Source: an uncultured Bacteroidales bacterium
Lineage (GTDB): Bacteria; Bacteroidota; Bacteroidia; Bacteroidales; Bacteroidaceae
Assembly (NCBI GenBank): GCA_902763885.1
Contig: CACWTU010000002.1
Coordinates: 186,001-250,000 of the forward strand
Length of the DNA: 64,000 bases
Direction of reading: 5' to 3'
Under the pieces are notes generated by a model. It was not told the DNA's origin, ran no database searches, and saw only the letters and a list, made by a program, of their open reading frames with translations. Positions within the stretch are counted from its first letter, which is position 1. Each line of letters starts with the position of its first letter. This document shows, piece after piece, positions 1 to 64,000 of this stretch. The translations under genes and the position numbers were made by a program.

Positions 1-1
1 G

Positions 2-256
2 GGCGGAGCTGACAGTTTCCGTGAACCTATGGAGATTGATGCTGAGACGTTTGTCGGCATCAAGGGGGTAAAAGCCCGCGGCCGCAGGGTTACCGCATTC
101 AATGTTAATGATGTGGAGGAGCTGGAGCCGCTGCGTATGCCTGAACCTGAGCCTGAACCCGAATCTGATGTAAATGATGCAGAAGAATCAGATATTTCTG
201 AATCCGATGATGAAAAAAACAATATTCCTGACGACGGACAGCTCTCTCTGTTCTAA
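2..256 (+). CDS. parC: DNA topoisomerase IV subunit A, C-terminal end (partial)
   Basis: The reading frame is open from the left edge of the window, so only the last 84 residues are present. They show the tail of a GyrA/ParC-type C-terminal domain (pattern FVGIKGVKARGRRVT, then ELEPLR), followed by an acidic Pro-Glu/Asp-Ser tail ending in DGQLSLF. This acidic tail and ending are what I know from Bacteroidetes topoisomerase IV subunit A, which decatenates chromosomes with ParE. GyrA is the alternative, but the KGxKAxGxR pattern and tail favour ParC. The next gene starts inside this one in the +1 frame (about 50 nt overlap), which suggests translational coupling. Confidence 0.75.
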   Translation, partial: GGADSFREPMEIDAETFVGIKGVKARGRRVTAFNVNDVEELEPLRMPEPEPEPESDVNDAEESDISESDDEKNNIPDDGQLSLF

Positions 257-1076
257 GATTCTGTCAGTGTTCTTTTGTCTGGCTTTCATTCCGGCATTGG
301 TTTTGCCGGCAGCAGGCCAGTCATTGGCTTGGGAACTACCTGAACATAAGGAAAGGATTGATGCTTTTTCTGTAGGTATAGGAAAGAGCTGGGAGAGGGA
401 GACGTATATCTCAGAGCTCTCTTACAGCGGTCTTACAGGGTCACTGCAGTGGGACAGCTGGAAAGGGGCTGTACCTGACGGGAAATCAGGATTCGGTAGG
501 ACTCATTCATCAGTATTGTTCGGTAGGCCTGAAAGCATGGTAGGTAGCCGCATCCTTTATGCTTCTGTGGATTATTTCTACTCACGGGAATGGAATGTTG
601 TTCACACAGAGTCTTCTGACCTGCTTCTGGGCCCATCGGCCATGTTCAAGCTATGCGGTCTGTATGACATGTCCAATTCAAACAATACGGCCACCGGCGA
701 CGGCTATCTGTCATTGGGCTTATGTGCTGATTATGTAGGGCGTTTTAAGATCCGGAATTATCCGCTTGCCGTTCAGGTGAATATGTTCTCACCGTTGATA
801 GGCATAGCTCCGGCTCCCAATTATGACCAGCCTTATTGGTTCGTGTACAAATACAATCAATACACAAGCCTGATTCATTTTGCTTGGTTTGGTAATTGCT
901 TTGGCTTGAACGGACAGGTGAATGTTATCTGTCCAGTACGTGGCGGCAGCATAAGAGTGGGATATAATCTTGACTACCTTGGCAATAAACTGGGAGGTCA
1001 CCTGACGCGTCTTACGGATACCTGCTTTACGATTGGTTTCGTCCACAGATTGGCAAAAAAGAACTTACGGCAATGA
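207..1076 (+). CDS. Putative exported outer-membrane-type protein (DUF3316-like)
   Basis: A protein of about 289 residues with an N-terminal hydrophobic signal segment (SKILSVFFCLAFIPALVLPA) ending near AAGQ. The remainder is rich in alternating aromatic/polar strands (YLSLGLCADYVGRFKI, GSIRVGYNLDYLG), as in small beta-barrels of the Bacteroidetes outer membrane. The gene following parC in Bacteroides is, as far as I remember, a DUF3316 protein, but I cannot confirm that family here. The start is ambiguous: ATG at 207 or 210 precedes the signal segment, and 174 is possible but adds charged residues. The gene overlaps the end of parC out of frame, and its stop overlaps the next start as ATGA, so parC, this gene and the protease are probably co-transcribed. 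Confidence 0.7.
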   Translation: MMKKTIFLTTDSSLCSKILSVFFCLAFIPALVLPAAGQSLAWELPEHKERIDAFSVGIGKSWERETYISELSYSGLTGSLQWDSWKGAVPDGKSGFGRTHSSVLFGRPESMVGSRILYASVDYFYSREWNVVHTESSDLLLGPSAMFKLCGLYDMSNSNNTATGDGYLSLGLCADYVGRFKIRNYPLAVQVNMFSPLIGIAPAPNYDQPYWFVYKYNQYTSLIHFAWFGNCFGLNGQVNVICPVRGGSIRVGYNLDYLGNKLGGHLTRLTDTCFTIGFVHRLAKKNLRQ

Positions 1077-2134
1077 AAAGATTGAGATTATACCTGGCTG
1101 CTGTTCTTTTGATGGCATTGATGGTGCCGTCAATCATGTCGTGTACCCGGAGCAGTGATGATGATTATGCGGAATTCATCAATACACCGCGTGGAGTCTT
1201 CTCTGCTTTGTGGACGATTATGGACAAGCACTACTGTTTTTTTGATCTCAAGCAGAAGGAGCTGGGTGTAGATTGGAACGCGGTGTATAATAAGTATAGC
1301 GTCTCCATATCGGATAATATGAGCAGCCGTGCATTGTTTGAGGTGCTTTGCTCAATGATAGGTGAATTGAGGGATGGGCATGTGAACCTTTACAGTCAAT
1401 ATGATATGGGCAGGAACTGGAGTTGGAAAACTGATTATCCTGACAATTTCTCAGAGGATCTGCAGAGGGCTTATCTTGGAAAGGATTATATCATTGCAGG
1501 TGAGGATATTTCTTACCGGCTTTTTACTGATAACATAGGTTATCTGGTAATAAAGAGTTTCCTGGGGGGAGTATCTGACAGTCGGTTCAATTCAATGTTC
1601 AATACCCTTGCCTTATGTAACGGCTTGATCATTGATGTACGTGACAACGGAGGCGGAAACACATTAAATGCAGATCAGATTGCTTCCAAGTTTACTGAAG
1701 AACGTGTTCTTACAGGTTATTCATGCTATAAGAACGGCCCGGGTCATAATGATTTTTCAGATTTGGAGGAGAATTGGCTGGAACCTGACAGACACAATCT
1801 CAGATGGGTGAAACCGGTTATTCTGCTAACCAACAGAGGTTGTTTCAGCAGTACTAATGATTTTGTCAATATCATGAAGAATCTGCCTAATGTAACTGTT
1901 TTAGGTGATTCTACCGGTGGTGGCGGCGGTTTCCCGTTTACGTCTGAATTGCCTAACGGCTGGGTCGTGAGGTTTTCATCAGCTCCCACATTCGATGTAT
2001 CAAAGCAGCATATTGAGATGGGTATTGCACCTGATATCAGGCTTGACATGGATGAGGATGATGTCAAAGCCGGGATTGACACTTACATTGAATACGCCCG
2101 TAAACTTATCAATGACCAGATTGTAAACCCGTAA
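1073..2134 (+). CDS. S41-family (tail-specific/tricorn-like) peptidase lipoprotein
   Basis: 353 residues. A lipoprotein signal ends with SIMSC (lipidated Cys24), so the protein is probably anchored in the periplasm or on the outer surface. Residues ~38-110 match the helical tricorn-type region preceding S41 cores, with GELRDGHVNLY as the typical motif. The catalytic domain shows GLIIDVRDNGGGN (183-195) and the nucleophile region NRGCFSSTNDF, with Ser259 the likely catalytic serine, followed by GDSTGGGGG. No clear PDZ domain is visible. This type of S41 lipoprotein is common in Bacteroidetes, but the substrates are unknown. The start overlaps the preceding stop (ATGA). tRNA-Leu follows 71 nt downstream with its own promoter. 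Confidence 0.85.
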   Translation: MKRLRLYLAAVLLMALMVPSIMSCTRSSDDDYAEFINTPRGVFSALWTIMDKHYCFFDLKQKELGVDWNAVYNKYSVSISDNMSSRALFEVLCSMIGELRDGHVNLYSQYDMGRNWSWKTDYPDNFSEDLQRAYLGKDYIIAGEDISYRLFTDNIGYLVIKSFLGGVSDSRFNSMFNTLALCNGLIIDVRDNGGGNTLNADQIASKFTEERVLTGYSCYKNGPGHNDFSDLEENWLEPDRHNLRWVKPVILLTNRGCFSSTNDFVNIMKNLPNVTVLGDSTGGGGGFPFTSELPNGWVVRFSSAPTFDVSKQHIEMGIAPDIRLDMDEDDVKAGIDTYIEYARKLINDQIVNP

Positions 2135-2141
2135 CCAAATC

Positions 2142-2172
2142 TTGGTTTTTACGGTTAAATGAATTACTTTTG
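2142..2172 (+). promoter_or_regulatory. Promoter of tRNA-Leu
   Basis: A TTGG element at 2142-2145 lies 19 bp before TACTTTTG at 2165-2172. This matches the Bacteroidetes primary sigma pattern TTTG-N19-TAnnTTTG. The tRNA begins 34 nt after the -7 box, leaving a short G/C-rich leader. Confidence 0.7.
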
Positions 2173-2205
2173 CAGCGCGTTCCGGTTGGGGGCGCGCTTT
2201 TACTT

Positions 2206-2286
2206 GCGGGCGTGGCGGAATTGGTAGACGCGCTAGACTTAGGATCTAGTATCGAAGATGTGTAGGTTCGAGTCCTATCGCCCGTA
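2206..2286 (+). tRNA. tRNA-Leu (anticodon UAG)
   Basis: The acceptor 5' strand GCGGGCG (2206-2212) pairs with CGCCCGT near 2279-2285, with one G:U pair. The anticodon stem CTAGA/TCTAG encloses the loop CTTAGGA, giving anticodon TAG, which reads CUN leucine codons. The T loop is GGTTCGAGTCC, and the long variable region is typical of a class II tRNA. The 3' CCA is not encoded. A perfect palindrome begins at the very next base. Confidence 0.93.
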
Positions 2287-2338
2287 CAACGCAAAGGGGA
2301 CGGTTCTGTTCGCGAACAGAACCGTCCCCTTTGCGTTG
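2287..2338. terminator. Perfect 52-bp palindrome between convergent genes (REP-like, likely bidirectional terminator)
   Basis: Every base from 2287 to 2338 pairs around a centre at 2312/2313. The arms contain GGGGACGGTTCTG and the centre is TTCGCGAA. It lies exactly between the 3' end of tRNA-Leu (2286) and the stop codon of the minus-strand gene (2341), so it can end transcription from both sides. Its GGGAC/GTCCC arm resembles the elements at 10500 and 11302. Confidence 0.75.
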
Positions 2339-2340
2339 CG

Positions 2341-5300
2341 TTATTCTACATTGAGGATGGTGTTGGGGGTGATGGCGCGGTAGGCGGGGGCGTAGAGGCA
2401 CTGGATGGTGGCCAGGCCCATGCTGTAGGTGCCGGTTTTCTGGATGTAGAGGTCATATTCTATGGTGTAGGAGCCTGATTCCAGACGTTCTATGTAGAGG
2501 TCATCGGAGGTGTTGGTTGGTGCGCGATAGTAGAGGATGTCGTGCATCAGGTTATAGGTGTAGCCGGCGTCGGTGCTTACGGGCTCCATTGATGCGGCAC
2601 GCTCACTCTTAAGCTGCAGGTATTCATAGGTGCGGTCAAGCGTAAGGTCAAGCTTTACTTTTATGCGGTCACCCTTGCGGAGCATGGTACCGGGTGTTAC
2701 CTCTTCAAGACGCTCACCCTGTGCATCAGTCACAACACGCCAGAGGGTGCGCTTGAGCTGCATGCCGTTACCGCTGTTCTTAACATCTTCCAGATTCTGG
2801 GTGAAGGTATGGTAGAGTGCTCCCCAACTTATGCCTTTATGGCTGCTTGATACGGTTATTACGCTCTTGTCAGGAGTAACGGGGCCGTTCCATGTGCGGC
2901 TCATATAGCCGTCCTTATTGCTATCGGTTCCGGACTTAATACGGTCATTGCCTACGGTGACGGTAACGTCGGAGATATCATCGGGCAGTGAACCGCTTGC
3001 GGTCTCAAGCAGGGCCATTATTGCGGCGGCAGTGGCGGGGGTTGACTCCCATCCTGTGGTCTCTTTCTGCTTGAGTAGCCAGCGGGCGGCTTCATTGGCC
3101 TCACGCTCATAGCCTGCGGCCATGAGGGCGCGTATCAGTATGGCCTGGGTCTCAATGGGGGCCTCATGCCAGAGGTAACCGCCCCGGTTCTGCTGCCAGA
3201 AACGGCCCATTTCATCGTTGTATTCAGATTCTGCAAGCAGTTTTTTTGCCAGGTTATTTGCAATATTAGTATTGCCTGTACTCATGAATAACTGAATGAG
3301 CAGTGCGCGGTAGTAGAGGTCCTCATGATTGTAATTGTATTTCTTTGCCTCTGCAAGCAGTCTGTCATATTTCTCTTTGAAATTGGTGGAGATATAGCCT
3401 CTTGTCTCTTTCAGACGGGCGGAACAGAGATAGAGGAACATGATGTCTGAATGAGACGGACGTGAAACGCTTTCATCTATTTGGGATGCAAGGAACTCCA
3501 AACCTCTGTAGTAGGAGTAGTCCGATGCCGCCTCCATGAATTCATAGACATAGAGTATCAGCGAGGTGACATAGACGCTGGATTTTCCTCCCGGCATCCA
3601 TGGCCAGCCTCCGTCCTGGTTCTGGCGCTCCAGAATAAGGTCATAATAATTCTCAACATTCTGTTTCATCAGATTCTCATCATACTGTTCCTTTTTAAGT
3701 CTGCCTTTAGCTGCGGGGTAGAGGTCAGCTATCAGATATGTCATGGCCTGGGCTGCAAAGTCGTATGCCAGGCTGAGATTGTCAGGGCTATCGTTCTCTG
3801 TTAGAGTGGGCAGCGCCTCAAGGGCATACCAGATGGGCAGAGAATGATATTGGAGTGTAAGTGTCTCATCAAAAACCTTTCCTGAGGCCGATGTCTGCGG
3901 AGCATCGGAGCGGAAAGTCCGTTTCTCATTGCCGTTGTTGAAGAGTGACATGCTCCTAGTTACCTGAACGCGGTTGGAAAGGACGGGAATGGTCTCCTGC
4001 TGTCCGTCAGAGAAACCCGGGGCAGTGGCAATGGCAGTATAGGTGAGTGAATGGACTCCATCAGGGATAGTCAGCCTGAATGGAATGGTAACACTGCCTC
4101 CGGCTTTTACGGTTATTGTCTTGACGCTGTCACCTGCGGTAAGGTCAAGCGGAAGGCCGTTCTCTGCATCCTTAAAGCGCAACAGAACAGTCACCTCAAG
4201 GTCATCAGTGTGGGTGTTGGTTATCTTCTGGGAAAAATCGGTGACATCACCCTGACGGAAGAATCGGAGTGCGGCAGGCTCAATCATAAGAGGTCTTGAT
4301 GTGGTTACATAACCTCTGAATCCTGTTGTCAGCAGGTCATCAGTATATGCAAGAACCTGCAGGTTCCAGCGGGTAAGCAGCTCCGGAGCGCGGAACTTTA
4401 TTGTCACCACGCCGTTTTCATCGGTTTTAGGGTGGGTAAGGTAGAGCCCAGTGTGGCTCAGGTTCTTTCTGATAGACTGTTCTGAAATCTGACTGAGCTT
4501 GTCTGATGAGGCTATCATGCTGTTATTGTCAAGGAGTGAGGGAATGTTATTGGCATAGCTTGAACTTGAACTCACCTCTCTTAACGGTATGGGCAATCCG
4601 CGTTCCTCCATTGGCGTCAATAAGGGATTGGCTATTCCAAGCCCCATTGTCTTAAGACCTTCATAGAATGTAGCCCTTTTGGGGGTGGATACGTTTCTAT
4701 AGGCCTGCTCTATGCGGATGGGGTCCTGTTTGGTGAAATTCATATTCAGCCAAGGGTAAAAATCCCAATTGTTATAACGCAGTTTATCCAGTACTGAATC
4801 ATACATGTCAACCAATACCGATGCCCGTACGGGGTTGCCCAGTCTGTCAGTGAACCTGAAAGTCCAGCTCTCCTCGCTTCCGCTTGTAAGGTTGCTGCGG
4901 AACGTGGTGAGTTCATATTTGAGGTGTTTGGTGTAATAGGGTATGTATTGGGCTGTAAATGATTTGGCTTTGATACCATCCCTGAAGGCAGTTGCAACAA
5001 CCAGTATGCTGCCGCACAGGTCTTCATCCACCGGGAGCGACAGGGTGTGCAGAAGTCCGTCAGATACCATAGTGCCATGCTTCAGGCTGCCGTTACGGTT
5101 AATGATGTCATAACGGATGACAGTTCCCGGATAGGGGCTTCCGATGCGGACTTTTGCGGTATCGCCATCCTGCAGGATTATCTGACGGCTATTCAGATAG
5201 AGAAGCCCATTGGTAGAGAGTGTATCATCAGCATTGCCTACAGAGACAAACAGATCCTGTGTCCTGCTGCCTGCATTTCCTCTTTCTGAATAAAATGATT

Positions 5301-8163
5301 TGCCGGCAATATGGCTGATGAATGCGTCATCTGATGTGACGGTTATTCTGTAATATCCGGTCTTTATGCCGGGCACGCGTATCTGTGTGGTGTCATTGTT
5401 GTGGAACGCAAACAGGCTGTCCAGGATGGTGTATGAGACCTGAGGCTCTGACGGGAGCCCAAATTCATATGCGGGGAACAAGGTGGAGAGCGTACCTTCT
5501 GCCAATGCATGCTCTGACATCTCTGCCCGTTCATACCCTTTGATATCAAACGTATTATAAATTTCCATCCCTTCTCCGTAATTCGGTTTCAAAGCCTCTA
5601 CTTTAATGCGGTACTGACCTGAATCAGGATAGTAATTGTATGGACGGACAGTCAGGAACACATCATCAGGGCTGTTGATTATATTTTCTGCCGTAATATC
5701 CAGATCGGTCCCGGCAGACATGGAGTAATCGTTGCTGAACTCATGGGTCTCTCCGTTCTGGTCTGTCACCCGGAGCTTAATGTCAACATAGTCTCTGCCG
5801 CGGGCATCGGCCTTGAAAAGGATCCGGAAAGTGCCGTCAGGCAAGGTCTCTGTCTCTCCGGTTTCAAGAATCAGCTCCCGGTTGGTTGTAGTGAAGGATT
5901 GTTCATCCCTCTCCCATATGCTTGTGCTCCATTGGATACGTGCTCCCCCTATGGGATTGCCAAGCGGGGTGAGAACTTTACCGGTGCATTCGGCCTCAGC
6001 TCCCTGAACGGGCGGAGTGAGCATCTTGTCAAATGTGAGTTCCAGAAGGTTCCTGGAGTAAGATTCTATCATTATATTTTGCTTATATCCCGGCAGGCGC
6101 AGAAATACATTACGTTCATCATAAAGGTGCATTAAAGAATCAGGGTTCTCACCATAGGGATAGCTGATGGCATTCAGTTCAACCCTTCCCGGACGGCATT
6201 CGGAAGGGATGGGCCAGATGCCTTCAAACAGACCGTGAGCATCTGATACGGTTTCCTGTATGAGAAACTCATCTCTTCCTGAAACAAAAACTGCTACAGG
6301 AATGCCGGCTTTTACACGGCCGTCCAAATCAGCGGGAGTCTCTGATACTATACCGCAGTAATGCACGGTGTCACCTGGGCGGTATATGGCCCTGTCGGTG
6401 TTGATCTTTATGTGTATAGGCCCTTTGGAGTACTGTCGGTAATACCCATTTATGTTACGTGCCTCAAAGAGTAGAGTATCAGTTTCTCCGTCATAATCTA
6501 TACAAAGCATGAAATCATAATCGTTTGATCTTATGGGATATTTTATATCCAGGAAGCCGTCGGCTGCGGTCTGTCCGTTGATAGTGATATCGGGAGTTTC
6601 TTTTTCATCAAAACCTAAAATGGTATAGCTGCATTCTGATACTGCATCTCCGGTTGCTACATCATGGACGAATCCTGTCAGGCTGCAGAGGGTGTCGCTG
6701 TCAGTCAGATATGTGGGTGTGAACATCAGGCGGCTGCTTGTGAGCAGACGGCAGCTGAAACAGCTGTCATTGGGAAAATCCTTGTCGGCCGATGCATAGA
6801 TGATGTAATCTCCTTTCTTGAGTGCGGGCAGTGACATCCACATGGTGTGTTCTATATAGTCACCACGGTTGTCTGTGGCTACGCTCCAGCGCGCTGTTTC
6901 CTGCATATCGGGATTATCCTGGAGTTCCTTCATAGTCTGGTTGTTATATAACATATGAGAGAGGATAGGATGCTTGGTCTGGTCATATTTTACGGCCTTG
7001 AACCAGACGGTATCCATATTGGAGAACCTGAGGACAGCCAGATTTGGCATATCGGCACGCTGAATCCTGTCAAATGAAATGCTAACTGATTGTCTTTTCA
7101 ATTGATTCAGGAGTTCGCGGCAGTTATGCGCAGTCTGGCTGTCAGGCCAGATTCCTATTGCGGTTTCAAGAAGTTCATGTGCGTGTACTGACAGTTGGCT
7201 GCGCTGCTGTTTGTCTATTGATGTCTCATTAATGACATGCTCAATCAGGACCTTGGCGGCAAGCGCATAGATTCCGGCTGAATAGAGGCTTTTGCCCCGG
7301 TATGAGTCTGCCAGTTTCTCAACCTTTTCAGATACAGATATCCAATTCTTGGTTGAAAGGCACTCGTAAATGGTTGTAAGACGTTTTAGGTCTATGCTGG
7401 CACGTATATCGGCATTAGCCTTGAGGTTGTTTTCAGTCAGCAGACGGAGCACATACAGTTTCCATTCGCTTATCCGGCCGGGGCCAGCTTGGCGGGCTTT
7501 TACAAACTCTTTTGAGGTGCCTAACAGATGGTCATCATCATTATACAGATGATTGTTACCCCAGTCATCTGCACCCAGGTTTATGCATGCACTTTCCAGC
7601 AATACGTCTTTTAATGCCGGACGTACCTTCATATAATTCTCGTTGCAGTCAGGGATGAATGCGGCGTAATCTTTTGTGCGCTTACGCCCGGCCAACTTGA
7701 AGGCTTGCTTAAAGTGAAAGAACAGTTTGTCTCTGAGCTGGTCAATGTCCAGATCAAGCCTGTTATTGGCAGGTATCCTGAAACTGTTGGCTCTGGCGTA
7801 TTCATCAAGACAGAAGGCCTGCAGATAATGACAGATAGCCTTAAGGCCGTCATCATCCATCACTGTTGTAAGTGAGTCAAACAGCAGGTATGAATCAATA
7901 GTGTAATTGGGCTTGCTACGGTCCGGCGCGTCCAGACGGTTTATCATAAGGGCGCAGCGCAATATCTCATGGCAGTTGCCATCAGCCTGCGCCTTATCCA
8001 TGATTTGATGAACGGCATCTATTGACTTGACCTGGTCATGTCTGTTGATGAGTGAGTCAACCTTGTTCCACTCCTTATCATAAGTGTACTTGCGTGCGTT
8101 GACGGAAAAGGTGGCACCAAGGAGCAGTGCTGACAGTAAAGTGTATCGGAAAAGTTTGTGCAT
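2341..8163 (-). CDS. Alpha-2-macroglobulin-like large exported protein lacking the thioester motif
   Basis: 1940 residues with a signal peptide (MHKLFRYTLLSALLLGATF...). The first ~450 residues look helical and repeat-like. MG-type domains follow, with the landmark DRAIYRPGDTVHY at about residue 590 (MG2). The pattern HPKTDENGVVTIKFRAPELLTRWNL is the alpha-2-macroglobulin conserved region, and the helical TED-like domain follows (LPTLTEN at ~1452 through GGWPWMPGG and APIETQAILIRAL). Bacterial relatives trap proteases in the periplasm through a CxEQ thioester. Here the equivalent stretch reads ENDSPDNLSLAYDF, with no Cys, Glu or Gln. It may therefore be a non-covalent inhibitor or structural relative. 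The gene is probably transcribed alone from a TACTTTTG box at 8183-8190 and terminated by the 2287-2338 palindrome. Confidence 0.85.
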   Translation of the reverse strand: MHKLFRYTLLSALLLGATFSVNARKYTYDKEWNKVDSLINRHDQVKSIDAVHQIMDKAQADGNCHEILRCALMINRLDAPDRSKPNYTIDSYLLFDSLTTVMDDDGLKAICHYLQAFCLDEYARANSFRIPANNRLDLDIDQLRDKLFFHFKQAFKLAGRKRTKDYAAFIPDCNENYMKVRPALKDVLLESACINLGADDWGNNHLYNDDDHLLGTSKEFVKARQAGPGRISEWKLYVLRLLTENNLKANADIRASIDLKRLTTIYECLSTKNWISVSEKVEKLADSYRGKSLYSAGIYALAAKVLIEHVINETSIDKQQRSQLSVHAHELLETAIGIWPDSQTAHNCRELLNQLKRQSVSISFDRIQRADMPNLAVLRFSNMDTVWFKAVKYDQTKHPILSHMLYNNQTMKELQDNPDMQETARWSVATDNRGDYIEHTMWMSLPALKKGDYIIYASADKDFPNDSCFSCRLLTSSRLMFTPTYLTDSDTLCSLTGFVHDVATGDAVSECSYTILGFDEKETPDITINGQTAADGFLDIKYPIRSNDYDFMLCIDYDGETDTLLFEARNINGYYRQYSKGPIHIKINTDRAIYRPGDTVHYCGIVSETPADLDGRVKAGIPVAVFVSGRDEFLIQETVSDAHGLFEGIWPIPSECRPGRVELNAISYPYGENPDSLMHLYDERNVFLRLPGYKQNIMIESYSRNLLELTFDKMLTPPVQGAEAECTGKVLTPLGNPIGGARIQWSTSIWERDEQSFTTTNRELILETGETETLPDGTFRILFKADARGRDYVDIKLRVTDQNGETHEFSNDYSMSAGTDLDITAENIINSPDDVFLTVRPYNYYPDSGQYRIKVEALKPNYGEGMEIYNTFDIKGYERAEMSEHALAEGTLSTLFPAYEFGLPSEPQVSYTILDSLFAFHNNDTTQIRVPGIKTGYYRITVTSDDAFISHIAGKSFYSERGNAGSRTQDLFVSVGNADDTLSTNGLLYLNSRQIILQDGDTAKVRIGSPYPGTVIRYDIINRNGSLKHGTMVSDGLLHTLSLPVDEDLCGSILVVATAFRDGIKAKSFTAQYIPYYTKHLKYELTTFRSNLTSGSEESWTFRFTDRLGNPVRASVLVDMYDSVLDKLRYNNWDFYPWLNMNFTKQDPIRIEQAYRNVSTPKRATFYEGLKTMGLGIANPLLTPMEERGLPIPLREVSSSSSYANNIPSLLDNNSMIASSDKLSQISEQSIRKNLSHTGLYLTHPKTDENGVVTIKFRAPELLTRWNLQVLAYTDDLLTTGFRGYVTTSRPLMIEPAALRFFRQGDVTDFSQKITNTHTDDLEVTVLLRFKDAENGLPLDLTAGDSVKTITVKAGGSVTIPFRLTIPDGVHSLTYTAIATAPGFSDGQQETIPVLSNRVQVTRSMSLFNNGNEKRTFRSDAPQTSASGKVFDETLTLQYHSLPIWYALEALPTLTENDSPDNLSLAYDFAAQAMTYLIADLYPAAKGRLKKEQYDENLMKQNVENYYDLILERQNQDGGWPWMPGGKSSVYVTSLILYVYEFMEAASDYSYYRGLEFLASQIDESVSRPSHSDIMFLYLCSARLKETRGYISTNFKEKYDRLLAEAKKYNYNHEDLYYRALLIQLFMSTGNTNIANNLAKKLLAESEYNDEMGRFWQQNRGGYLWHEAPIETQAILIRALMAAGYEREANEAARWLLKQKETTGWESTPATAAAIMALLETASGSLPDDISDVTVTVGNDRIKSGTDSNKDGYMSRTWNGPVTPDKSVITVSSSHKGISWGALYHTFTQNLEDVKNSGNGMQLKRTLWRVVTDAQGERLEEVTPGTMLRKGDRIKVKLDLTLDRTYEYLQLKSERAASMEPVSTDAGYTYNLMHDILYYRAPTNTSDDLYIERLESGSYTIEYDLYIQKTGTYSMGLATIQCLYAPAYRAITPNTILNVE

Positions 8164-8182
8164 AGTTTTGTGATGTTTTGCA

Positions 8183-8190
8183 CAAAAGTA
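8183..8190 (-). promoter_or_regulatory. -7 box for the alpha-2-macroglobulin-like gene
   Basis: The minus strand reads TACTTTTG 19 nt upstream of the ATG at 8163. No clear -33 element is visible. Confidence 0.5.
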
Positions 8191-8285
8191 TGGCTATCAT
8201 GGTATGCGATGGTTCAAAAAAGCGCTGCAAAACTGTTGCATTTAGCGTTTCCCTAAAAAAGTTGACTCGGGTTGTCATAAAAACA

Positions 8286-8313
8286 AGACAGCCGACCTTG
8301 TGGCCGGCTGTCT
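8286..8313 (-). terminator. Terminator of the small beta-barrel gene
   Basis: An inverted repeat AGACAGCCG...CGGCTGTCT is followed on the minus strand by TGTTTTTA. It lies 18 nt past the stop codon at 8332. Confidence 0.75.
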
Positions 8314-8331
8314 TTATGATTTGAAATTTGT

Positions 8332-8916
8332 TTAGAATGTGTAATACAATCCAATACCATAACCTGAGCTGATATTGAATTCAAGATCGTTCTGATTGCC
8401 AATCCATGGGTTAATATCTTTATCGGGTTGACTATGAGTATATGATAATCTTCCAAATGTAGCAACCAATGCAAAGTGGTCTGTCAAAGTATATTTGAAA
8501 CCAGGTAAAATGTTGACTCCAAAATTCCAGTTGCTGGTTTTCTGTGTGTCGCCTACCTTGGGTTCTTGCTTACCTGAATAGTAATAATAACTTACATTGC
8601 CCTCAATGAACAGACTGAAGTTTCCCTCTGAGAGGTATGTATATCTTACAAAAGGAGCAACTGAAAAACTTAATTGAGAACTTTTGGTTTCAGCATTGTT
8701 CTCAAAACTTGCACCTCTAATGCCAAATCCCAAACCAACCTCAAGAGCATCATCAAGGGCGTAACCGATTTTAGGGCTGATACCCCAATCCGTTCTTGAT
8801 TTTTCGTTCTGCCATTGCTTTGAATTTTCAAAATCTAAAGAACCACCTACCCATAACTGTGCACTAGCGGTCAAACTTGTTGCTAAAGCTGCAACTGCGA
8901 ATAAAAACTTCTTCAT
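8332..8916 (-). CDS. Small outer-membrane beta-barrel protein (OmpA/porin-like)
   Basis: 194 residues. A clean signal peptide (MKKFLFAVAALATSLTASA) is cleaved before QLWVGGSL. The mature part consists of alternating beta strands (SPKIGYALDDALEVGLGFGI, SVAPFVRYTYL, GFKYTLTDHFALVATFGRL) and ends in an aromatic residue (LYYTF), the classical C-terminal strand of an outer-membrane barrel. The size suggests eight strands. The ligand is unknown. It is monocistronic, with its own -7 box at 8989-8996 and a terminator at 8286-8313. Confidence 0.85.
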   Translation of the reverse strand: MKKFLFAVAALATSLTASAQLWVGGSLDFENSKQWQNEKSRTDWGISPKIGYALDDALEVGLGFGIRGASFENNAETKSSQLSFSVAPFVRYTYLSEGNFSLFIEGNVSYYYYSGKQEPKVGDTQKTSNWNFGVNILPGFKYTLTDHFALVATFGRLSYTHSQPDKDINPWIGNQNDLEFNISSGYGIGLYYTF

Positions 8917-8988
8917 AATTCCTTTTAATTAGTTGATAATGAATAATGTTTAATAGTTTTCAAAATTATTTGGTTAACTTTGATGTGG

Positions 8989-8996
8989 CAAATATA
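8989..8996 (-). promoter_or_regulatory. -7 box for the small beta-barrel gene
   Basis: TATATTTG on the minus strand, 73 nt before the ATG at 8916. The gap is a long A/T-rich leader. Confidence 0.55.
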
Positions 8997-9152
8997 ATGA
9001 ATTTTTGTTAATAGAAAGAAAAAATGAAAAAAAATCGGATTTTATACCATTTTTCTTCTCTCGGCTTGAACTTAAAAATATGAATTATTATAGGCTGTGC
9101 GTAAAGTAAGTAGATTTTATGTAAGTTTAGTCTTCGACTGAATATAGGCTGC

Positions 9153-9197
9153 GCCTCGGGATAAAAAATGAACAAGTTCCTTTTTTCTCCTCTCGGC
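9153..9197. repeat. Hairpin repeat carrying a promoter, copy 1 (upstream of murF)
   Basis: An imperfect inverted repeat running from GCCTCGGGATAAAAAA to TTTTTTCTCCTCTCGGC with GAACAAGTTC at its tip. It shares CTCGGGATA and TCTCCTCTCG with 12145-12182. A decayed third half-copy (TTCTTCTCTCGGCTTG) lies at 9053-9068. The unit runs straight into the murF -7 box. The rest of the 8917-9218 gap is A/T-rich and shows two copies of TATAGGCTGYGC and no convincing gene. Confidence 0.55.
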
Positions 9198-9203
9198 TTG
9201 CAC

Positions 9204-9211
9204 TATATTTG
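9204..9211 (+). promoter_or_regulatory. -7 box for murF, very close to the start codon
   Basis: TATATTTG ends only 7 nt before the ATG at 9219. With initiation about 4 nt beyond the box, the mRNA leader would be roughly 4 nt. Confidence 0.6.
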
Positions 9212-9218
9212 CAGAACA

Positions 9219-10532
9219 ATGATAATAAAAGAGATATACAGCAGGTTTAGGGAGTGCACGGGCGTTACTACCGATAGCCGCAAATGCGGCCCGGGACTTA
9301 TGTTCTTTGCCCTTAAGGGTGAGCGTTTTGACGGCAATGAGTTTGTACGCGGGGCATTGGAGCAGGGTTGCCCTTATGCTGTAATGGACAATAAGGAACT
9401 GTATGACGCCACTGATGCACGCATGATTCTGGTGGATAATGTGCTTGCTACTCTGCAGCAGATGGCGGCATATCACCGCAGGAAGTTGGGTACTACCGTA
9501 ATAGGCATTACCGGAACAAACGGCAAGACCACCACCAAGGAACTCACCAATGCCGTAATGGGTACCACCTATAATATATTGTGTACCCAAGGAAATCTCA
9601 ACAACTCGATAGGTGTACCTTTAACCGTACTTGGACTAACGCCGGAGCATGAGTATGCCATTGTGGAGATGGGCGCCAGCCATCCTGGCGATATCAAGGA
9701 GTTGGTGGAGGTAAGCCAGCCTGACTACGGGCTTATAACCAATGTAGGTAAGGCGCATCTTTTGGGATTCGGCTCATTTGAGGGGGTGAAACGTACCAAG
9801 GGTGAACTCTATGACTGGCTGCGTGAACATAACGGCACGGCATTCGTGAACCGTGACAATGAACATTTGCAGCAGATGTGTGCGGGGCTGCCTATTATAG
9901 AATATGGTAAACCCGGGCAGGAGGGTCTGCTTGTGGAGGGTGAGGTGCTGGAGTGCAATCCGTTTGTCAAGTTCCGCTGGCGCAGTAAGGGTGGAGAGTG
10001 GCATACGGTCCAGACCAACCTTATTGGCGCATATAATGTTGATAATGCTCTTGCTGCAATAACTGTAGGACTTAAGTTCGGAGTATCGGAACAGAATGCA
10101 TCGGACGCAGTGGCAAACTATAAGCCTCAGAACAACCGCTCACAGCTTACTGAGACCGGGCGCAACCGTCTGGTGGTTGATGCATATAACGCCAATCCTA
10201 CCAGCATGGCCGCTGCGATTGAGAATTTCAGCATGATCAAGGCGGATAACAAGATGCTCATATTGGGTGATATGCGTGAACTTGGAGAGGTATCGGAAGC
10301 AGAGCACAGGCATATAGTGGAGATGCTTAGACAGAAGGGATTTGACTGCGTGTGGCTGGTGGGCGAGGAGTTTGCCAAGGTTGCGGCCGATTCAGGATTC
10401 AGGCTTTTCTCGGATGTAGAGGCTGTGAAAGATGAACTTAAAAGGGAACCTGTAACGGGACGTACAATCCTAATCAAAGGCTCCAACAGTATAAAACTTG
10501 GCACATTAGGGACTGACCCTTCTGTGTTATGA
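9219..10532 (+). CDS. murF: UDP-N-acetylmuramoyl-tripeptide--D-alanyl-D-alanine ligase
   Basis: 437 residues. MurF is cytoplasmic and adds D-Ala-D-Ala to the UDP-MurNAc tripeptide in peptidoglycan synthesis. The N-terminal substrate domain begins MIIKEIYSRF and includes TTDSRKCGPGLMFFALKGERFDG. The ATP P-loop GITGTNGKTTTKE lies at 96-108, followed by NLNNSIGVPLT, the Mur ligase motif EMGASHPGDI and the C-terminal domain NRLVVDAYNANPTSM. The start is ATG 9219, because the longer frame from 9168 would translate the promoter. The last codons (TLGTDPSVL, stop) come from a REP-like palindrome inserted at the 3' end. A second MurF domain exists in the murF-alr fusion at 37500. The neighbour downstream is an SGNH hydrolase. 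Confidence 0.93.
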   Translation: MIIKEIYSRFRECTGVTTDSRKCGPGLMFFALKGERFDGNEFVRGALEQGCPYAVMDNKELYDATDARMILVDNVLATLQQMAAYHRRKLGTTVIGITGTNGKTTTKELTNAVMGTTYNILCTQGNLNNSIGVPLTVLGLTPEHEYAIVEMGASHPGDIKELVEVSQPDYGLITNVGKAHLLGFGSFEGVKRTKGELYDWLREHNGTAFVNRDNEHLQQMCAGLPIIEYGKPGQEGLLVEGEVLECNPFVKFRWRSKGGEWHTVQTNLIGAYNVDNALAAITVGLKFGVSEQNASDAVANYKPQNNRSQLTETGRNRLVVDAYNANPTSMAAAIENFSMIKADNKMLILGDMRELGEVSEAEHRHIVEMLRQKGFDCVWLVGEEFAKVAADSGFRLFSDVEAVKDELKREPVTGRTILIKGSNSIKLGTLGTDPSVL

Positions 10533-10599
10533 AAATGGCACAGAAGGGTCTGTCCCTAACGTGTCAATGGCACAGAAGGGTCTGTCCCTAACGTGTCAA
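10500..10599. repeat. REP-like palindrome with a tandemly duplicated arm, overlapping the murF 3' end
   Basis: The left arm at 10500-10526 (CATTAGGGACTGACCCTTCT) pairs with the right arm at 10539-10565, with 24 of 27 positions matching. The right arm is then repeated in tandem 32 nt later (10567-10599). The stop codon of murF (10530-10532) lies in the loop. The element can act as the murF terminator. The core GGGAC/GTCCC recalls the palindromes at 2287 and 11302. Confidence 0.75.
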
Positions 10600-10634
10600 T
10601 TGAAAATTGAATTATAAACCAATTAATATTAGAT

Positions 10635-11303
10635 ATGAAAAAATTAGTAGCTCTTTTTGCAAGTGTTCTTGTTTGCGGAATCATGTCCGCACAGTTGAAG
10701 GTCTCTGTCATGGGTGACTCCTATTCAACTTTTACGGGTTCCATGCCCAAGTATTATGACACGTTCTATCCCAACCAGTTCTGCGGTGTTACCGAGCAGG
10801 GCCAGCAGTGGTGGGCTCAGGTGATTGCCAAGAACGGATGGGTGCTTGAAAAGAATGATTCATGGTCGGGCAGTACCGTTTGCTGCCGCGGTTACAACCA
10901 CGATGACTACTCAGACCGTGCATTTGTGACCCGTCTGAACTGCATCGGCGCTCCCGATATCCTGTTCATATTCGGCGGAACCAATGATGACTGGACACAC
11001 GAGCCTTTCGGTGATTACAAGTATTCAGACTGGACAAAGGAGGATCTCTATTTCTATCGTCCTGCATTTGCATATCTGCTTGACAACCTTAAGAAACTCT
11101 ATCCCAAGATGAAGATATACTCTCTGCTGAATGACGGAATGAGTGAGAATCTGGGTGAGTCAATGAGGGAGATATGCAAGCACTACGGTGTTCCGGTGAT
11201 TGCAGTTGACGGCATTGAGAAGCGTATGAATCACCCCACGGCTGCCGGTATGACCAAGATTGCCGAGCAGGTCCAGGCCTTCTTAGACTCAGAGAAAAAA
11301 TAG
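10635..11303 (+). CDS. Exported SGNH/GDSL-type hydrolase
   Basis: 222 residues. A signal peptide (MKKLVALFASVLVCGIMSA) precedes the block I motif VMGDSYS (catalytic Ser29). Block III is FGGTND (113-118), and the C-terminal DGIEKRMNHPTAAG supplies the probable catalytic His200. The family hydrolyses esters, often acetyl groups on carbohydrates or peptidoglycan, but the substrate cannot be told from sequence. The fold assignment is firm. The gene is flanked by repeat elements on both sides: its stop codon overlaps the palindrome 11302-11332. It is probably transcribed separately from murF because a strong hairpin lies between them. Confidence 0.85.
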   Translation: MKKLVALFASVLVCGIMSAQLKVSVMGDSYSTFTGSMPKYYDTFYPNQFCGVTEQGQQWWAQVIAKNGWVLEKNDSWSGSTVCCRGYNHDDYSDRAFVTRLNCIGAPDILFIFGGTNDDWTHEPFGDYKYSDWTKEDLYFYRPAFAYLLDNLKKLYPKMKIYSLLNDGMSENLGESMREICKHYGVPVIAVDGIEKRMNHPTAAGMTKIAEQVQAFLDSEKK

Positions 11304-11332
11304 TACCATTGGGGTCTGTCCCCTTTGGTACT
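11302..11332. repeat. REP-like palindrome between the SGNH gene and folP
   Basis: AGTACCATTGGGG / TCCCCTTTGGTACT arms around TCTG, with two central arm mismatches. It begins within the stop codon of the SGNH gene and ends 7 nt before the folP ATG. The core GGGGTCTGTCCCC is shared with the 10500 element. It may terminate the SGNH transcript. Confidence 0.65.
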
Positions 11333-11339
11333 CTTTTGT

Positions 11340-12101
11340 ATGAAAAAGATACTGGGCATAGTAAATGTTACACCTGATTCCTTTTGGAGCGGATCACGTG
11401 TGCAGGACAGGCAGACTCTTGTGGAGCGTGTCCGGCAGATGATTTCCCAAGGGGCCGATGCAATAGATGTGGGTGGCTGCTCCACCCGTCCTAATGCCGT
11501 TCAGGCTACAGAGGAACAGGAAATGGAACGCCTCGAGTGGGGGCTTGATGCCATAAGGGCGGAGTTCCCCGACATATTGCTGTCAGTTGATACCTACCGT
11601 CCACGGATAGCGGAACGCTGTATCCGTGAGTGGAACGTAGGTATCATAAATGATGTTTACGGAGGTAATGCCGATATGTATAAGGTGGTGGCGGATACAG
11701 GTGCGCAGTATGTGCTTATGTGGGCAGAGGATATCAGGAAGGATCCGGTAGGGGAGATGATAGCTTTCTTTAAGGGTAAACTGAAGGAGATGGAGAGTGC
11801 CGGAATAGATGTTCAGAATAAGGTGATTCTGGACCCAGGGTACGGGTTCGGAAAGACTTTGGAGCAGAACTACACCATACTGGCCCATCAGGGTGAATTG
11901 CGGCAGTTTGGTCTGCCCATACTGTCGGGCCTGTCACGCAAATCGATGGCGTGGAAACTGTTGGGTATCACTCCTGCCGAGGCTCTTCCGGCTACAATAG
12001 CGATGAATACGGTCGCGTTATTGAACGGTGCAGACTGGCTCCGTGTCCATGATGTCCGGGAAGCCGTCCACACCATTAAGATTGTACAAGCCCTAAATTA
12101 A
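11340..12101 (+). CDS. folP: Dihydropteroate synthase
   Basis: 253 residues. The enzyme condenses 4-aminobenzoate with the pterin pyrophosphate in folate synthesis (sulfonamide target). Motifs: LGIVNVTPDSFW at the N-terminus, GADAIDVGGCSTRP (second DHPS signature), SVDTYRP, GIINDVYGG, DPGYGFGKTLEQN and PILSGLSRKSM. The length fits the family. The start is ATG 11340, since the longer frame uses a TTG lying in the palindrome. It is followed by cdaA after 107 nt of repeat-containing DNA; the folP-cdaA order is common in Bacteroidetes to my knowledge. The other folate gene of the window, folB, is at 41533. Confidence 0.93.
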   Translation: MKKILGIVNVTPDSFWSGSRVQDRQTLVERVRQMISQGADAIDVGGCSTRPNAVQATEEQEMERLEWGLDAIRAEFPDILLSVDTYRPRIAERCIREWNVGIINDVYGGNADMYKVVADTGAQYVLMWAEDIRKDPVGEMIAFFKGKLKEMESAGIDVQNKVILDPGYGFGKTLEQNYTILAHQGELRQFGLPILSGLSRKSMAWKLLGITPAEALPATIAMNTVALLNGADWLRVHDVREAVHTIKIVQALN

Positions 12102-12144
12102 TTCTCAATTATCAATTATAAAACTACGTTTTATGATTTTTTTC

Positions 12145-12182
12145 GCGACTCGGGATAGAAAGTAAACTTTCTCTCCTCTCGC
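12145..12182. repeat. Hairpin repeat, copy 2 (upstream of cdaA)
   Basis: GCGACTCGGGATAGAAAGT...ACTTTCTCTCCTCTCGC forms an imperfect hairpin. It shares CTCGGGATA and TCTCCTCTCG with the copy at 9153. No TAnnTTTG box follows here, unlike the murF copy. The surrounding 12102-12208 gap also holds AATT-rich repeat fragments (TTAATTCTCAATTATCAATT). Confidence 0.5.
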
Positions 12183-12208
12183 TGCTTCAAAAATTTTCAA
12201 TTTGAAAA

Positions 12209-12985
12209 ATGGTTGATTACTTCGTATCATTCGGAATCAAGGACATAATTGACGTATTATGCGTCTCGCTGCTCCTGTTCTATCTCTACAAACTGATGAA
12301 GAGGACAGGATCACTCAATATGTTCATAGGAATACTGGTATTCATATTTGTTTGGATGATAGTATCGCAGGTACTCAAGATGCAACTCTTGGGAGCCGTG
12401 CTTGACAAGTTGGTAGACGTGGGTGTTATTGCGCTGATTGTACTGTTTGCCGATGACATACGCCACTTCTTCCGCGACATCGGCACTACGACACGTACCC
12501 GCAAGCTTTTCCATTGGCTCGTGCGCAGGCATCACGCTCAGGGCGATGCCACCAAGTGGGAGCCTATAGTAAGGGCCTGTGACAGTATGAGCCGCAGGAA
12601 AGAGGGCGCCCTGATTGTAATAGGGCAGAATGATGAGCTGCATGACGTTATAGAGTCGGGTGAACTGGTCAATGCCGATATGAACCAGCTGCTTATTGAG
12701 AACATCTTTTTCAAGAACAGCCCTCTTCATGACGGAGCCATGATAATTACGAATGACCGAATAGAAGCGGCAGCATGCATACTCCCGTTGTCTCAGTCAG
12801 AGGAGTTGCCTAAGGAGTTCGGACTGCGTCACCGTTCCGCGATGGGTATATCAGAGAAGACCAATGCGGTGGCTGTGGTGGTATCGGAAGAAACGGGTAT
12901 AATAACGGTATTCCGTAAAGGCTCGTTCCAGCGTAATATGCAGGCGGCGGAACTCTCCAAGTATCTGACAGACAATGTCAGATAA
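12209..12985 (+). CDS. cdaA: Membrane diadenylate cyclase (c-di-AMP synthase, CdaA type)
   Basis: 258 residues. Three N-terminal membrane segments lie at about 12-30, 38-58 and 63-82. A short linker and the DAC domain follow, with the catalytic motifs LHDGAMII (Asp175-Gly-Ala) and LRHRSAMG (Arg-His-Arg 207-209) intact. It makes cyclic di-AMP from two ATP, a messenger for potassium and osmotic/cell-wall control. This may be relevant to the Trk potassium uptake genes at 32607-35404, although no link is visible. It follows folP. Its last codons form a perfect 9-bp inverted repeat (TATCTGACA...TGTCAGATA), and a larger hairpin follows. Confidence 0.93.
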   Translation: MVDYFVSFGIKDIIDVLCVSLLLFYLYKLMKRTGSLNMFIGILVFIFVWMIVSQVLKMQLLGAVLDKLVDVGVIALIVLFADDIRHFFRDIGTTTRTRKLFHWLVRRHHAQGDATKWEPIVRACDSMSRRKEGALIVIGQNDELHDVIESGELVNADMNQLLIENIFFKNSPLHDGAMIITNDRIEAAACILPLSQSEELPKEFGLRHRSAMGISEKTNAVAVVVSEETGIITVFRKGSFQRNMQAAELSKYLTDNVR

Positions 12986-13051
12986 ATGAAATTTATATTG
13001 TGCCAAACTGTCAGCATGGGGTGACACATTGCCCCGTATGGCGGTTTGGCA
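12962..13051 (+). promoter_or_regulatory. Inverted repeats between cdaA and groES, possible operator and/or terminator
   Basis: Two structures are seen. One is TATCTGACA (12962-12970) with TGTCAGATA (12976-12984), at the end of cdaA. The other is TGCCAAAC (13001-13008) with GTTTGGCA (13044-13051), enclosing GGGG/CCCC and a TGTCA-N8-TGACA pair (13009-13026). The second abuts the groESL -7 box TATTTTTG. Possible roles are a heat-shock operator or a cdaA terminator. No CIRCE element is present. Confidence 0.45.
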
Positions 13052-13059
13052 TATTTTTG
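13052..13059 (+). promoter_or_regulatory. -7 box for groESL
   Basis: TATTTTTG, 64 nt upstream of the groES ATG and directly after the hairpin that ends at 13051. Confidence 0.5.
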
Positions 13060-13123
13060 GTACTATCCTCAATGCCCGATTAGGGGCTTTTGGCAGAAAC
13101 AAATAACTCAAAAATATATCGAT

Positions 13124-13399
13124 ATGAACATTAAACCGCTTTCAGACCGCGTTCTGATACTCCCGGCAGCTGCTGAGGAGAAGACCATCGGGGGTATAAT
13201 CATCCCTGACACAGCAAAGGAGAAACCTCTTAAGGGTGAAGTAATTGCAGTAGGTAACGGCACCAAGGATGAGGCTATGGTACTCAAGAAAGGTGACCAG
13301 GTGCTCTATGGCAAATATTCAGGCACTGAGCTTGAAGTTGAGGGAACAAAATATCTGATTATGCGCCAGAGTGATGTTCTGGCTGTGGTTGAAAAATAA
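13124..13399 (+). CDS. groES: Co-chaperonin GroES
   Basis: 91 residues beginning [15 protein letters not shown]. The mobile loop region is [18 protein letters not shown], followed by [14 protein letters not shown] and a C-terminal beta region ending VLAVVEK. GroES caps the GroEL cage during ATP-driven protein folding. The start is ATG 13124; the longer frame from 13046 would translate the leader. groEL follows after 15 nt with an AAGGAGATA ribosome site, one of the few strong ones in the window. Confidence 0.97.
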
Positions 13400-13402
13400 T
13401 AA

Positions 13403-15052
<1,650 letters not shown>

Positions 15053-15079
15053 TCGGCGAGCCGATTTCATCATTCCATC

Positions 15080-15200
15080 AATTGAAAATTGAGAATTGAA
15101 AATTGTAAAAAGGGTGCGAAAATTTTTTTCGCGCCCTTTTTAATGTCGCGGGCTATTACGCAGGTGCTTGGTTTCAATTTTCAATTTTCAATTCTCAATT
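15080..15200. repeat. Inverted-repeat element with AATTGAAAATTG arms, copy 1 (groEL-purN)
   Basis: A 26-nt left arm (15080-15105) built of AATTGAAAATTGAGAATTG units pairs with 15175-15200 at 24 of 26 positions. The 69-nt interior holds the groEL terminator and ATTACGCAGGTG. The same arm design and an ACGCAGGT interior occur at 59415-59518. It is probably a small non-autonomous repeat. Confidence 0.7.
15107..15141 (+). terminator. groEL terminator
   Basis: A 16-bp stem AAAAAGGGTGCGAAAA / TTTTCGCGCCCTTTTT (one G:U pair) with a 3-nt loop, ending in a T run, 54 nt past the groEL stop. Confidence 0.85.
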
Positions 15201-15208
15201 TATTGTTC

Positions 15209-15216
15209 TACTTTTG
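15209..15216 (+). promoter_or_regulatory. -7 box for purN, very close to the start codon
   Basis: TACTTTTG ends 7 nt before the ATG at 15224, implying an mRNA leader of only about 4 nt. Confidence 0.6.
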
Positions 15217-15223
15217 CGGGAGT

Positions 15224-15895
15224 ATGATTAAGTTAGCGATACTTGCATCGGCCAACGGAACCAACGCGCAGGCTATAATTGAGGCGGTGCGTGCAGGGAG
15301 GCTTGATGCTGAAGTTAAGGTGGTACTTACCAACAAAACGGATGCCGGCGTGATAGAGCGCGCCCGCAAGCTGGGTGTGCCTGTGGAGATTGTACCCTCC
15401 AAGGGACACCGTAACCGTGCGGAATATGATGCATTGGTAGTTGAGGCATTGAAAAAATATGATGTTGATACCATTGCATTGGCTGGCTGGATGCGTATTC
15501 TGAGTGAGGTGTTTGTCAATGCGTATTATGGCCGTATCCTCAATCTGCATCCGGCTCTGTTACCCAGTTTCAAGGGTGCAACCGCTATTGTTGATGCATA
15601 TGAGCATGGCGTACGTGTGACAGGCTGCTCAGTTCATCTGGTAACGATTGAGCTTGATGCAGGCCCGGTGATAATTCAGGCTGCCGTGCCTGTGAACGGT
15701 ACAGTTGATGAACTTGAGGCTCAGATTCACCGCATGGAGCATCGTATATTCCCGCAGGCTCTGCAGTGGTATGCTGAGGGGCGTATCAGCATTGAGGGGC
15801 ACAAGATAAACGTGGCTCCGGCCAAGACAGACGTAAAAAAGATTGATTACATTGAGGGGTGCATTGTATCACCTCCTCTTGAAGAAAAGATATAA
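15224..15895 (+). CDS. purN: Phosphoribosylglycinamide formyltransferase
   Basis: 223 residues. It transfers a formyl group from 10-formyl-THF to GAR, the third step of purine synthesis. The phosphate-binding N-terminus is LASANGTNAQ. The catalytic triad is visible as Asn107 and His109 in RILNLHPALLPSFKG and Asp145 in ELDAGPVI. The start is ATG 15224; a longer frame from 15089 would read through the repeat and promoter. The C-terminal extension (SPPLEEKI) is slightly longer than in E. coli PurN. The deoD-like gene follows 2 nt after the stop, so both purine genes probably form an operon. Confidence 0.94.
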   Translation: MIKLAILASANGTNAQAIIEAVRAGRLDAEVKVVLTNKTDAGVIERARKLGVPVEIVPSKGHRNRAEYDALVVEALKKYDVDTIALAGWMRILSEVFVNAYYGRILNLHPALLPSFKGATAIVDAYEHGVRVTGCSVHLVTIELDAGPVIIQAAVPVNGTVDELEAQIHRMEHRIFPQALQWYAEGRISIEGHKINVAPAKTDVKKIDYIEGCIVSPPLEEKI

Positions 15896-15897
15896 TT

Positions 15898-16611
15898 ATG
15901 AGTAAGGAAGATACCCCGTCGGCACATATCTCGGCACAGTATGGTGATATTGCCAATACAGTTATCATGTGCGGTGACCCGCTCCGCGCCAAGTTCATTG
16001 CTGAGAAGTATATGGATAATCCGGTTCTCTTCAATGAGGTTCGTGGAATGCTGGGATTTACAGGTTTCTACAAGGGCAAGCGTGTATCAGTTATGGGACA
16101 CGGCATGGGTATTCCTTCAATAGGTATATACTCATATGAGCTGTTCAACTTCTATGATGTAGAGAATATCATCAGGGTTGGCACTGCAGGTGCCTTGACT
16201 GCAGACATGAAGATAGGGGATATGCTTTTTGCCCAGGCTGCCTGTACGGATTCAGATTACGGACACCAGTATGGTTTCCCTGCCAAGTTTGCTCCTATAG
16301 CAAGTTTTGACCTGCTTGAAAAAGCTGCGCAAGTGGCCCGTGAGAACGGTTTTCCGTTCCAGGTAGGCAACATATACAGTGCCGATGTGTTCTATGATGA
16401 ATCAGACAAGCAGATGAATTGGGGTAAGTTCGGCGTGAAGGCGGTTGAGATGGAATCGGCCGGACTGTATATCAATGCGGCGGCTGCAGGCAAGAAGGCG
16501 CTTACCATCTGCACCATATCCGATCAGTTGGTACACCGCAAGTATGCATCTACCGAGGAGCGTCGTTCCAGTTTTACAAATATGATGAAAGTGGCACTTG
16601 AAATAGCATAA
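15898..16611 (+). CDS. deoD: Purine-nucleoside phosphorylase, DeoD type
   Basis: 237 residues, standard for hexameric PNP/uridine phosphorylase-like enzymes. Motifs: HISAQYGDIANTVIMCGDPLRA (phosphate binding, with Gly and Arg), GHGMGIPSIGIYSYEL, RVGTAGAL, the ribose-binding VEMESAGLY, and ISDQ near the C-terminus, whose Asp is the usual catalytic acid in DeoD enzymes. It splits purine nucleosides with phosphate for salvage. It sits between purN and a short lipoprotein gene whose ATG is 4 nt from the deoD stop. Confidence 0.93.
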   Translation: MSKEDTPSAHISAQYGDIANTVIMCGDPLRAKFIAEKYMDNPVLFNEVRGMLGFTGFYKGKRVSVMGHGMGIPSIGIYSYELFNFYDVENIIRVGTAGALTADMKIGDMLFAQAACTDSDYGHQYGFPAKFAPIASFDLLEKAAQVARENGFPFQVGNIYSADVFYDESDKQMNWGKFGVKAVEMESAGLYINAAAAGKKALTICTISDQLVHRKYASTEERRSSFTNMMKVALEIA

Positions 16612-16615
16612 TGAT

Positions 16616-17041
16616 ATGAAAACGAGTAAGATATTGATAGCCATGGTAGCATTGATGCTCATGGTGACGGGTTGCAGGAAAGATGAGGAGTATGCATATC
16701 CTGCCGTGTATGGCAATATTGTTTTCTCTCCATCCAATCCTAAAGTAGGTCAGGAGGTCACGATGACAGCCCAGGTGCTTGATCCCGGTCACAGAATCTA
16801 TCATGCTGATTATACATGGAAATGTTCTGAATTTGAGAACGGCTATAAAATTGTCAGAAAGACTGCACCGGACAATTCCAAGACAATAACAGAGGCTCCT
16901 TCCTGCAAATTCAGATTTACTGAAGCCGGTACTTTCAGTGTATCAATGAGTGCATCATTCAAATTCTCCATGACTACAGAAGGGGGTGCTCTCTTTGGCT
17001 CTGCCAGCACAAAAACATTTTACGTAAAGGTAAGAGAGTAG
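16616..17041 (+). CDS. Small lipoprotein with a PKD/Ig-like domain
   Basis: 141 residues. The lipoprotein signal ends MVTGC (Cys20), followed by an acidic stretch RKDEEY. The rest resembles one PKD/Ig-like beta-sandwich: FSPSNPKVGQEVTMTAQV, DYTWKC, and the closing strand FRFTEAGTFSVSMSA. No catalytic residues are seen. It is probably surface or periplasmic and of unknown partner. It sits 4 nt after deoD and 10 nt before prmC, so it is co-transcribed with housekeeping genes without an obvious functional link. Confidence 0.75.
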   Translation: MKTSKILIAMVALMLMVTGCRKDEEYAYPAVYGNIVFSPSNPKVGQEVTMTAQVLDPGHRIYHADYTWKCSEFENGYKIVRKTAPDNSKTITEAPSCKFRFTEAGTFSVSMSASFKFSMTTEGGALFGSASTKTFYVKVRE

Positions 17042-17051
17042 GGTCAGGTGG

Positions 17052-17885
17052 ATGAATAGGGTTCTGTCAAATATAGACAAGAGGCTTGCTGGTCTGTATG
17101 ATACGGCAGAACTTGAATCGGTAAAAAAAGCTTTGTGCCTGGAACTGCTTGGGATAAGCAGCCTTACATATTTTACAAAGGAGACTTTGACTCCTGATGC
17201 TGAGCGTGACAGGAAACTTGATGCGGCCTTGATGCGTCTTGCTCAGGGGGAACCTCTGCAATATGTTATAGGTTTAACTCCATTCTGCGGGCTGACATTC
17301 AGGGTTGACAGCCGTGTCCTTATTCCGCGGCCTGAGACTGCTGAACTTGTGGAATGGGTTACACGGGATGCTGCTGCAAACGGCTCCCTGCTTGATATAG
17401 GAACCGGCAGCGGATGCATTGCCGTAACATTGGCCCATAACCTGCCGCATTGGAAGGTGCAGGGATGGGATATCAGTGAAGGTGCACTTGAGGTGGCATG
17501 TGAGAACAGCAGGCTCAATGGCACGGGTGTGGAGTTCCGTAAGGTGGATATACTGGATGCTCCGGATGGGGATTGCAGGTTTAATGTTATTGTGAGCAAT
17601 CCACCGTATGTACTGGAATCGGAGAAGGCACAGATGGAGAGCACCGTGCTTGACCATGAACCGCATACGGCCCTGTTTGTTCCTGACGCTGAGCCGCTTA
17701 TGTTTTACAGGGCAATTGCCGGTTTCGGAAAGAAAGCACTTGTACCGGGAGGTGCGCTATATTTTGAAATCAACCCGATAGAGGCATCGGACCTTAAGAT
17801 GATGCTTGAACAGGCGGGATACCATAATGTTGAACTGCGCAGTGACATTTACGGGAAGCTGCGTATGATAAAAGCGATACTATGA
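17052..17885 (+). CDS. prmC: Peptide chain release factor N5-glutamine methyltransferase
   Basis: 277 residues. It methylates the GGQ glutamine of RF1/RF2. The N-terminal helical domain carries LQYVIGLTPFCGLTF; IPRPETAELVEWV (91-103) follows, then the SAM motif LLDIGTGSGCIAV (113-125) and the substrate motif SNPPYV (NPPY 183-186). Length and order are normal. The stop overlaps the recX start (ATGA), so the two are translationally coupled. Confidence 0.95.
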   Translation: MNRVLSNIDKRLAGLYDTAELESVKKALCLELLGISSLTYFTKETLTPDAERDRKLDAALMRLAQGEPLQYVIGLTPFCGLTFRVDSRVLIPRPETAELVEWVTRDAAANGSLLDIGTGSGCIAVTLAHNLPHWKVQGWDISEGALEVACENSRLNGTGVEFRKVDILDAPDGDCRFNVIVSNPPYVLESEKAQMESTVLDHEPHTALFVPDAEPLMFYRAIAGFGKKALVPGGALYFEINPIEASDLKMMLEQAGYHNVELRSDIYGKLRMIKAIL

Positions 17886-18352
17886 CAGAATCTGAAGGAA
17901 AGACACTTGCCGAACGATATTGTTCGGGAGCGGAGCATTGCTGTCTTGAAGTCAGGGCAATGCTTGAGAGACACAATGTAGAGAGTGAGGATATTGACCG
18001 TATCCTTAAATACCTTGTCAAGGAGGAATATATTGATGAGCTACGTTATGCCCGGGCTTTTGTGCATGATAAGGTGCGTTTTGCCAAGTGGGGCAGGGCC
18101 AAGATTGCACAGGCACTATGGCAGAAACGTATACCTCAGGGTGTAGCCGATGAGGCTCTTTCATCAATTGATGAGGATGAGTATATGGCTGCTCTTAAGG
18201 ATGTGGTGCAGTCCAGATACCGTACCGTTAAGGGTGCTACTGAGTATGAGCGTAAGATGAAAACCATGAAAACCGTCTGCGGACGCGGGTATGAGCCGTC
18301 ACTTGTACGTAAGGTGTTGGATCTGACCGATGACGCTGACATATTATCCTGA
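17882..18352 (+). CDS. recX: RecX-family regulatory protein
   Basis: 156 residues, with the three-helix repeats typical of RecX (AERYCSGAEHCCLEVRAML, YLVKEEYIDELRYARAFVHDKVRFAKWGRAKI, ALWQKRIP). RecX binds RecA filaments and limits recombination. It is not next to recA here but follows prmC with a 4-nt overlap, and the comF-like gene begins 5 nt downstream. This linkage to prmC and a comF-like gene is one I associate with Bacteroidetes. Confidence 0.9.
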   Translation: MTESEGKTLAERYCSGAEHCCLEVRAMLERHNVESEDIDRILKYLVKEEYIDELRYARAFVHDKVRFAKWGRAKIAQALWQKRIPQGVADEALSSIDEDEYMAALKDVVQSRYRTVKGATEYERKMKTMKTVCGRGYEPSLVRKVLDLTDDADILS

Positions 18353-18357
18353 CAATC

Positions 18358-19086
18358 ATGAAAAATGATTCTACTGGTCCGCGTGGTTACAGACGTCCCG
18401 GACTGATACGCATGCTACTTGATTTTGTGTTTCCGCATTACTGCAAGGTGTGCGGCCATAGGCTTGATCCCTCTGAGAATGAGCTCTGCATAACCTGTTT
18501 CCTGAATATGCCGCGGTTGGAATATAATAAGGATGTGATCAATCCTACTGAGAAGATGCTCCTTACTGAGAAAAGTCTTGTGCGGGCGGTATCATTGATG
18601 CAATACAGTAAGGAGAGTGATTACCGTAACATCCTGTTTCATCTCAAATATTGGCATCACCCCAAGGTGGGGCAGTGGCTGGCGCGGATAGGTGCTGCGG
18701 AACTTAAGGAGAAAGGCTTTTTTGAGGGGATAGACTGCTTGGTGCCGTTGCCGCTTACTTTCAGGAAAGAGATACAACGCGGGTATAATCAGTGCGTCTT
18801 CATTGCAAAGGGTATCCGGCAGGTTACGGGGCTGCCTATTATAGGGAGCGCGGTGGTACGTGAGGCGGAGCATTCGCACCAGGCCGGGCTTGGCAAATAT
18901 CAGCGGTGGAGTAATGCTCAGGGCTTATTCAGGGTGGCGGATGCTGATGCTCTCCGTGGCAAACACATCCTTATCATCGATGATGTTATCACTACCGGAG
19001 CCACGCTCTGCTCCATGATTGACACTATTGAGGCTGCGGTTCCTGAGATTAAGGTTTCTGTTTTTACTTTGGCGCTCGCAAAATAA
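18358..19086 (+). CDS. ComF-family phosphoribosyltransferase-like protein
   Basis: 242 residues. An N-terminal zinc ribbon has Cys29, Cys32, Cys44 and Cys47 (CKVCGHR...CITC). A type I phosphoribosyltransferase domain follows, with LVPLPLTFRKEIQRGYNQ and the PRPP loop ILIIDDVITTGATL. ComFC/GntX proteins are linked to DNA uptake or use of external DNA; the enzymatic activity is not settled. It is the last gene of the purN-to-comF cluster and is followed by an unusual 190-bp inverted-repeat segment. Confidence 0.88.
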   Translation: MKNDSTGPRGYRRPGLIRMLLDFVFPHYCKVCGHRLDPSENELCITCFLNMPRLEYNKDVINPTEKMLLTEKSLVRAVSLMQYSKESDYRNILFHLKYWHHPKVGQWLARIGAAELKEKGFFEGIDCLVPLPLTFRKEIQRGYNQCVFIAKGIRQVTGLPIIGSAVVREAEHSHQAGLGKYQRWSNAQGLFRVADADALRGKHILIIDDVITTGATLCSMIDTIEAAVPEIKVSVFTLALAK

Positions 19087-19091
19087 CCACC

Positions 19092-19281
19092 GCCAAACCT
19101 TCAGTTCGGGGACACAACGCTCCGAGGCTACTCCGAACCCCTACGGACCCTAAACGGCGAACTCGTCCTTATCGTCCCCTGCGTGGCCGAACGTTCCTCG
19201 AACAAACGCCGTTCTTAACGGGATCCTCCGTGGCTCTCCGCTTACGCCTCTCCACAATGGTCCCCGAACTGAAGGTTCGGC
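19092..19281. repeat. 190-bp element bounded by a 21-bp inverted repeat
   Basis: The ends GCCAAACCTTCAGTTCGGGGA (19092-19112) and 19261-19281 are inverse complements with one mismatch. Inside lie a second pair, AACGGCG (19153-19159) with CGCCGTT (19207-19213), and C-rich, purine-poor sequence unlike the flanking genes. There is no open frame of note. It may be a structured RNA or a miniature repeat/transposon remnant, and it can also terminate the comF-like transcript. Confidence 0.6.
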
Positions 19282-19312
19282 TCCTGCAAAATGAAGCATT
19301 ATCATATTTTGC

Positions 19313-19320
19313 TATCTTTG
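19313..19320 (+). promoter_or_regulatory. -7 box for queA, very close to the start codon
   Basis: TATCTTTG ends 9 nt before the ATG at 19330, so the leader would be about 5 nt. Confidence 0.6.
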
Positions 19321-19329
19321 CAGGCGGAA

Positions 19330-20574
19330 ATGGAAGAGAGCGTAAAACATATTAAGATAAGCGAGTTTAATTATCCGCTTCCGGATGAGCGGATCGCTAA
19401 ATTTCCGCTGGCGGAGAGGGACAGTTCAAAGCTGTTGCTGTACAGGCATGGGGAGGTTAGTGAGGATGTGTTCCGTAACTTGCCTCAGTATCTGCCGGCA
19501 GGGGCTCTGATGGTGTTCAATAACACTAAGGTGATTCAGGCGCGTCTGCATTTCCGTAAGGAGGCTACTGGCGGACCTAAATCTACCGGAGCTCTCATTG
19601 AGATTTTCCTTTTGGAGCCGGCAGATCCGAGTGATTATCAGGTTATGTTTACGCAGACCTCATCATGCAGTTGGTACTGTTTAGTGGGTAATCTTAAGCG
19701 TTGGAAAGATGATACTCCTGTGCTTAAATCCACCGTTGAAATGGGCGGAAAAACAGTTACTCTCACTGCTGAGCGTGGGCCGATGCATGGTACCAGTCAT
19801 AGGATTGACTTTAAGTGGGACGGCGGTGTGAGCTGGGCTGAGCTGCTTGAGGCTGCGGGTGAGATTCCTATTCCTCCATATCTGAACCGCGAATCGCAGG
19901 AGAGTGACAAGACTACTTATCAGACTGTTTATTCAAAGATAAAGGGCAGCGTGGCGGCTCCAACTGCCGGACTGCATTTTACTGAGCGAGTGCTCCGTGA
20001 TCTGGATGCTCATGGAATTGATCGTGAGGAACTGACCCTGCATGTAGGTGCGGGTACCTTCCGTCCGGTGAAATCGGAAGAGATCAGTGGGCATGAGATG
20101 CATACTGAGTTCATTGCGGTGCGTCGCTCAACTATTGAGAAACTGATTGCACATGGTGGTGAAACCATAGCCGTGGGTACCACATCGGTTCGCACCATTG
20201 AGAGTCTTTACTACATAGGTGTCTATTTGAGCACTCACCCTGATGCTACTGAGGAGGATATGCACGTTAACCAGTGGACTCCGTATGAGACCGCTCCCAC
20301 AATGAGTTCAGTTGAATCCTTGCAGCATATCCTGGATTACCTGAACCGCCATAGTCTGGATGTTCTCAAGACCAGCACTCAGATAATCATAGCGCCGGGC
20401 TACAAGTACCACATCGTAAAGATGATGGTCACCAATTTCCATCAGCCACAGAGCACACTGCTCCTGCTGGTCTCGGCCTTTGTAAACGGAGACTGGAAAA
20501 CCATCTACCGTTATGCCCTTAGTCATGACTTCCGTTTCCTCAGTTACGGCGACTCATCGCTGCTTATTCCTTGA
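19330..20574 (+). CDS. queA: S-adenosylmethionine:tRNA ribosyltransferase-isomerase
   Basis: 414 residues. It transfers and isomerises the ribosyl part of SAM onto preQ1-modified tRNA in queuosine synthesis. Motifs: FNYPLPDERIAKFPLAERDSSKLL at the start, LMVFNNTKVIQARLHF, PIPPYLNRESQESDKTTYQTVYSK, GSVAAPTAGLHFTE, LHVGAGTFRPVKSEEISGHEMHTE and TNFHQPQSTLLLLVSAF. It is somewhat longer than the E. coli enzyme, with an insertion after PTMSS. The start is ATG 19330, because the upstream in-frame ATG at 19291 precedes the promoter. It ends at a bidirectional hairpin shared with the M56 gene. Confidence 0.94.
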   Translation: MEESVKHIKISEFNYPLPDERIAKFPLAERDSSKLLLYRHGEVSEDVFRNLPQYLPAGALMVFNNTKVIQARLHFRKEATGGPKSTGALIEIFLLEPADPSDYQVMFTQTSSCSWYCLVGNLKRWKDDTPVLKSTVEMGGKTVTLTAERGPMHGTSHRIDFKWDGGVSWAELLEAAGEIPIPPYLNRESQESDKTTYQTVYSKIKGSVAAPTAGLHFTERVLRDLDAHGIDREELTLHVGAGTFRPVKSEEISGHEMHTEFIAVRRSTIEKLIAHGGETIAVGTTSVRTIESLYYIGVYLSTHPDATEEDMHVNQWTPYETAPTMSSVESLQHILDYLNRHSLDVLKTSTQIIIAPGYKYHIVKMMVTNFHQPQSTLLLLVSAFVNGDWKTIYRYALSHDFRFLSYGDSSLLIP

Positions 20575-20576
20575 AT

Positions 20577-20611
20577 TAATGGAGCCATCCTTACGGGGAA
20601 TGGCTCCATTA
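20577..20611. terminator. Bidirectional terminator between queA and the M56 gene
   Basis: A 12-bp perfect stem TAATGGAGCCAT (20577-20588) / ATGGCTCCATTA (20600-20611), with AT-rich flanks on both sides, lies in the 40-nt gap between convergent genes. Confidence 0.85.
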
Positions 20612-20614
20612 TTA

Positions 20615-22972
20615 TTACTCCTCAAGGGTTATCTCATAAACGTTTCCATGGATTTTCTGCTCCTGGCACAGTATGGCAGAGTAAAAGACACGCATACTGA
20701 ATTCATGGGTAGAGTCTCTAAGGATATCGTTCTTGATAACATCAAAGTATCCGATGACGTTTGACGTACCTACAGCTACCTGCTGGCCGGTAGAATCTAC
20801 AACCATAACTACTGCATCCCGGACCGGGTTTCCTTCAACGTCTTTTATTGTTCCGGTGATATAAGTGAAGGGGGCGTTGATCAGGGTCTTATTCTCTCCT
20901 GATATCCTGCCGGAATGATACTGCTGATACTGGAACGGCATATGTATCTTTTCCTTATAAGGCTTGTCATAATCCAGATTGGGATAGGTGTTGCTGGTAA
21001 TGGCATGCTCATAAGTATTGTCGGTAAAGAAATTGTATCCTAAACCGTTTCCAAAGTTTATGTGACCGATTTCTCCGTTATCGGCCCAGATAAGAACCTG
21101 TGCAGTGAAGGGCTGGGCAATCTTGACCTCCTCCTTTTCATTGTCATATGGATATGTAACCAGGAAGTATCTGCGGCCTTCCTGCTCAATATACATCTGT
21201 CCACCTGTCTCTTTCCAGGAAAAAGTGAAAGGTCCGGTTATTACAGGGACTGTATCTTCTCTATAGTAGTCAGAGCCTACCTCGAGGATAGCATCACTTG
21301 CTATCTTGGTAAGTTTTCTGTCTCTTTTTTTCCGGCTCATAAACTCGAGGTTACCTTTTTTTGTCACTCTCTTATAGCCGGCTTTTACAGGTCTGATGGA
21401 GAGACCGGCATATCTGTAATCACTGCCCATGGTGAGATTGATGCTGTCAAATAAGACCATAGTGGCCTTGTCATCGGGTAGAGCTTTCTCTCTACGGCTC
21501 TCACGCAGACGGCTCATGGCGTTGCTGCACCATTGCATGGTACCATTCCAGTTTTTTTGATTTATGCCCACAACAATCTCATCAACGGCGGTGTCGGTCC
21601 AATAAGCTCCTACTGTGTTACTTAGGTCTTTATCTTCCAGATGACAGTCGGCTGCAGGCAGGAACAGCGTATTCCCGTTCTTGCGGCTTTTGAGCAGAAG
21701 TCCTTCTGTGCCGTTCATGCTGATCCAGGTCCTGTCACAGCTGTTGAGCAGCTCCTCCCATTCAACATGGGTAGGTATGCGCCACTTCCTTCCCAGTTTT
21801 CTTGTCGCCGCATCAAACCGGGGCTCAAGCGGAATACGGGCCGATGAATCCTTCCATGCGTAGTTGTCAAGTGAGTATAGGTCTTTTGCCTCAGTCTCTC
21901 CCCACGCATAATAATCTCCAAGTTCATCCGGGCTGTCAGCTCCCAGATTGCATGTCGCCCACATGACACTGGTTCCCATATCCACATAATCGGTCTTTCT
22001 GGCCCACAGAAGAATGGCAACCAATGCAATGAGCGGGACATATATGATCCTGGCTATCCTGCGGGCCGATGAAGCCGGCCTGTTCATCATCTTGATACGG
22101 TCCTGAAGGCTGTTCAGACGGAATCCGCATGCTATGGCTATGGCCTTAAGGCCTACAGCGTGATAGAGCAGTGAGTACTGGTATCCTTTGCGGTCATATC
22201 CTTTATCTATGACATCGGCATCAACCTGGAACTCATGTACGGCGCAAAGGTCACGGCGCATCATCCAGATGGCGGGGTTGAACCACTGGGGGAATGTGAT
22301 TATGTCAAATATGAGCAGCTCATACGAGTGTCCGAATGCTATGTGAGCTTTCTCATGCTCCACAATGACGGGGTCATTCAGAACAGTGGGGTCATTGGGC
22401 AATACAATGTCTTTCATCCAGTTGAACGGCTGGATATCGGACTCTGACACAATTATGTTCCACTTGCCGTTATTTTCAATGCTGCGTCCGTTCCTGATAA
22501 TCCTCCTTACCTTGATTATTGATTCAAAGCGCGTTACCAGAATGAATATGACGCCGGCGGTATATACTATTCCCAGAATGAGCAGAACCCAGTTTCTCTG
22601 TCCCTCCTCCTGATACTCTACTGCCGGCACGTTCAGCTCTTCGGGGGCGGCTGTCTCAACCGGATTAGCCTGGCTCTGAACACTGGCAGTGGTGTAATCA
22701 ATCTGAGATGGCTGCGTAGGACCGCTGAACCACTCATAACCCTGCGTGTTTTGATATTTCTGATACTCATCCTCTGCCAGTTTCCTGCCGGACCAGCTTA
22801 CTGATATCACAAAGAAGGGGAGGATATATGCCAACAGGAGAGAAGCGGCCAGTACCATGCGGTTAAAGCGGTGGAAGGTCTCTTTCTTGAGCAGATAGTG
22901 ATACAGTATTCCAAAAGCGGCGGTAAGTACAGCCACCTTTAGTATATATATAAAGAATGCCTCCATAATCAT
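20615..22972 (-). CDS. BlaR1/MecR1-like M56 membrane metallopeptidase with FISUMP-like and regulatory-like C-terminal domains
   Basis: 785 residues. Membrane segments lie near 3-22, 38-58 and 127-147, followed by the M56 zinc site VEHEKAHIAFGH (HEKAH 206-210) and a likely third ligand in AVHEFQVDAD (Glu247). A further membrane segment is at about 307-323. Residues ~329-540 resemble the FISUMP-type domain common in Bacteroidetes surface proteins (YVDMGTSVMWATCNLGA, GDYYAWGET, KWRIPTHVEWEEL). After a less clear segment, residues ~700-760 look like a carboxypeptidase-D regulatory beta-sandwich (ITGTIKDVEGNPVRDAVVMVV). BlaR1-type sensors cleave or signal to BlaI when a ligand binds outside; the extra domains could be the sensor. 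The gene overlaps blaI by ATGA. Confidence 0.82.
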   Translation of the reverse strand: MIMEAFFIYILKVAVLTAAFGILYHYLLKKETFHRFNRMVLAASLLLAYILPFFVISVSWSGRKLAEDEYQKYQNTQGYEWFSGPTQPSQIDYTTASVQSQANPVETAAPEELNVPAVEYQEEGQRNWVLLILGIVYTAGVIFILVTRFESIIKVRRIIRNGRSIENNGKWNIIVSESDIQPFNWMKDIVLPNDPTVLNDPVIVEHEKAHIAFGHSYELLIFDIITFPQWFNPAIWMMRRDLCAVHEFQVDADVIDKGYDRKGYQYSLLYHAVGLKAIAIACGFRLNSLQDRIKMMNRPASSARRIARIIYVPLIALVAILLWARKTDYVDMGTSVMWATCNLGADSPDELGDYYAWGETEAKDLYSLDNYAWKDSSARIPLEPRFDAATRKLGRKWRIPTHVEWEELLNSCDRTWISMNGTEGLLLKSRKNGNTLFLPAADCHLEDKDLSNTVGAYWTDTAVDEIVVGINQKNWNGTMQWCSNAMSRLRESRREKALPDDKATMVLFDSINLTMGSDYRYAGLSIRPVKAGYKRVTKKGNLEFMSRKKRDRKLTKIASDAILEVGSDYYREDTVPVITGPFTFSWKETGGQMYIEQEGRRYFLVTYPYDNEKEEVKIAQPFTAQVLIWADNGEIGHINFGNGLGYNFFTDNTYEHAITSNTYPNLDYDKPYKEKIHMPFQYQQYHSGRISGENKTLINAPFTYITGTIKDVEGNPVRDAVVMVVDSTGQQVAVGTSNVIGYFDVIKNDILRDSTHEFSMRVFYSAILCQEQKIHGNVYEITLEE

Positions 22973-23328
22973 TTGCCTGATTCAATCTGATCGATAATGT
23001 CCTTAAGTTCATCTACGGAGAGTTTATCCTCCTTAAGGAATGTCATAACCACGTTCTTGTATGAACTGCTGAAAAACTCATCTACCAGTCCGCCCAGGCC
23101 CGATGCCCGGTACTCCTCCTTGCTTACTGTCGCAAAATAGCGGTAGTTGCTGCCAAAAGCCTCGTGGTCCATGAACCCGTCGGCCTGCAGTGTGCGAACC
23201 TGTGTGGATAGTGTGCTGAAACTAGGTTTGGGGTCCGGATAAAGCTCCTGCAACTCCCTTACAAACATAGGACCATGAGCCCAATAGTGCTCCATAATGA
23301 CCTTTTCTTTTGATGTCAGTTTTCTCAT
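22969..23328 (-). CDS. BlaI/MecI-family winged-helix repressor
   Basis: 119 residues from ATG 23328 (MRKLTSKEKVIMEHYW). The N-terminal winged helix contains PKPSFSTLSTQVRTLQADGFM and YRYFATVSKEEY, and the C-terminal helices include VMTFLKEDKLSVDELKDIIDQIE, typical of BlaI/MecI dimerisation. It should repress this operon and perhaps others, and be inactivated by the M56 partner encoded next. A palindromic site overlaps the promoter. ATG 23340 is an alternative start giving four more residues. Confidence 0.9.
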   Translation of the reverse strand: MRKLTSKEKVIMEHYWAHGPMFVRELQELYPDPKPSFSTLSTQVRTLQADGFMDHEAFGSNYRYFATVSKEEYRASGLGGLVDEFFSSSYKNVVMTFLKEDKLSVDELKDIIDQIESGK

Positions 23329-23356
23329 AAGACACGTCAACTAATGATTTTCACTG

Positions 23357-23398
23357 CAAAGCTAAAACATTTAGCTGGGTTAGCCAAATTTTTTAGCT
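23357..23398 (-). promoter_or_regulatory. Promoter and likely BlaI operator
   Basis: The minus strand -7 box TAGCTTTG (23357-23364) overlaps a perfect palindrome AGCTAAA-ACA-TTTAGCT (23360-23376). Two more TTAGC copies follow at about 23380 and 23393, the last in TTTTTTAGCTGA. A repressor bound here would block RNA polymerase, giving autoregulation of the blaI-M56 pair. Confidence 0.6.
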
Positions 23399-23422
23399 GA
23401 ATTTTTTCAGTTTCCCTTTTTG

Positions 23423-23453
23423 TTTGTAGTCTATCATACTATGGTTATCTTTG
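23423..23453 (+). promoter_or_regulatory. Promoter of the HAD phosphatase gene
   Basis: TTTG (23423-23426), exactly 19 bp, then TATCTTTG (23446-23453): the best full Bacteroidetes promoter of the window. The start codon is 22 nt downstream. Confidence 0.75.
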
Positions 23454-23475
23454 TGTGACCTATTAACAGAACAGT

Positions 23476-24333
23476 ATGGAAAGACCCACGGTAGCCTTGA
23501 TGTATGATTTTGACGGAACACTGTCTCCGTCATATATGCAGGAGTATGACTTTATGGATGCCATAGGGCTCACAGATAAGGAGTCATTCTGGAAGGCATC
23601 GCACGGACTGGCAGAGAAGCAGCAGTCCAGTACAATCCTGGCCTACATGAAACTGATGGTGGATAAGGCTCAGGAGAACGGAATAAGCATCCGTCGTCAG
23701 CAGTTCGTGGAGTTTGGGCGTGGAATAGGATTCTTTCCAGGAGTGGAGCAGTGGTTTGAGCTGATAAACCGCAAGGGCGCCGAGATGGGAGTGAACGTGG
23801 AGCACTACATAATATCATCGGGCCTTAAGGAACTTATTGAGGGCACATCGATAGCAAAATACTTCAAGCAGATTTACGCATGCTCTTTCATGTATGAGAA
23901 TGACAAGGCCGTCTGGCCCGCCGTGGCAGTGGATTTCACCTCCAAGACCCAGTTCATATTCATGATAAACAAGGGTATTCATGAGATCTGGCGTAATGCC
24001 CAGATTAATGATTCAATGCCCGATGAAGGCCGTCCCGTCCCGTTCCAGAACATGATCTACTTTGGCGACGGTGAGACCGACATACCCAGTATGCGCATAG
24101 TCAAGAGTGAAGGTGGCCGCTCAATAGCCATCTACAAGCCCGAAAGCGATTCCAGCCGTGCACAGGCCCGCAACCTGGTTCAGAGAGGCCGCGTAAACTT
24201 TGCCTGCCCCGGCGATTATCGTGAGGGTAGCGAGCTCTACAACGCCGTAATAGCCACCATAGCCACTATCAAGACAGACAGCGAGTTCCACCACCTGGAG
24301 CGCAGGAACCAGAAATCCATGCTCGAGGACTAA
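23476..24333 (+). CDS. HAD-superfamily phosphatase (phosphoserine phosphatase-like)
   Basis: 285 residues. HAD motif I is ALMYDFDGTLSPSYM (nucleophile Asp11, acid/base Asp13). Motif II lies in HYIISSGLKELIEG and motif IV in YFGDGETDIPSM. The cap between them is helical. The overall layout resembles phosphoserine-phosphatase-like HADs, but with a longer C-terminal part containing YKPESDSSRAQARNLVQRGRVNFACPGDYREGSELY, so the substrate is not assigned. It is transcribed alone from a strong promoter. The small hairpin at 24369-24385 follows. Confidence 0.85.
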   Translation: MERPTVALMYDFDGTLSPSYMQEYDFMDAIGLTDKESFWKASHGLAEKQQSSTILAYMKLMVDKAQENGISIRRQQFVEFGRGIGFFPGVEQWFELINRKGAEMGVNVEHYIISSGLKELIEGTSIAKYFKQIYACSFMYENDKAVWPAVAVDFTSKTQFIFMINKGIHEIWRNAQINDSMPDEGRPVPFQNMIYFGDGETDIPSMRIVKSEGGRSIAIYKPESDSSRAQARNLVQRGRVNFACPGDYREGSELYNAVIATIATIKTDSEFHHLERRNQKSMLED

Positions 24334-24368
24334 TATCCAGCGGAGTTTACAAAATAGGAGAGACTGTG

Positions 24369-24385
24369 CAAAACGCTCCGTTTTG
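24369..24385 (+). terminator. Short hairpin after the HAD gene
   Basis: CAAAACG-CTC-CGTTTTG, a perfect 7-bp stem followed by TCCTTCCCCC. It is a weak terminator candidate before the etfB promoter. Confidence 0.45.
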
Positions 24386-24420
24386 TCCTTCCCCCAATCA
24401 GCCATCGGACTGTTAATCCG

Positions 24421-24428
24421 TATCTTTG
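24421..24428 (+). promoter_or_regulatory. -7 box for etfB, very close to the start codon
   Basis: TATCTTTG ends 9 nt before the ATG at 24438; the predicted leader is about 5-6 nt. Confidence 0.6.
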
Positions 24429-24437
24429 CACCCATCT

Positions 24438-25244
24438 ATGGATAAGTTCAGTATAATAGTTTTGGCAAAGCAGGTGCCCGATACCCGTCAGGTGGGTAAG
24501 GACGCCATGAATGCCGACGGCACCATTAACCGTGCCGCACTTCCGGCAGTGTTCAACCCGGAGGACCTCAATGCCCTGGAGCAGGCCCTTGCCATCAAGG
24601 ACCGCTTTCCCGGCAGTACAGTGACAATGCTCACAATGGGTCCTGAGAGAGCAAAAGAGATAGTGATGGAGGGCGTATATCGCGGAGCTGACGGCGGTTA
24701 TCTGCTTACAGACCGCCTCTTTGCAGGTGCTGATACACTGGCTACATCATACGCCCTGTCAACCGCAATCCGCAAGATAGGCAAGTACGATATAATAATA
24801 GGTGGCCGTCAAGCCATTGACGGTGATACCGCCCAGGTAGGCCCGCAGGTGGCTGAGAAACTGGGCCTGAACCAGATAACCTACGTTGAGGAGGTGCTGG
24901 ATATGGACAGCAAGTCTGTGACTGTAAAGCGCGTCATAACCGGTGGTGTGGAGACCGTGAAAGCCCCACTGCCCTGCGTGCTCACCGTTAACGGAAGCGC
25001 CGCCCCCTGCCGCCCCCGCAACGCCAAGTTGCTGATGGGCCGCAAGAACTATGAGGTGCCCGCATGGACCGTGGCCGATGTCAATGCCGATCCCGCCAAG
25101 TGCGGACTCTCAGGTTCACCCACCAAGGTAAAGAAGATTGAGAACATAGTATTCCAGGCCAAGGAGAGCAAGCGCTACGGCGACAGCGATGCCGATATAG
25201 CAGCTCTGGTAGATGAACTGGCCGTAAACCACATAATAGGATAA
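24438..25244 (+). CDS. etfB: Electron transfer flavoprotein, beta subunit
   Basis: 268 residues beginning MDKFSIIVLAKQVPDTRQVG. Typical EtfB sequences are NPEDLNALEQAL, VTMLTMGPERAKEIV, GGRQAIDGDTAQVGPQVAEKLG, and the C-terminal PRNAKLLMGRK region. With EtfA it carries electrons from acyl-CoA dehydrogenase; one nucleotide site is in this subunit. The start was moved to the ATG because the longer frame begins with TTG inside the -7 box. etfA follows after 3 nt. Confidence 0.94.
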   Translation: MDKFSIIVLAKQVPDTRQVGKDAMNADGTINRAALPAVFNPEDLNALEQALAIKDRFPGSTVTMLTMGPERAKEIVMEGVYRGADGGYLLTDRLFAGADTLATSYALSTAIRKIGKYDIIIGGRQAIDGDTAQVGPQVAEKLGLNQITYVEEVLDMDSKSVTVKRVITGGVETVKAPLPCVLTVNGSAAPCRPRNAKLLMGRKNYEVPAWTVADVNADPAKCGLSGSPTKVKKIENIVFQAKESKRYGDSDADIAALVDELAVNHIIG

Positions 25245-25247
25245 GCC

Positions 25248-26264
25248 ATGAACAGCGTATTTGTATATTGCGAACTGGAAGGGGCACAGGTGGCTCCGGT
25301 CAGTCAGGAACTGCTTACAAAGGGCCGTTCATTAGCTAATCAGCTGGGTGTACAGCTTGAGGCAATTGCCGCAGGCAGTAACCTTAAGGGAATTGAGAAC
25401 CAGATACTCCAGTACGGAGTGGATGTACTGCACGTATTTGATGACAAGTGTCTGGCACCTTATACCACAGCACCTCATTCAGCAATCCTGGTCAAGCTGT
25501 TCCAGGAGGAGCAGCCGCAGATTGCACTCATGGGTGCAACCGTGATAGGCCGTGACCTGGGTCCCAGGGTTTCATCGGCACTGGGTAGCGGACTTACCGC
25601 CGATTGCACTAACCTGGAGATTGGTGAGTATGAAGACAAAAAGACAGGCAAGGTTTATGAGAACCTGCTCTATCAGATACGTCCTGCATTCGGTGGCAAT
25701 ATCATTGCAACAATCGTCAACCCAGATCATCGTCCCCAGATGGCAACCGTACGTCAGGGCGTGATGAAGAACGAGCCCGCCGGAAAGGGCAAGGGTGAGA
25801 TAAAGAACCACAAGGTGAGCGATTACGTAAGCGCAGCCGATATGGCCGTGAGCGTGATAGACCGCCATATGCAGAAGCCGTCACACCATCTGGATACCGC
25901 CAGCATCGTGGTAGCAGGAGGTTACGGAATGGGCAGCCGTGAGGGCTTTGAGATGCTTTACAAGTTGGCCGATGCCCTGCATGCTGAGGTCGGTGCAAGC
26001 CGTGCCGCAGTGGATGCCGGTTTTGTGGATCATGACCGCCAGATAGGTCAGACTGGTATAACCGTAAGGCCCAAGCTCTACATTGCCTGCGGCATATCGG
26101 GCCAGATCCAGCATATAGCAGGCATGCGTGAGAGTAGCCTGATAATGTCAATCAACCAGGATCCTGATGCTCCCATCAACGCCATCGCCGATTATGTGAT
26201 AACAGGCCGCGTTGAGGATGTGATTCCTAAACTGATCCGTCACTACAAAGAGATTTCAAAATGA
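25248..26264 (+). CDS. etfA: Electron transfer flavoprotein, alpha subunit
   Basis: 338 residues. The C-terminal FAD domain is clear: IVVAGGYGMGSREGFEMLYKLADAL, GASRAAVDAGFVDHDRQIGQTGITVRPKLYIACGISGQIQHIAGM, and SLIMSINQDPDAPINAIADYVITG. It pairs with EtfB. The stop overlaps the acyl-CoA dehydrogenase start (ATGA). The order etfB-etfA-dehydrogenase suggests one electron-transfer unit. Confidence 0.95.
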   Translation: MNSVFVYCELEGAQVAPVSQELLTKGRSLANQLGVQLEAIAAGSNLKGIENQILQYGVDVLHVFDDKCLAPYTTAPHSAILVKLFQEEQPQIALMGATVIGRDLGPRVSSALGSGLTADCTNLEIGEYEDKKTGKVYENLLYQIRPAFGGNIIATIVNPDHRPQMATVRQGVMKNEPAGKGKGEIKNHKVSDYVSAADMAVSVIDRHMQKPSHHLDTASIVVAGGYGMGSREGFEMLYKLADALHAEVGASRAAVDAGFVDHDRQIGQTGITVRPKLYIACGISGQIQHIAGMRESSLIMSINQDPDAPINAIADYVITGRVEDVIPKLIRHYKEISK

Positions 26265-27952
26265 ACAGATATAAAGATACCCCTGAACTTGAAGCCCGCA
26301 TGCACTCTCCGCTTATGGAGCGCATAGTGGAGCTTAAGGAGAACTTCTATGCTGAGTCTGGCAAATATGACTACGCACCCCAGAACTTTGAGGATGCAAT
26401 GGACAACTACGACCGTGTGCTGGAACTTACCGGAAGCGTGTGCGATGATGTGATTGCTCCCAATGCCGAGAGCGTAGATCGTGAAGGCTCACATTGCAGC
26501 GGTGGCCGCGTACAGTACTCTGAGGGTACTGCACAGGACCTTAAGGTTATGCATCAGGCCGGATTGTCCGGATTCGGACTGCCCCGTCAGTATGGCGGAC
26601 TCAATATGCCCGTGACAGTATTCAGCGCAGTAGGTGAGATGATTTCCAGGGCCGATGCATCATTCCAGAACGTATGGGGCCTTCAGTCATGTGCCGATAC
26701 CATCAACGAGTTCGGCTCACCTGAACAGAAAGAGAAATACCTTACTATGGCAAGCAACGGTGCCACCATGTCAATGGACCTTACCGAGCCCGATGCAGGA
26801 AGTGACCTTCAGAGCGTGATGCTCAAGGCTACTGAGGATGTTGAGAACGGTTGCTGGCGCCTGAACGGTGTAAAGCGTTTCATCACCAACGGTGACAGTG
26901 ATATCCACCTGGTTCTGGCCCGCAGTGAAGAGGGTACCACCGATGGCCGCGGCCTGTCACTCTTTATCTATGACAAGCGCAACGGCGGCGTGAATGTTCG
27001 CCGTATTGAGGATAAGATGGGTATTCACGGATCACCCACATGCGAGCTGGTGTTCAACAATGCCAAGGCAGAACTTTGCGGTGACCGCCGCTTAGGTCTT
27101 ATCAAATATGTGATGTCATTGATGAATGGTGCACGCTTGGGTATAGCAACACAGAGCGTAGGTATTCAGGATGCAGCTTGGCGTGAGGCTACGTCATATG
27201 CCGCAGAGCGCCGCCAGTTTGGACGTGCCATTGACACGTTCCCGGCAGTATATCAAATGCTGGCTGTGATGAAGGCCAAGATTGAGGCTTCACGTTCACT
27301 CATGTATGAGACCTCACGTTACGTTGATATCTACAAGTCACTTGACCAGATTGCCAAGGTGCGCACACTCACCCCTGAGGAGCGTCAGGAGAGCAAGCGT
27401 TACAGCCGTCTGGCCGATGCCCTGACACCTATCACTAAGGGTATGACCAGTGAGTTTGCCAATCAGAACGCATATGACAGCATTCAGATTCACGGCGGTT
27501 CAGGCTTTATGCGTGACTATGCCTGCGAGCGCTTGTACCGAGATGCACGTATCACCTCAATCTATGAGGGTACCACACAGTTGCAGGTCGTAGCAGCCCT
27601 GCGTTACGTAACCAGCGGTGTATATTCACAGTACGTAAAGGATATGCTGGCCACACTGCCTGATTCAGAGACTAAGGCCGCCATCAGCGCTCTGGTTGAG
27701 AAACTGGATGCCATGACAGCTCATGTACTGGATCAGAAGGAGACTGAGGTTAATGATTTCTGCGGCCGTCGCCTGATGGAGAGCGCAGCCTACTGCGTAA
27801 TGAGCACCCTGCTGCTGCGTGACTCCATCGAGACTCCTGATCTGTTTGACAAACCGCTCCGCGTCTTCATCGACCTGGCCAAGTCACAGGTTGAAGGACA
27901 TGCATCGGTTGTCATGGGTTGGACTCCGGAAAGCACAGAGTATTACAAATAA
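26261..27952 (+). CDS. Acyl-CoA dehydrogenase family protein
   Basis: 563 residues, longer than the usual ~380-400 because of a C-terminal extension (~450-563) of helical sequence. Motifs: GLPRQYGGLNMPV, the FAD/substrate region MSMDLTEPDAGSDLQSV, ITNGDSDIHLVLAR, RQFGRAIDTFPAVYQM, IQIHGGSGFMRDYACERLYRDARITSIYEGTTQLQ with the likely catalytic base Glu436. It oxidises an acyl-CoA and passes electrons to the EtfBA encoded just upstream. The chain length is not predictable. In a mostly fermentative group the physiological role is open, and it could run in the reductive direction. Confidence 0.9.
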   Translation: MNRYKDTPELEARMHSPLMERIVELKENFYAESGKYDYAPQNFEDAMDNYDRVLELTGSVCDDVIAPNAESVDREGSHCSGGRVQYSEGTAQDLKVMHQAGLSGFGLPRQYGGLNMPVTVFSAVGEMISRADASFQNVWGLQSCADTINEFGSPEQKEKYLTMASNGATMSMDLTEPDAGSDLQSVMLKATEDVENGCWRLNGVKRFITNGDSDIHLVLARSEEGTTDGRGLSLFIYDKRNGGVNVRRIEDKMGIHGSPTCELVFNNAKAELCGDRRLGLIKYVMSLMNGARLGIATQSVGIQDAAWREATSYAAERRQFGRAIDTFPAVYQMLAVMKAKIEASRSLMYETSRYVDIYKSLDQIAKVRTLTPEERQESKRYSRLADALTPITKGMTSEFANQNAYDSIQIHGGSGFMRDYACERLYRDARITSIYEGTTQLQVVAALRYVTSGVYSQYVKDMLATLPDSETKAAISALVEKLDAMTAHVLDQKETEVNDFCGRRLMESAAYCVMSTLLLRDSIETPDLFDKPLRVFIDLAKSQVEGHASVVMGWTPESTEYYK

Positions 27953-27956
27953 TGAG

Positions 27957-28001
27957 TACTTTTGTAGCATGACACAGGGAACTGATACTATTGTGTCATA
28001 G
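27957..28001 (+). promoter_or_regulatory. Promoter, hairpin and 10-codon leader ORF before the MATE gene
   Basis: TACTTTTG (27957-27964) lies 4 nt before ATG 27969, which opens a 10-codon frame (MTQGTDTIVS) ending at TAG 27999-28001. The frame begins and ends in an inverted repeat ATGACACA (27969-27976) / TGTGTCAT (27992-27999). The transporter's GTG lies 6 nt beyond. This could be a translation-coupled or attenuating leader. Confidence 0.4.
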
Positions 28002-28007
28002 ACTCTG

Positions 28008-29405
28008 GTGCATAACGATAAAAGTGACATACTGAAGAGTGAGGCCCGCTACCGCAGGCTCACGGAAACTCCGGTACCCAGGTTGGTTCTCAGTCTTGCC
28101 GTGCCCACCATAATCAGTATGTCAATATCAGCCATCTACAATATTGTAGATTCATGGTTTGTGGGCCACATCAGCACTGTCGCTACGGCGGGTGTAGGTG
28201 TGGCTTTCGCATATCAGTCACTCATACAGGCTACGGGATTCTTTTTTGGGCATGGATCGGGCAACTACATGTCCCGTGCGCTGGGTGCCCGTGATGCCGA
28301 TGGGGCTGGCAAGATGGCGGCCACCGGATTCCTGTCATCGTTCCTTATAGGACTGGTGTTCATGGTGCTGGGCATGCTGTTCGTGACACCTCTGTCACGT
28401 ATGCTGGGTGCCACGCCCGATGTGGTGCCTTACTCTAATGCCTATCTGAGGTGGATTCTTATAGCAACCCCGTTCCTGATATCACAGATGACGCTCAACA
28501 ACCAGCTGCGTCTGCAGGGCAATGCAATGCTGGCCATGATTGGAATCGCGGCCGGTGCGGTGCTTAACATATTCTTTGACTGGCTTCTTATAAACCGGTT
28601 GGAGATGGGGGTGAGCGGCGCGTCTCTTGCTACACTCATAAGTCAGTTCATATCATGGTGCCTGCTGCTGTGGGCTACCACATTGCCGGGTAATGTGCAT
28701 ATCAGGTTACGCAACTTTGCTCCGTCAATGGAACGTTACCGCGAGATTGGGGCGGGCGGGCTGCCGTCGCTGATGCGTCAGTCGCTCTCCAGCATATCGG
28801 CTATATGCATGAACTGGGCGGCTGCCAGTTATGCGCTGCAGGGGCAGGAGGCATCGACAATTGCTGCCTTTACAGTGGTGGCCAGGATCATGCAGTGTGC
28901 TATGGCGGTGATACTTGGCGTGGGGCAGGGCTTCCAGCCGGTTTGCGGATTCAACTGGGGCGCCCGTCTGTACGGCCGTGTAAAGCAGTCATACATGTTC
29001 ACCATACAGGTGTGCGTGATTGTGCTGATTGTGATGTCCACATTGGGATGGGTATTCGCTCCTGAGATAATATCTTTTTTCCGTGATGAGGATCCTGAAC
29101 TTATCCGCATAGGTGCAGTGGTGCTGCGCTGGCAGTGTGTGGCATTCCCGCTTGTGGGCCTGACAACACCTACCAACATGCTGCTGCAGAACATACGCCG
29201 TACCGGACGAGCCACAATCCTGGCCATGAGCCGACACGGGTTTGCGTTCTATCCCATATTCTTCATTATGCCTGCAATATGGGGCCTGGAGGGGCTGGAG
29301 GCTACAATGGCTACGGCCGATGTGATAACATTCTCCATTGCCTTGCCCTTTGCAATCAGCATAATAAGGGAACTTTCGGCCCGCGAAAGGGGTGAAATCT
29401 CATAA
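28008..29405 (+). CDS. MATE-family multidrug/sodium antiporter
   Basis: 465 residues with twelve hydrophobic segments in two related halves: PRLVLSLAVPTIISMSISAIYNIVDSWFVG in the first half, LPSLMRQSLSSISAICMNWAAASY in the second. GVGQGFQPVCGFNWGAR is typical of MATE exporters. It pumps drugs or metabolites out against H+ or Na+; the substrate is unknown. The start is GTG 28008: an in-frame stop lies immediately upstream and the next ATG is after the first membrane segment begins. The M20 gene follows 21 nt later. Confidence 0.9.
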   Translation: MHNDKSDILKSEARYRRLTETPVPRLVLSLAVPTIISMSISAIYNIVDSWFVGHISTVATAGVGVAFAYQSLIQATGFFFGHGSGNYMSRALGARDADGAGKMAATGFLSSFLIGLVFMVLGMLFVTPLSRMLGATPDVVPYSNAYLRWILIATPFLISQMTLNNQLRLQGNAMLAMIGIAAGAVLNIFFDWLLINRLEMGVSGASLATLISQFISWCLLLWATTLPGNVHIRLRNFAPSMERYREIGAGGLPSLMRQSLSSISAICMNWAAASYALQGQEASTIAAFTVVARIMQCAMAVILGVGQGFQPVCGFNWGARLYGRVKQSYMFTIQVCVIVLIVMSTLGWVFAPEIISFFRDEDPELIRIGAVVLRWQCVAFPLVGLTTPTNMLLQNIRRTGRATILAMSRHGFAFYPIFFIMPAIWGLEGLEATMATADVITFSIALPFAISIIRELSARERGEIS

Positions 29406-29426
29406 AAACTCCATACCTTTAGCGGC

Positions 29427-30500
29427 ATGAAACAATCATTCAGCCAGCAACTGGAACTGCTCAAGAAACTTATTGCCACTCCGTCAGTAACACGGTCTGA
29501 GCAAGAGGCATCGGCCATAATGAAGGCTGATATGGAGAGTCATGGATATAAGCCGGAATGCATAGGGCTTAATCTGCTCTGCTATGGCCATTCATATAGC
29601 CAGGACAAGCCTACTCTGCTCCTGAACAGCCATATTGATACCGTAAAGCCTGTGGCAGGTTGGACCAAAGACCCGTTCACTCCTACAGAGGAGGATGGAA
29701 AACTCTATGGGTTGGGCAGCAATGATGACGGTGCAGGGCTGGTTTCGCTGCTTTACACATTCTATGAACTTGACAGTAAGCCGCAGCCGTATAATGTATT
29801 GTTCCTGGCTACTGTTGAAGAGGAGGTGAACGGACAGGGCGGAATGAAACTGGCCGTGCAGAGCCTGCCGCATATAGATGTGGCTCTGATAGGTGAGCCT
29901 ACCGGTATGCAGCCGGCAGTGGCTGAGAAGGGGCTTATGGTGCTGGATTTCACGGTTCACGGAAAGGCCGGGCATGCTGCACGCAATGAGGGTATAAATG
30001 CCCTTTACCGTGCTACAGAACTGATAGAGAAACTGCGCACTTTCAAGTTTGACAAGGTTTCTGATCTGCTTGGCCCGGTCAAGTTTACCATTACGATGAT
30101 AAATGCCGGGACGCAGCATAATGTGATTCCTGATATATGTACGTTCACTGCTGATGTTCGCACCAATGAACTCTACTCAAATCATGAGGTGTTTGACATT
30201 ATAAGCGGTATGCTGCCTGAGTGGTGTGAGGTGAAGGCCCGCTCATTCAATCTGAACTCATCAAAGATAGAGGTGAACCATCCGATAATACGGAAGGCTG
30301 TCAGCATGGGTCTTAAGCCCTACGGCTCACCTACGCTTTCAGACCAGGCCATACTGGATTGTCCATCATTCAAGATGGGCCCGGGTGACTCTGCACGTTC
30401 ACATACTGCCGATGAATTTGTTACACTTTCAGAGTTGAAACAGGCGGTTCCAGTGTACTTGAGTCTTCTTGAAAATCTCGATATTGAGGGGCGATTTTAG
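29427..30500 (+). CDS. argE: M20-family deacetylase (acetylornithine/acetylcitrulline deacetylase-like)
   Basis: 357 residues. Zinc motifs of M20 enzymes are visible: LLLNSHIDTVKPV, LYGLGSNDDGAGLVSLL, the catalytic VEEEVNGQGG, LIGEPTGMQPAVAEKG, and a late His in DSARSHTADEF. The dimerisation domain contains FTVHGKAGHAARNEGINAL. The length and pattern fit the Bacteroidetes ArgE-like enzyme of arginine synthesis, which acts on the acylated citrulline/ornithine. Other M20 amidohydrolases cannot be excluded. No other arginine gene is near. Confidence 0.75.
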   Translation: MKQSFSQQLELLKKLIATPSVTRSEQEASAIMKADMESHGYKPECIGLNLLCYGHSYSQDKPTLLLNSHIDTVKPVAGWTKDPFTPTEEDGKLYGLGSNDDGAGLVSLLYTFYELDSKPQPYNVLFLATVEEEVNGQGGMKLAVQSLPHIDVALIGEPTGMQPAVAEKGLMVLDFTVHGKAGHAARNEGINALYRATELIEKLRTFKFDKVSDLLGPVKFTITMINAGTQHNVIPDICTFTADVRTNELYSNHEVFDIISGMLPEWCEVKARSFNLNSSKIEVNHPIIRKAVSMGLKPYGSPTLSDQAILDCPSFKMGPGDSARSHTADEFVTLSELKQAVPVYLSLLENLDIEGRF

Positions 30501-30594
30501 CATCTTTGCTTTGAAAAAGGCTCTATAAAGTGTTATAAACTGCAAAAATTCATTTAAATACCTCTCAAAAACATACAACATAAAAAATAAAGAA

Positions 30595-30602
30595 TATCTT
30601 TG
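30595..30602 (+). promoter_or_regulatory. -7 box of a candidate small RNA
   Basis: TATCTTTG, 95 nt beyond the M20 stop and 188 nt before the next start codon. Confidence 0.5.
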
Positions 30603-30606
30603 TAGC

Positions 30607-30752
30607 GCGATTACGAAGGCGGGTATCTGCCGGGTAGTCGCGTTTGAATGTAAGATAGTCCTTTTTATAAATATCATTGGGTATCGTTTGATGTGAATCA
30701 CGCGCCGCCAAAAAAAGAGAAGAGCAACCAATAGGCTACTCTTCTTTTTTTT
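30607..30752 (+). ncRNA. Candidate small RNA, about 145 nt
   Basis: Begins about 5 nt after a TATCTTTG box. The 5' part forms a hairpin, GCGATTAC (30607-30614) with GTAGTCGC (30635-30642). An A/T-rich middle follows, and a strong terminator AGAAGAG...CTCTTCTTTTTTTT closes it at 30710-30752. There is no convincing open frame. It could instead be a long leader of the ATPase gene, but the terminator argues for a separate transcript. I do not recognise the family. Confidence 0.45.
30710..30752. terminator. Terminator before the ATPase gene
   Basis: AAAAAAAGAGAAGAG pairs with CTCTTCTTTTTTTT around a 14-nt loop, with T runs on both strands. Confidence 0.8.
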
Positions 30753-30790
30753 ATACTTTTACGGATGTAAACCATAAACTGACATTCATT

Positions 30791-31612
30791 ATGGAAAACA
30801 GGTATGCTGACGGCATAAGCCGGATAGAGATCAATTCCCTTTGGGGCAGGAAGCATATAGTATGGAATCTGCGTCCTGACGTAAACATACTGAGCGGTGT
30901 AAACGGTACTGGTAAGAGTACTATTCTTAACAAGACTGTGTCCCGTCTGGATTATCTTGCAGGTGAGGGTAAGGATGAGAGCCCGGAGGTGACGGTGGAT
31001 TTTTATCCTGATGGCGCAGATAAGCTCAGATATGATGTGATACGCAGCATAGACCGGCCGCTCATGCATAGCAACCTGCTGGAAAAGATGTCTGACAAGA
31101 GTGTGGTCTCAGAACTTGACTGGCAACTCTACAAGTTGCAGCGCCGCTATCTGGATTATCAGGTAAACATTGGCAACCGTACCATACAACTCCTTACATC
31201 CGGTGATCCGGACAAGATAATGGAGGCCCAACAGATATCGGCCCCCCGAATAAAGTTCATGGATTATATGGATGAACTGTTTACGGATACCGGTAAGAAG
31301 ATTGACCGTACCAGCAATGAGATAAGGTTTGACCAGTTCGGTTCATCTCTTGAGCCTTATAAACTTTCATCGGGTGAGAAACAGTTGCTTGTGATAATGC
31401 TTACCACGCTTGTACAGGATATGCATCCTTGTGTACTGCTTATGGATGAGCCTGAGATATCACTTCATATAGAATGGCAGCAGCAGCTTATACAGCGCGT
31501 GCGTTCACTTAATCCCAATGTGCAGATTATTATGACCACGCACTCGCCGGCTCTCATAATGGATGGCTGGATGGATGCTGTGACCGATGTGGATGACATA
31601 ACGGTAAAGTGA
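30791..31612 (+). CDS. ABC/SMC-type AAA ATPase (AriA/OLD-ATPase-like)
   Basis: 273 residues. Walker A GVNGTGKST (36-44), ABC signature LSSGEKQ (192-198), Walker B CVLLMDEPEISLH (214-226) and an H-loop TTHSPA (His251). There are no membrane segments, and the insert between Walker A and the signature is short, about 150 residues. This architecture is that of stand-alone ATPases paired with TOPRIM or DUF4435 proteins, such as AriA of PARIS or the ATPase half of OLD nucleases. The DUF4435-like gene starts 13 nt after the stop, so the pair is one unit. The size is smaller than the AriA proteins I know. Confidence 0.8.
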   Translation: MENRYADGISRIEINSLWGRKHIVWNLRPDVNILSGVNGTGKSTILNKTVSRLDYLAGEGKDESPEVTVDFYPDGADKLRYDVIRSIDRPLMHSNLLEKMSDKSVVSELDWQLYKLQRRYLDYQVNIGNRTIQLLTSGDPDKIMEAQQISAPRIKFMDYMDELFTDTGKKIDRTSNEIRFDQFGSSLEPYKLSSGEKQLLVIMLTTLVQDMHPCVLLMDEPEISLHIEWQQQLIQRVRSLNPNVQIIMTTHSPALIMDGWMDAVTDVDDITVK

Positions 31613-31625
31613 AAAATCATTTGGC

Positions 31626-32690
31626 ATGAAGAGACTGACTGACAATATTAACTCCCGATATTTTGAGGCTGCCGATAGGCTTCTGCCCAATAAGCGCCGA
31701 GGCCGTATCATTGCCTTTGTGGAGAGTTATGATGATGTCTCTTTCTGGCGGTTGCTGCTTGATGAGTTTGAGACTCCTAACCATTATTTCCAGATAATGC
31801 TGCCTAACAGGGGCGGGCTTACCAAAGGCAAGAAATCAGCTTTGCGTTCCTGTATAGAGCATAATGGGTTGGGAAATAGTCTGATAGCCTGTGTGGACAG
31901 TGATTATGACTGGCTGTTGCAGGGTGTCACCCAGACATCGAAGGAGATTATTACAAGCCCGTACGTCATACAGACCTATACATACGCCATCGAGAACTAT
32001 CAGTGCTGGGCGGGGAGTCTGCACCAGATATGTGTGCAGTGCACACTCAATGACCATAGGCTGATAGATTTCCCCGCCTTTATGGAGCTCTATTCAAGGG
32101 CTGTATATCCGCTGTTTGTGTGGAATGTGTGGTTCTACCGCAAGAAACTGCATAACCAGTTCAGCATGCAGGACCTGAACATAGATATCCGCATAAAGAG
32201 TGTTGATGTGAGGCGTCCGCAGGGTGCAATTGTGGGCGTTCAGGAGCGTGTGGCACGTAAGCTGAGATGGTTGGAGGGCCATTACCCGCAGGCAATACCT
32301 GAGGTTGCGGCCTTAAGGCAGGAACTGACCGGAATGGGGGTTACGGAAAGCAATACCTATCTGTTCCTGCAGGGTCACCACCTTATTGAAAATGTAATAA
32401 TGAAACTGCTGATGCCGGTATGCACTGCTTTGCGCCAGGAACGTGAAGCGGAGATAAGCCGGCTTGCCGTGCATAACCAGCAGTACAGGAACGAGATAAG
32501 CGCATACCAACACAGCCAGATGGGACTGGCCGAGGCTATCAGGAAGAACACACACTACAGGGAGTGTGAGATGTATGAACGTATGCGTGCTGATGTGCGT
32601 GAATTCTTAGCGACGCTTCCAGAAGGAGGGGGTGAGAACCAGCAGGACGCTGAAGACCTCAAGTCGGCCCACCAGCATAAGGAAAGTTGA
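31626..32690 (+). CDS. DUF4435 (TOPRIM-like) protein, partner of the ATPase
   Basis: 354 residues. The N-terminus has FVESYDDVSFW (Glu33), then KGKKSALRSC, then LIACVDSDYDWLL (Asp91, Asp93). A single Glu followed by DxD is the metal-binding layout of TOPRIM folds, and ESxxDVxFW is how I recognise DUF4435. In PARIS the DUF4435 subunit AriB is the toxic nuclease released by AriA. The C-terminal third is helical with charged coiled stretches (RQEREAEISRLAVHNQQYRN). The last 28 codons overlap the end of trkH on the other strand by 84 nt. Confidence 0.75.
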   Translation: MKRLTDNINSRYFEAADRLLPNKRRGRIIAFVESYDDVSFWRLLLDEFETPNHYFQIMLPNRGGLTKGKKSALRSCIEHNGLGNSLIACVDSDYDWLLQGVTQTSKEIITSPYVIQTYTYAIENYQCWAGSLHQICVQCTLNDHRLIDFPAFMELYSRAVYPLFVWNVWFYRKKLHNQFSMQDLNIDIRIKSVDVRRPQGAIVGVQERVARKLRWLEGHYPQAIPEVAALRQELTGMGVTESNTYLFLQGHHLIENVIMKLLMPVCTALRQEREAEISRLAVHNQQYRNEISAYQHSQMGLAEAIRKNTHYRECEMYERMRADVREFLATLPEGGGENQQDAEDLKSAHQHKES

Positions 32691-34070
32691 GAACCACTTG
32701 CCTATGGTGGGCATGTCATCCCACGGAATGTTACATCCGTGATATCCTATAGTCAGACCTATATTGCTAAGGCAGGACAGTGAAATGCCGTATGCTTCAG
32801 CTATGTCAATGCCGATAGCCAGATAGAAGAACCATCCCACAAACACAAGTGCAAAGAAGAATATGCTGAACGTGAGCACGCTCTGACGTGTTGATTGCGC
32901 TATCACCTTGCCGTTTGCGCGGACCGGAAGTATGGCATTGGGATGCAGTATGCGGTTGAACTCATTGCGCATGGATTTAAGCAGGATGGCTATACGGATA
33001 GATTTCATACCACCTGTGGTAGAGCCTGCGCAGGCTCCTAGGTACATGCACAATCCCAGTATCATCCAGATAAACGGCGGCCATAGGGTATAGTCTGTAG
33101 ATGTAAAGCCTGTAGTGGTTATGATAGCTGTTACATGGAACAGTGCGTTGCGCAGTGATTCCGCTCCGTTATATGGTGTGGAGATGAACAGGCTTACACC
33201 CACTATCAAGGTAAAGAGGCCCAGAAACAACAGATACCATTTGAACTGGGTATCCTCAATGAGTTTGTGTATCTTACCTTGGAATACCACAAAGAATAGC
33301 AATCCGTAGTTGATGCCAGACAGGAACATGAAGAATGTGATGACATATTCTACGGCGTGAGAGTTGAAGTAGGCTATGCTGGCATTCTTGGTAGAGAACC
33401 CTCCTGTGGCTGCGGTACATAAAGCGTGATTTATACTGTCAAATATGCCCATTCCGCAGAATCTAAGGCAAATGGCGCAGAGTACGGTGATAAGGATATA
33501 TACGGTTATGATCCAACGGCCGCTGACGCTTATCCTGGGATGAAGCTTGCCGTGCGTGGGGCCTATTGCCTCAGCAGCAAAAAGCTGCACCTCACCTACA
33601 CCAAATATAGGCAATACGGCTACCGTGAAGAACACTATTCCCAAGCCTCCTATCCACTGTGTCAGGCTGCGCCAGAACAGCAGTCCGTGAGGCATGGCCT
33701 CAATATCATCCAGTATGGTGGCACCGGTAGTGGTGAATCCTGACATGGTTTCAAAGAAGGCATCGGTGAAATTGGGGATGTATTTGCTTATGAAATAGGG
33801 TAGTGAGCCGAACACAGAGAAGAGAACCCAGCTGACAGCCACTACTATATAGCCGTCACGGCGCGTCATGGCACCTTCATTCTTGCGGGCACTCTTGCCA
33901 AGCAGCAGCAAGGCCATGCCGCAGCAGGCGCTCATTAGTGACGCCATGATGAACCCGAACAGGTCATCCTCACCATAAAAAAGTGGAATAAGGGCGCATG
34001 CCATCATTATTCCTGATTCAATTAGAAGCAGGACACCCAATATGCGGTGTATGATCCTGAAGTGTATCAA
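32607..34070 (-). CDS. trkH: Trk-type potassium uptake membrane subunit
   Basis: 487 residues with many membrane segments and the repeated selectivity-filter-like P loops (TTTGATILDD, TAATGGFSTK, TTTGFTSTDY, SNIGLTIGYHG). It ends in RLEVFSVLLVLTPSFWKRR, typical of TrkH. It imports potassium together with TrkA. The start is a TTG that overlaps the trkA stop (TTGA), and the sequence after it ([12 protein letters not shown]) matches the usual N-terminus, so TTG is likely real. It converges on and overlaps the DUF4435 gene by 84 nt. Confidence 0.92.
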   Translation of the reverse strand: MIHFRIIHRILGVLLLIESGIMMACALIPLFYGEDDLFGFIMASLMSACCGMALLLLGKSARKNEGAMTRRDGYIVVAVSWVLFSVFGSLPYFISKYIPNFTDAFFETMSGFTTTGATILDDIEAMPHGLLFWRSLTQWIGGLGIVFFTVAVLPIFGVGEVQLFAAEAIGPTHGKLHPRISVSGRWIITVYILITVLCAICLRFCGMGIFDSINHALCTAATGGFSTKNASIAYFNSHAVEYVITFFMFLSGINYGLLFFVVFQGKIHKLIEDTQFKWYLLFLGLFTLIVGVSLFISTPYNGAESLRNALFHVTAIITTTGFTSTDYTLWPPFIWMILGLCMYLGACAGSTTGGMKSIRIAILLKSMRNEFNRILHPNAILPVRANGKVIAQSTRQSVLTFSIFFFALVFVGWFFYLAIGIDIAEAYGISLSCLSNIGLTIGYHGCNIPWDDMPTIGKWFSTFLMLVGRLEVFSVLLVLTPSFWKRR

Positions 34071-35404
34071 TTGAAATACTTTTCTATTGTTTTGATCATG
34101 CCTTCCAGACAGAATACCACTACGTGGTCACCTTCCTGAATCTGTGTGTCACCTGTTACCAGGATAGCCTCTTTGTCACGTATAAGTCCGCCAATGGTGA
34201 CACCGCGCGGGAGTGATATGTCCTTGATCAGATTGCGGGTTATCTTAGCGCCTGGCATGACGTTGAACTCGGCTACATCGGCATTGGCAAAGGTGAGGCA
34301 CTTTACGTTGGTGACATCGGCGTCAAGCATCATCTGGTAGATATGGCTGGCAGCGATCTTCTTCTTGTTGATGACAGTTCCGATATCCAGCTTTTCAGCC
34401 ATATTGATGTAGTCAATGTTCTCAACTTCAGCGATTGTTTTGGTGACGCCGAAACGTTTGGCAGCCAGACAAGCCAGGATATTGGTCTCTGAATTGTCTG
34501 TCAGGGCTACGAATGCCTCAGTATGTTGTATTCCTTCACTCATCAGCAGGCTGGGATCACGGCCGTCACCGTTTATTATCATGACCCTGTCATCACAGAG
34601 CTCGGTCAGACGGTTGCACTTGTCCAGATCGCTCTCTATAATCTTGAGGTTCATATAGTCAGGCATGAGTTTTGCCGTGCGGACGGCTATTCGGCTTCCA
34701 CCCATTATTATAACGTCACGTACATCGGGCAGTTCTTCCTTACCGGCTATCTTGCGGATGTGCGGGATGTGTTTTTTCATTGTCATGAAATATACCAGGT
34801 CACCGGCCTGTATCGTATCTGAACCGCTGGGGATGATTGTTTCTCCCTCCCTGAGTATAGCTACGATATGATATGGACGTTCCTTACCCAGTTGTGAGAG
34901 CGGCTTGTCAAGAATCTGCGCATTGTCACGGAGTTTGATGCCCATCATGACTAGTGCTCCTCCGGCAAATTCCCACCACTGGCGTATCCAGCTAAGCTTC
35001 ATGCCATCCACGATATCCTTGGCAGCAAGCATCTCTGGATAGATAAGGGAATTTACACCCATATCGGTGAAAAACTCCTTGTGCTTGGGCTGAAGATATT
35101 CGTAGTTGTCTATGCGGGCTACGGTTTTCTTGGCTCCCAGATAGTGTGCCAGCTGGCAGGACATGAGGTTGCGGCTTTCATCAGGAGTGACGGCCACGAA
35201 CAGGTCAGCACTGTCAGCGCCGGCCTCCTTGAGACCGTGAAATGACAACGGTGATTCCTGGATGGTAAGCAGGTCAAAACTGGAGTCAAGACGGCTCAGC
35301 TTATGCTCGCTCTCGTCTATGAGGGTAATGTCCTGATTCTCACCTGCCAGGAGCTTGGCCAGATGAATGCCTACATTTCCCGCTCCTGCAATAACGATTT
35401 TCAT
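34067..35404 (-). CDS. trkA: Trk system potassium uptake regulatory subunit
   Basis: 445 residues. Two RCK modules are present: the N-terminal NAD site [19 protein letters not shown] (GAGNVG 7-12) and a second at [17 protein letters not shown], each followed by a TrkA-C domain ([20 protein letters not shown] and the C-terminal [36 protein letters not shown]). It gates TrkH according to NAD(H)/ATP and is a known type of c-di-AMP target in other bacteria. The start overlaps the dxs stop (ATGA). Confidence 0.94.
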
Positions 35405-37338
35405 ACTTCTGTCTGTTTAGGTCCTGAAGTCAGCTCCTTTAGGGCGCTGATAACTGCATTCTCATCAATGTTACAGATATGCAGCAGTTGAGGCGTGGAG
35501 CCGTGCTCAATAAAGCGGTCGGGCAGGCCCAGACGTCTTATTGTTGGAGTGAAGCCGTTATCCATCATATATTCCACTACGGCAGTACCCAGTCCTCCGG
35601 TTACCGTGCCGTTTTCAATGGTAATGATGCGGCTGTATTTCTTTCCTACCTCATTGAGTATGTCGGTATCAATGGGTTTAAGGAAACGCATATCATAGAG
35701 TGCAGCGGTTTTTCCGCTCTCTTTTTCCCAGCTACAGATGGCTTGCTCTGCCAGATTGCCTATAGGGCCGATAGAGAGTACTGCTACGTCATCTCCCTCT
35801 TTGATCTTACGGCCTTTACCTACAACTATAGGTTCAAAAGGCTTACGCCAGTCTGTAAGTATGCCGCGACCACGGGGATATCGGATGATGAATGGCCCTT
35901 GGTCAGGGAGCTGGGCAGTGTACATGAGGTTGCGCAATTCAATCTCATCGTACGGAGAAGCTATAGTCAGATTGGGAATGGGACGCAGGAACGCCAGGTC
36001 AAAGGCTCCGTGGTGTGTGGGCCCGTCTTCACCTACCAGGCCGGCGCGGTCCAGACAGATCACCACGTTCAGTTTCTGAATGGCCACATCATGTATGACG
36101 TTGTCATAGGCGCGCTGCATGAATGATGAGTAGATGTTGCAGAACGGCATCATACCCTCCTTGGCCAGACCGCCGGAGAATGTAACGGCATGGCCCTCTG
36201 CTATACCTACGTCAAAACAACGGTCAGGATAGACTTTCATGGGGATATCCATGCTGCAGCCTATGGGCATGGCCGGGGTGATGCCTATGATTTTGCTGTT
36301 TTCACGCATCAGTTCCAGCAAGGTCTCACCGAATACATCCTGGAAGAGTGGCGGCAGGCCGTCACCGTTACGTACTATGCGTTCACCTGTAACCTTGTCA
36401 AAGAGTCCGGGGGCATGCCAGATGGCGGAATCCTTCTCGGCCGGCTCATATCCCTTACCCTTTATTGTCTTTATGTGCAGCAATTTAGGCCCGTGCATAT
36501 TCTTGATATTGGAGAGTATGCGTACCAAATTCTGGACGTTATGTCCATCCACGGGGCCGAAATAGCGTATATCCATACCCTCAAACATGTTGTTCTGTTG
36601 GGTAACCTTGAGCTTGATGTGGTTGTTACGGCGAATGATGTTGCGGCGCTTCCGGTCATTCATGAGTCCCATTTTCAGGAGTATCCTTGATACGTAGAAA
36701 CGGAACTTGTTATATGAGCGTGAGGTTTGCAGCTGTGTGAGGTAACTGCGCATTCCGCCTACGCTCTGTGATATGCTCATATCATTGTCATTCAGGATGA
36801 TGAGCAGGTCATTGTCTGTGATTGAAGCGTTGTTTATACCCTCAAAAGCCAGGCCGCCGCTCATGGCTCCGTCACCTATTACGGCTACTACACGACGGGA
36901 TGCCTTGCCGTTGCGCTTATCGGCCACAGCCATACCCAATGCCGCAGAAATGGAGTTTGAGGCATGTCCGGCGGTAAAGGTGTCATATTCACTCTCGTCG
37001 GGAGAGGGGAAAGGCCTGAGTCCGCCCAGTTTGCGGTTGGTGCAGAAGCGGTCACGTCGTCCGGTAAGGATCTTATGACCATATGCCTGGTGGCCTACAT
37101 CCCATACGATACGGTCATCGGGGGTGTTGAATACATAATGCAGAGCTACAGTAAGTTCAATGGTGCCAAGGCTGGAACCAAAGTGCCCGGGATTGTGTGA
37201 GAGTTCATCAATAATCATCTGTCTGAGCTCACTGCACACCTGTGGCAACTGTTCAGTAGAGAGTTTCCTGAGGTCTCTAGGTGAATCAATTTGCTTTAGC
37301 AGGTTTACCTGTGAATGTTCCTCTTCTGTCTTCTGCAT
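35401..37338 (-). CDS. dxs: 1-deoxy-D-xylulose-5-phosphate synthase
   Basis: 645 residues. It joins pyruvate and glyceraldehyde-3-phosphate with thiamine diphosphate, the first step of the MEP isoprenoid pathway. Motifs: [33 protein letters not shown], the ThDP motif [18 protein letters not shown]...NDNDMSI, and [19 protein letters not shown]. The start was set at ATG 37338, because the longer frame begins with TTG at 37359, next to the -7 box TACATTTG. It is the first gene of dxs-trkA-trkH, all joined by 4-nt overlaps. Confidence 0.95.
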
Positions 37339-37363
37339 CCTGTATAATTTGTCTTTCAAACGG

Positions 37364-37371
37364 CAAATGTA
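37364..37371 (-). promoter_or_regulatory. -7 box for dxs-trkA-trkH
   Basis: TACATTTG on the minus strand, 25 nt upstream of the chosen dxs ATG. Confidence 0.55.
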
Positions 37372-37466
37372 CCAAAAATAGTATGAATATACTCTATGTA
37401 ATGCTTTTTTTAATATGGTGGGGTAAGGTTAGGGTGAGTTGAGGGACAACTAAAAGGAATAATAGT

Positions 37467-37474
37467 TATCTTTG
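37467..37474 (+). promoter_or_regulatory. -7 box for murF-alr
   Basis: TATCTTTG, 25 nt before the ATG at 37500. The 37372-37466 spacer between the divergent promoters shows nothing else. Confidence 0.6.
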
Positions 37475-37499
37475 ACAAATTGGAAACATAACCGGTAAA

Positions 37500-39968
37500 A
37501 TGACATATTCCATTGATGATATTGTGCAGATGACAGGAGCTGAAAGATATGGTTTCTGTCCCGCTAAGATATCCTGGCTACTTACTGACAGCCGTTCACT
37601 TTGCTTTCCCGCCGAGACTCTTTTTTTTGCTTTGATAACTAAAAGAAATGACGGGCACAACTATATCCGTGACCTGTATAGCCGTGGAGTAAGAAACTTT
37701 GTGGTAAGCTATCTGCCGGACAATTTGGGCGATTATAAAGAGTCAAATTTCCTGATGGTACGGGATACCCTTGCCGCTTTGCAGACCCTGGCTGCCGCTC
37801 ATAGGAAAAACTTTAACATTCCGGTGATAGGTGTAACGGGAAGTAACGGCAAGACCATGATAAAGGAGTGGCTTTACCAACTTCTGGAACCCGATTATGC
37901 CGTGACGCGTTCTCCCAGGAGTTATAACTCGCAGATAGGTGTACCGCTTTCAGTCTGGTTACTCAACAAACAGTCAGAGATAGGTATATTTGAGGCGGGT
38001 ATCTCCAAGAAGGATGAGATGCGTCAGTTGTGGAAGATCATCAAGCCTACCATAGGAGTCCTTTCCAATATAGGACTGGCTCATCAGGAGAATTTCCAGT
38101 CTCTCCAGGAGAAATGTAGTGAGAAGCTGCGTCTCTTTCAGGATTGTGATGTAGTCATATACAATTGTGACAACGATCTTATACAGAGTTGTGTAGATAA
38201 ATCCATCATTACCGCCCGTGAGATAGCCTGGTCACGTAAGGATCAGGACAAGCCGCTTTATATATCATCGGTAGTGAAAGGAACTGATTCTACCGAGATA
38301 ACTTACCGTTACATAGGTCTTGAAAATAAATTTACCATTCCATTTATTGATGATGCATCAATAGAGGATGTGCTGCACTGCCTGGCGGTGTGCATATATC
38401 TGATGGTACCGCCTGAAAAGATAACTGAGCGTATGGCCAAACTGGAGCCTCTGGCTATGCGTCTGGAGGTAAAGGACGGCAAGCAGAACTGCATAATCAT
38501 AAATGACAGCTATAATTCAGATATATCGTCTTTAGGTATTGCCCTGGACTTTATGGCACGTCGCAAGGATGGTGAATCACGGAGCCATACCCTGATTCTT
38601 TCAGATATCCTGCAGTCCGGTTGGTCAGTGCATGAATTGTATCGTAAGGTGGCACAATTGGTGGAGAGCCGCGGCATAACCAAACTGATAGGTATAGGTG
38701 AGGATATATCGTCGGAGGCCAAGCGGTTCGATGTGCCTGAAAAGTATTTCTTCAATACTACCAAGGAGTTCCTGAAGTCTGGTATGCTAAAGGGATTCCA
38801 TAATGAGATTGTGCTCATTAAGGGCGCCCGCGTGTTTGAGTTTGACAGGATTGCCGAGCGTTTGGAACTTAAGGTGCATGAAACCATTCTGGAAGTTAAC
38901 CTGCAGGCTCTGGCTGATAATTTGGACCGTTATCGCGGTATGCTCAAGATAGATACGGGTATAGTGTGCATGGTCAAGGCTTCAGCATACGGTGCAGGTG
39001 CCATAGAAGTGGCTAAGACACTTCAGGACCGTTTGGTGGATTATCTGGCAGTGGCCGTGGCTGATGAGGGTGCTGAACTACGTAAAGCCGGCATTACAAC
39101 CAGTATTATGGTGATGAATCCGGAACGTACATCATTCGGTACGCTGTTTGACTATAAATTGGAGCCTGAGGTCTATAGTTTTCACCTTTTGGATATGATT
39201 ATCCGTGCAGCCGAGCACAACGGTGTGACTAACTTTCCGATACACATCAAGATAGATACGGGCATGCACCGTTTGGGATTTGCTCCTGATGATATGCCGG
39301 AACTTGTACATCGCCTTAAGAGACAGACAGCTGTGATACCGTGCTCTGTCTTTTCACATTTTGTGGGCAGTGACAGCAGTGAATTTGATGATTTCAGCAA
39401 ACTCCAGATAGAGCGTTTCAATCAGGCTGCCGATGCATTGCAGGCTGCTTTCAAGCATCATATACTGCGTCATATCTGCAACTCGGCAGGTATAGAGAGG
39501 TTCCCCGATGTACATTACGATATGGTTCGTCTGGGTCTGGGCCTTTACGGTATCAACCCGCTTGACAACCAGCCGCTTGAGACTGTCTGCACGCTCAAGA
39601 CTACCATACTTCAGATACGTGAGTTGGAGAAGGGTGAGACCGTGGGCTACAGCCGCAAGGGTAAGATAACCAAACATACACGTATAGCTGCCATTCCAAT
39701 CGGTTATGCCGATGGCCTGGACCGACACTTGGGTAATGGTAAGGCCTATTGTCTTGTGAACGGACAGAAGGCCTATTACGTGGGCAATATATGCATGGAT
39801 GTCTGCATGATTGATGTAACAGACATTGAGTGCCAGGAGGGTGACAGCGTTGAGATTTTCGGTCCCAACCTGCCGGTTCATGTACTTTCGGATATATTGG
39901 GTACCATTCCGTATGAGATCATATCCACTGTATCCATCCGCGTCAAGCGCGTCTATTACACGGAATAA
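37500..39968 (+). CDS. Bifunctional MurF-like ligase / alanine racemase
   Basis: 822 residues. The N-terminal half (~1-450) is a MurF domain with TDSRSLCFPAETLFFALI, the P-loop VTGSNGKTMIKEW (Lys118) and IINDSYNSDISSL. The C-terminal half (~455-822) is a PLP alanine racemase with EVNLQALADNLDRYR, the PLP lysine in CMVKASAYGAG (Lys493), HIKIDTGMHRLGF and IPIGYADGLDRHLG with the usual catalytic Tyr-type region. The racemase makes D-Ala used by Ddl and MurF. This fusion is well known in Bacteroidetes. A separate complete murF is at 9219, so the fused ligase half may be redundant, specialised or inactive. The MFS gene follows 17 nt later. Confidence 0.93.
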   Translation: MTYSIDDIVQMTGAERYGFCPAKISWLLTDSRSLCFPAETLFFALITKRNDGHNYIRDLYSRGVRNFVVSYLPDNLGDYKESNFLMVRDTLAALQTLAAAHRKNFNIPVIGVTGSNGKTMIKEWLYQLLEPDYAVTRSPRSYNSQIGVPLSVWLLNKQSEIGIFEAGISKKDEMRQLWKIIKPTIGVLSNIGLAHQENFQSLQEKCSEKLRLFQDCDVVIYNCDNDLIQSCVDKSIITAREIAWSRKDQDKPLYISSVVKGTDSTEITYRYIGLENKFTIPFIDDASIEDVLHCLAVCIYLMVPPEKITERMAKLEPLAMRLEVKDGKQNCIIINDSYNSDISSLGIALDFMARRKDGESRSHTLILSDILQSGWSVHELYRKVAQLVESRGITKLIGIGEDISSEAKRFDVPEKYFFNTTKEFLKSGMLKGFHNEIVLIKGARVFEFDRIAERLELKVHETILEVNLQALADNLDRYRGMLKIDTGIVCMVKASAYGAGAIEVAKTLQDRLVDYLAVAVADEGAELRKAGITTSIMVMNPERTSFGTLFDYKLEPEVYSFHLLDMIIRAAEHNGVTNFPIHIKIDTGMHRLGFAPDDMPELVHRLKRQTAVIPCSVFSHFVGSDSSEFDDFSKLQIERFNQAADALQAAFKHHILRHICNSAGIERFPDVHYDMVRLGLGLYGINPLDNQPLETVCTLKTTILQIRELEKGETVGYSRKGKITKHTRIAAIPIGYADGLDRHLGNGKAYCLVNGQKAYYVGNICMDVCMIDVTDIECQEGDSVEIFGPNLPVHVLSDILGTIPYEIISTVSIRVKRVYYTE

Positions 39969-39985
39969 CTAACCTAAAAAATGAT

Positions 39986-41446
39986 ATGACAACTTCAAAA
40001 ACAAACTCAAACGCTCAGCGGATGACTAATTTCCGCTGGTGGCTGTGCGCCCTTCTTTTTGTGGCCACAACAGTCAATTACCTGGACCGTCAGGTGCTTT
40101 CACTTACGTGGAAGGATTTTATTTCAGCTGATTTTGCATGGACCGACAGCCAGTATGGAACCATAACAGGTTTCTTCTCAATTTTCTATGCTGTGGCATG
40201 TCTGTTCAGCGGCAAGTTCATTGACAAGCTGGGTACCCGTAAGGGTTATCTGTGGGCCATATTCATCTGGTCTGTGGGTGCCTGCCTGCATGCAGCTTGC
40301 GGATGGGCCTCATTGAAATGGGTGGGTGTTGATTCCATGGAGGCTGTAAAGAGCTCGGCCGACCTCACGCTGATTGTATCGACCGTATCGGTCTATATGT
40401 TCATTTTCTGCCGTGCGGTACTGGCTCTTGGTGAATCCGGAAACTTCCCGGCTGCAATCAAGGTTACGGCTGAGTATTTCCCCAAGAAGGACCGTGCATT
40501 CGCCACATCGATATTCAATGCCGGAGCATCGGTAGGTGCGCTGGCAGCTCCTGCATGTATTCCTAAGCTGGCTGCATTGTGGGGCTGGGAGATGGCGTTC
40601 ATAATCATCGGTGCCCTGGGCTTTGTATGGATGTTCTTCTGGTTTGGACTCTATCGTAAGCCAGAGCAGTCCAAGTTCGTGAACCAGGCTGAGTTGGAGT
40701 ATATCCATCAGGATGATGCCTCCGAGCTGGCTGCCGCCAAGGCTGCAGAGCCCCAGAAGGAGGAGAAGTCTATTCCTTTCTTCAAGTGCTTTACATTCCG
40801 TCAGACCTGGGCTTTCATCTGCGGAAAGTTCTTTACAGACGGCGTTTGGTGGTTCTTCCTGTTCTGGGCTCCTGCATATTTCAGCGACCAGTACGGATAC
40901 CGCTCAGACTCAAATGAGGCTATCCTGCTTATATTTGTACTCTATCTGATTGTTACCGTGGTAAGTATAGGCGGCGGTTATCTTCCCAAGCTCTTTGTGG
41001 AGAAGAAGGGTATGGAGCCTTACTCAGGCCGTATGAAGGCTATGCTCATATTCGCTTTCTTCCCGCTGATGGCTCTGTTTGCGCAGCCTCTGGGTAAGTA
41101 CAGCGCATGGTTCCCTGCCATCATCATAGGTCTGGCAGGTGCCGGACATCAGGCTTGGTCAGCAAACCTCTACTCAACAATCGGTGATATGTTCCCAAAG
41201 TCAACTATCGGAACCATTACCGGTGTCGGTACCACAATGGGTGGTCTGGCATCATTCATGATCAACAAGGGTGCCGGTATGCTGTTTACCAAGAGCGATG
41301 CCATGGGTTCCGCTTTCAGTTTCCTGGGCTTTGAGGGCAAGGAAGCTGGTTACATGATTGTGTTCTGCATTTGTGCTGTGGCTTACCTGATTGGTTGGAC
41401 GGTTATGAAGCTGTTGGTTCCTAAGTATAAACCTATTGAGGTATAA
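39986..41446 (+). CDS. MFS transporter, hexuronate/anion:cation symporter type
   Basis: 486 residues with 12 membrane segments. The N-terminus WWLCALLFVATTVNYLDRQVLSLTWKDF and the loop SGKFIDKLGTRKGYLWAIFIWSVGACLHA are characteristic of the ExuT/GudP (ACS) branch, as is the GESGNFPAAIKVTAEYFPKKDRAFATSIFNAGASVGAL segment. It probably imports galacturonate or glucuronate with protons. No uronate catabolic gene is close. It follows murF-alr by 17 nt, so read-through is likely. It ends at the 41463-41519 hairpin. Confidence 0.88.
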   Translation: MTTSKTNSNAQRMTNFRWWLCALLFVATTVNYLDRQVLSLTWKDFISADFAWTDSQYGTITGFFSIFYAVACLFSGKFIDKLGTRKGYLWAIFIWSVGACLHAACGWASLKWVGVDSMEAVKSSADLTLIVSTVSVYMFIFCRAVLALGESGNFPAAIKVTAEYFPKKDRAFATSIFNAGASVGALAAPACIPKLAALWGWEMAFIIIGALGFVWMFFWFGLYRKPEQSKFVNQAELEYIHQDDASELAAAKAAEPQKEEKSIPFFKCFTFRQTWAFICGKFFTDGVWWFFLFWAPAYFSDQYGYRSDSNEAILLIFVLYLIVTVVSIGGGYLPKLFVEKKGMEPYSGRMKAMLIFAFFPLMALFAQPLGKYSAWFPAIIIGLAGAGHQAWSANLYSTIGDMFPKSTIGTITGVGTTMGGLASFMINKGAGMLFTKSDAMGSAFSFLGFEGKEAGYMIVFCICAVAYLIGWTVMKLLVPKYKPIEV

Positions 41447-41462
41447 TAAGGTTTCCATTTGC

Positions 41463-41519
41463 ACCCAGTAAAACAATACCCTCGCGAGCAAAGCTAGCGA
41501 GGGTATTGTTTTACTGGGT
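41463..41519. terminator. Long bidirectional terminator between the MFS gene and folB
   Basis: Perfect 23-bp arms (41463-41485 and 41497-41519; ACCCAGTAAAACAATACCCT...) with a short internal AGC/GCT stem and AAA loop, between convergent genes. Confidence 0.85.
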
Positions 41520-41532
41520 TGCTACTTGAAGC

Positions 41533-41901
41533 CTACCTGGTGACTGCAAGGGTAAAGCTTGCTGCGGTGCAGGGGGTACCGACAGGAGGGTTAACCTTGC
41601 TAACGGTTACCGTAACTGATTGGACGGTGGGGAAACTGTCCAGGATGGAATTGGCAATGCGGCCGGCTACATGCTCCAGGAGGGCGGAACGTATCTGCAT
41701 CTGCAGTTTTACCACATCGGTTACCTTGGCATAGTTTACGGTGCCGTTAAGGTCATCATTCAGTATGGCGGCGGTGGCATCGGCTTTCATTGAGATGCTG
41801 ACCGTGTACCAGGCTCCAACAATAGCCTCCTGCGGCTCTGCACCGTGATAGGCATAGAACCGCAGACTGTCCAATGTTATAGTCTGTTCGCTGATTGTCA
41901 T
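41533..41901 (-). CDS. folB: Dihydroneopterin aldolase
   Basis: 122 residues, standard length. Motifs: LDSLRFYAYHGAEPQEAIVGAWYTVSI, the catalytic-region TVNYAKVTDVV, LLEHVAGRIANSIL (Glu of the active site), and VTVSKVNPPVGTPC. It converts dihydroneopterin to the hydroxymethyl pterin used by FolK/FolP (folP at 11340). It lies 21 nt downstream of dnaA on the same strand. Confidence 0.92.
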   Translation of the reverse strand: MTISEQTITLDSLRFYAYHGAEPQEAIVGAWYTVSISMKADATAAILNDDLNGTVNYAKVTDVVKLQMQIRSALLEHVAGRIANSILDSFPTVQSVTVTVSKVNPPVGTPCTAASFTLAVTR

Positions 41902-41922
41902 GTGATAAAGTGGATGGGGAAA

Positions 41923-43320
41923 TCAGCAGCGCAGGCCGCTCTCAATATTCTCCATATCGGCCTTGAAGTTCTTGTCAACCTGAATCTGGTCACGAACCAT
42001 ATTGCAGGCATGCAGAACCGTGGCATGATCACGCTTGCCTATATAGGCGCCAATCTTAGAGGTGGAGTAATCCAGATATTTCTTGGCCAGATACATGCTT
42101 ATCTGTCTTACCTGAACAATCTCGTGCTTGCGGGATTTGGTCTGGATGGATTGCTCGTCAATGTTATAATAGTCACAGACTTTTGTGATTATTGATTCAA
42201 TTGTGATAGGCTTCTGCTCGTGATGCTGGCTCTTTTCTATCACTTCATGAGTCAGATTCAGGTCAATCTCCTTACCGTAGATTGTTGAATATGCCATGAG
42301 TGATACTATGACACCCTCAAGGTCACGGACATTATCTCTAACCTTTTCTGCAATATAATCTATTACCGGTTCTGAGAACTTAAGGCCGTCACGTCTGGTC
42401 TTCTCTCTAAGGATATCTTTTCTGAGCGCCAGATCAGGTTTTTCCAGTTCAGCTACCAGACCCCACTTAAAGCGGGTGATAAGCCTCTCTTCCAGGTCTT
42501 TCATGTCCTTGGGTGGACGGTCACTTGTGAGTATGAGCTGCTTATGATTCAGGTGCAGATAATTGAATATATGGAAGAAGGTGTTCTGTGTCTTGGCCTG
42601 ACCTGCCATCTCCTGCATATCATCTATTATCAGTACGTCAATTGACTGGTAGAAATGAATGAAATCATTTGTGGTGTTGTTCTTGACAGAATCCACGTAC
42701 TGAACCATGAAAAGGTGTGCAGATACATAGAGCACTCTCTTTTCAGGGTGAAGTTCCTTGACTTTTCTACCTATGGCTGTTACCAGATGTGTCTTACCTA
42801 CGCCCGATGAACCATATATGAACAGAGGGTTGAATGCTGTGCTTGCCGGGTTGAGTGCGATTGTCTCACCTGCTGTGCGAGCCAGTTTATTGCTGATACC
42901 CTCCACAAAGTTCTCAAAACTGTAGTTGGGGTCAAGTTGAGGATTGAGATCCTGGACCAATGGCGCATCATTTACTGAAGGAGCCTTATTGCCGGTCTCT
43001 GCAGTACCTTTAATATTAGACAATGCGTTGTCTGAACCCACTTTCTGATTGATGTTGTTCTCCTTGTCCGTAAGGATACTGTACATAAGTTGTGTACCCT
43101 TGCCGAATACCTTAGTGAGAGCTGCCTTGATTACGTCAATGCAGTTCTGCTCAAGAAACTCATATACAAACGGACTTGGAACCTGAATGATCAGTTCGCC
43201 TTTGTCCATTGAAACGGGTTCGATGACAGAGAACCATGTTTTGAAAATGGTTTCTGAAACGTTGTCACGGATAAAATCCAGACATAAATCCCAGTTTGTT
43301 TTCAGTTCGTTTCCTGTCAT
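41923..43320 (-). CDS. dnaA: Chromosomal replication initiator DnaA
   Basis: 465 residues from ATG 43320 (MTGNELKTNWDLCLDFI). Domain I is followed by a Ser/Asn-rich linker (~95-130). The AAA+ domain has NPLFIYGSSGVGKTHLV and the Walker B VLIIDDMQEMAG. Domain IV has the DNA-binding helix signature KIGAYIGKRDHATVLHACNMV. The TTG at 43332 is an unlikely alternative start. DnaA opens the origin and regulates its own gene in many bacteria. Confidence 0.96.
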   Translation of the reverse strand: MTGNELKTNWDLCLDFIRDNVSETIFKTWFSVIEPVSMDKGELIIQVPSPFVYEFLEQNCIDVIKAALTKVFGKGTQLMYSILTDKENNINQKVGSDNALSNIKGTAETGNKAPSVNDAPLVQDLNPQLDPNYSFENFVEGISNKLARTAGETIALNPASTAFNPLFIYGSSGVGKTHLVTAIGRKVKELHPEKRVLYVSAHLFMVQYVDSVKNNTTNDFIHFYQSIDVLIIDDMQEMAGQAKTQNTFFHIFNYLHLNHKQLILTSDRPPKDMKDLEERLITRFKWGLVAELEKPDLALRKDILREKTRRDGLKFSEPVIDYIAEKVRDNVRDLEGVIVSLMAYSTIYGKEIDLNLTHEVIEKSQHHEQKPITIESIITKVCDYYNIDEQSIQTKSRKHEIVQVRQISMYLAKKYLDYSTSKIGAYIGKRDHATVLHACNMVRDQIQVDKNFKADMENIESGLRC

Positions 43321-43730
43321 TGTTTTGGACAAAGCATTATAGTCATTTTGGATTCAGAAAAGGAATTAGGTCTATTGCTTTTTCTCTTTCTTGAACTCAG
43401 TGATGCAAAATTGATAATCTTATTTCATTTGCGCAAACGCATTTGTTTTCCTCAAAAAAACGGTTTCTGTAAAGTGTTGGGAATTAGGCACTTGGAAAAC
43501 AGTCTTAAAAAGGTTGAAAACAGACTATTGATTTTTTATAATCTCTTGAATATCAAGTTTGTAACCTGTTGATAACTTCCAACTGAAGTGCTTTTGCAGG
43601 CTTATTATCCCTTGCTTGCAGTGTGTTTCAGGCAAGATTGTTTTATGGCAATTTGCAAATTCACAAAATGTGCTTATTTGGATGAAATCTATTTTGGGGA
43701 CGAATATCGCGATGAATAAATATAACGGAT
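43321..43730. other. 410-bp gene-free region upstream of dnaA (possible oriC, weak)
   Basis: An A/T-rich gap between dnaA and the amidase gene. One near-consensus DnaA box, TTATCAACA, is on the minus strand at 43567-43575. There is a small palindrome TGCGCAAACGCA near 43434-43445 and several A/T runs. The short frames on the plus strand here lack any recognisable features. A single good box is not enough to call an origin. Confidence 0.3.
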
Positions 43731-44849
43731 TTATTTATTTTTTGCTTCAATTTCCCTGGCTTCTTTTACGCTTATTTTCTTCCCTTTGTAAAAGGCTATT
43801 ACGAACGCGTCCTTGTATTTTTTTTGGACCTCAGCCTTCGTCTTTAGGATGGCATCATAATCAGTTGTATCACCACATGTATATTTGCACACTCCACTCT
43901 CTTTAAAGTAACTGACATTTGAGTATGCCTTCAGTCTTTTGTCATTACTTTTGAGCGGATTCTTAAGACTCATGAACTGTACTTTGTACACTGGGAGGGA
44001 TTCTGACTTGTCTGTGTCTTCATTACCGATAGCCTGCGAGGTGGGCACCGCTTTATCCAACTGCTTGTTGTGATAATCCAGATACTCACAGAATGCCTTG
44101 TAAAGACTCTGTCCCATCTCATCAACGCCTTTTTGTGAAACAAGGTATTTGCATTCTGCATCGTTTGATATGAAACCAAGCTCTATCAGAATGCTTGGCA
44201 TGGCGCTTTTCCAAAGAACCAGGTATCCAGCCTGATGTACACCTCTGTCAGGTCGCTTTGCGGATTTTGCCATCTGATTCTGGTTAAAGGTGGCCATCTT
44301 GAGGCTTTCCTTCTGGTACTCACTCTGCATGAACTCAAATATTATCATGCTTTCCGGACTGTTAGGGTCATATCCCTCATAGTGAGTTTCATAGTCATTC
44401 TCAAACAGAATGGCCTTATTCTCCTCTAGGGCTACATTCAGATTTGCACTTGCACGGTTCTCTTCAACACCCAGAAGGTAGGTCTCAGCTCCGTTTGCTG
44501 ACTTGTTTTTGGCTGAGTTTGTATGAACGGAGATGAACATGTCAGCACCTGCCTTATTGGCAATGTCGGCACGTTTGTACAGCTCAACAAAGACATCAGT
44601 CTTACGGGTATATATAACCTTAACGTTCTTGCAGTTATCCTCTATGAGCCTGCCCATCTTGAGCGCCACGTTGAGATTGATGGTTTTCTCCTGATTCTTG
44701 CCGTTTACTGCTCCGGGATCCTTTCCGCCATGCCCGGGGTCAATGACAAGCACAAAATTGCCGTCTTTGTCAACGGCACTGGCTGGCACAACCAGAAACA
44801 GGCATATTGCTGTAATGAGAGTCCTGAGTATTTTTTGAATTAGTGTCAT
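43731..44849 (-). CDS. N-acetylmuramoyl-L-alanine amidase with SPOR domain
   Basis: 372 residues. A signal peptide (ITAICLFLVVPASA) precedes an Amidase_3 zinc domain with VIDPGHGGKDPGA (His40), Glu54 in NQEKT, FISVHTNSA (His109) and the catalytic SILIELGFISN. The C-terminal ~85 residues form a SPOR-like peptidoglycan-binding domain (PVYKVQFMSLKNPL...KDAFVIAFYKGKKI). It cleaves septal or general peptidoglycan in the periplasm. Its start overlaps the stop of the upstream CXXCH lipoprotein gene by 4 nt, making it the last gene of the 51597-43731 operon. Confidence 0.93.
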   Translation of the reverse strand: MTLIQKILRTLITAICLFLVVPASAVDKDGNFVLVIDPGHGGKDPGAVNGKNQEKTINLNVALKMGRLIEDNCKNVKVIYTRKTDVFVELYKRADIANKAGADMFISVHTNSAKNKSANGAETYLLGVEENRASANLNVALEENKAILFENDYETHYEGYDPNSPESMIIFEFMQSEYQKESLKMATFNQNQMAKSAKRPDRGVHQAGYLVLWKSAMPSILIELGFISNDAECKYLVSQKGVDEMGQSLYKAFCEYLDYHNKQLDKAVPTSQAIGNEDTDKSESLPVYKVQFMSLKNPLKSNDKRLKAYSNVSYFKESGVCKYTCGDTTDYDAILKTKAEVQKKYKDAFVIAFYKGKKISVKEAREIEAKNK

Positions 44850-46330
44850 TCTTCTCTTTTTTGTTCATAATTGACCGGCTGGGCATCATTGCTCCTGATA
44901 AACGCTGCAAGCTCTCTGGCTGAGACCTTGACAGGCTCAATGGTGAACTCCGGTATGTTATATGAAAACATGAACTTAAGGGAGTGCTGCGGATCTTTCT
45001 GAGGCACGGGGAATGGCTTGGTGAATGTTCCGTCATCATTGAGATGAGAAAGATAGAGGCGGGTGTACATTCCGTCTTCACGTCGTGTACTGAATACTAT
45101 CCATTTTCCGGTGCTGTTCCAGGAGTGGTAGCTCTCAGCTAAATCACTGTTCACTTCATCAAGATACCTGTGTGTGCCATTGGTAAGATCAAACATAATG
45201 AGGTCTGCTTCACTTTGGTAGGGAGGGAACACTCCGTGTGAAGCAATGCAGGCCAGAAGTTTAGTGCCGTCGGGAGATACACGTGGCCATGTAATGCTGC
45301 TGTCAAGTGCGGCTGCATCATAGACCAGAGTCTCCTTACCCCATTCCTTGTTATCGGGATTGAAACGTCGGTAATAGAGGCTGTACTTGACCTCATTGTT
45401 ATTGAATGCGGCGCCGCCTCTGCTCATAAACTGATCCGGATCACCTATGTAGGCAGATACGTAATAGAGCGTTTTTCCATCTGGAGTCCAGTTGGGATGG
45501 CACTCCATTTCATCTGCATCATTCTCTATTATACTCACACTGTTGTTATCCAGGTCATAGAGAATAAGGTCACTCTCTTCATCAAACGCTTCCATCCTGT
45601 CCGTATTATTGGTATGGATGTTCTGGAAGGTCTGATTGTTGGAGTAGGCTATGTAATTTTTGTATGGATGCCAAGACGGATATACTGCCGCTGATATCGT
45701 GGAGTCTGTCTTATGGTTCAGTTTGGAGAGTTTGCCGTTGCGGTACATTACGGTGCCTCCCTGCTCCAGACGGATATGAAACTGCATCTCATCAGTCTTC
45801 CAGTTACGGAAGTTGTGGCAGTTAATGCACTGGCGGCTGTCATCGGCGGCTGACATGGAATTGGCATAAACAACCTTCTCCTTGAAAGAGGTCAGGTCTC
45901 TCTGGTTGATGGAGAGTCTTTGGTATGACATGAACGATGGGGGAATGAGACGATAAGTGAGATATGAATCAATCTCATCGGATACATATATGCTGAATGG
46001 CTTCATCCTGGCCCATCCTTTCTCTCTTTTTTCATATATGGTTACGGATATGTCTCCCTGTGCAGTCAGATTCTTCCACTTTCGGAGTGGTATGAGAACC
46101 TTACGGCCTTTGATGCATACTTTTGATTTGCCTGACTCCAGAACGGTGACGTAACTGTGGGCCTCATCTTCAATAAGGAAATTGGGCGATGCAATGTTTG
46201 AGGGTACTGTGATCTCTATGAAATCGGGATATATTGAGGGAGCGGTGCTCTCTGAATACTTCTTGGGCTCCGATGTGCATCCCGTCATAAGCAGGATGGC
46301 AGTGGACAGATATAAAACGTATCTATTCAT
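44846..46330 (-). CDS. TolB-like beta-propeller lipoprotein with CXXCH motif, copy A
   Basis: 494 residues. The lipoprotein signal ends LMTGC (Cys18). The N-terminal part (~30-130) is a beta domain with YPDFIEITVPSNIASPNFLIED. Then comes a haem-type motif QCINCHNF (Cys168, Cys171, His172). After it follow PD40/TolB-like propeller blades: AAVYPSWHPYKNYIAYSNN, ECHPNWTPDGKTLYYVSA, TWPRVSPDGTKLLACIA, ESYHSWNSTGKWIVFSTRREDG. It is about 50% identical by eye to copy B, with CINCH at exactly the same residue numbers. If haem is attached, it would be a periplasmic or surface cytochrome. The function is unknown. Confidence 0.75.
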   Translation of the reverse strand: MNRYVLYLSTAILLMTGCTSEPKKYSESTAPSIYPDFIEITVPSNIASPNFLIEDEAHSYVTVLESGKSKVCIKGRKVLIPLRKWKNLTAQGDISVTIYEKREKGWARMKPFSIYVSDEIDSYLTYRLIPPSFMSYQRLSINQRDLTSFKEKVVYANSMSAADDSRQCINCHNFRNWKTDEMQFHIRLEQGGTVMYRNGKLSKLNHKTDSTISAAVYPSWHPYKNYIAYSNNQTFQNIHTNNTDRMEAFDEESDLILYDLDNNSVSIIENDADEMECHPNWTPDGKTLYYVSAYIGDPDQFMSRGGAAFNNNEVKYSLYYRRFNPDNKEWGKETLVYDAAALDSSITWPRVSPDGTKLLACIASHGVFPPYQSEADLIMFDLTNGTHRYLDEVNSDLAESYHSWNSTGKWIVFSTRREDGMYTRLYLSHLNDDGTFTKPFPVPQKDPQHSLKFMFSYNIPEFTIEPVKVSARELAAFIRSNDAQPVNYEQKREE

Positions 46331-46334
46331 GTAA

Positions 46335-48182
46335 TCAGAACAGTTTGAGGTTGTTGACGTAATAGTAGTAGTAAAAGAAGGTGTGCCTCAGGTTGGCAGG
46401 GAATATGCGATTGGCTTCTTCAAGATCTTTTGGACCGGTTCTTTGGGCAAGATTCTGGAAAGACTTGTAGAGATTCTTGGTCTGCTCATCGAACGGTAGT
46501 GCCTTAAGAAGCAGGTCAGAATTACCCTGCTGACTGTATAAGTATGCCGCCTCCTGATAGAAACGGTCAATCTTCTTGGGGTTGTTTGAGTCCAGATAGA
46601 GGACGAAACGTGTCCAGAAGAGAGTGGGATCCTTACTTTTCATGGCAAACAACAGAGCTGCCCGATCGTACATGGGAGTGGAGTGAACCGGACTGGGGCC
46701 AGTAAAGTGACGCCTGATAAAGGTCTCGCATCCCTCCAGGTCAGATGTAATCCTGTCTTCATGACAGAGGAGTGGCAGAACCAGGTCATATGGGGCGGTT
46801 TTCTGCATGAGTGAACGGTCATAGACCAGTTTGCGCTGCTCCTTTGCCCATTTGCGATAGAACAACGTATTGTCCATCTTGGTCAGGAATTTCTCTGAAA
46901 GGGCGGTGTTATTAAACAGGATGGCAGTCATGGCTGAATATTTGAATATGATGTTCTTCCAACCCAGTATGGTGGATGTCTCAAAACACCAGCGTTGACA
47001 GAGCCCGGGTATGCCGTAGTGAAAACCGAGTGTATGTCCAATCTGGATGGACATAGGTACATCCCATTTCCTTTTTTGCTCACAGCTGCCGTCGCTGAAT
47101 GAGAAGGCATAATCTCCATCTTTACCGGTCTTGATGAGTGCAAGGTCCTTCAGCGTTACCATGACACGTGTGGGCTGCCAGTCAGAGTCCTGTGATTGAG
47201 AGGCTTTCTCCAGTATCCTGGTCACCTCCTCCCATTTCATGTTGTCGGCAGCGCGGATCATTCGGAGTTCAGTCTTAAAGTTTGCATCCTTGTACCACAG
47301 GATTGAAGTTGAGGCTATGATACCGACTAAAAGAGCGAATTGAATTATGATAGGGATGTATTTTTTCCCGTTGAGCTCACCATGTGGCAGGAGAGATATC
47401 AGAAGCAGTACAATCATGGCCAGAATAAGGGCACCCTGCATCCTCAACAAGGGTACGGTATGTACGTGGTCCGGAAGTCCAAGCGTCCATCCTGTGCCTA
47501 TGTAATATTCAGTAGTACTTACCATAAGTATGGGCGATAACACTATGGTTATTGCTGCAGCGGTAAGTATCAGTATCCTGGAAAGTCTGCTGCGGTCTGA
47601 GCGGAAAGAGTCTGCGCATGCAGTTATTAATGCTGCAAGCGCGTAAAAACCGGCAATGTAATAACCTGCAAATCCGATAATAATCGTTATAATCAGACTG
47701 GCTGCGGGATTATGGGGCTTCCTTATAATTACCACAGTAAAGAGAGCCCACAGATATCCGAGTACGGGCATAAAGAAGTATCCGGGGTGATTCATGAGAT
47801 AGACCATATAGCCCATGGACATATTGTAAACTACAAATATGAAGGCTGGTATATAGGCTAAAACTGATAAATAACCGGGCACTTTGAATATCTTGACGGT
47901 TAACTCTCCTGATGCTGTAAGCAGAAGAACCCAAAGGAGAGATCCAAGCCATGGAAGGTAAAGGAACTGGGTAAAGAAGAGCCCCAACCATGAGAGAAGC
48001 CCTGAAGGCTCTTTTAAGAATCCGGTGAACCAGAACCAGTCAAACTCAAAATGGGATCTTTCCTCAACCTTGAGCAGGAAATCAGCTGAACATAAGTTGA
48101 GTATTACCCATAAGGCTACGGGAAGTATGAGGCGTGAGTACCAGATTAAAGAGGTCTTGTTATTCTCCTTTTTTTGATTCAT
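46335..48182 (-). CDS. Polytopic membrane protein (DUF6057-like), copy A
   Basis: 615 residues. About ten hydrophobic segments fill the first ~330 residues (LPVALWVILNLCSADFLL, FFTQFLYLPWLGSLLWVLLLTASGEL, PGYFFMPVLGYLWALFTVVII). The C-terminal ~280 residues are helical and soluble (WEEVTRILEKASQ, FLTKMDNTLFYRKWAKEQ, YDRAALLFAMKSKDP). The family name is from memory and uncertain. It overlaps the preceding CXXCH gene (copy B) by 23 nt and lies 4 nt before copy A. There are no catalytic motifs that I recognise. Confidence 0.7.
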   Translation of the reverse strand: MNQKKENNKTSLIWYSRLILPVALWVILNLCSADFLLKVEERSHFEFDWFWFTGFLKEPSGLLSWLGLFFTQFLYLPWLGSLLWVLLLTASGELTVKIFKVPGYLSVLAYIPAFIFVVYNMSMGYMVYLMNHPGYFFMPVLGYLWALFTVVIIRKPHNPAASLIITIIIGFAGYYIAGFYALAALITACADSFRSDRSRLSRILILTAAAITIVLSPILMVSTTEYYIGTGWTLGLPDHVHTVPLLRMQGALILAMIVLLLISLLPHGELNGKKYIPIIIQFALLVGIIASTSILWYKDANFKTELRMIRAADNMKWEEVTRILEKASQSQDSDWQPTRVMVTLKDLALIKTGKDGDYAFSFSDGSCEQKRKWDVPMSIQIGHTLGFHYGIPGLCQRWCFETSTILGWKNIIFKYSAMTAILFNNTALSEKFLTKMDNTLFYRKWAKEQRKLVYDRSLMQKTAPYDLVLPLLCHEDRITSDLEGCETFIRRHFTGPSPVHSTPMYDRAALLFAMKSKDPTLFWTRFVLYLDSNNPKKIDRFYQEAAYLYSQQGNSDLLLKALPFDEQTKNLYKSFQNLAQRTGPKDLEEANRIFPANLRHTFFYYYYYVNNLKLF

Positions 48183-49644
48183 ATTTGGAACGTGTTGCTT
48201 CTGTACTTGAAATAAATGATGCGAATTGTCTGGGGGTTATATGAACCGGTTCCTTCATGAACTCCGGAATATTGAAGGCATAAAGGAATTCGCGATTGAA
48301 GTCCGGATCTTCCTGAGGTAGGGCGAATGGTTTTGAGAAATGACCGTTCTCATCAATATGGCTGAAGTATAGACGGGTATGAACTCCGTCTTCACGACGG
48401 GTGCTGAACATCAGCCATTTGCCGTTAGTGGACCATGAGTGATAGCTCTCTGCAAACGGACTGTTCAGCTCATCCGCATATCGGTACGAATAGTCATTGA
48501 GATCATAAATCACAAAATCAGATGCAATCTGGTCAAGCGGGAAGATTCCGTGAGTGCTGATGCAGCAAACCATCCATCGCCCACTGGGTGATACGCGTGG
48601 CCAGGTCATGCTGCTGTCTTTGGCTGCTGCATCATAAATAAGCTCTTTCTTTCCCCATACACGGGTATCGGGGTCAAACGGTTTGCTGTATAGACTGAAA
48701 TGCAATTTCTTTCTGTCAATGAACATCTGATTCTTCCTGTCGGGGCCGAACGGGGCTTCATAATGTGCAGATACGTAGTAAAGGGTTCTGCCGTCAGCGG
48801 ACCATCCCGGAAAACACTCCAATTCACTTGAATCATTTTCAATGACACTTACCGTGTTGTCAGATGTGTTATACAGAATAATATCATTATTCTCATCTAT
48901 CACCTCCAGCTTGTCGTGGCTGGCTGCATGCACAGACTGATGTGTCCAGTTGTTGGAAAGTGCTATGTAATCATGCGTGGGATGCCATGAAGGATATACT
49001 CCGGCAGATATGGTGGAGTCTGTCTTCATGTTGACTTTATTCAGTTTTCCGTCAAGAACCAGTATTGTACCGCCCTTGTACTGGCGTACATGGAACATCA
49101 TATTGTCTGTGTCTCCGTTCTGGTAATGATGACAGTTTATGCAGGTGCCTTGCGCGTTGTCCTGAATCATAGTGTTTGAGACCACTACTTTTTCTTTAAA
49201 GTTCGTTATGTTCCTTTGCCGTATGGTAAGTTTCTCATAGGATTCAACAGCTACCGGAATGATACGATATGAGATGTAGGGGTCTATCTCATCGCTTACG
49301 GTCATCTTGAACGGAGCGTATGCTGTCCACTTGCCATTTTTTCTGGCATATACCTGAACATTTATTTCAGGAGCATTTGTCAGTTCCTTCCATTTGGACT
49401 GGGAGATGCGTACTTGACTACCCTTTACGGAATATTCTGCTGATCCGGATTTCAGTACTGTGATATATGAATCAGCATCATCCTCTATCAAAAAGTTCAT
49501 TGGTGCAATATTCCGCGGTATGGTTACATCCGTATAGTCGGGGAATATGGCAGGAACTGAATCTGTTTTGTCATAGGCTGATGGAGCCTTAGGCGCGCAG
49601 GCGGCCAACAACAATGCAAATGCGGGTATGGTTATTTTTTTCAT
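48160..49644 (-). CDS. TolB-like beta-propeller lipoprotein with CXXCH motif, copy B
   Basis: 494 residues, the same length as copy A. The lipobox is LLAAC (Cys16). The domain order is identical: FPDYTDVTIPRNIAPMNFLIED, then GTCINCHHYQN (Cys168, Cys171, His172), then propeller blades with AGVYPSWHPTHDYIALSNN, ECFPGWSADGRTLYYVSA, TWPRVSPSGRWMVCCIS and ESYHSWSTNGKWLMFSTRREDG. A histidine shared by both copies in MxFHxR (His185) could serve as second haem ligand. It lies 3 nt after the first DUF6057-like gene. Confidence 0.75.
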   Translation of the reverse strand: MKKITIPAFALLLAACAPKAPSAYDKTDSVPAIFPDYTDVTIPRNIAPMNFLIEDDADSYITVLKSGSAEYSVKGSQVRISQSKWKELTNAPEINVQVYARKNGKWTAYAPFKMTVSDEIDPYISYRIIPVAVESYEKLTIRQRNITNFKEKVVVSNTMIQDNAQGTCINCHHYQNGDTDNMMFHVRQYKGGTILVLDGKLNKVNMKTDSTISAGVYPSWHPTHDYIALSNNWTHQSVHAASHDKLEVIDENNDIILYNTSDNTVSVIENDSSELECFPGWSADGRTLYYVSAHYEAPFGPDRKNQMFIDRKKLHFSLYSKPFDPDTRVWGKKELIYDAAAKDSSMTWPRVSPSGRWMVCCISTHGIFPLDQIASDFVIYDLNDYSYRYADELNSPFAESYHSWSTNGKWLMFSTRREDGVHTRLYFSHIDENGHFSKPFALPQEDPDFNREFLYAFNIPEFMKEPVHITPRQFASFISSTEATRSKYESKKGE

Positions 49645-49647
49645 AGA

Positions 49648-51597
49648 TCAGTACGTTTGGATATCTCGAATAAAATAATAGTAGTAGTAAAAGGTCTTGC
49701 CGAACTTTTTTGAATATGGGTAGGCAGATTCTTTCATATTACGTACAGGATTGGTTTGGGTATAACGGTTAAAGGCATCATAGCTGTTTTCCACTTCCTT
49801 GCTGTACGGTAGATCAAATACGGGTTTTTCCAGTTTGCCGTACAACAGGGCTGCCTCCTGTACATTTTTTGGTAATTGTTCCACTTTATTGGATTTAATA
49901 TAATAATACAGCCTTTCCCAGAACAAGGGGATGTTCTGGGTACGCATAGCCCATAAAAGTGCTGCACGGTCATATTCCGGTGTGGGTTGTGGCGGTTCTG
50001 ATTCTGAGAAGTGTTTCATAAGGAATGTTTCACTCTTGACCAAATCATTTGTCATCCGGTTTTCAAAGCACATATAGGGCAGGATGCTTTGATAAGGCTC
50101 ACTTACGGACATCATCACACTGTCTGCCGTCAAAAGACCTTGTCCTTTTGCCCACTTACGGTAAAAAATGGTTTTTTCAAGCTTGTTGAGATATTTGCGT
50201 GCAAATTCACTTTCCTGCATGATAATGCAGTGCATTGCCATATACTTGAGAGTGCTGTAACTCCAGTTATGCTCAATGACATCCTCCAGGCACCAGCGGT
50301 AACTCATATTGACCAGTCCGTACTGGAGGTAGAACTGTTTTCCTGACTGAAAAGACATTGGAATCTGGGTGCGTGATTTCTGGAGACGTCCTCCGTCTTT
50401 CATAGTGAAGGCCTCGTCAAGGGCACGGTTCATCTTGAGCAAGGCAAGGTCACGGTAGAGGACCATTGTGCGGGTGGGCTCAAAGAACCGGTCGCTGAAG
50501 CTGTCAATGATACTGTTTCTTGTGTCCTGATCCTTTACGCCTTTTAGCTTGGCGGTACGGTCATCATATGCCTTGTCATCGGATTTTACATGTGCATCGA
50601 CCGCTTTCCGGTAGAAGTCAACGACTTCCTGCCACTCAAAGCGGTCAACAGCATCAGACATGGCAAGTTCTGTACGGAAATTGTCATCCTTGAACCAGAA
50701 TCCCCATACGGCGGTTGCCGATATGATGTAAACCGATGTTTGGAATATGATGTTTTTGCTGTCAGTCTCTTTTAGCCGGCGCGATGCTATTGCCATTACA
50801 GGGAGAAAAAGCAGTGCCAGTTGAAACGGAGTCCTGATGGCAAATGTCCATTGGTCATCTGATATGGAAGGGAGCCCCATATGCCAACTGTCAACCAGAC
50901 GATATGAGGTGTAGAAACTATATGCTATAAGTGGAATAAAGATGATTAGTGCAAGACTTACTGCCAGTATTGTGAGGCGTTTGCTGCGTAACATTTCCTG
51001 ATCCATAAACGTTGTGCAGGCAGCGGTAAGAGTGCCAATAAATGCAAATGTTCCGAAAAGAGGGAATCCTATTGCTGTCCAGATTGTAAGCAAGATGAGC
51101 TTGCTTGCCACGGTCTGGGTGCGTTTAATGGCAAATAATGGTATAAGCGCAGCAAGATAACCCAATACAGGAGCAAAGAAATGGTCCTGTTCCCTCATTA
51201 TGAATACTCCGTATCCTAATGACATGTTGCCGATAACAAGCAATGCAACGGGAATAAGAGCTATCGGACGGTATCTTTCAGGAATGCGTAATGCTCTTAT
51301 TGTAAGATAGTATGAGAGCAGAAGTAATGCAATCCATATCAGTGCTCCTAACCATGGTATATACAGGAACTGGGTGAGGAAGGAGCCTGCCAGGCCAAGA
51401 AAACCTCCGGGAGTCTTGAAACTGTCCATTATGAAAAGTTTGTCAAAAAGGAAAACGGAGAGGTCTTCAACCTTTTTCAGGAAAAACTGCTCCCGGAATG
51501 AAAGAACACACCATAGGATGACGGCAAAAAGTATCGGAATATACTTTAGCAGCTGCTCAGACAGCCGTATGGATTTATTAGTAGTGACTTTTGTCAT
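49648..51597 (-). CDS. Polytopic membrane protein (DUF6057-like), copy B
   Basis: 649 residues from ATG 51597 (MTKVTTNKSIRLSEQ); the frame extends further upstream through the promoter, which is rejected. The N-terminal half has around ten membrane segments (LFAVILWCVLSFREQFFLKKVEDL, FLTQFLYIPWLGALIWIALLLLSYYL). The C-terminal half is soluble and helical (FEWQEVVDFYRKAV, YLNKLEKTIFYRKWAKGQ, EYDRAALLWAMRTQN). The shared FLTQFLY-PWLG and FYRKWAK patterns show it is a paralogue of copy A. It is the first gene of the operon, with a TATCTTTG box upstream. Confidence 0.72.
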   Translation of the reverse strand: MTKVTTNKSIRLSEQLLKYIPILFAVILWCVLSFREQFFLKKVEDLSVFLFDKLFIMDSFKTPGGFLGLAGSFLTQFLYIPWLGALIWIALLLLSYYLTIRALRIPERYRPIALIPVALLVIGNMSLGYGVFIMREQDHFFAPVLGYLAALIPLFAIKRTQTVASKLILLTIWTAIGFPLFGTFAFIGTLTAACTTFMDQEMLRSKRLTILAVSLALIIFIPLIAYSFYTSYRLVDSWHMGLPSISDDQWTFAIRTPFQLALLFLPVMAIASRRLKETDSKNIIFQTSVYIISATAVWGFWFKDDNFRTELAMSDAVDRFEWQEVVDFYRKAVDAHVKSDDKAYDDRTAKLKGVKDQDTRNSIIDSFSDRFFEPTRTMVLYRDLALLKMNRALDEAFTMKDGGRLQKSRTQIPMSFQSGKQFYLQYGLVNMSYRWCLEDVIEHNWSYSTLKYMAMHCIIMQESEFARKYLNKLEKTIFYRKWAKGQGLLTADSVMMSVSEPYQSILPYMCFENRMTNDLVKSETFLMKHFSESEPPQPTPEYDRAALLWAMRTQNIPLFWERLYYYIKSNKVEQLPKNVQEAALLYGKLEKPVFDLPYSKEVENSYDAFNRYTQTNPVRNMKESAYPYSKKFGKTFYYYYYFIRDIQTY

Positions 51598-51630
51598 ATA
51601 ACGTATGTTTGCGCGTGCGTGCATGTGTGA

Positions 51631-55463
<3,833 letters not shown>

Positions 55464-55542
55464 ATCTGTAGAAGAAACATCGATATTATATTAATTTTTT
55501 TGAAAACATCCCCGCGTGTGCGTTTTTATGAGCATTTATAGA

Positions 55543-55550
55543 TAATTTTG
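55543..55550 (+). promoter_or_regulatory. -7 box for the lptD-like gene
   Basis: TAATTTTG, overlapping the TTG where the long frame would begin, which argues for a later start. Confidence 0.5.
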
Positions 55551-55580
55551 CAGTTTGATAAAAAGAATGCTCATCAGCAA

Positions 55581-58364
55581 GTGGCGGAAATAATCAGAAA
55601 AACGTGGATTCCGATAGTTATCGGATTGCTTTTCCCGGCTGGAAACGTGTTGGCTCAGGTCCATACCGATTCTATTGTCGGGATTGATTCTATCCACGTT
55701 GCACAGAATCTGCCCGCGGATTCCCTGAAAGATACCGTTGCTGTTGCCAAATCTGATTCTGTCCCTCCGCGCAGGAACAATGCGTTGGATGATCCTGTCA
55801 TTTATGAATCAAAGGACTCCATGGTATGGAACTATGGAGGTTATGCTTCCCTGTATGGCAACGGAAGGGTGGAGTATCAGAATGTGGTACTTACAGCCGG
55901 CATCATAAAAATGCAGATGGACAGCAGTCTTGTCTATGCTGACGGTGTCCGTGATTCAACTGGAGAATGGGAAGCAACCCCTGTATTCATGGACGGAAAC
56001 ACTCCATACGAATCAAACCATATCAGATATAATTTCAAGACTGAAAAGGGATACATCAACGAAATCATCACCCAGCAGGGTGAAGGATATATGACAAGTA
56101 ATGAGGCCAAGAAAGGCCCCGAGGGAGAGTATTACATCGCTGATGGCGTCTATACTACATGTGATCAGCATGATGACCCGCATTTCAATATCCGAATAAC
56201 CCGTGCCAAAGTACGTCCCGGAAGGGATGTCATTTTTGGTCCGGCATATCTTGAAGTCATGGGCGTACCTTTGCCGCTGTTCGTTCCTTTTGGCTTCTTT
56301 CCGTTCCTGGAAGGTGATTACTCTTCAGGAATCATATTCCCCACATATGGTGATGAGATGGAGCGCGGTTTCTATCTGAAAGACGGCGGTTATTATTTTG
56401 CCTTGTCTGACTATTTTGACCTTAAGGTGCTGGGAGAGATATTTACAAAAGGGTCATGGGGCGTTTCAGCTGAGAGTAAGTACAAAAAGAGATACAAGTA
56501 CTCAGGTAATGTCTATGCCAGTTCACTGACTACTAAACTTGGTGATAAAGGATTGCCAGATTACTCTGTAACTAAGGATTTCAAATTGCGTTGGACACAC
56601 AGGCAGGATGCCAAGGCCAACCCCTATCAGAACTTCTCTGCCAGTGTAAACTTTGCCACATCAAGTTATGAACGTTCAAATCTGAGCAGTCTGTACAATC
56701 CGTCTTTGACATCGCAAAGTACCAGAACATCAAGTGTGAGTTATTCACGCAATTTCCCTTCAATAGGTCTGTCGCTTTCCAGTTCAATGAACATGTCGCA
56801 GAATATGCGTGATTCAACCATTTCACTCAGTTTTCCTTCTCTTAGCTTGAGTCTGCAGCGTGTCTATCCTTTCAAAAAGAAGAAAGTGGCAGGTTCTGAA
56901 AAATGGTATGAAAAGATCTCTTTGACATATTCAGGTTCACTTAGCAACAGTATTTCAACCAAGGAGAGTGAACTGCTTGATAAGAGTCTTGTCAAGGACT
57001 GGAGGAATGGTATGAGACATTCAATTCCGATCAGTGCCACATTCCAGATATTTAAGAACATAAACATAACTCCTTCCTTCAACTACAATTCAAGATGGTA
57101 CACTTACAAGGTAATGCAGTCATGGGATGATTCCAAACAGAAGGTTGTGAGGGATACGATATTCGGATTCAATCGCGTATATAACTACAGTCTGAGCGTG
57201 AGTGCCAATACCAAACTGTATGGATTCTATCAGCCATCCCGTCTGTGGATTAAACTGTTTGGTGACAAACTGATCATGACACGTCATGTGTTTACTCCTT
57301 CTGTGAGTTACAGTATGGCGCCAGATTTTGGTGATTACCGATATGGTTACTATGATACGTATTCATATACTGATTCCAATGGCGAATTCCGTACTGTTGA
57401 GTATTCTCCGTATTCCGGCTCTCTGTATGGTGTTCCCGGTAAGGGAAAATCGGGGACCATCTCCATGAGTATCAGTAATAACGTTGAGATGAAGGTGCGC
57501 AGTGACAGGGATTCCACCGGAGTCAGGAAGTTAAGCATCATTGATGAACTGGGAGCATCCATGTCATATAATTTTGCTGCAGTCACCAAACCGTGGAGTA
57601 ACCTTAATACCAGATTGAGACTTAAACTTACCAAGCACTATACTTTCAGTTTGAATGCCACCTGGGCTACATATGCGTATGAATTCAATGAACAGGGACG
57701 TGTAATTGTTGGTGACAGAACTGAGTATTCATACGGACGTTTCGGACGTTTCCAGGGCATGAGTCAGAACTGGTCTTATACATTCAACAATAATACCTTG
57801 AATGACTGGCAGAATAAGTGGAACCGTATATTCCATCGTAATCGTAATACAGAGGAGGATGATGAGGATTTTGATGAGAATCCTAATGCTGACAGGACAT
57901 ATTACGCAAAGACCCAGTCTGCTCCAGGCAAAGGAAAGGAACCGGGAAGTAAAGCGGCCGAGGTTGATGAAGACGGTTATGTGGAATATTCCCTGCCGTG
58001 GTCTTTCTCCATATCATACGGTATAAACATGAGAGAAAACACTCAGGCACAAATAGATGTGGAACGTATGCGTTATCCCTGGAAATTCACTCATAGTATG
58101 AATATGTCCGGTAATATGAAACTTACCAACAAATGGAATATAAACTTCTCTTCAGGATGGGATTTCACCTATCATGAGTTGACTACTACAACTATGAGCG
58201 TGACACGTGACTTGCATTGTTTCAATATGTCTTGCAGCATGGTGTTGAAACCATACACATCATATAATTTTACAATAAAGGCTAACTCGGGTATGCTTTC
58301 AGACCTGTTGAAGGTCAAGAAACGTTCAAGCTATAACAGTTACGTGAAATGGTATGACGATTAA
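55581..58364 (+). CDS. lptD: LPS-assembly outer-membrane protein, LptD-like
   Basis: About 927 residues from GTG 55581; the frame is open from 55548, but that TTG lies in the -7 box. A signal-like segment IPIVIGLLFPAGNVLAQ is followed by an OstA/LptA-like beta-jellyroll (~70-230: YGGYASLYGNGRVEYQNVVLTAGIIKMQMDSSLVYADG, NHIRYNFKTEKGYINEIITQQ). A large barrel of about 650 residues carries LFVPFGFFPFLEGDYSSGIIFP and many aromatic strands. LptD inserts LPS into the outer leaflet. An acidic loop (EEDDEDFDENPNADR) near 770 is notable. The asnA gene follows 14 nt later. Confidence 0.85.
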   Translation: MAEIIRKTWIPIVIGLLFPAGNVLAQVHTDSIVGIDSIHVAQNLPADSLKDTVAVAKSDSVPPRRNNALDDPVIYESKDSMVWNYGGYASLYGNGRVEYQNVVLTAGIIKMQMDSSLVYADGVRDSTGEWEATPVFMDGNTPYESNHIRYNFKTEKGYINEIITQQGEGYMTSNEAKKGPEGEYYIADGVYTTCDQHDDPHFNIRITRAKVRPGRDVIFGPAYLEVMGVPLPLFVPFGFFPFLEGDYSSGIIFPTYGDEMERGFYLKDGGYYFALSDYFDLKVLGEIFTKGSWGVSAESKYKKRYKYSGNVYASSLTTKLGDKGLPDYSVTKDFKLRWTHRQDAKANPYQNFSASVNFATSSYERSNLSSLYNPSLTSQSTRTSSVSYSRNFPSIGLSLSSSMNMSQNMRDSTISLSFPSLSLSLQRVYPFKKKKVAGSEKWYEKISLTYSGSLSNSISTKESELLDKSLVKDWRNGMRHSIPISATFQIFKNINITPSFNYNSRWYTYKVMQSWDDSKQKVVRDTIFGFNRVYNYSLSVSANTKLYGFYQPSRLWIKLFGDKLIMTRHVFTPSVSYSMAPDFGDYRYGYYDTYSYTDSNGEFRTVEYSPYSGSLYGVPGKGKSGTISMSISNNVEMKVRSDRDSTGVRKLSIIDELGASMSYNFAAVTKPWSNLNTRLRLKLTKHYTFSLNATWATYAYEFNEQGRVIVGDRTEYSYGRFGRFQGMSQNWSYTFNNNTLNDWQNKWNRIFHRNRNTEEDDEDFDENPNADRTYYAKTQSAPGKGKEPGSKAAEVDEDGYVEYSLPWSFSISYGINMRENTQAQIDVERMRYPWKFTHSMNMSGNMKLTNKWNINFSSGWDFTYHELTTTTMSVTRDLHCFNMSCSMVLKPYTSYNFTIKANSGMLSDLLKVKKRSSYNSYVKWYDD

Positions 58365-58378
58365 TAAAACCAAGTAAT

Positions 58379-59416
58379 ATGAGCTATCTGATTATTCCTC
58401 AGAACTACAAACCCCTGATGTCAATGAGACAGACGGAGCAGGGTATCAAACTTATCAAGGAGTTCTTTCAGCAGAACCTCTCTACGGGCCTTCAGTTGCG
58501 TCGTGTCACGGCTCCTCTGTTTGTGCTTAAGGGCATGGGTATAAATGATGACCTTAACGGTGTGGAGCGCGCTGTGACATTTCCCATAAAGGATCTGGGT
58601 GATGCCAAGGCTGAGGTAGTCCATTCTCTTGCCAAGTGGAAACGTCTTACTCTGGCTGAGTATGATGTGAAGCCCGGCTACGGTATTTATACCGATATGA
58701 ACGCCATACGTGCAGATGAGAGCCTGGGTAACTTGCATTCACTGTATGTGGATCAGTGGGACTGGGAGCGCGTCATTACATCTGCTGACCGTAACATAGA
58801 TTTCCTGAAACGCATTGTGCGCAAGATATACTCTGCAATGCTCAGGACGGAATATCTTATAAATGAGACTTACCCCCAGCTGGAACCGTTCCTGGCACGT
58901 GAGGTGTTCTTTATTCATTCCGAGGAACTGAGAAAGCTATATCCCGGAAAGACTCCCAAGGAGCGCGAGGATGCCATTTGCCGTGAACATGGTGCTGTGT
59001 TCATCATGGGTATCGGAGGTAAGTTGGGTGACGGTAAGGAACATGACCTGCGTGCTCCCGATTATGATGACTGGACAACTCCGAATGAGGAGGGTTTCCT
59101 GGGCCTGAACGGTGACCTTTTGGTATGGAACCCCATCCTGGGACGTGCCATGGAACTTTCATCAATGGGTATCCGTGTAGATAAGGATTCATTGCTGCGT
59201 CAGCTTGACCTTTGCGGCAAGCAGGAGCGTAAGGAACTCTATTTCCATAAGAAACTTTTGGCTGGCGAACTGCCTCTGAGTATCGGTGGCGGTATTGGTC
59301 AGTCCCGTCTGTGCATGCTGTTCCTGCAGAAGGCCCATATAGGTGAGATTCAGGCCAGTATCTGGCCGGAGGAGATGCGGGCTAAATGTGCTACCGCAGG
59401 AATACAATTAATATAA
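58379..59416 (+). CDS. asnA: Aspartate-ammonia ligase (asparagine synthetase A)
   Basis: 345 residues. It makes asparagine from aspartate, ammonia and ATP. Typical class II synthetase-like motifs: MRQTEQGIKLIKEFFQQNL, VERAVTFPIKD, HSLAKWKRLTLAEYDVKPGYGIYTDMNAIRADE, SLYVDQWDWERVI, and the ATP region IGGGIGQSRLCMLFLQKAHIGEIQASIWP. The stop codon touches the left arm of the repeat at 59415. Confidence 0.95.
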   Translation: MSYLIIPQNYKPLMSMRQTEQGIKLIKEFFQQNLSTGLQLRRVTAPLFVLKGMGINDDLNGVERAVTFPIKDLGDAKAEVVHSLAKWKRLTLAEYDVKPGYGIYTDMNAIRADESLGNLHSLYVDQWDWERVITSADRNIDFLKRIVRKIYSAMLRTEYLINETYPQLEPFLAREVFFIHSEELRKLYPGKTPKEREDAICREHGAVFIMGIGGKLGDGKEHDLRAPDYDDWTTPNEEGFLGLNGDLLVWNPILGRAMELSSMGIRVDKDSLLRQLDLCGKQERKELYFHKKLLAGELPLSIGGGIGQSRLCMLFLQKAHIGEIQASIWPEEMRAKCATAGIQLI

Positions 59417-59518
59417 TTGAAAATTGAGAATTGAAAATTGAAAATTACCATCCGGTGCGTAGCATTTTACGCAGGTTCTGCGTATTAATTTTCAATTTTC
59501 AATTTTCAATTTTCAATT
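59415..59518. repeat. Inverted-repeat element with AATTGAAAATTG arms, copy 2 (asnA-ung)
   Basis: 33-nt arms (59415-59447 and 59486-59518) match at 32 of 33 positions when inverted. They are built of AATTGAAAATTG-type units. The 38-nt interior has GCGTAGCATTTTACGC and ACGCAGGTT. It is related to 15080-15200. The hairpin would serve as the asnA terminator, and ung starts 9 nt later. Confidence 0.75.
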
Positions 59519-59527
59519 GGGCGTGTT

Positions 59528-60190
59528 ATGGAAGTTAGGATAGACCAAAGCTGGAAGGAGAGGCTGCAACCGGAATTTGACAAGCCCTACTTCAAGAGCC
59601 TGACGGATTATGTCCGTGAGGAGTATTCTCATGGTCCGGTCTATCCTCCCGGACGCCTGATATTCAACGCGTTTGACCTTTGCCCTTTTGACAAGGTGAA
59701 AGTGGTGATAATAGGGCAGGATCCTTATCATGAGCCGGGGCAGGCACATGGTCTTTGCTTTTCAGTCCAGGACGGTGTTCAGTTCCCTCCATCTCTCAGA
59801 AACATTTTCAAGGAGATAAGTGATGACCTGGGCAAACCTGTGCCTCAGAGTGGAGATCTGACCCGTTGGGCACGTCAGGGCGTTTTGCTTCTGAATGCGA
59901 CATTGACAGTCCGTGCCGGGCAGGCGGGCTCACATCAGGGCCGCGGCTGGGAGGAGTTTACAGATGCAGTCATAAGGGAACTCAATGCATCGCGTGACGG
60001 GCTGGTTTTTATACTTTGGGGCAGTTATGCCAAGAAAAAAGGTGCTGTAATAGACCGTAGCCGTCATCTTGTACTCAGCTCCGCCCATCCTTCCCCCCTG
60101 TCTGCATACAACGGCTTCTTTGGCAACCACCACTTCAGCCAAGCCAACAAATGGCTCGTTCAACACGGACAGACTCCAATAGAGTGGTAA
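59528..60190 (+). CDS. ung: Uracil-DNA glycosylase, family 1
   Basis: 220 residues, standard. The water-activating motif [20 protein letters not shown] has Asp65. [25 protein letters not shown] and the DNA-intercalating loop [24 protein letters not shown] are intact. It removes uracil from DNA. It begins 9 nt after a repeat element and ends at a palindromic terminator shared with tRNA-Arg. Confidence 0.96.
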
Positions 60191-60194
60191 AATT

Positions 60195-60232
60195 ACAAAA
60201 CAGGCGGTCGCTATAGCGATCGCCTGTTTTGT
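60195..60232. terminator. 38-bp palindromic terminator between ung and tRNA-Arg
   Basis: ACAAAACAGGCGGTCGCTAT is followed by its inverse complement with one G:T mismatch, centred at 60213/60214. T runs lie on both strands. It touches the tRNA discriminator base. Confidence 0.85.
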
Positions 60233-60305
60233 GACCCCGTTGGGACTCAAACCCAAGACCTGCAGAACCGGAATCTGACGCTCTATTCAACTGAGCTACG
60301 GGGCC
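60232..60305 (-). tRNA. tRNA-Arg (anticodon CCG)
   Basis: On the minus strand, acceptor GGCCCCG pairs with CGGGGTC. The D arm is GCTCAGTTGAATAGAGC. The anticodon loop TTCCGGT gives CCG, which reads CGG. The T arm is TTGGG-TTTGAGT-CCCAA. CCA is not encoded. The first anticodon-stem pair is mismatched (T-C). Confidence 0.92.
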
Positions 60306-60367
60306 AATGCGGACGCGAAGTTAAGCAATTATTTCGTGATTTATTTTCATGCAGAATAATAAAGGAT

Positions 60368-60391
60368 TATTTTTGCACTTAATAATAAGTG
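60368..60391 (+). promoter_or_regulatory. Promoter with overlapping palindrome for the 60417 gene
   Basis: TATTTTTG (60368-60375) is followed at once by CACTTA-ATAA-TAAGTG (60376-60391), a 6-bp inverted repeat at the expected transcription start. It may be a regulator site. Confidence 0.45.
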
Positions 60392-60416
60392 CTCAAACTA
60401 CTAACTGATAATATTT

Positions 60417-61286
60417 ATGAAGAAATCAATCGTTACTATGCTTTTGGCTGTTTCTGCTTTCATCAGTGTTTCGGCTCAGGATAATATGGAGGCATTCCGT
60501 CACATCTCCATAGGTGCGGAGGCCGGACTTCACGGCTTTGGCGTTGAGATAGCAATGCCTATCCAGAAGCATCTTGTTCTCAAGGCAGGTTATAACTGGA
60601 TGCCTTCAGGAGATTTGTTCAATACGAACCTTACAATCGATACAAAAGAATTGCGTCAGGTCCAAGAGGATATTGAAAAAAACACATCTCATAATTTTGC
60701 CAATAAGTTTGGTGATGAATCTGTAGTCAATGCTGGTATCCAGGTCGGTCTGACTAATTTAAAAGCTATGATCAACTGGTATCCTTTCGCTTCAGGCCGT
60801 TTCTATATTGCAGGTGGTGTATATTATACCCCTAATTCCAAACAGGATGATGCTTTTATCAAGTTGAGCGGCAATACGACAGAAAACGATTGGAATGCCC
60901 TGAAGGAACTGAATCAATATGAGAAGGATAATGTTCCTGGTGCGCCGGAAAGAGAGATGGCACTGAAGATTGGTAATGAGAGCTATGCCGTAAGAGAGAT
61001 AGACGGCAAGGGAAACATGACTACCGAGTTCAAGATGGATCCTCTCAAATACTACGTGGGTATGGGTGTAGGACGTTGCATCCCTAACCGTTTCATGGGC
61101 CTGCAGTTGGAACTGGGTGCCATGATATACCACAATTCCGTGCTGAAATGCCAGGATAAGGAGGTGGGGTCAATTACTGATGCTGCCAGCAATTTTGGAA
61201 GTGATGCGGAGGAGATACTGGAATATGTTGACAAGTATCCCATCTATCCGCAGTTGACTCTCCGTCTCAGTTTCCGCCTTTTCTGA
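60417..61286 (+). CDS. Putative outer-membrane beta-barrel protein
   Basis: 289 residues. A signal peptide MKKSIVTMLLAVSAFISVSAQ precedes strands such as ISIGAEAGLHGFGVEIAM, LVLKAGYNWMP and AMINWYPFASGRFYIAGGVYY, with a terminal strand QLTLRLSFRLF ending in Phe. The middle (~75-115 and 145-190) is charged and helix-like, perhaps extracellular or periplasmic loops. No specific family was recognised. It is followed by the GH97 gene 51 nt later, but the ligand is unknown. Confidence 0.75.
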   Translation: MKKSIVTMLLAVSAFISVSAQDNMEAFRHISIGAEAGLHGFGVEIAMPIQKHLVLKAGYNWMPSGDLFNTNLTIDTKELRQVQEDIEKNTSHNFANKFGDESVVNAGIQVGLTNLKAMINWYPFASGRFYIAGGVYYTPNSKQDDAFIKLSGNTTENDWNALKELNQYEKDNVPGAPEREMALKIGNESYAVREIDGKGNMTTEFKMDPLKYYVGMGVGRCIPNRFMGLQLELGAMIYHNSVLKCQDKEVGSITDAASNFGSDAEEILEYVDKYPIYPQLTLRLSFRLF

Positions 61287-61337
61287 TTAAATCATAGAAT
61301 CACACTAAATATTATTTGAAAACTTACACCAATTATT

Positions 61338-63347
61338 ATGAAGAAACTGTTATTATGCTCCGCTTTCATGGCTTTGGGTCTGATGGCTCAGGCGCAGGAG
61401 AGTGCCGTGCCTGATCTCAAGAGTCCTGACGGCCGCCTTGTCGTTTCATTTAATCTTACTGAAACTGAGAGCCCCGTCTATTCTGTCAAGTATGATGGAA
61501 AACAGATGCTTGAGGATTCGCCGATAGGTATTATGCTTGATCTGGGCTCAAAACCTACACTTGAGGGGCTGCCTCAGGGGCGTGAGGCCGGAAACGGTGA
61601 TTTTACCAAGAACTTGAGCCTTGTAGAGTGCCGTACAGAGAGCTCTAATGTGGATTATACTATAGACCGTATAAAAACCGCTCATGTGAGTCATGCATAT
61701 AACGCTGCAGTGATTGTGTTGAGAAATGCTGCACGTGAGACAATCGAGTTTGAGTTCCGCGTGAGTGACAATGATATTGCAATCCGTTACAATATACCCA
61801 AGCCTCGCCAGCGTGCAAGCACCCGTGTACTGTTTGAGAATACCGGTTTCCGTTTCCCTGACGGCACCACCACATTCCTTACCCCGCAGAGTGACGCCAT
61901 GATAGGCTGGCAGCGCAGTAAGCCCAGCTATGAGGAGGGATATTCTCATGATGGTGAGATGAACATCCGTTCACAGTATGGTCACGGCTATACATTCCCA
62001 GGTCTGTTCCATGTGGGTGCCAATGGTTGGGTGCTGCTTTGTGAGACTGGCGTAAGCAGCAGCTACTGCGGCTCACGCTTAGGTGATTGCAAGGACAATA
62101 CTTACAAGATAGAGTTCCCTATGCCCGATGAGAACAACGGTATAGGTACCGTCTGCCCTGCCATGCGTCTGCCGGGTTCAACCCCTTGGCGCACCATTAC
62201 CGTGGGCGCAGACCTCAAGCCTATTGTTGAGACTACAGTAATGTGGGATTACGTTGAGCCACTCTACGAGGCTCATCACGATTATAAGTATGGCCGCAGC
62301 ACATGGAGCTGGATCGTATGGCAGGATGCATCATGCAACTGGGATGATCAGGTCAAGTTCATCGATCTGGCAAGCGCTATGGGTTGGGAGTATATCCTGA
62401 TCGATGCAGGTTGGGATGAGAATATCGGTTATGAGCGTATGGAACAGCTCATCAAGTACGCCAATTCAAAGAAAGTGGATGTGTTCCTGTGGTACAGTTC
62501 AAGCGGCTACTGGAATGATATAGTACAGAGCCCCATCAACAAGATGGATAACTCAATCATACGCAAGAAGGAGATGGCTTGGCTTGAGAAGGTGGGCTGC
62601 AAGGGAATCAAGGTTGATTTCTGGGGTGGTGACAAGCAGGAGACCATCCGTCTTTATGAGGAGGTTCTCTCTGATGCCAATGACCACGGTATCATGTGTA
62701 TATTCCATGGCTGCACTCTGCCTCGCGGATGGGAACGTATGTATCCCAACTATGTAGGCTCAGAGGCCGTACTTGCATCGGAGAATATGTATTTTGGTCA
62801 GGGCTCATGTGATGAGGAGGCCTTCAAGGCTACCCTGCATCCGTTTATCCGCAATACCGTGGGCTGCATGGAGTTTGGCGGTTGTTTCATGAACCGTATC
62901 CTTAACAAGCAGAACAGTGGACGTGGATCACAGCTCAAGACCACTCCCATATTCCAGATTGCAACTGAGGTCATTTTCCAGAACCCCATTCAGAACATAG
63001 CCATCTGCCCCAATAACCTGGAGGATGCTCCTAAGATCTGTATGGACTGGCTGCGCGATGCTCCCACCACATGGACTGAGACCCGTTTCCTGGACGGATA
63101 TCCCGGCAAGTACGTGATTCTGGCCCGTAAGAGCACTGACGGCCGTTGGTTTGTGGCTGGTCTGAACGCTACCGGTGAGGTTATCAAGTCCAAGATAGAC
63201 CTCTCATTCTTAGGTGATGGTGAGGTTCAGTTCTATACTGATGACAAGAAAACAAAGGAGCCGTCACTGAGTACACTCAAACTCAAGACTAAGAAGCCTT
63301 ATCAGTTTGAGATTCAGCCCAGTGGAGCTACAATGATAATGAGGTGA
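61338..63347 (+). CDS. GH97-family glycoside hydrolase (SusB relative)
   Basis: 669 residues with signal peptide MKKLLLCSAFMALGLMAQAQ. The N-terminal beta-sandwich (SPDGRLVVSFNLTETESPVYSVKYDGK) is the GH97 hallmark. The catalytic barrel contains WSWIVWQDASCNWDDQVKFIDLASAMGWEYILIDAGW, KGIKVDFWGGDKQ (Asp427) and NYVGSEAVLASENMYF (Glu476). A C-terminal beta domain follows. GH97 has inverting alpha-glucosidases (SusB) and retaining alpha-galactosidases; the KVDF Asp suggests the retaining branch, but I cannot settle it. No SusC/SusD pair is in the window. Confidence 0.88.
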   Translation: MKKLLLCSAFMALGLMAQAQESAVPDLKSPDGRLVVSFNLTETESPVYSVKYDGKQMLEDSPIGIMLDLGSKPTLEGLPQGREAGNGDFTKNLSLVECRTESSNVDYTIDRIKTAHVSHAYNAAVIVLRNAARETIEFEFRVSDNDIAIRYNIPKPRQRASTRVLFENTGFRFPDGTTTFLTPQSDAMIGWQRSKPSYEEGYSHDGEMNIRSQYGHGYTFPGLFHVGANGWVLLCETGVSSSYCGSRLGDCKDNTYKIEFPMPDENNGIGTVCPAMRLPGSTPWRTITVGADLKPIVETTVMWDYVEPLYEAHHDYKYGRSTWSWIVWQDASCNWDDQVKFIDLASAMGWEYILIDAGWDENIGYERMEQLIKYANSKKVDVFLWYSSSGYWNDIVQSPINKMDNSIIRKKEMAWLEKVGCKGIKVDFWGGDKQETIRLYEEVLSDANDHGIMCIFHGCTLPRGWERMYPNYVGSEAVLASENMYFGQGSCDEEAFKATLHPFIRNTVGCMEFGGCFMNRILNKQNSGRGSQLKTTPIFQIATEVIFQNPIQNIAICPNNLEDAPKICMDWLRDAPTTWTETRFLDGYPGKYVILARKSTDGRWFVAGLNATGEVIKSKIDLSFLGDGEVQFYTDDKKTKEPSLSTLKLKTKKPYQFEIQPSGATMIMR

Positions 63348-63371
63348 CATCATTTTTAATATAAAAAGACT

Positions 63372-63929
63372 ATGAAGAGAAAGATTTTTGGTTTTATTGC
63401 CGTTGCTGCACTTCTTTTGTCAACGGTATCATGCGGTGTGTTGGGTCTTGGAGGCAACTCTGACGGTTCTGTTAACGGACAGACATCAGGTGCCGCTCTT
63501 AAGAGCCTTTACTCTCAGTACAAGACAGACGGAAAGGTTGATCTGGCTAATCTGAACAATGTTATCAGCATGGCTCAGCTTGTGAACGGCATTCAGGGAC
63601 TTAAGAATGTTGATGACAAGAGCAAGTTCTATGGAGATTTTGCTGCCGGTCTTATTCTTGGTTCAAACAATCTTGTAACACAGCAGACCTCTAATCCTGT
63701 TACCAGCACTCTTCAGGGTCTTGTACAGGGTACTGACCTGACTGCTATCGCAGCTGCCGGTCTGGCTGCCGCTGCCCAGTCAAAGCAGGGTCAGCAGGTT
63801 CAGCAGACTGCTACTACCGCAAGCAACAATGTTGCCAATACGGTTCAGGCTATCTCTGAAACTACCGCCGGTGTAACAAACACCCTGTCATCACTTGCCA
63901 CCATCTTCAACATGTTTGGAGGTAATTGA
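63372..63929 (+). CDS. Small lipoprotein of unknown function
   Basis: 185 residues. The lipobox is STVSC (Cys21), followed by a Gly/Ser/Asn linker (GVLGLGGNSDGSVNGQTSG). A helical region follows (LKSLYSQYKTDGKVDLANLNNVISMAQLVNGIQGL, FYGDFAAGLILGSNNLV), then an Ala/Gln/Thr-rich tail (AAAQSKQGQQVQQTATTASNN...). I do not recognise the family. It lies 24 nt after the GH97 gene and is terminated at 63950-63980. Confidence 0.7.
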   Translation: MKRKIFGFIAVAALLLSTVSCGVLGLGGNSDGSVNGQTSGAALKSLYSQYKTDGKVDLANLNNVISMAQLVNGIQGLKNVDDKSKFYGDFAAGLILGSNNLVTQQTSNPVTSTLQGLVQGTDLTAIAAAGLAAAAQSKQGQQVQQTATTASNNVANTVQAISETTAGVTNTLSSLATIFNMFGGN

Positions 63930-63949
63930 GAAATGCATAAACTCGTTCA

Positions 63950-63981
63950 AGAACCCTTGCCAACCGGTGAGGGTTCTTTTT
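63950..63981 (+). terminator. Terminator of the GH97-lipoprotein unit
   Basis: AGAACCCT (63950-63957) and AGGGTTCT (63970-63977) followed by TTTTTAT. Nothing more is readable in the last bases of the window. Confidence 0.85.
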
Positions 63982-64000
63982 ATACCTCCGCGGAACTATC

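Follow-up and report, generated by a model that had tools for sequence, protein, structure and literature searches.

A recurring pair of a DUF6057 membrane protein and a CXXCH propeller lipoprotein in Bacteroidales, and its possible role as a redox unit

Within a stretch of 64,000 nucleotides from an uncultured, gut-type Bacteroidales bacterium, which we call the window, two membrane proteins alternate with two lipoproteins bearing a CXXCH motif in a minus-strand operon that ends in an amidase gene. Such a tandem raises the question of whether the two kinds of protein form a unit and, if so, what the motif binds and what the unit is for. A sequence-only reading had described the operon from DUF6057-B through lipoprotein B, DUF6057-A and lipoprotein A to the amidase, with gaps of 3, -23, 4 and -4 nt, and had placed CINCH at residues 168-172 of two lipoproteins of 494 residues each; all five open reading frames lie as described, and both motifs were confirmed on frames and codons. 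The features are as follows.

51709..54912, plus strand: GH2 beta-galactosidase-type gene, divergent, beside the module (PF02836, E 4.5e-90)
49648..51597, minus strand: DUF6057-B, open reading frame of 649 aa from ATG, polytopic membrane protein with soluble tail (PF19529, E 2.5e-68)
48160..49644, minus strand: lipoprotein B, 494 aa, with lipobox-type Cys16, N-terminal region, CINCH at 168-172 and PD40 propeller (PF07676, E 1.4e-12)
49129..49143, minus strand: putative haem-attachment motif CINCH of lipoprotein B, residues 168-172
46335..48182, minus strand: DUF6057-A, open reading frame of 615 aa (PF19529, E 3.1e-64)
44846..46330, minus strand: lipoprotein A, 494 aa, with CINCH at 168-172 and PD40 propeller (PF07676, E 4.2e-10)
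45815..45829, minus strand: putative haem-attachment motif CINCH of lipoprotein A, residues 168-172
43731..44849, minus strand: N-acetylmuramoyl-L-alanine amidase, overlapping lipoprotein A by 4 nt (PF01520, E 2.9e-49)
48420..50400, no strand assigned: tract swapped relative to the related locus L118, covering DUF6057-B residues ~399-649 and lipoprotein B residues 1 to ~408
45120..45720, no strand assigned: second tract divergent from L118, inside lipoprotein A, about residues 203-403

DUF6057-B has two alternative starts, TTG at 51708 (686 aa) or ATG at 51597 (649 aa). That the two lipoproteins agree in length and in the place of the motif is partly coincidence, because the motif start ranges from 167 to 238 in 48 full-length motif-bearing relatives (start codons taken mechanically). 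The GH2 gene also lies divergent from the module in the relatives L118 and L119.

Recurrence of the pair

Both window membrane proteins score well above the curated cut-off for DUF6057 (PF19529; 218 and 232 bits against 29.8), which Pfam describes as a family of unknown function. The suggestion that they form a two-component unit with the lipoproteins is borne out by their distribution: among 198 genomes of the order, the 21 that have the full-length lipoprotein are also the 21 with DUF6057, the two again coincide in 3 of 247 genomes of the phylum, and in the family DUF6057 accompanies the lipoprotein in all 89 genomes, out of 121, that have the latter. The window's own genome is included in all three samples, and the counts leave out two propeller-only genomes (G065, G147) from 23 order matches and two partial ones (G475, G511) from 5 phylum matches. 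Of 53 lipoprotein frames, fragments counted, 47 have a same-strand DUF6057 gene within 318 bp, and such a gene neighbours every one of the 22 lipoproteins in 20 further family loci. The expectation that the families should not be found apart holds in one direction: the full-length lipoprotein was never seen without DUF6057 in these samples, whereas DUF6057-like genes (weak matches, E 1.9e-12 to 2.6e-19) stand without it in 12 of the 121 family genomes. DUF6057 is also the more numerous partner in some family loci (L244). Up to seven copies of the module occur in one genome (G180); partial matches that cover the propeller alone, in G057 and G134, are not counted as copies.

The history of the two proteins has been joint. 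Lipoproteins A and B are 48% identical and the two DUF6057 copies 35-36%, and in comparison with L119 copy A is closest to copy A and copy B to copy B, at 67% each against 48-51% for A-B comparisons, so the duplication predates the species. Relative to L118 the DNA of the tract at 48420..50400, taken in steps of 60 bp, is about 44-82% identical, against about 99% otherwise in the surrounding DNA, and thus a DUF6057 tail and a lipoprotein have been swapped together between near-identical operons, which we count in favour of a unit. Over 43 pairs the distances of the two proteins show a correlation of 0.72, which none of 5000 within-genome shuffles reached (maximum 0.66), though neither this co-evolution nor the joint swapping is by itself proof of contact, because operon neighbours share both history and contiguous DNA.

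The pair is also present in the human gut species Parabacteroides distasonis, where strain TSDC17.2-1.1 has a DUF6057 family protein beside a PD40 domain-containing protein at three loci, with CMNCH or CVNCH as the motif; one locus is a tandem double module adjoining GH26, GH130 and epimerase genes, and the strain has CcsA. The NCBI annotation names these genes one by one, with neither haem nor partnership. Among the literature matches listed, judged by title and the start of the abstract, none concerns the pair; literature searches found no publication naming DUF6057, none on Bacteroides with CXXCH, lipoprotein and beta-propeller, and none on a PD40 domain-containing protein of Bacteroides. 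Viral contigs yielded no relative, and a scan of genome contigs, seeded by a two-sequence alignment, yielded two near relatives only. A plasmid collection gave zero matches to DUF6057-A although annotated DUF6057 genes are present in it, so that this search was too insensitive. The evidence supports DUF6057 and the lipoprotein as a genuine two-protein unit that recurs in relatives and was previously undescribed.

The CXXCH motif and its likely ligand

Conservation of the motif was a check that the sequence-only reading had set on its proposal. Of 103 distinct full-length copies, 101 keep it, histidine included (48/50, 42/42 and 22/22, 13 of the 22 repeating the 42, plus two more), the two exceptions being the full-length paralogues L087 and L075, and three distant relatives have it in the form C[AG]NCH. 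A lipobox-type cysteine, which marks the protein for passage through the inner membrane, is aligned in all 50 of 50 full-length lipoproteins (by alignment rather than by a signal-peptide predictor). His185, in 48 of 50, and Met182, in 31 of 50, are candidate distal axial ligands chosen from sequence rather than geometry.

Haem attachment had been left open in the earlier reading, since the window holds no maturation genes. Elsewhere in the same genome CcsA (E 2.2e-35) and ResB (E 1e-24) lie beside a di-haem oxidoreductase. In the order sample the CcsA model PF01578 is matched in 21 of 21 module genomes against 162 of 198 overall (p 0.011), and in the family the lipoprotein is missing from 10 of the 12 genomes that have no PF01578 match (Fisher p 2e-5; 0.001 when stratified by genus), with ResB likewise missing from those 10; the correlation runs one way only, since 22 family genomes have PF01578 and no lipoprotein. 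Of the two exceptions, G225 matches the lipoprotein four times (the three copies fetched all have CXXCH) and has no PF01578 or ResB match, and G206 may have lost its CcsA to assembly, since its ResB sits on a contig of 5.6 kb, about 320 bp short of the contig end. Because the maturation genes are in the genome and the lipoprotein is mostly absent where CcsA is absent, haem is the likely ligand and would be bound covalently, as a c-type haem, at the CXXCH of the lipoprotein.

The window lipoproteins resemble System II (CcsBA) c-type cytochromes in their CXXCH, their lipobox cysteine and the CcsA and ResB of their genome, and differ in matching no known cytochrome c domain model (for neither protein does Pfam list one up to E 0.1). 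This lack, together with G225, would suit a haem-free motif serving as a metal site or thiol-disulfide switch, the CcsA correlation then reflecting shared loss of redox metabolism. The retention of the complete motif, histidine included, in nearly all copies and in the distant relatives argues against such a site, as do the ten family genomes that lack both CcsA and lipoprotein and the possibility that G206 lost its CcsA to assembly, and we regard it as unlikely.

PD40 is the only Pfam model that passes its cut-off in these lipoproteins. Lipoprotein B searched singly matched no known structure, and the family profile matched TolB and Atu1656 structures, the best matches being a TolB-like protein and TolB blades, all with E above 9e-7 and the best ones in the propeller part. 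The likeness to TolB and other PD40 propellers thus lies in blades and profile matches; the NCBIfam TolB equivalog cut-off is far missed (27.9 and 23.7 against 343 bits), and to PD40/TolB proteins the window lipoproteins add the CXXCH and the DUF6057 partner.

The membrane partner, the amidase and the propeller

GT-C glycosyltransferases have their N-terminus inside, a long first periplasmic loop with an acidic residue, and a soluble periplasmic C-terminal domain. DUF6057, in which the first of eight hydrophobic stretches is followed by a long gap and one stretch has double length, could be built alike, the lipoprotein then being its specificity or acceptor partner and any haem incidental or regulatory. 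Position 40 of that gap is glutamate in 33 of 47 DUF6057 proteins, but glutamine in 10 of the 47; no GT-C family is among the Pfam matches, and PDB sequences gave nothing significant (best E 0.056), so that we think this reading improbable. Alignment of the membrane part of DUF6057 revealed no conserved histidine or charged residue, and hence no cofactor or proton path is evident there; the near-invariant E401, K431 and E544 all lie in the soluble tail.

The earlier reading had argued for an envelope role from coupling to a SPOR amidase. Of this description, Amidase_3 stands (E 2.9e-49), whereas SPOR is a reading of the C-terminus by eye, no SPOR model being matched in Pfam at E up to 0.1. A joint function in cell-wall or envelope integrity would fit the 4-nt overlap of lipoprotein A with the amidase gene and the amidase found in 8 of 9 close-relative loci. 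Of 20 other family loci, however, just one has a window-like amidase close to the module, and the BLAST cluster of the window amidase has three members (window, L118 and L119) among 51 loci. The linkage is thus largely a matter of close relatives, which leaves an envelope role based on it unsupported and very unlikely; we rejected the amidase as a general partner and retain it as a close-relative feature.

The distant relatives L133 and L134 fuse a CXNCH propeller to TPR repeats. Homology between these repeats and the DUF6057 tail was considered and is unsupported (hhalign probability 0.5 per cent), which leaves the fusion a weak argument for docking. In the type IX secretion system, PorE (PG1058), a predicted lipoprotein of the periplasmic side of the outer membrane, likewise combines TPR and propeller, with CRD and OmpA_C-like domains and no mention of haem in its abstract (PMC5053529). 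A purely structural scaffold of this type, without redox, is the least probable of the four alternatives, since neither OmpA_C nor CRD is matched by the window lipoproteins, TPR does not pass its cut-off there, and a pure scaffold gives no obvious reason for CXXCH conservation.

Location, glycan-uptake loci and a proposed mechanism

Surface lipoproteins of Bacteroidota are reported to carry an acidic export signal after the lipidated cysteine (PMC5080379). At positions +2 to +6 the module lipoproteins have on average 0.72 acidic residues, whereas 17 SusD proteins of the same loci average 2.0, and only 5 of 50 module lipoproteins have two or more; for want of this signature we rejected the surface exposure that had been considered for the propeller, and we infer that the lipoprotein faces the periplasm.

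Of 47 module loci 17 have SusD, where 3.4 would be expected, and SusD lies near 16 of 28 modules against 3 of 40 control windows, the SusD profile having been built from module loci, which it may favour. In 20 further family loci, counted without a control, SusD is present in 4 and SusC in 7. This SusC/SusD association formed no part of the earlier reading and does not hold for the window's own module, which has no SusD within the 18 kb fetched around it; 30 of the 47 module loci have none. General enrichment of glycoside hydrolases or two-component regulators was considered and dropped (GH2 in 5/28 loci against 3/40 controls, hybrid regulators in 5/28 against 6/40). In the same 28 loci and 40 controls, GH28 was found near 2 modules and no control, and a mixed GH88/105/16 cluster likewise (2 against 0).

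Starting from the tool-based results, namely the pairing, the motif conservation, the maturation genes with their loss correlation and the SusD proximity, we infer the bound haem, location, docking and redox role that make up the following mechanism. Each half of the duplication would be one two-protein unit, whose lipoprotein would be exported by Sec and lipidated at the lipobox cysteine. Its CXNCH would receive one covalent c-type haem from the System II synthase (CcsA and ResB), and its C-terminal part would form a TolB/PD40-type propeller toward the periplasm. The soluble tail of DUF6057, periplasmic by hand reading, would dock the lipoprotein, making DUF6057 its dedicated inner-membrane partner, and the unit would most probably serve its locus as a redox relay or sensor in glycan handling, duplication and diversification letting different copies serve different loci. 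We lean somewhat towards this picture of a periplasm-facing mono-haem lipoprotein docked on DUF6057. More tentatively, and with doubt prevailing, the pair could represent an unrecognised class of redox unit, a mono-haem c-type propeller lipoprotein and its dedicated membrane partner, together linking electron transfer or redox sensing to Bacteroidales glycan-uptake loci, in up to seven copies per genome, diversified by swapping alleles of tail plus propeller.

To our knowledge, polysaccharide utilisation in Bacteroidales has been described without a redox step. Since the unit often lies beside glycan-uptake genes in relatives, it may reveal such an overlooked step in glycan handling: if the proposal is true, a haem lipoprotein whose membrane partner is always the same, clustered with SusC/SusD loci, would add a redox step to glycan utilisation. 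DUF6057, for its part, gains a partner and a testable property, in a cultured species of the human gut.

Tandem copies and an apparent allele replacement

The five genes, the gaps between them and the motifs that the sequence-only reading had described at 43731..51597 were all borne out on checking, and the Pfam matches in the module comprise two to DUF6057, two to PD40 and one to Amidase_3, with a GH2 beta-galactosidase-type gene (Pfam) flanking it, divergent from DUF6057-B. Identity to the corresponding copy in L119, the locus of a relative, is 67% for lipoprotein A and likewise 67% for lipoprotein B, versus 48% between A and its neighbour B in the window; because A and B are each nearer to their own counterpart in L119 than A is to B, sequence comparison indicates that the tandem duplication is old. 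Among nine close-relative loci, five have tandem copies (the window, L118, L119, G215 and G272) and three a single pair (G283, G248 and G261), while that of G292 runs into a contig end.

Compared with L118, the locus of another relative, the window operon is about 99% identical over roughly 41.9-51.8 kb, outside a small dip near 46.5-46.7 kb and two sharply bounded tracts.

Divergent tracts relative to L118 (window coordinates, minus-strand genes)
48420-50400: larger tract; residues about 399-649 of DUF6057-B with residues 1-408 of lipoprotein B
45120-45720: second tract; part of lipoprotein A

The two tracts are apparently an allele replacement, affecting the DUF6057-B tail with lipoprotein B and part of lipoprotein A. 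In the larger tract the L118 segments are 90% (tail) and 89% (lipoprotein B) identical to G215, whereas the membrane part of L118 DUF6057-B shares 99% identity with the window and 60% with G215; segments of the window itself come nearest to G272 (76% and 81%, respectively). A chimeric assembly is an unlikely source of the tract, since each allele type is found in independent genomes. That both were exchanged together would fit a tail and lipoprotein matched to each other, though the two are also contiguous DNA.

A conserved two-protein unit

The lipoprotein profile matches in 23 of 198 genomes of the order, and when G065 and G147, in which only part of the propeller is matched, are left out, the remaining 21 are exactly the 21 with DUF6057. 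Copy numbers of the two families are equal in all 21, aside from two DUF6057 fragments (275 residues in G095 and 86 in G156), with pieces of one frame merged by hand, propeller-only partial matches (G057, G134) excluded and one G180 copy taken from the analysis of locus neighbours. Of 247 genomes sampled across the phylum five match the profile; full-length matches fall in three of these, one being the window's, and precisely those three have DUF6057. Within the window's family the lipoprotein occurs in 89 of 121 genomes, and DUF6057 in all 89 of those. DUF6057 can nevertheless exist without its partner, because 12 further family genomes have weak DUF6057 matches and no lipoprotein, and the family locus L244 has two DUF6057 genes per one lipoprotein. 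Such lipoprotein-free genomes with weak DUF6057-like matches (e.g. G207, G220 and G312) possibly represent a haem-free branch.

A same-strand DUF6057 lies within 318 bp of 47 of 53 lipoprotein frames; the other six comprise two fragments of a single broken gene, one frame truncated at a contig end and three that lack a DUF6057 on their strand (L075, L113 and one in L077). Another set of 20 family loci, sampled separately, shows DUF6057 adjacent in 22 of 22 cases. Distances among 43 lipoprotein-DUF6057 pairs are correlated at 0.72, a value that linked inheritance explains in part, and in 5000 trials with the partners shuffled inside each genome it never exceeded 0.66. A conserved two-protein unit is thus well supported, and we found no published account of it among the papers listed in the literature searches.

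Probable haem attachment and placement in the envelope

CXXCH is present in 101 of 103 distinct full-length lipoprotein copies (48/50, 42/42 and 22/22, of which 13 repeat the 42, plus two from the window's genus), and both genomes with a copy lacking it (L087, L075) retain another that has it. Those two paralogues (L087:6156-7667 and L075:7062-8459) are missing both cysteines, and for the one in L075 the fetched stretch shows no DUF6057 on the same strand. His185, in 48 of 50 lipoproteins, and Met182, in 31 of 50, are candidates for the distal ligand. Distant relatives at L133, L134 and L136, from genomes labelled as sharing the phylum alone, retain C[AG]NCH and PD40-type sequence, with TPR repeats at the end of the two scanned (L133 and L134); their genomes gave no DUF6057 match.

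In the window's genome, genes for CcsA and a ResB-like protein, together the System II haem-attachment synthase, adjoin those for a di-haem oxidoreductase and an imelysin. This cluster (L117:8548-14310, contig C11; oxidoreductase PF06537), which also has a protein with a below-cut-off match to an outer-membrane barrel, is possibly an iron or haem redox locus. Of the 198 order genomes 162 match the CcsA model PF01578, among them all 21 with the module (p 0.011), and so do all four phylum genomes besides the window's with full or partial lipoprotein matches. In the family, where 22 genomes have PF01578 and no lipoprotein, the two are associated (Fisher p 2e-5; permutation within genera 0.0012): 12 of 121 genomes are missing PF01578, and 10 of these have neither lipoprotein nor ResB. 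The other two, G206 and G225, keep the lipoprotein. In G206 a short contig breaks off close to ResB, and the CcsA of this genome may therefore have been lost to assembly; G225 is, as far as tested, a true exception. That the unit carries c-type haem is very probable.

At positions +2 to +6 the lipoproteins carry a mean of 0.72 acidic residues, and 5 of 50 have at least two, compared with a mean of 2.0 in 17 SusDs (p 2e-6; those of 21 with a lipobox found by simple pattern, one apparently misplaced). As an acidic export signal has been published for surface lipoproteins (PMC5080379), this scarcity makes a periplasmic face the likelier one. Eight hydrophobic stretches stand out in the DUF6057 profile, one of which could hold two helices, and, read by hand with the positive-inside rule, the protein would have nine helices and a periplasmic tail.

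Association with glycan loci

SusD accompanies 17 of 47 module loci (including those holding only one partner) versus 3.4 expected from the density of PF14322, an expectation that may be low, other SusD models being uncounted; 40 control windows were therefore taken, in 12 of the genomes, from contigs that carry the module. In those 12 genomes SusD is present in 16 of 28 module loci versus 3 of 40 controls (p 1e-5) and SusC in 17 of 28 versus 5 of 40, with profiles built from module loci and so possibly biased in their favour. A further 20 family loci, with no control set, have SusD in 4 and SusC in 7. GH2 and hybrid regulators show no clear enrichment near the module, and the window's own has no SusD within the 18 kb taken around it.

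In Parabacteroides distasonis SusC/SusD is followed by one DUF6057-lipoprotein pair, and a double module in tandem lies ahead of genes for GH26, GH130, an MFS transporter, an epimerase and an esterase; CcsA is also present in this strain. Several "plasmid" records of this species (NZ_OY725790.1, NZ_OY725752.1 and sister records) carry the housekeeping genes pfkA, cmk and argC and look like chromosomal contigs.

Near the window's module lies a hexuronate-carrier-like MFS transporter (39986-41446), and near another module KDPG-aldolase-like and KduD-like genes, identified by eye (L105:10051-15058). A link to uronate is possible; a transporter of the window's type was found in 0 of 28 module loci and 0 of 40 control windows. 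For the glycan loci themselves, we infer that the unit would serve as a redox relay or sensor.
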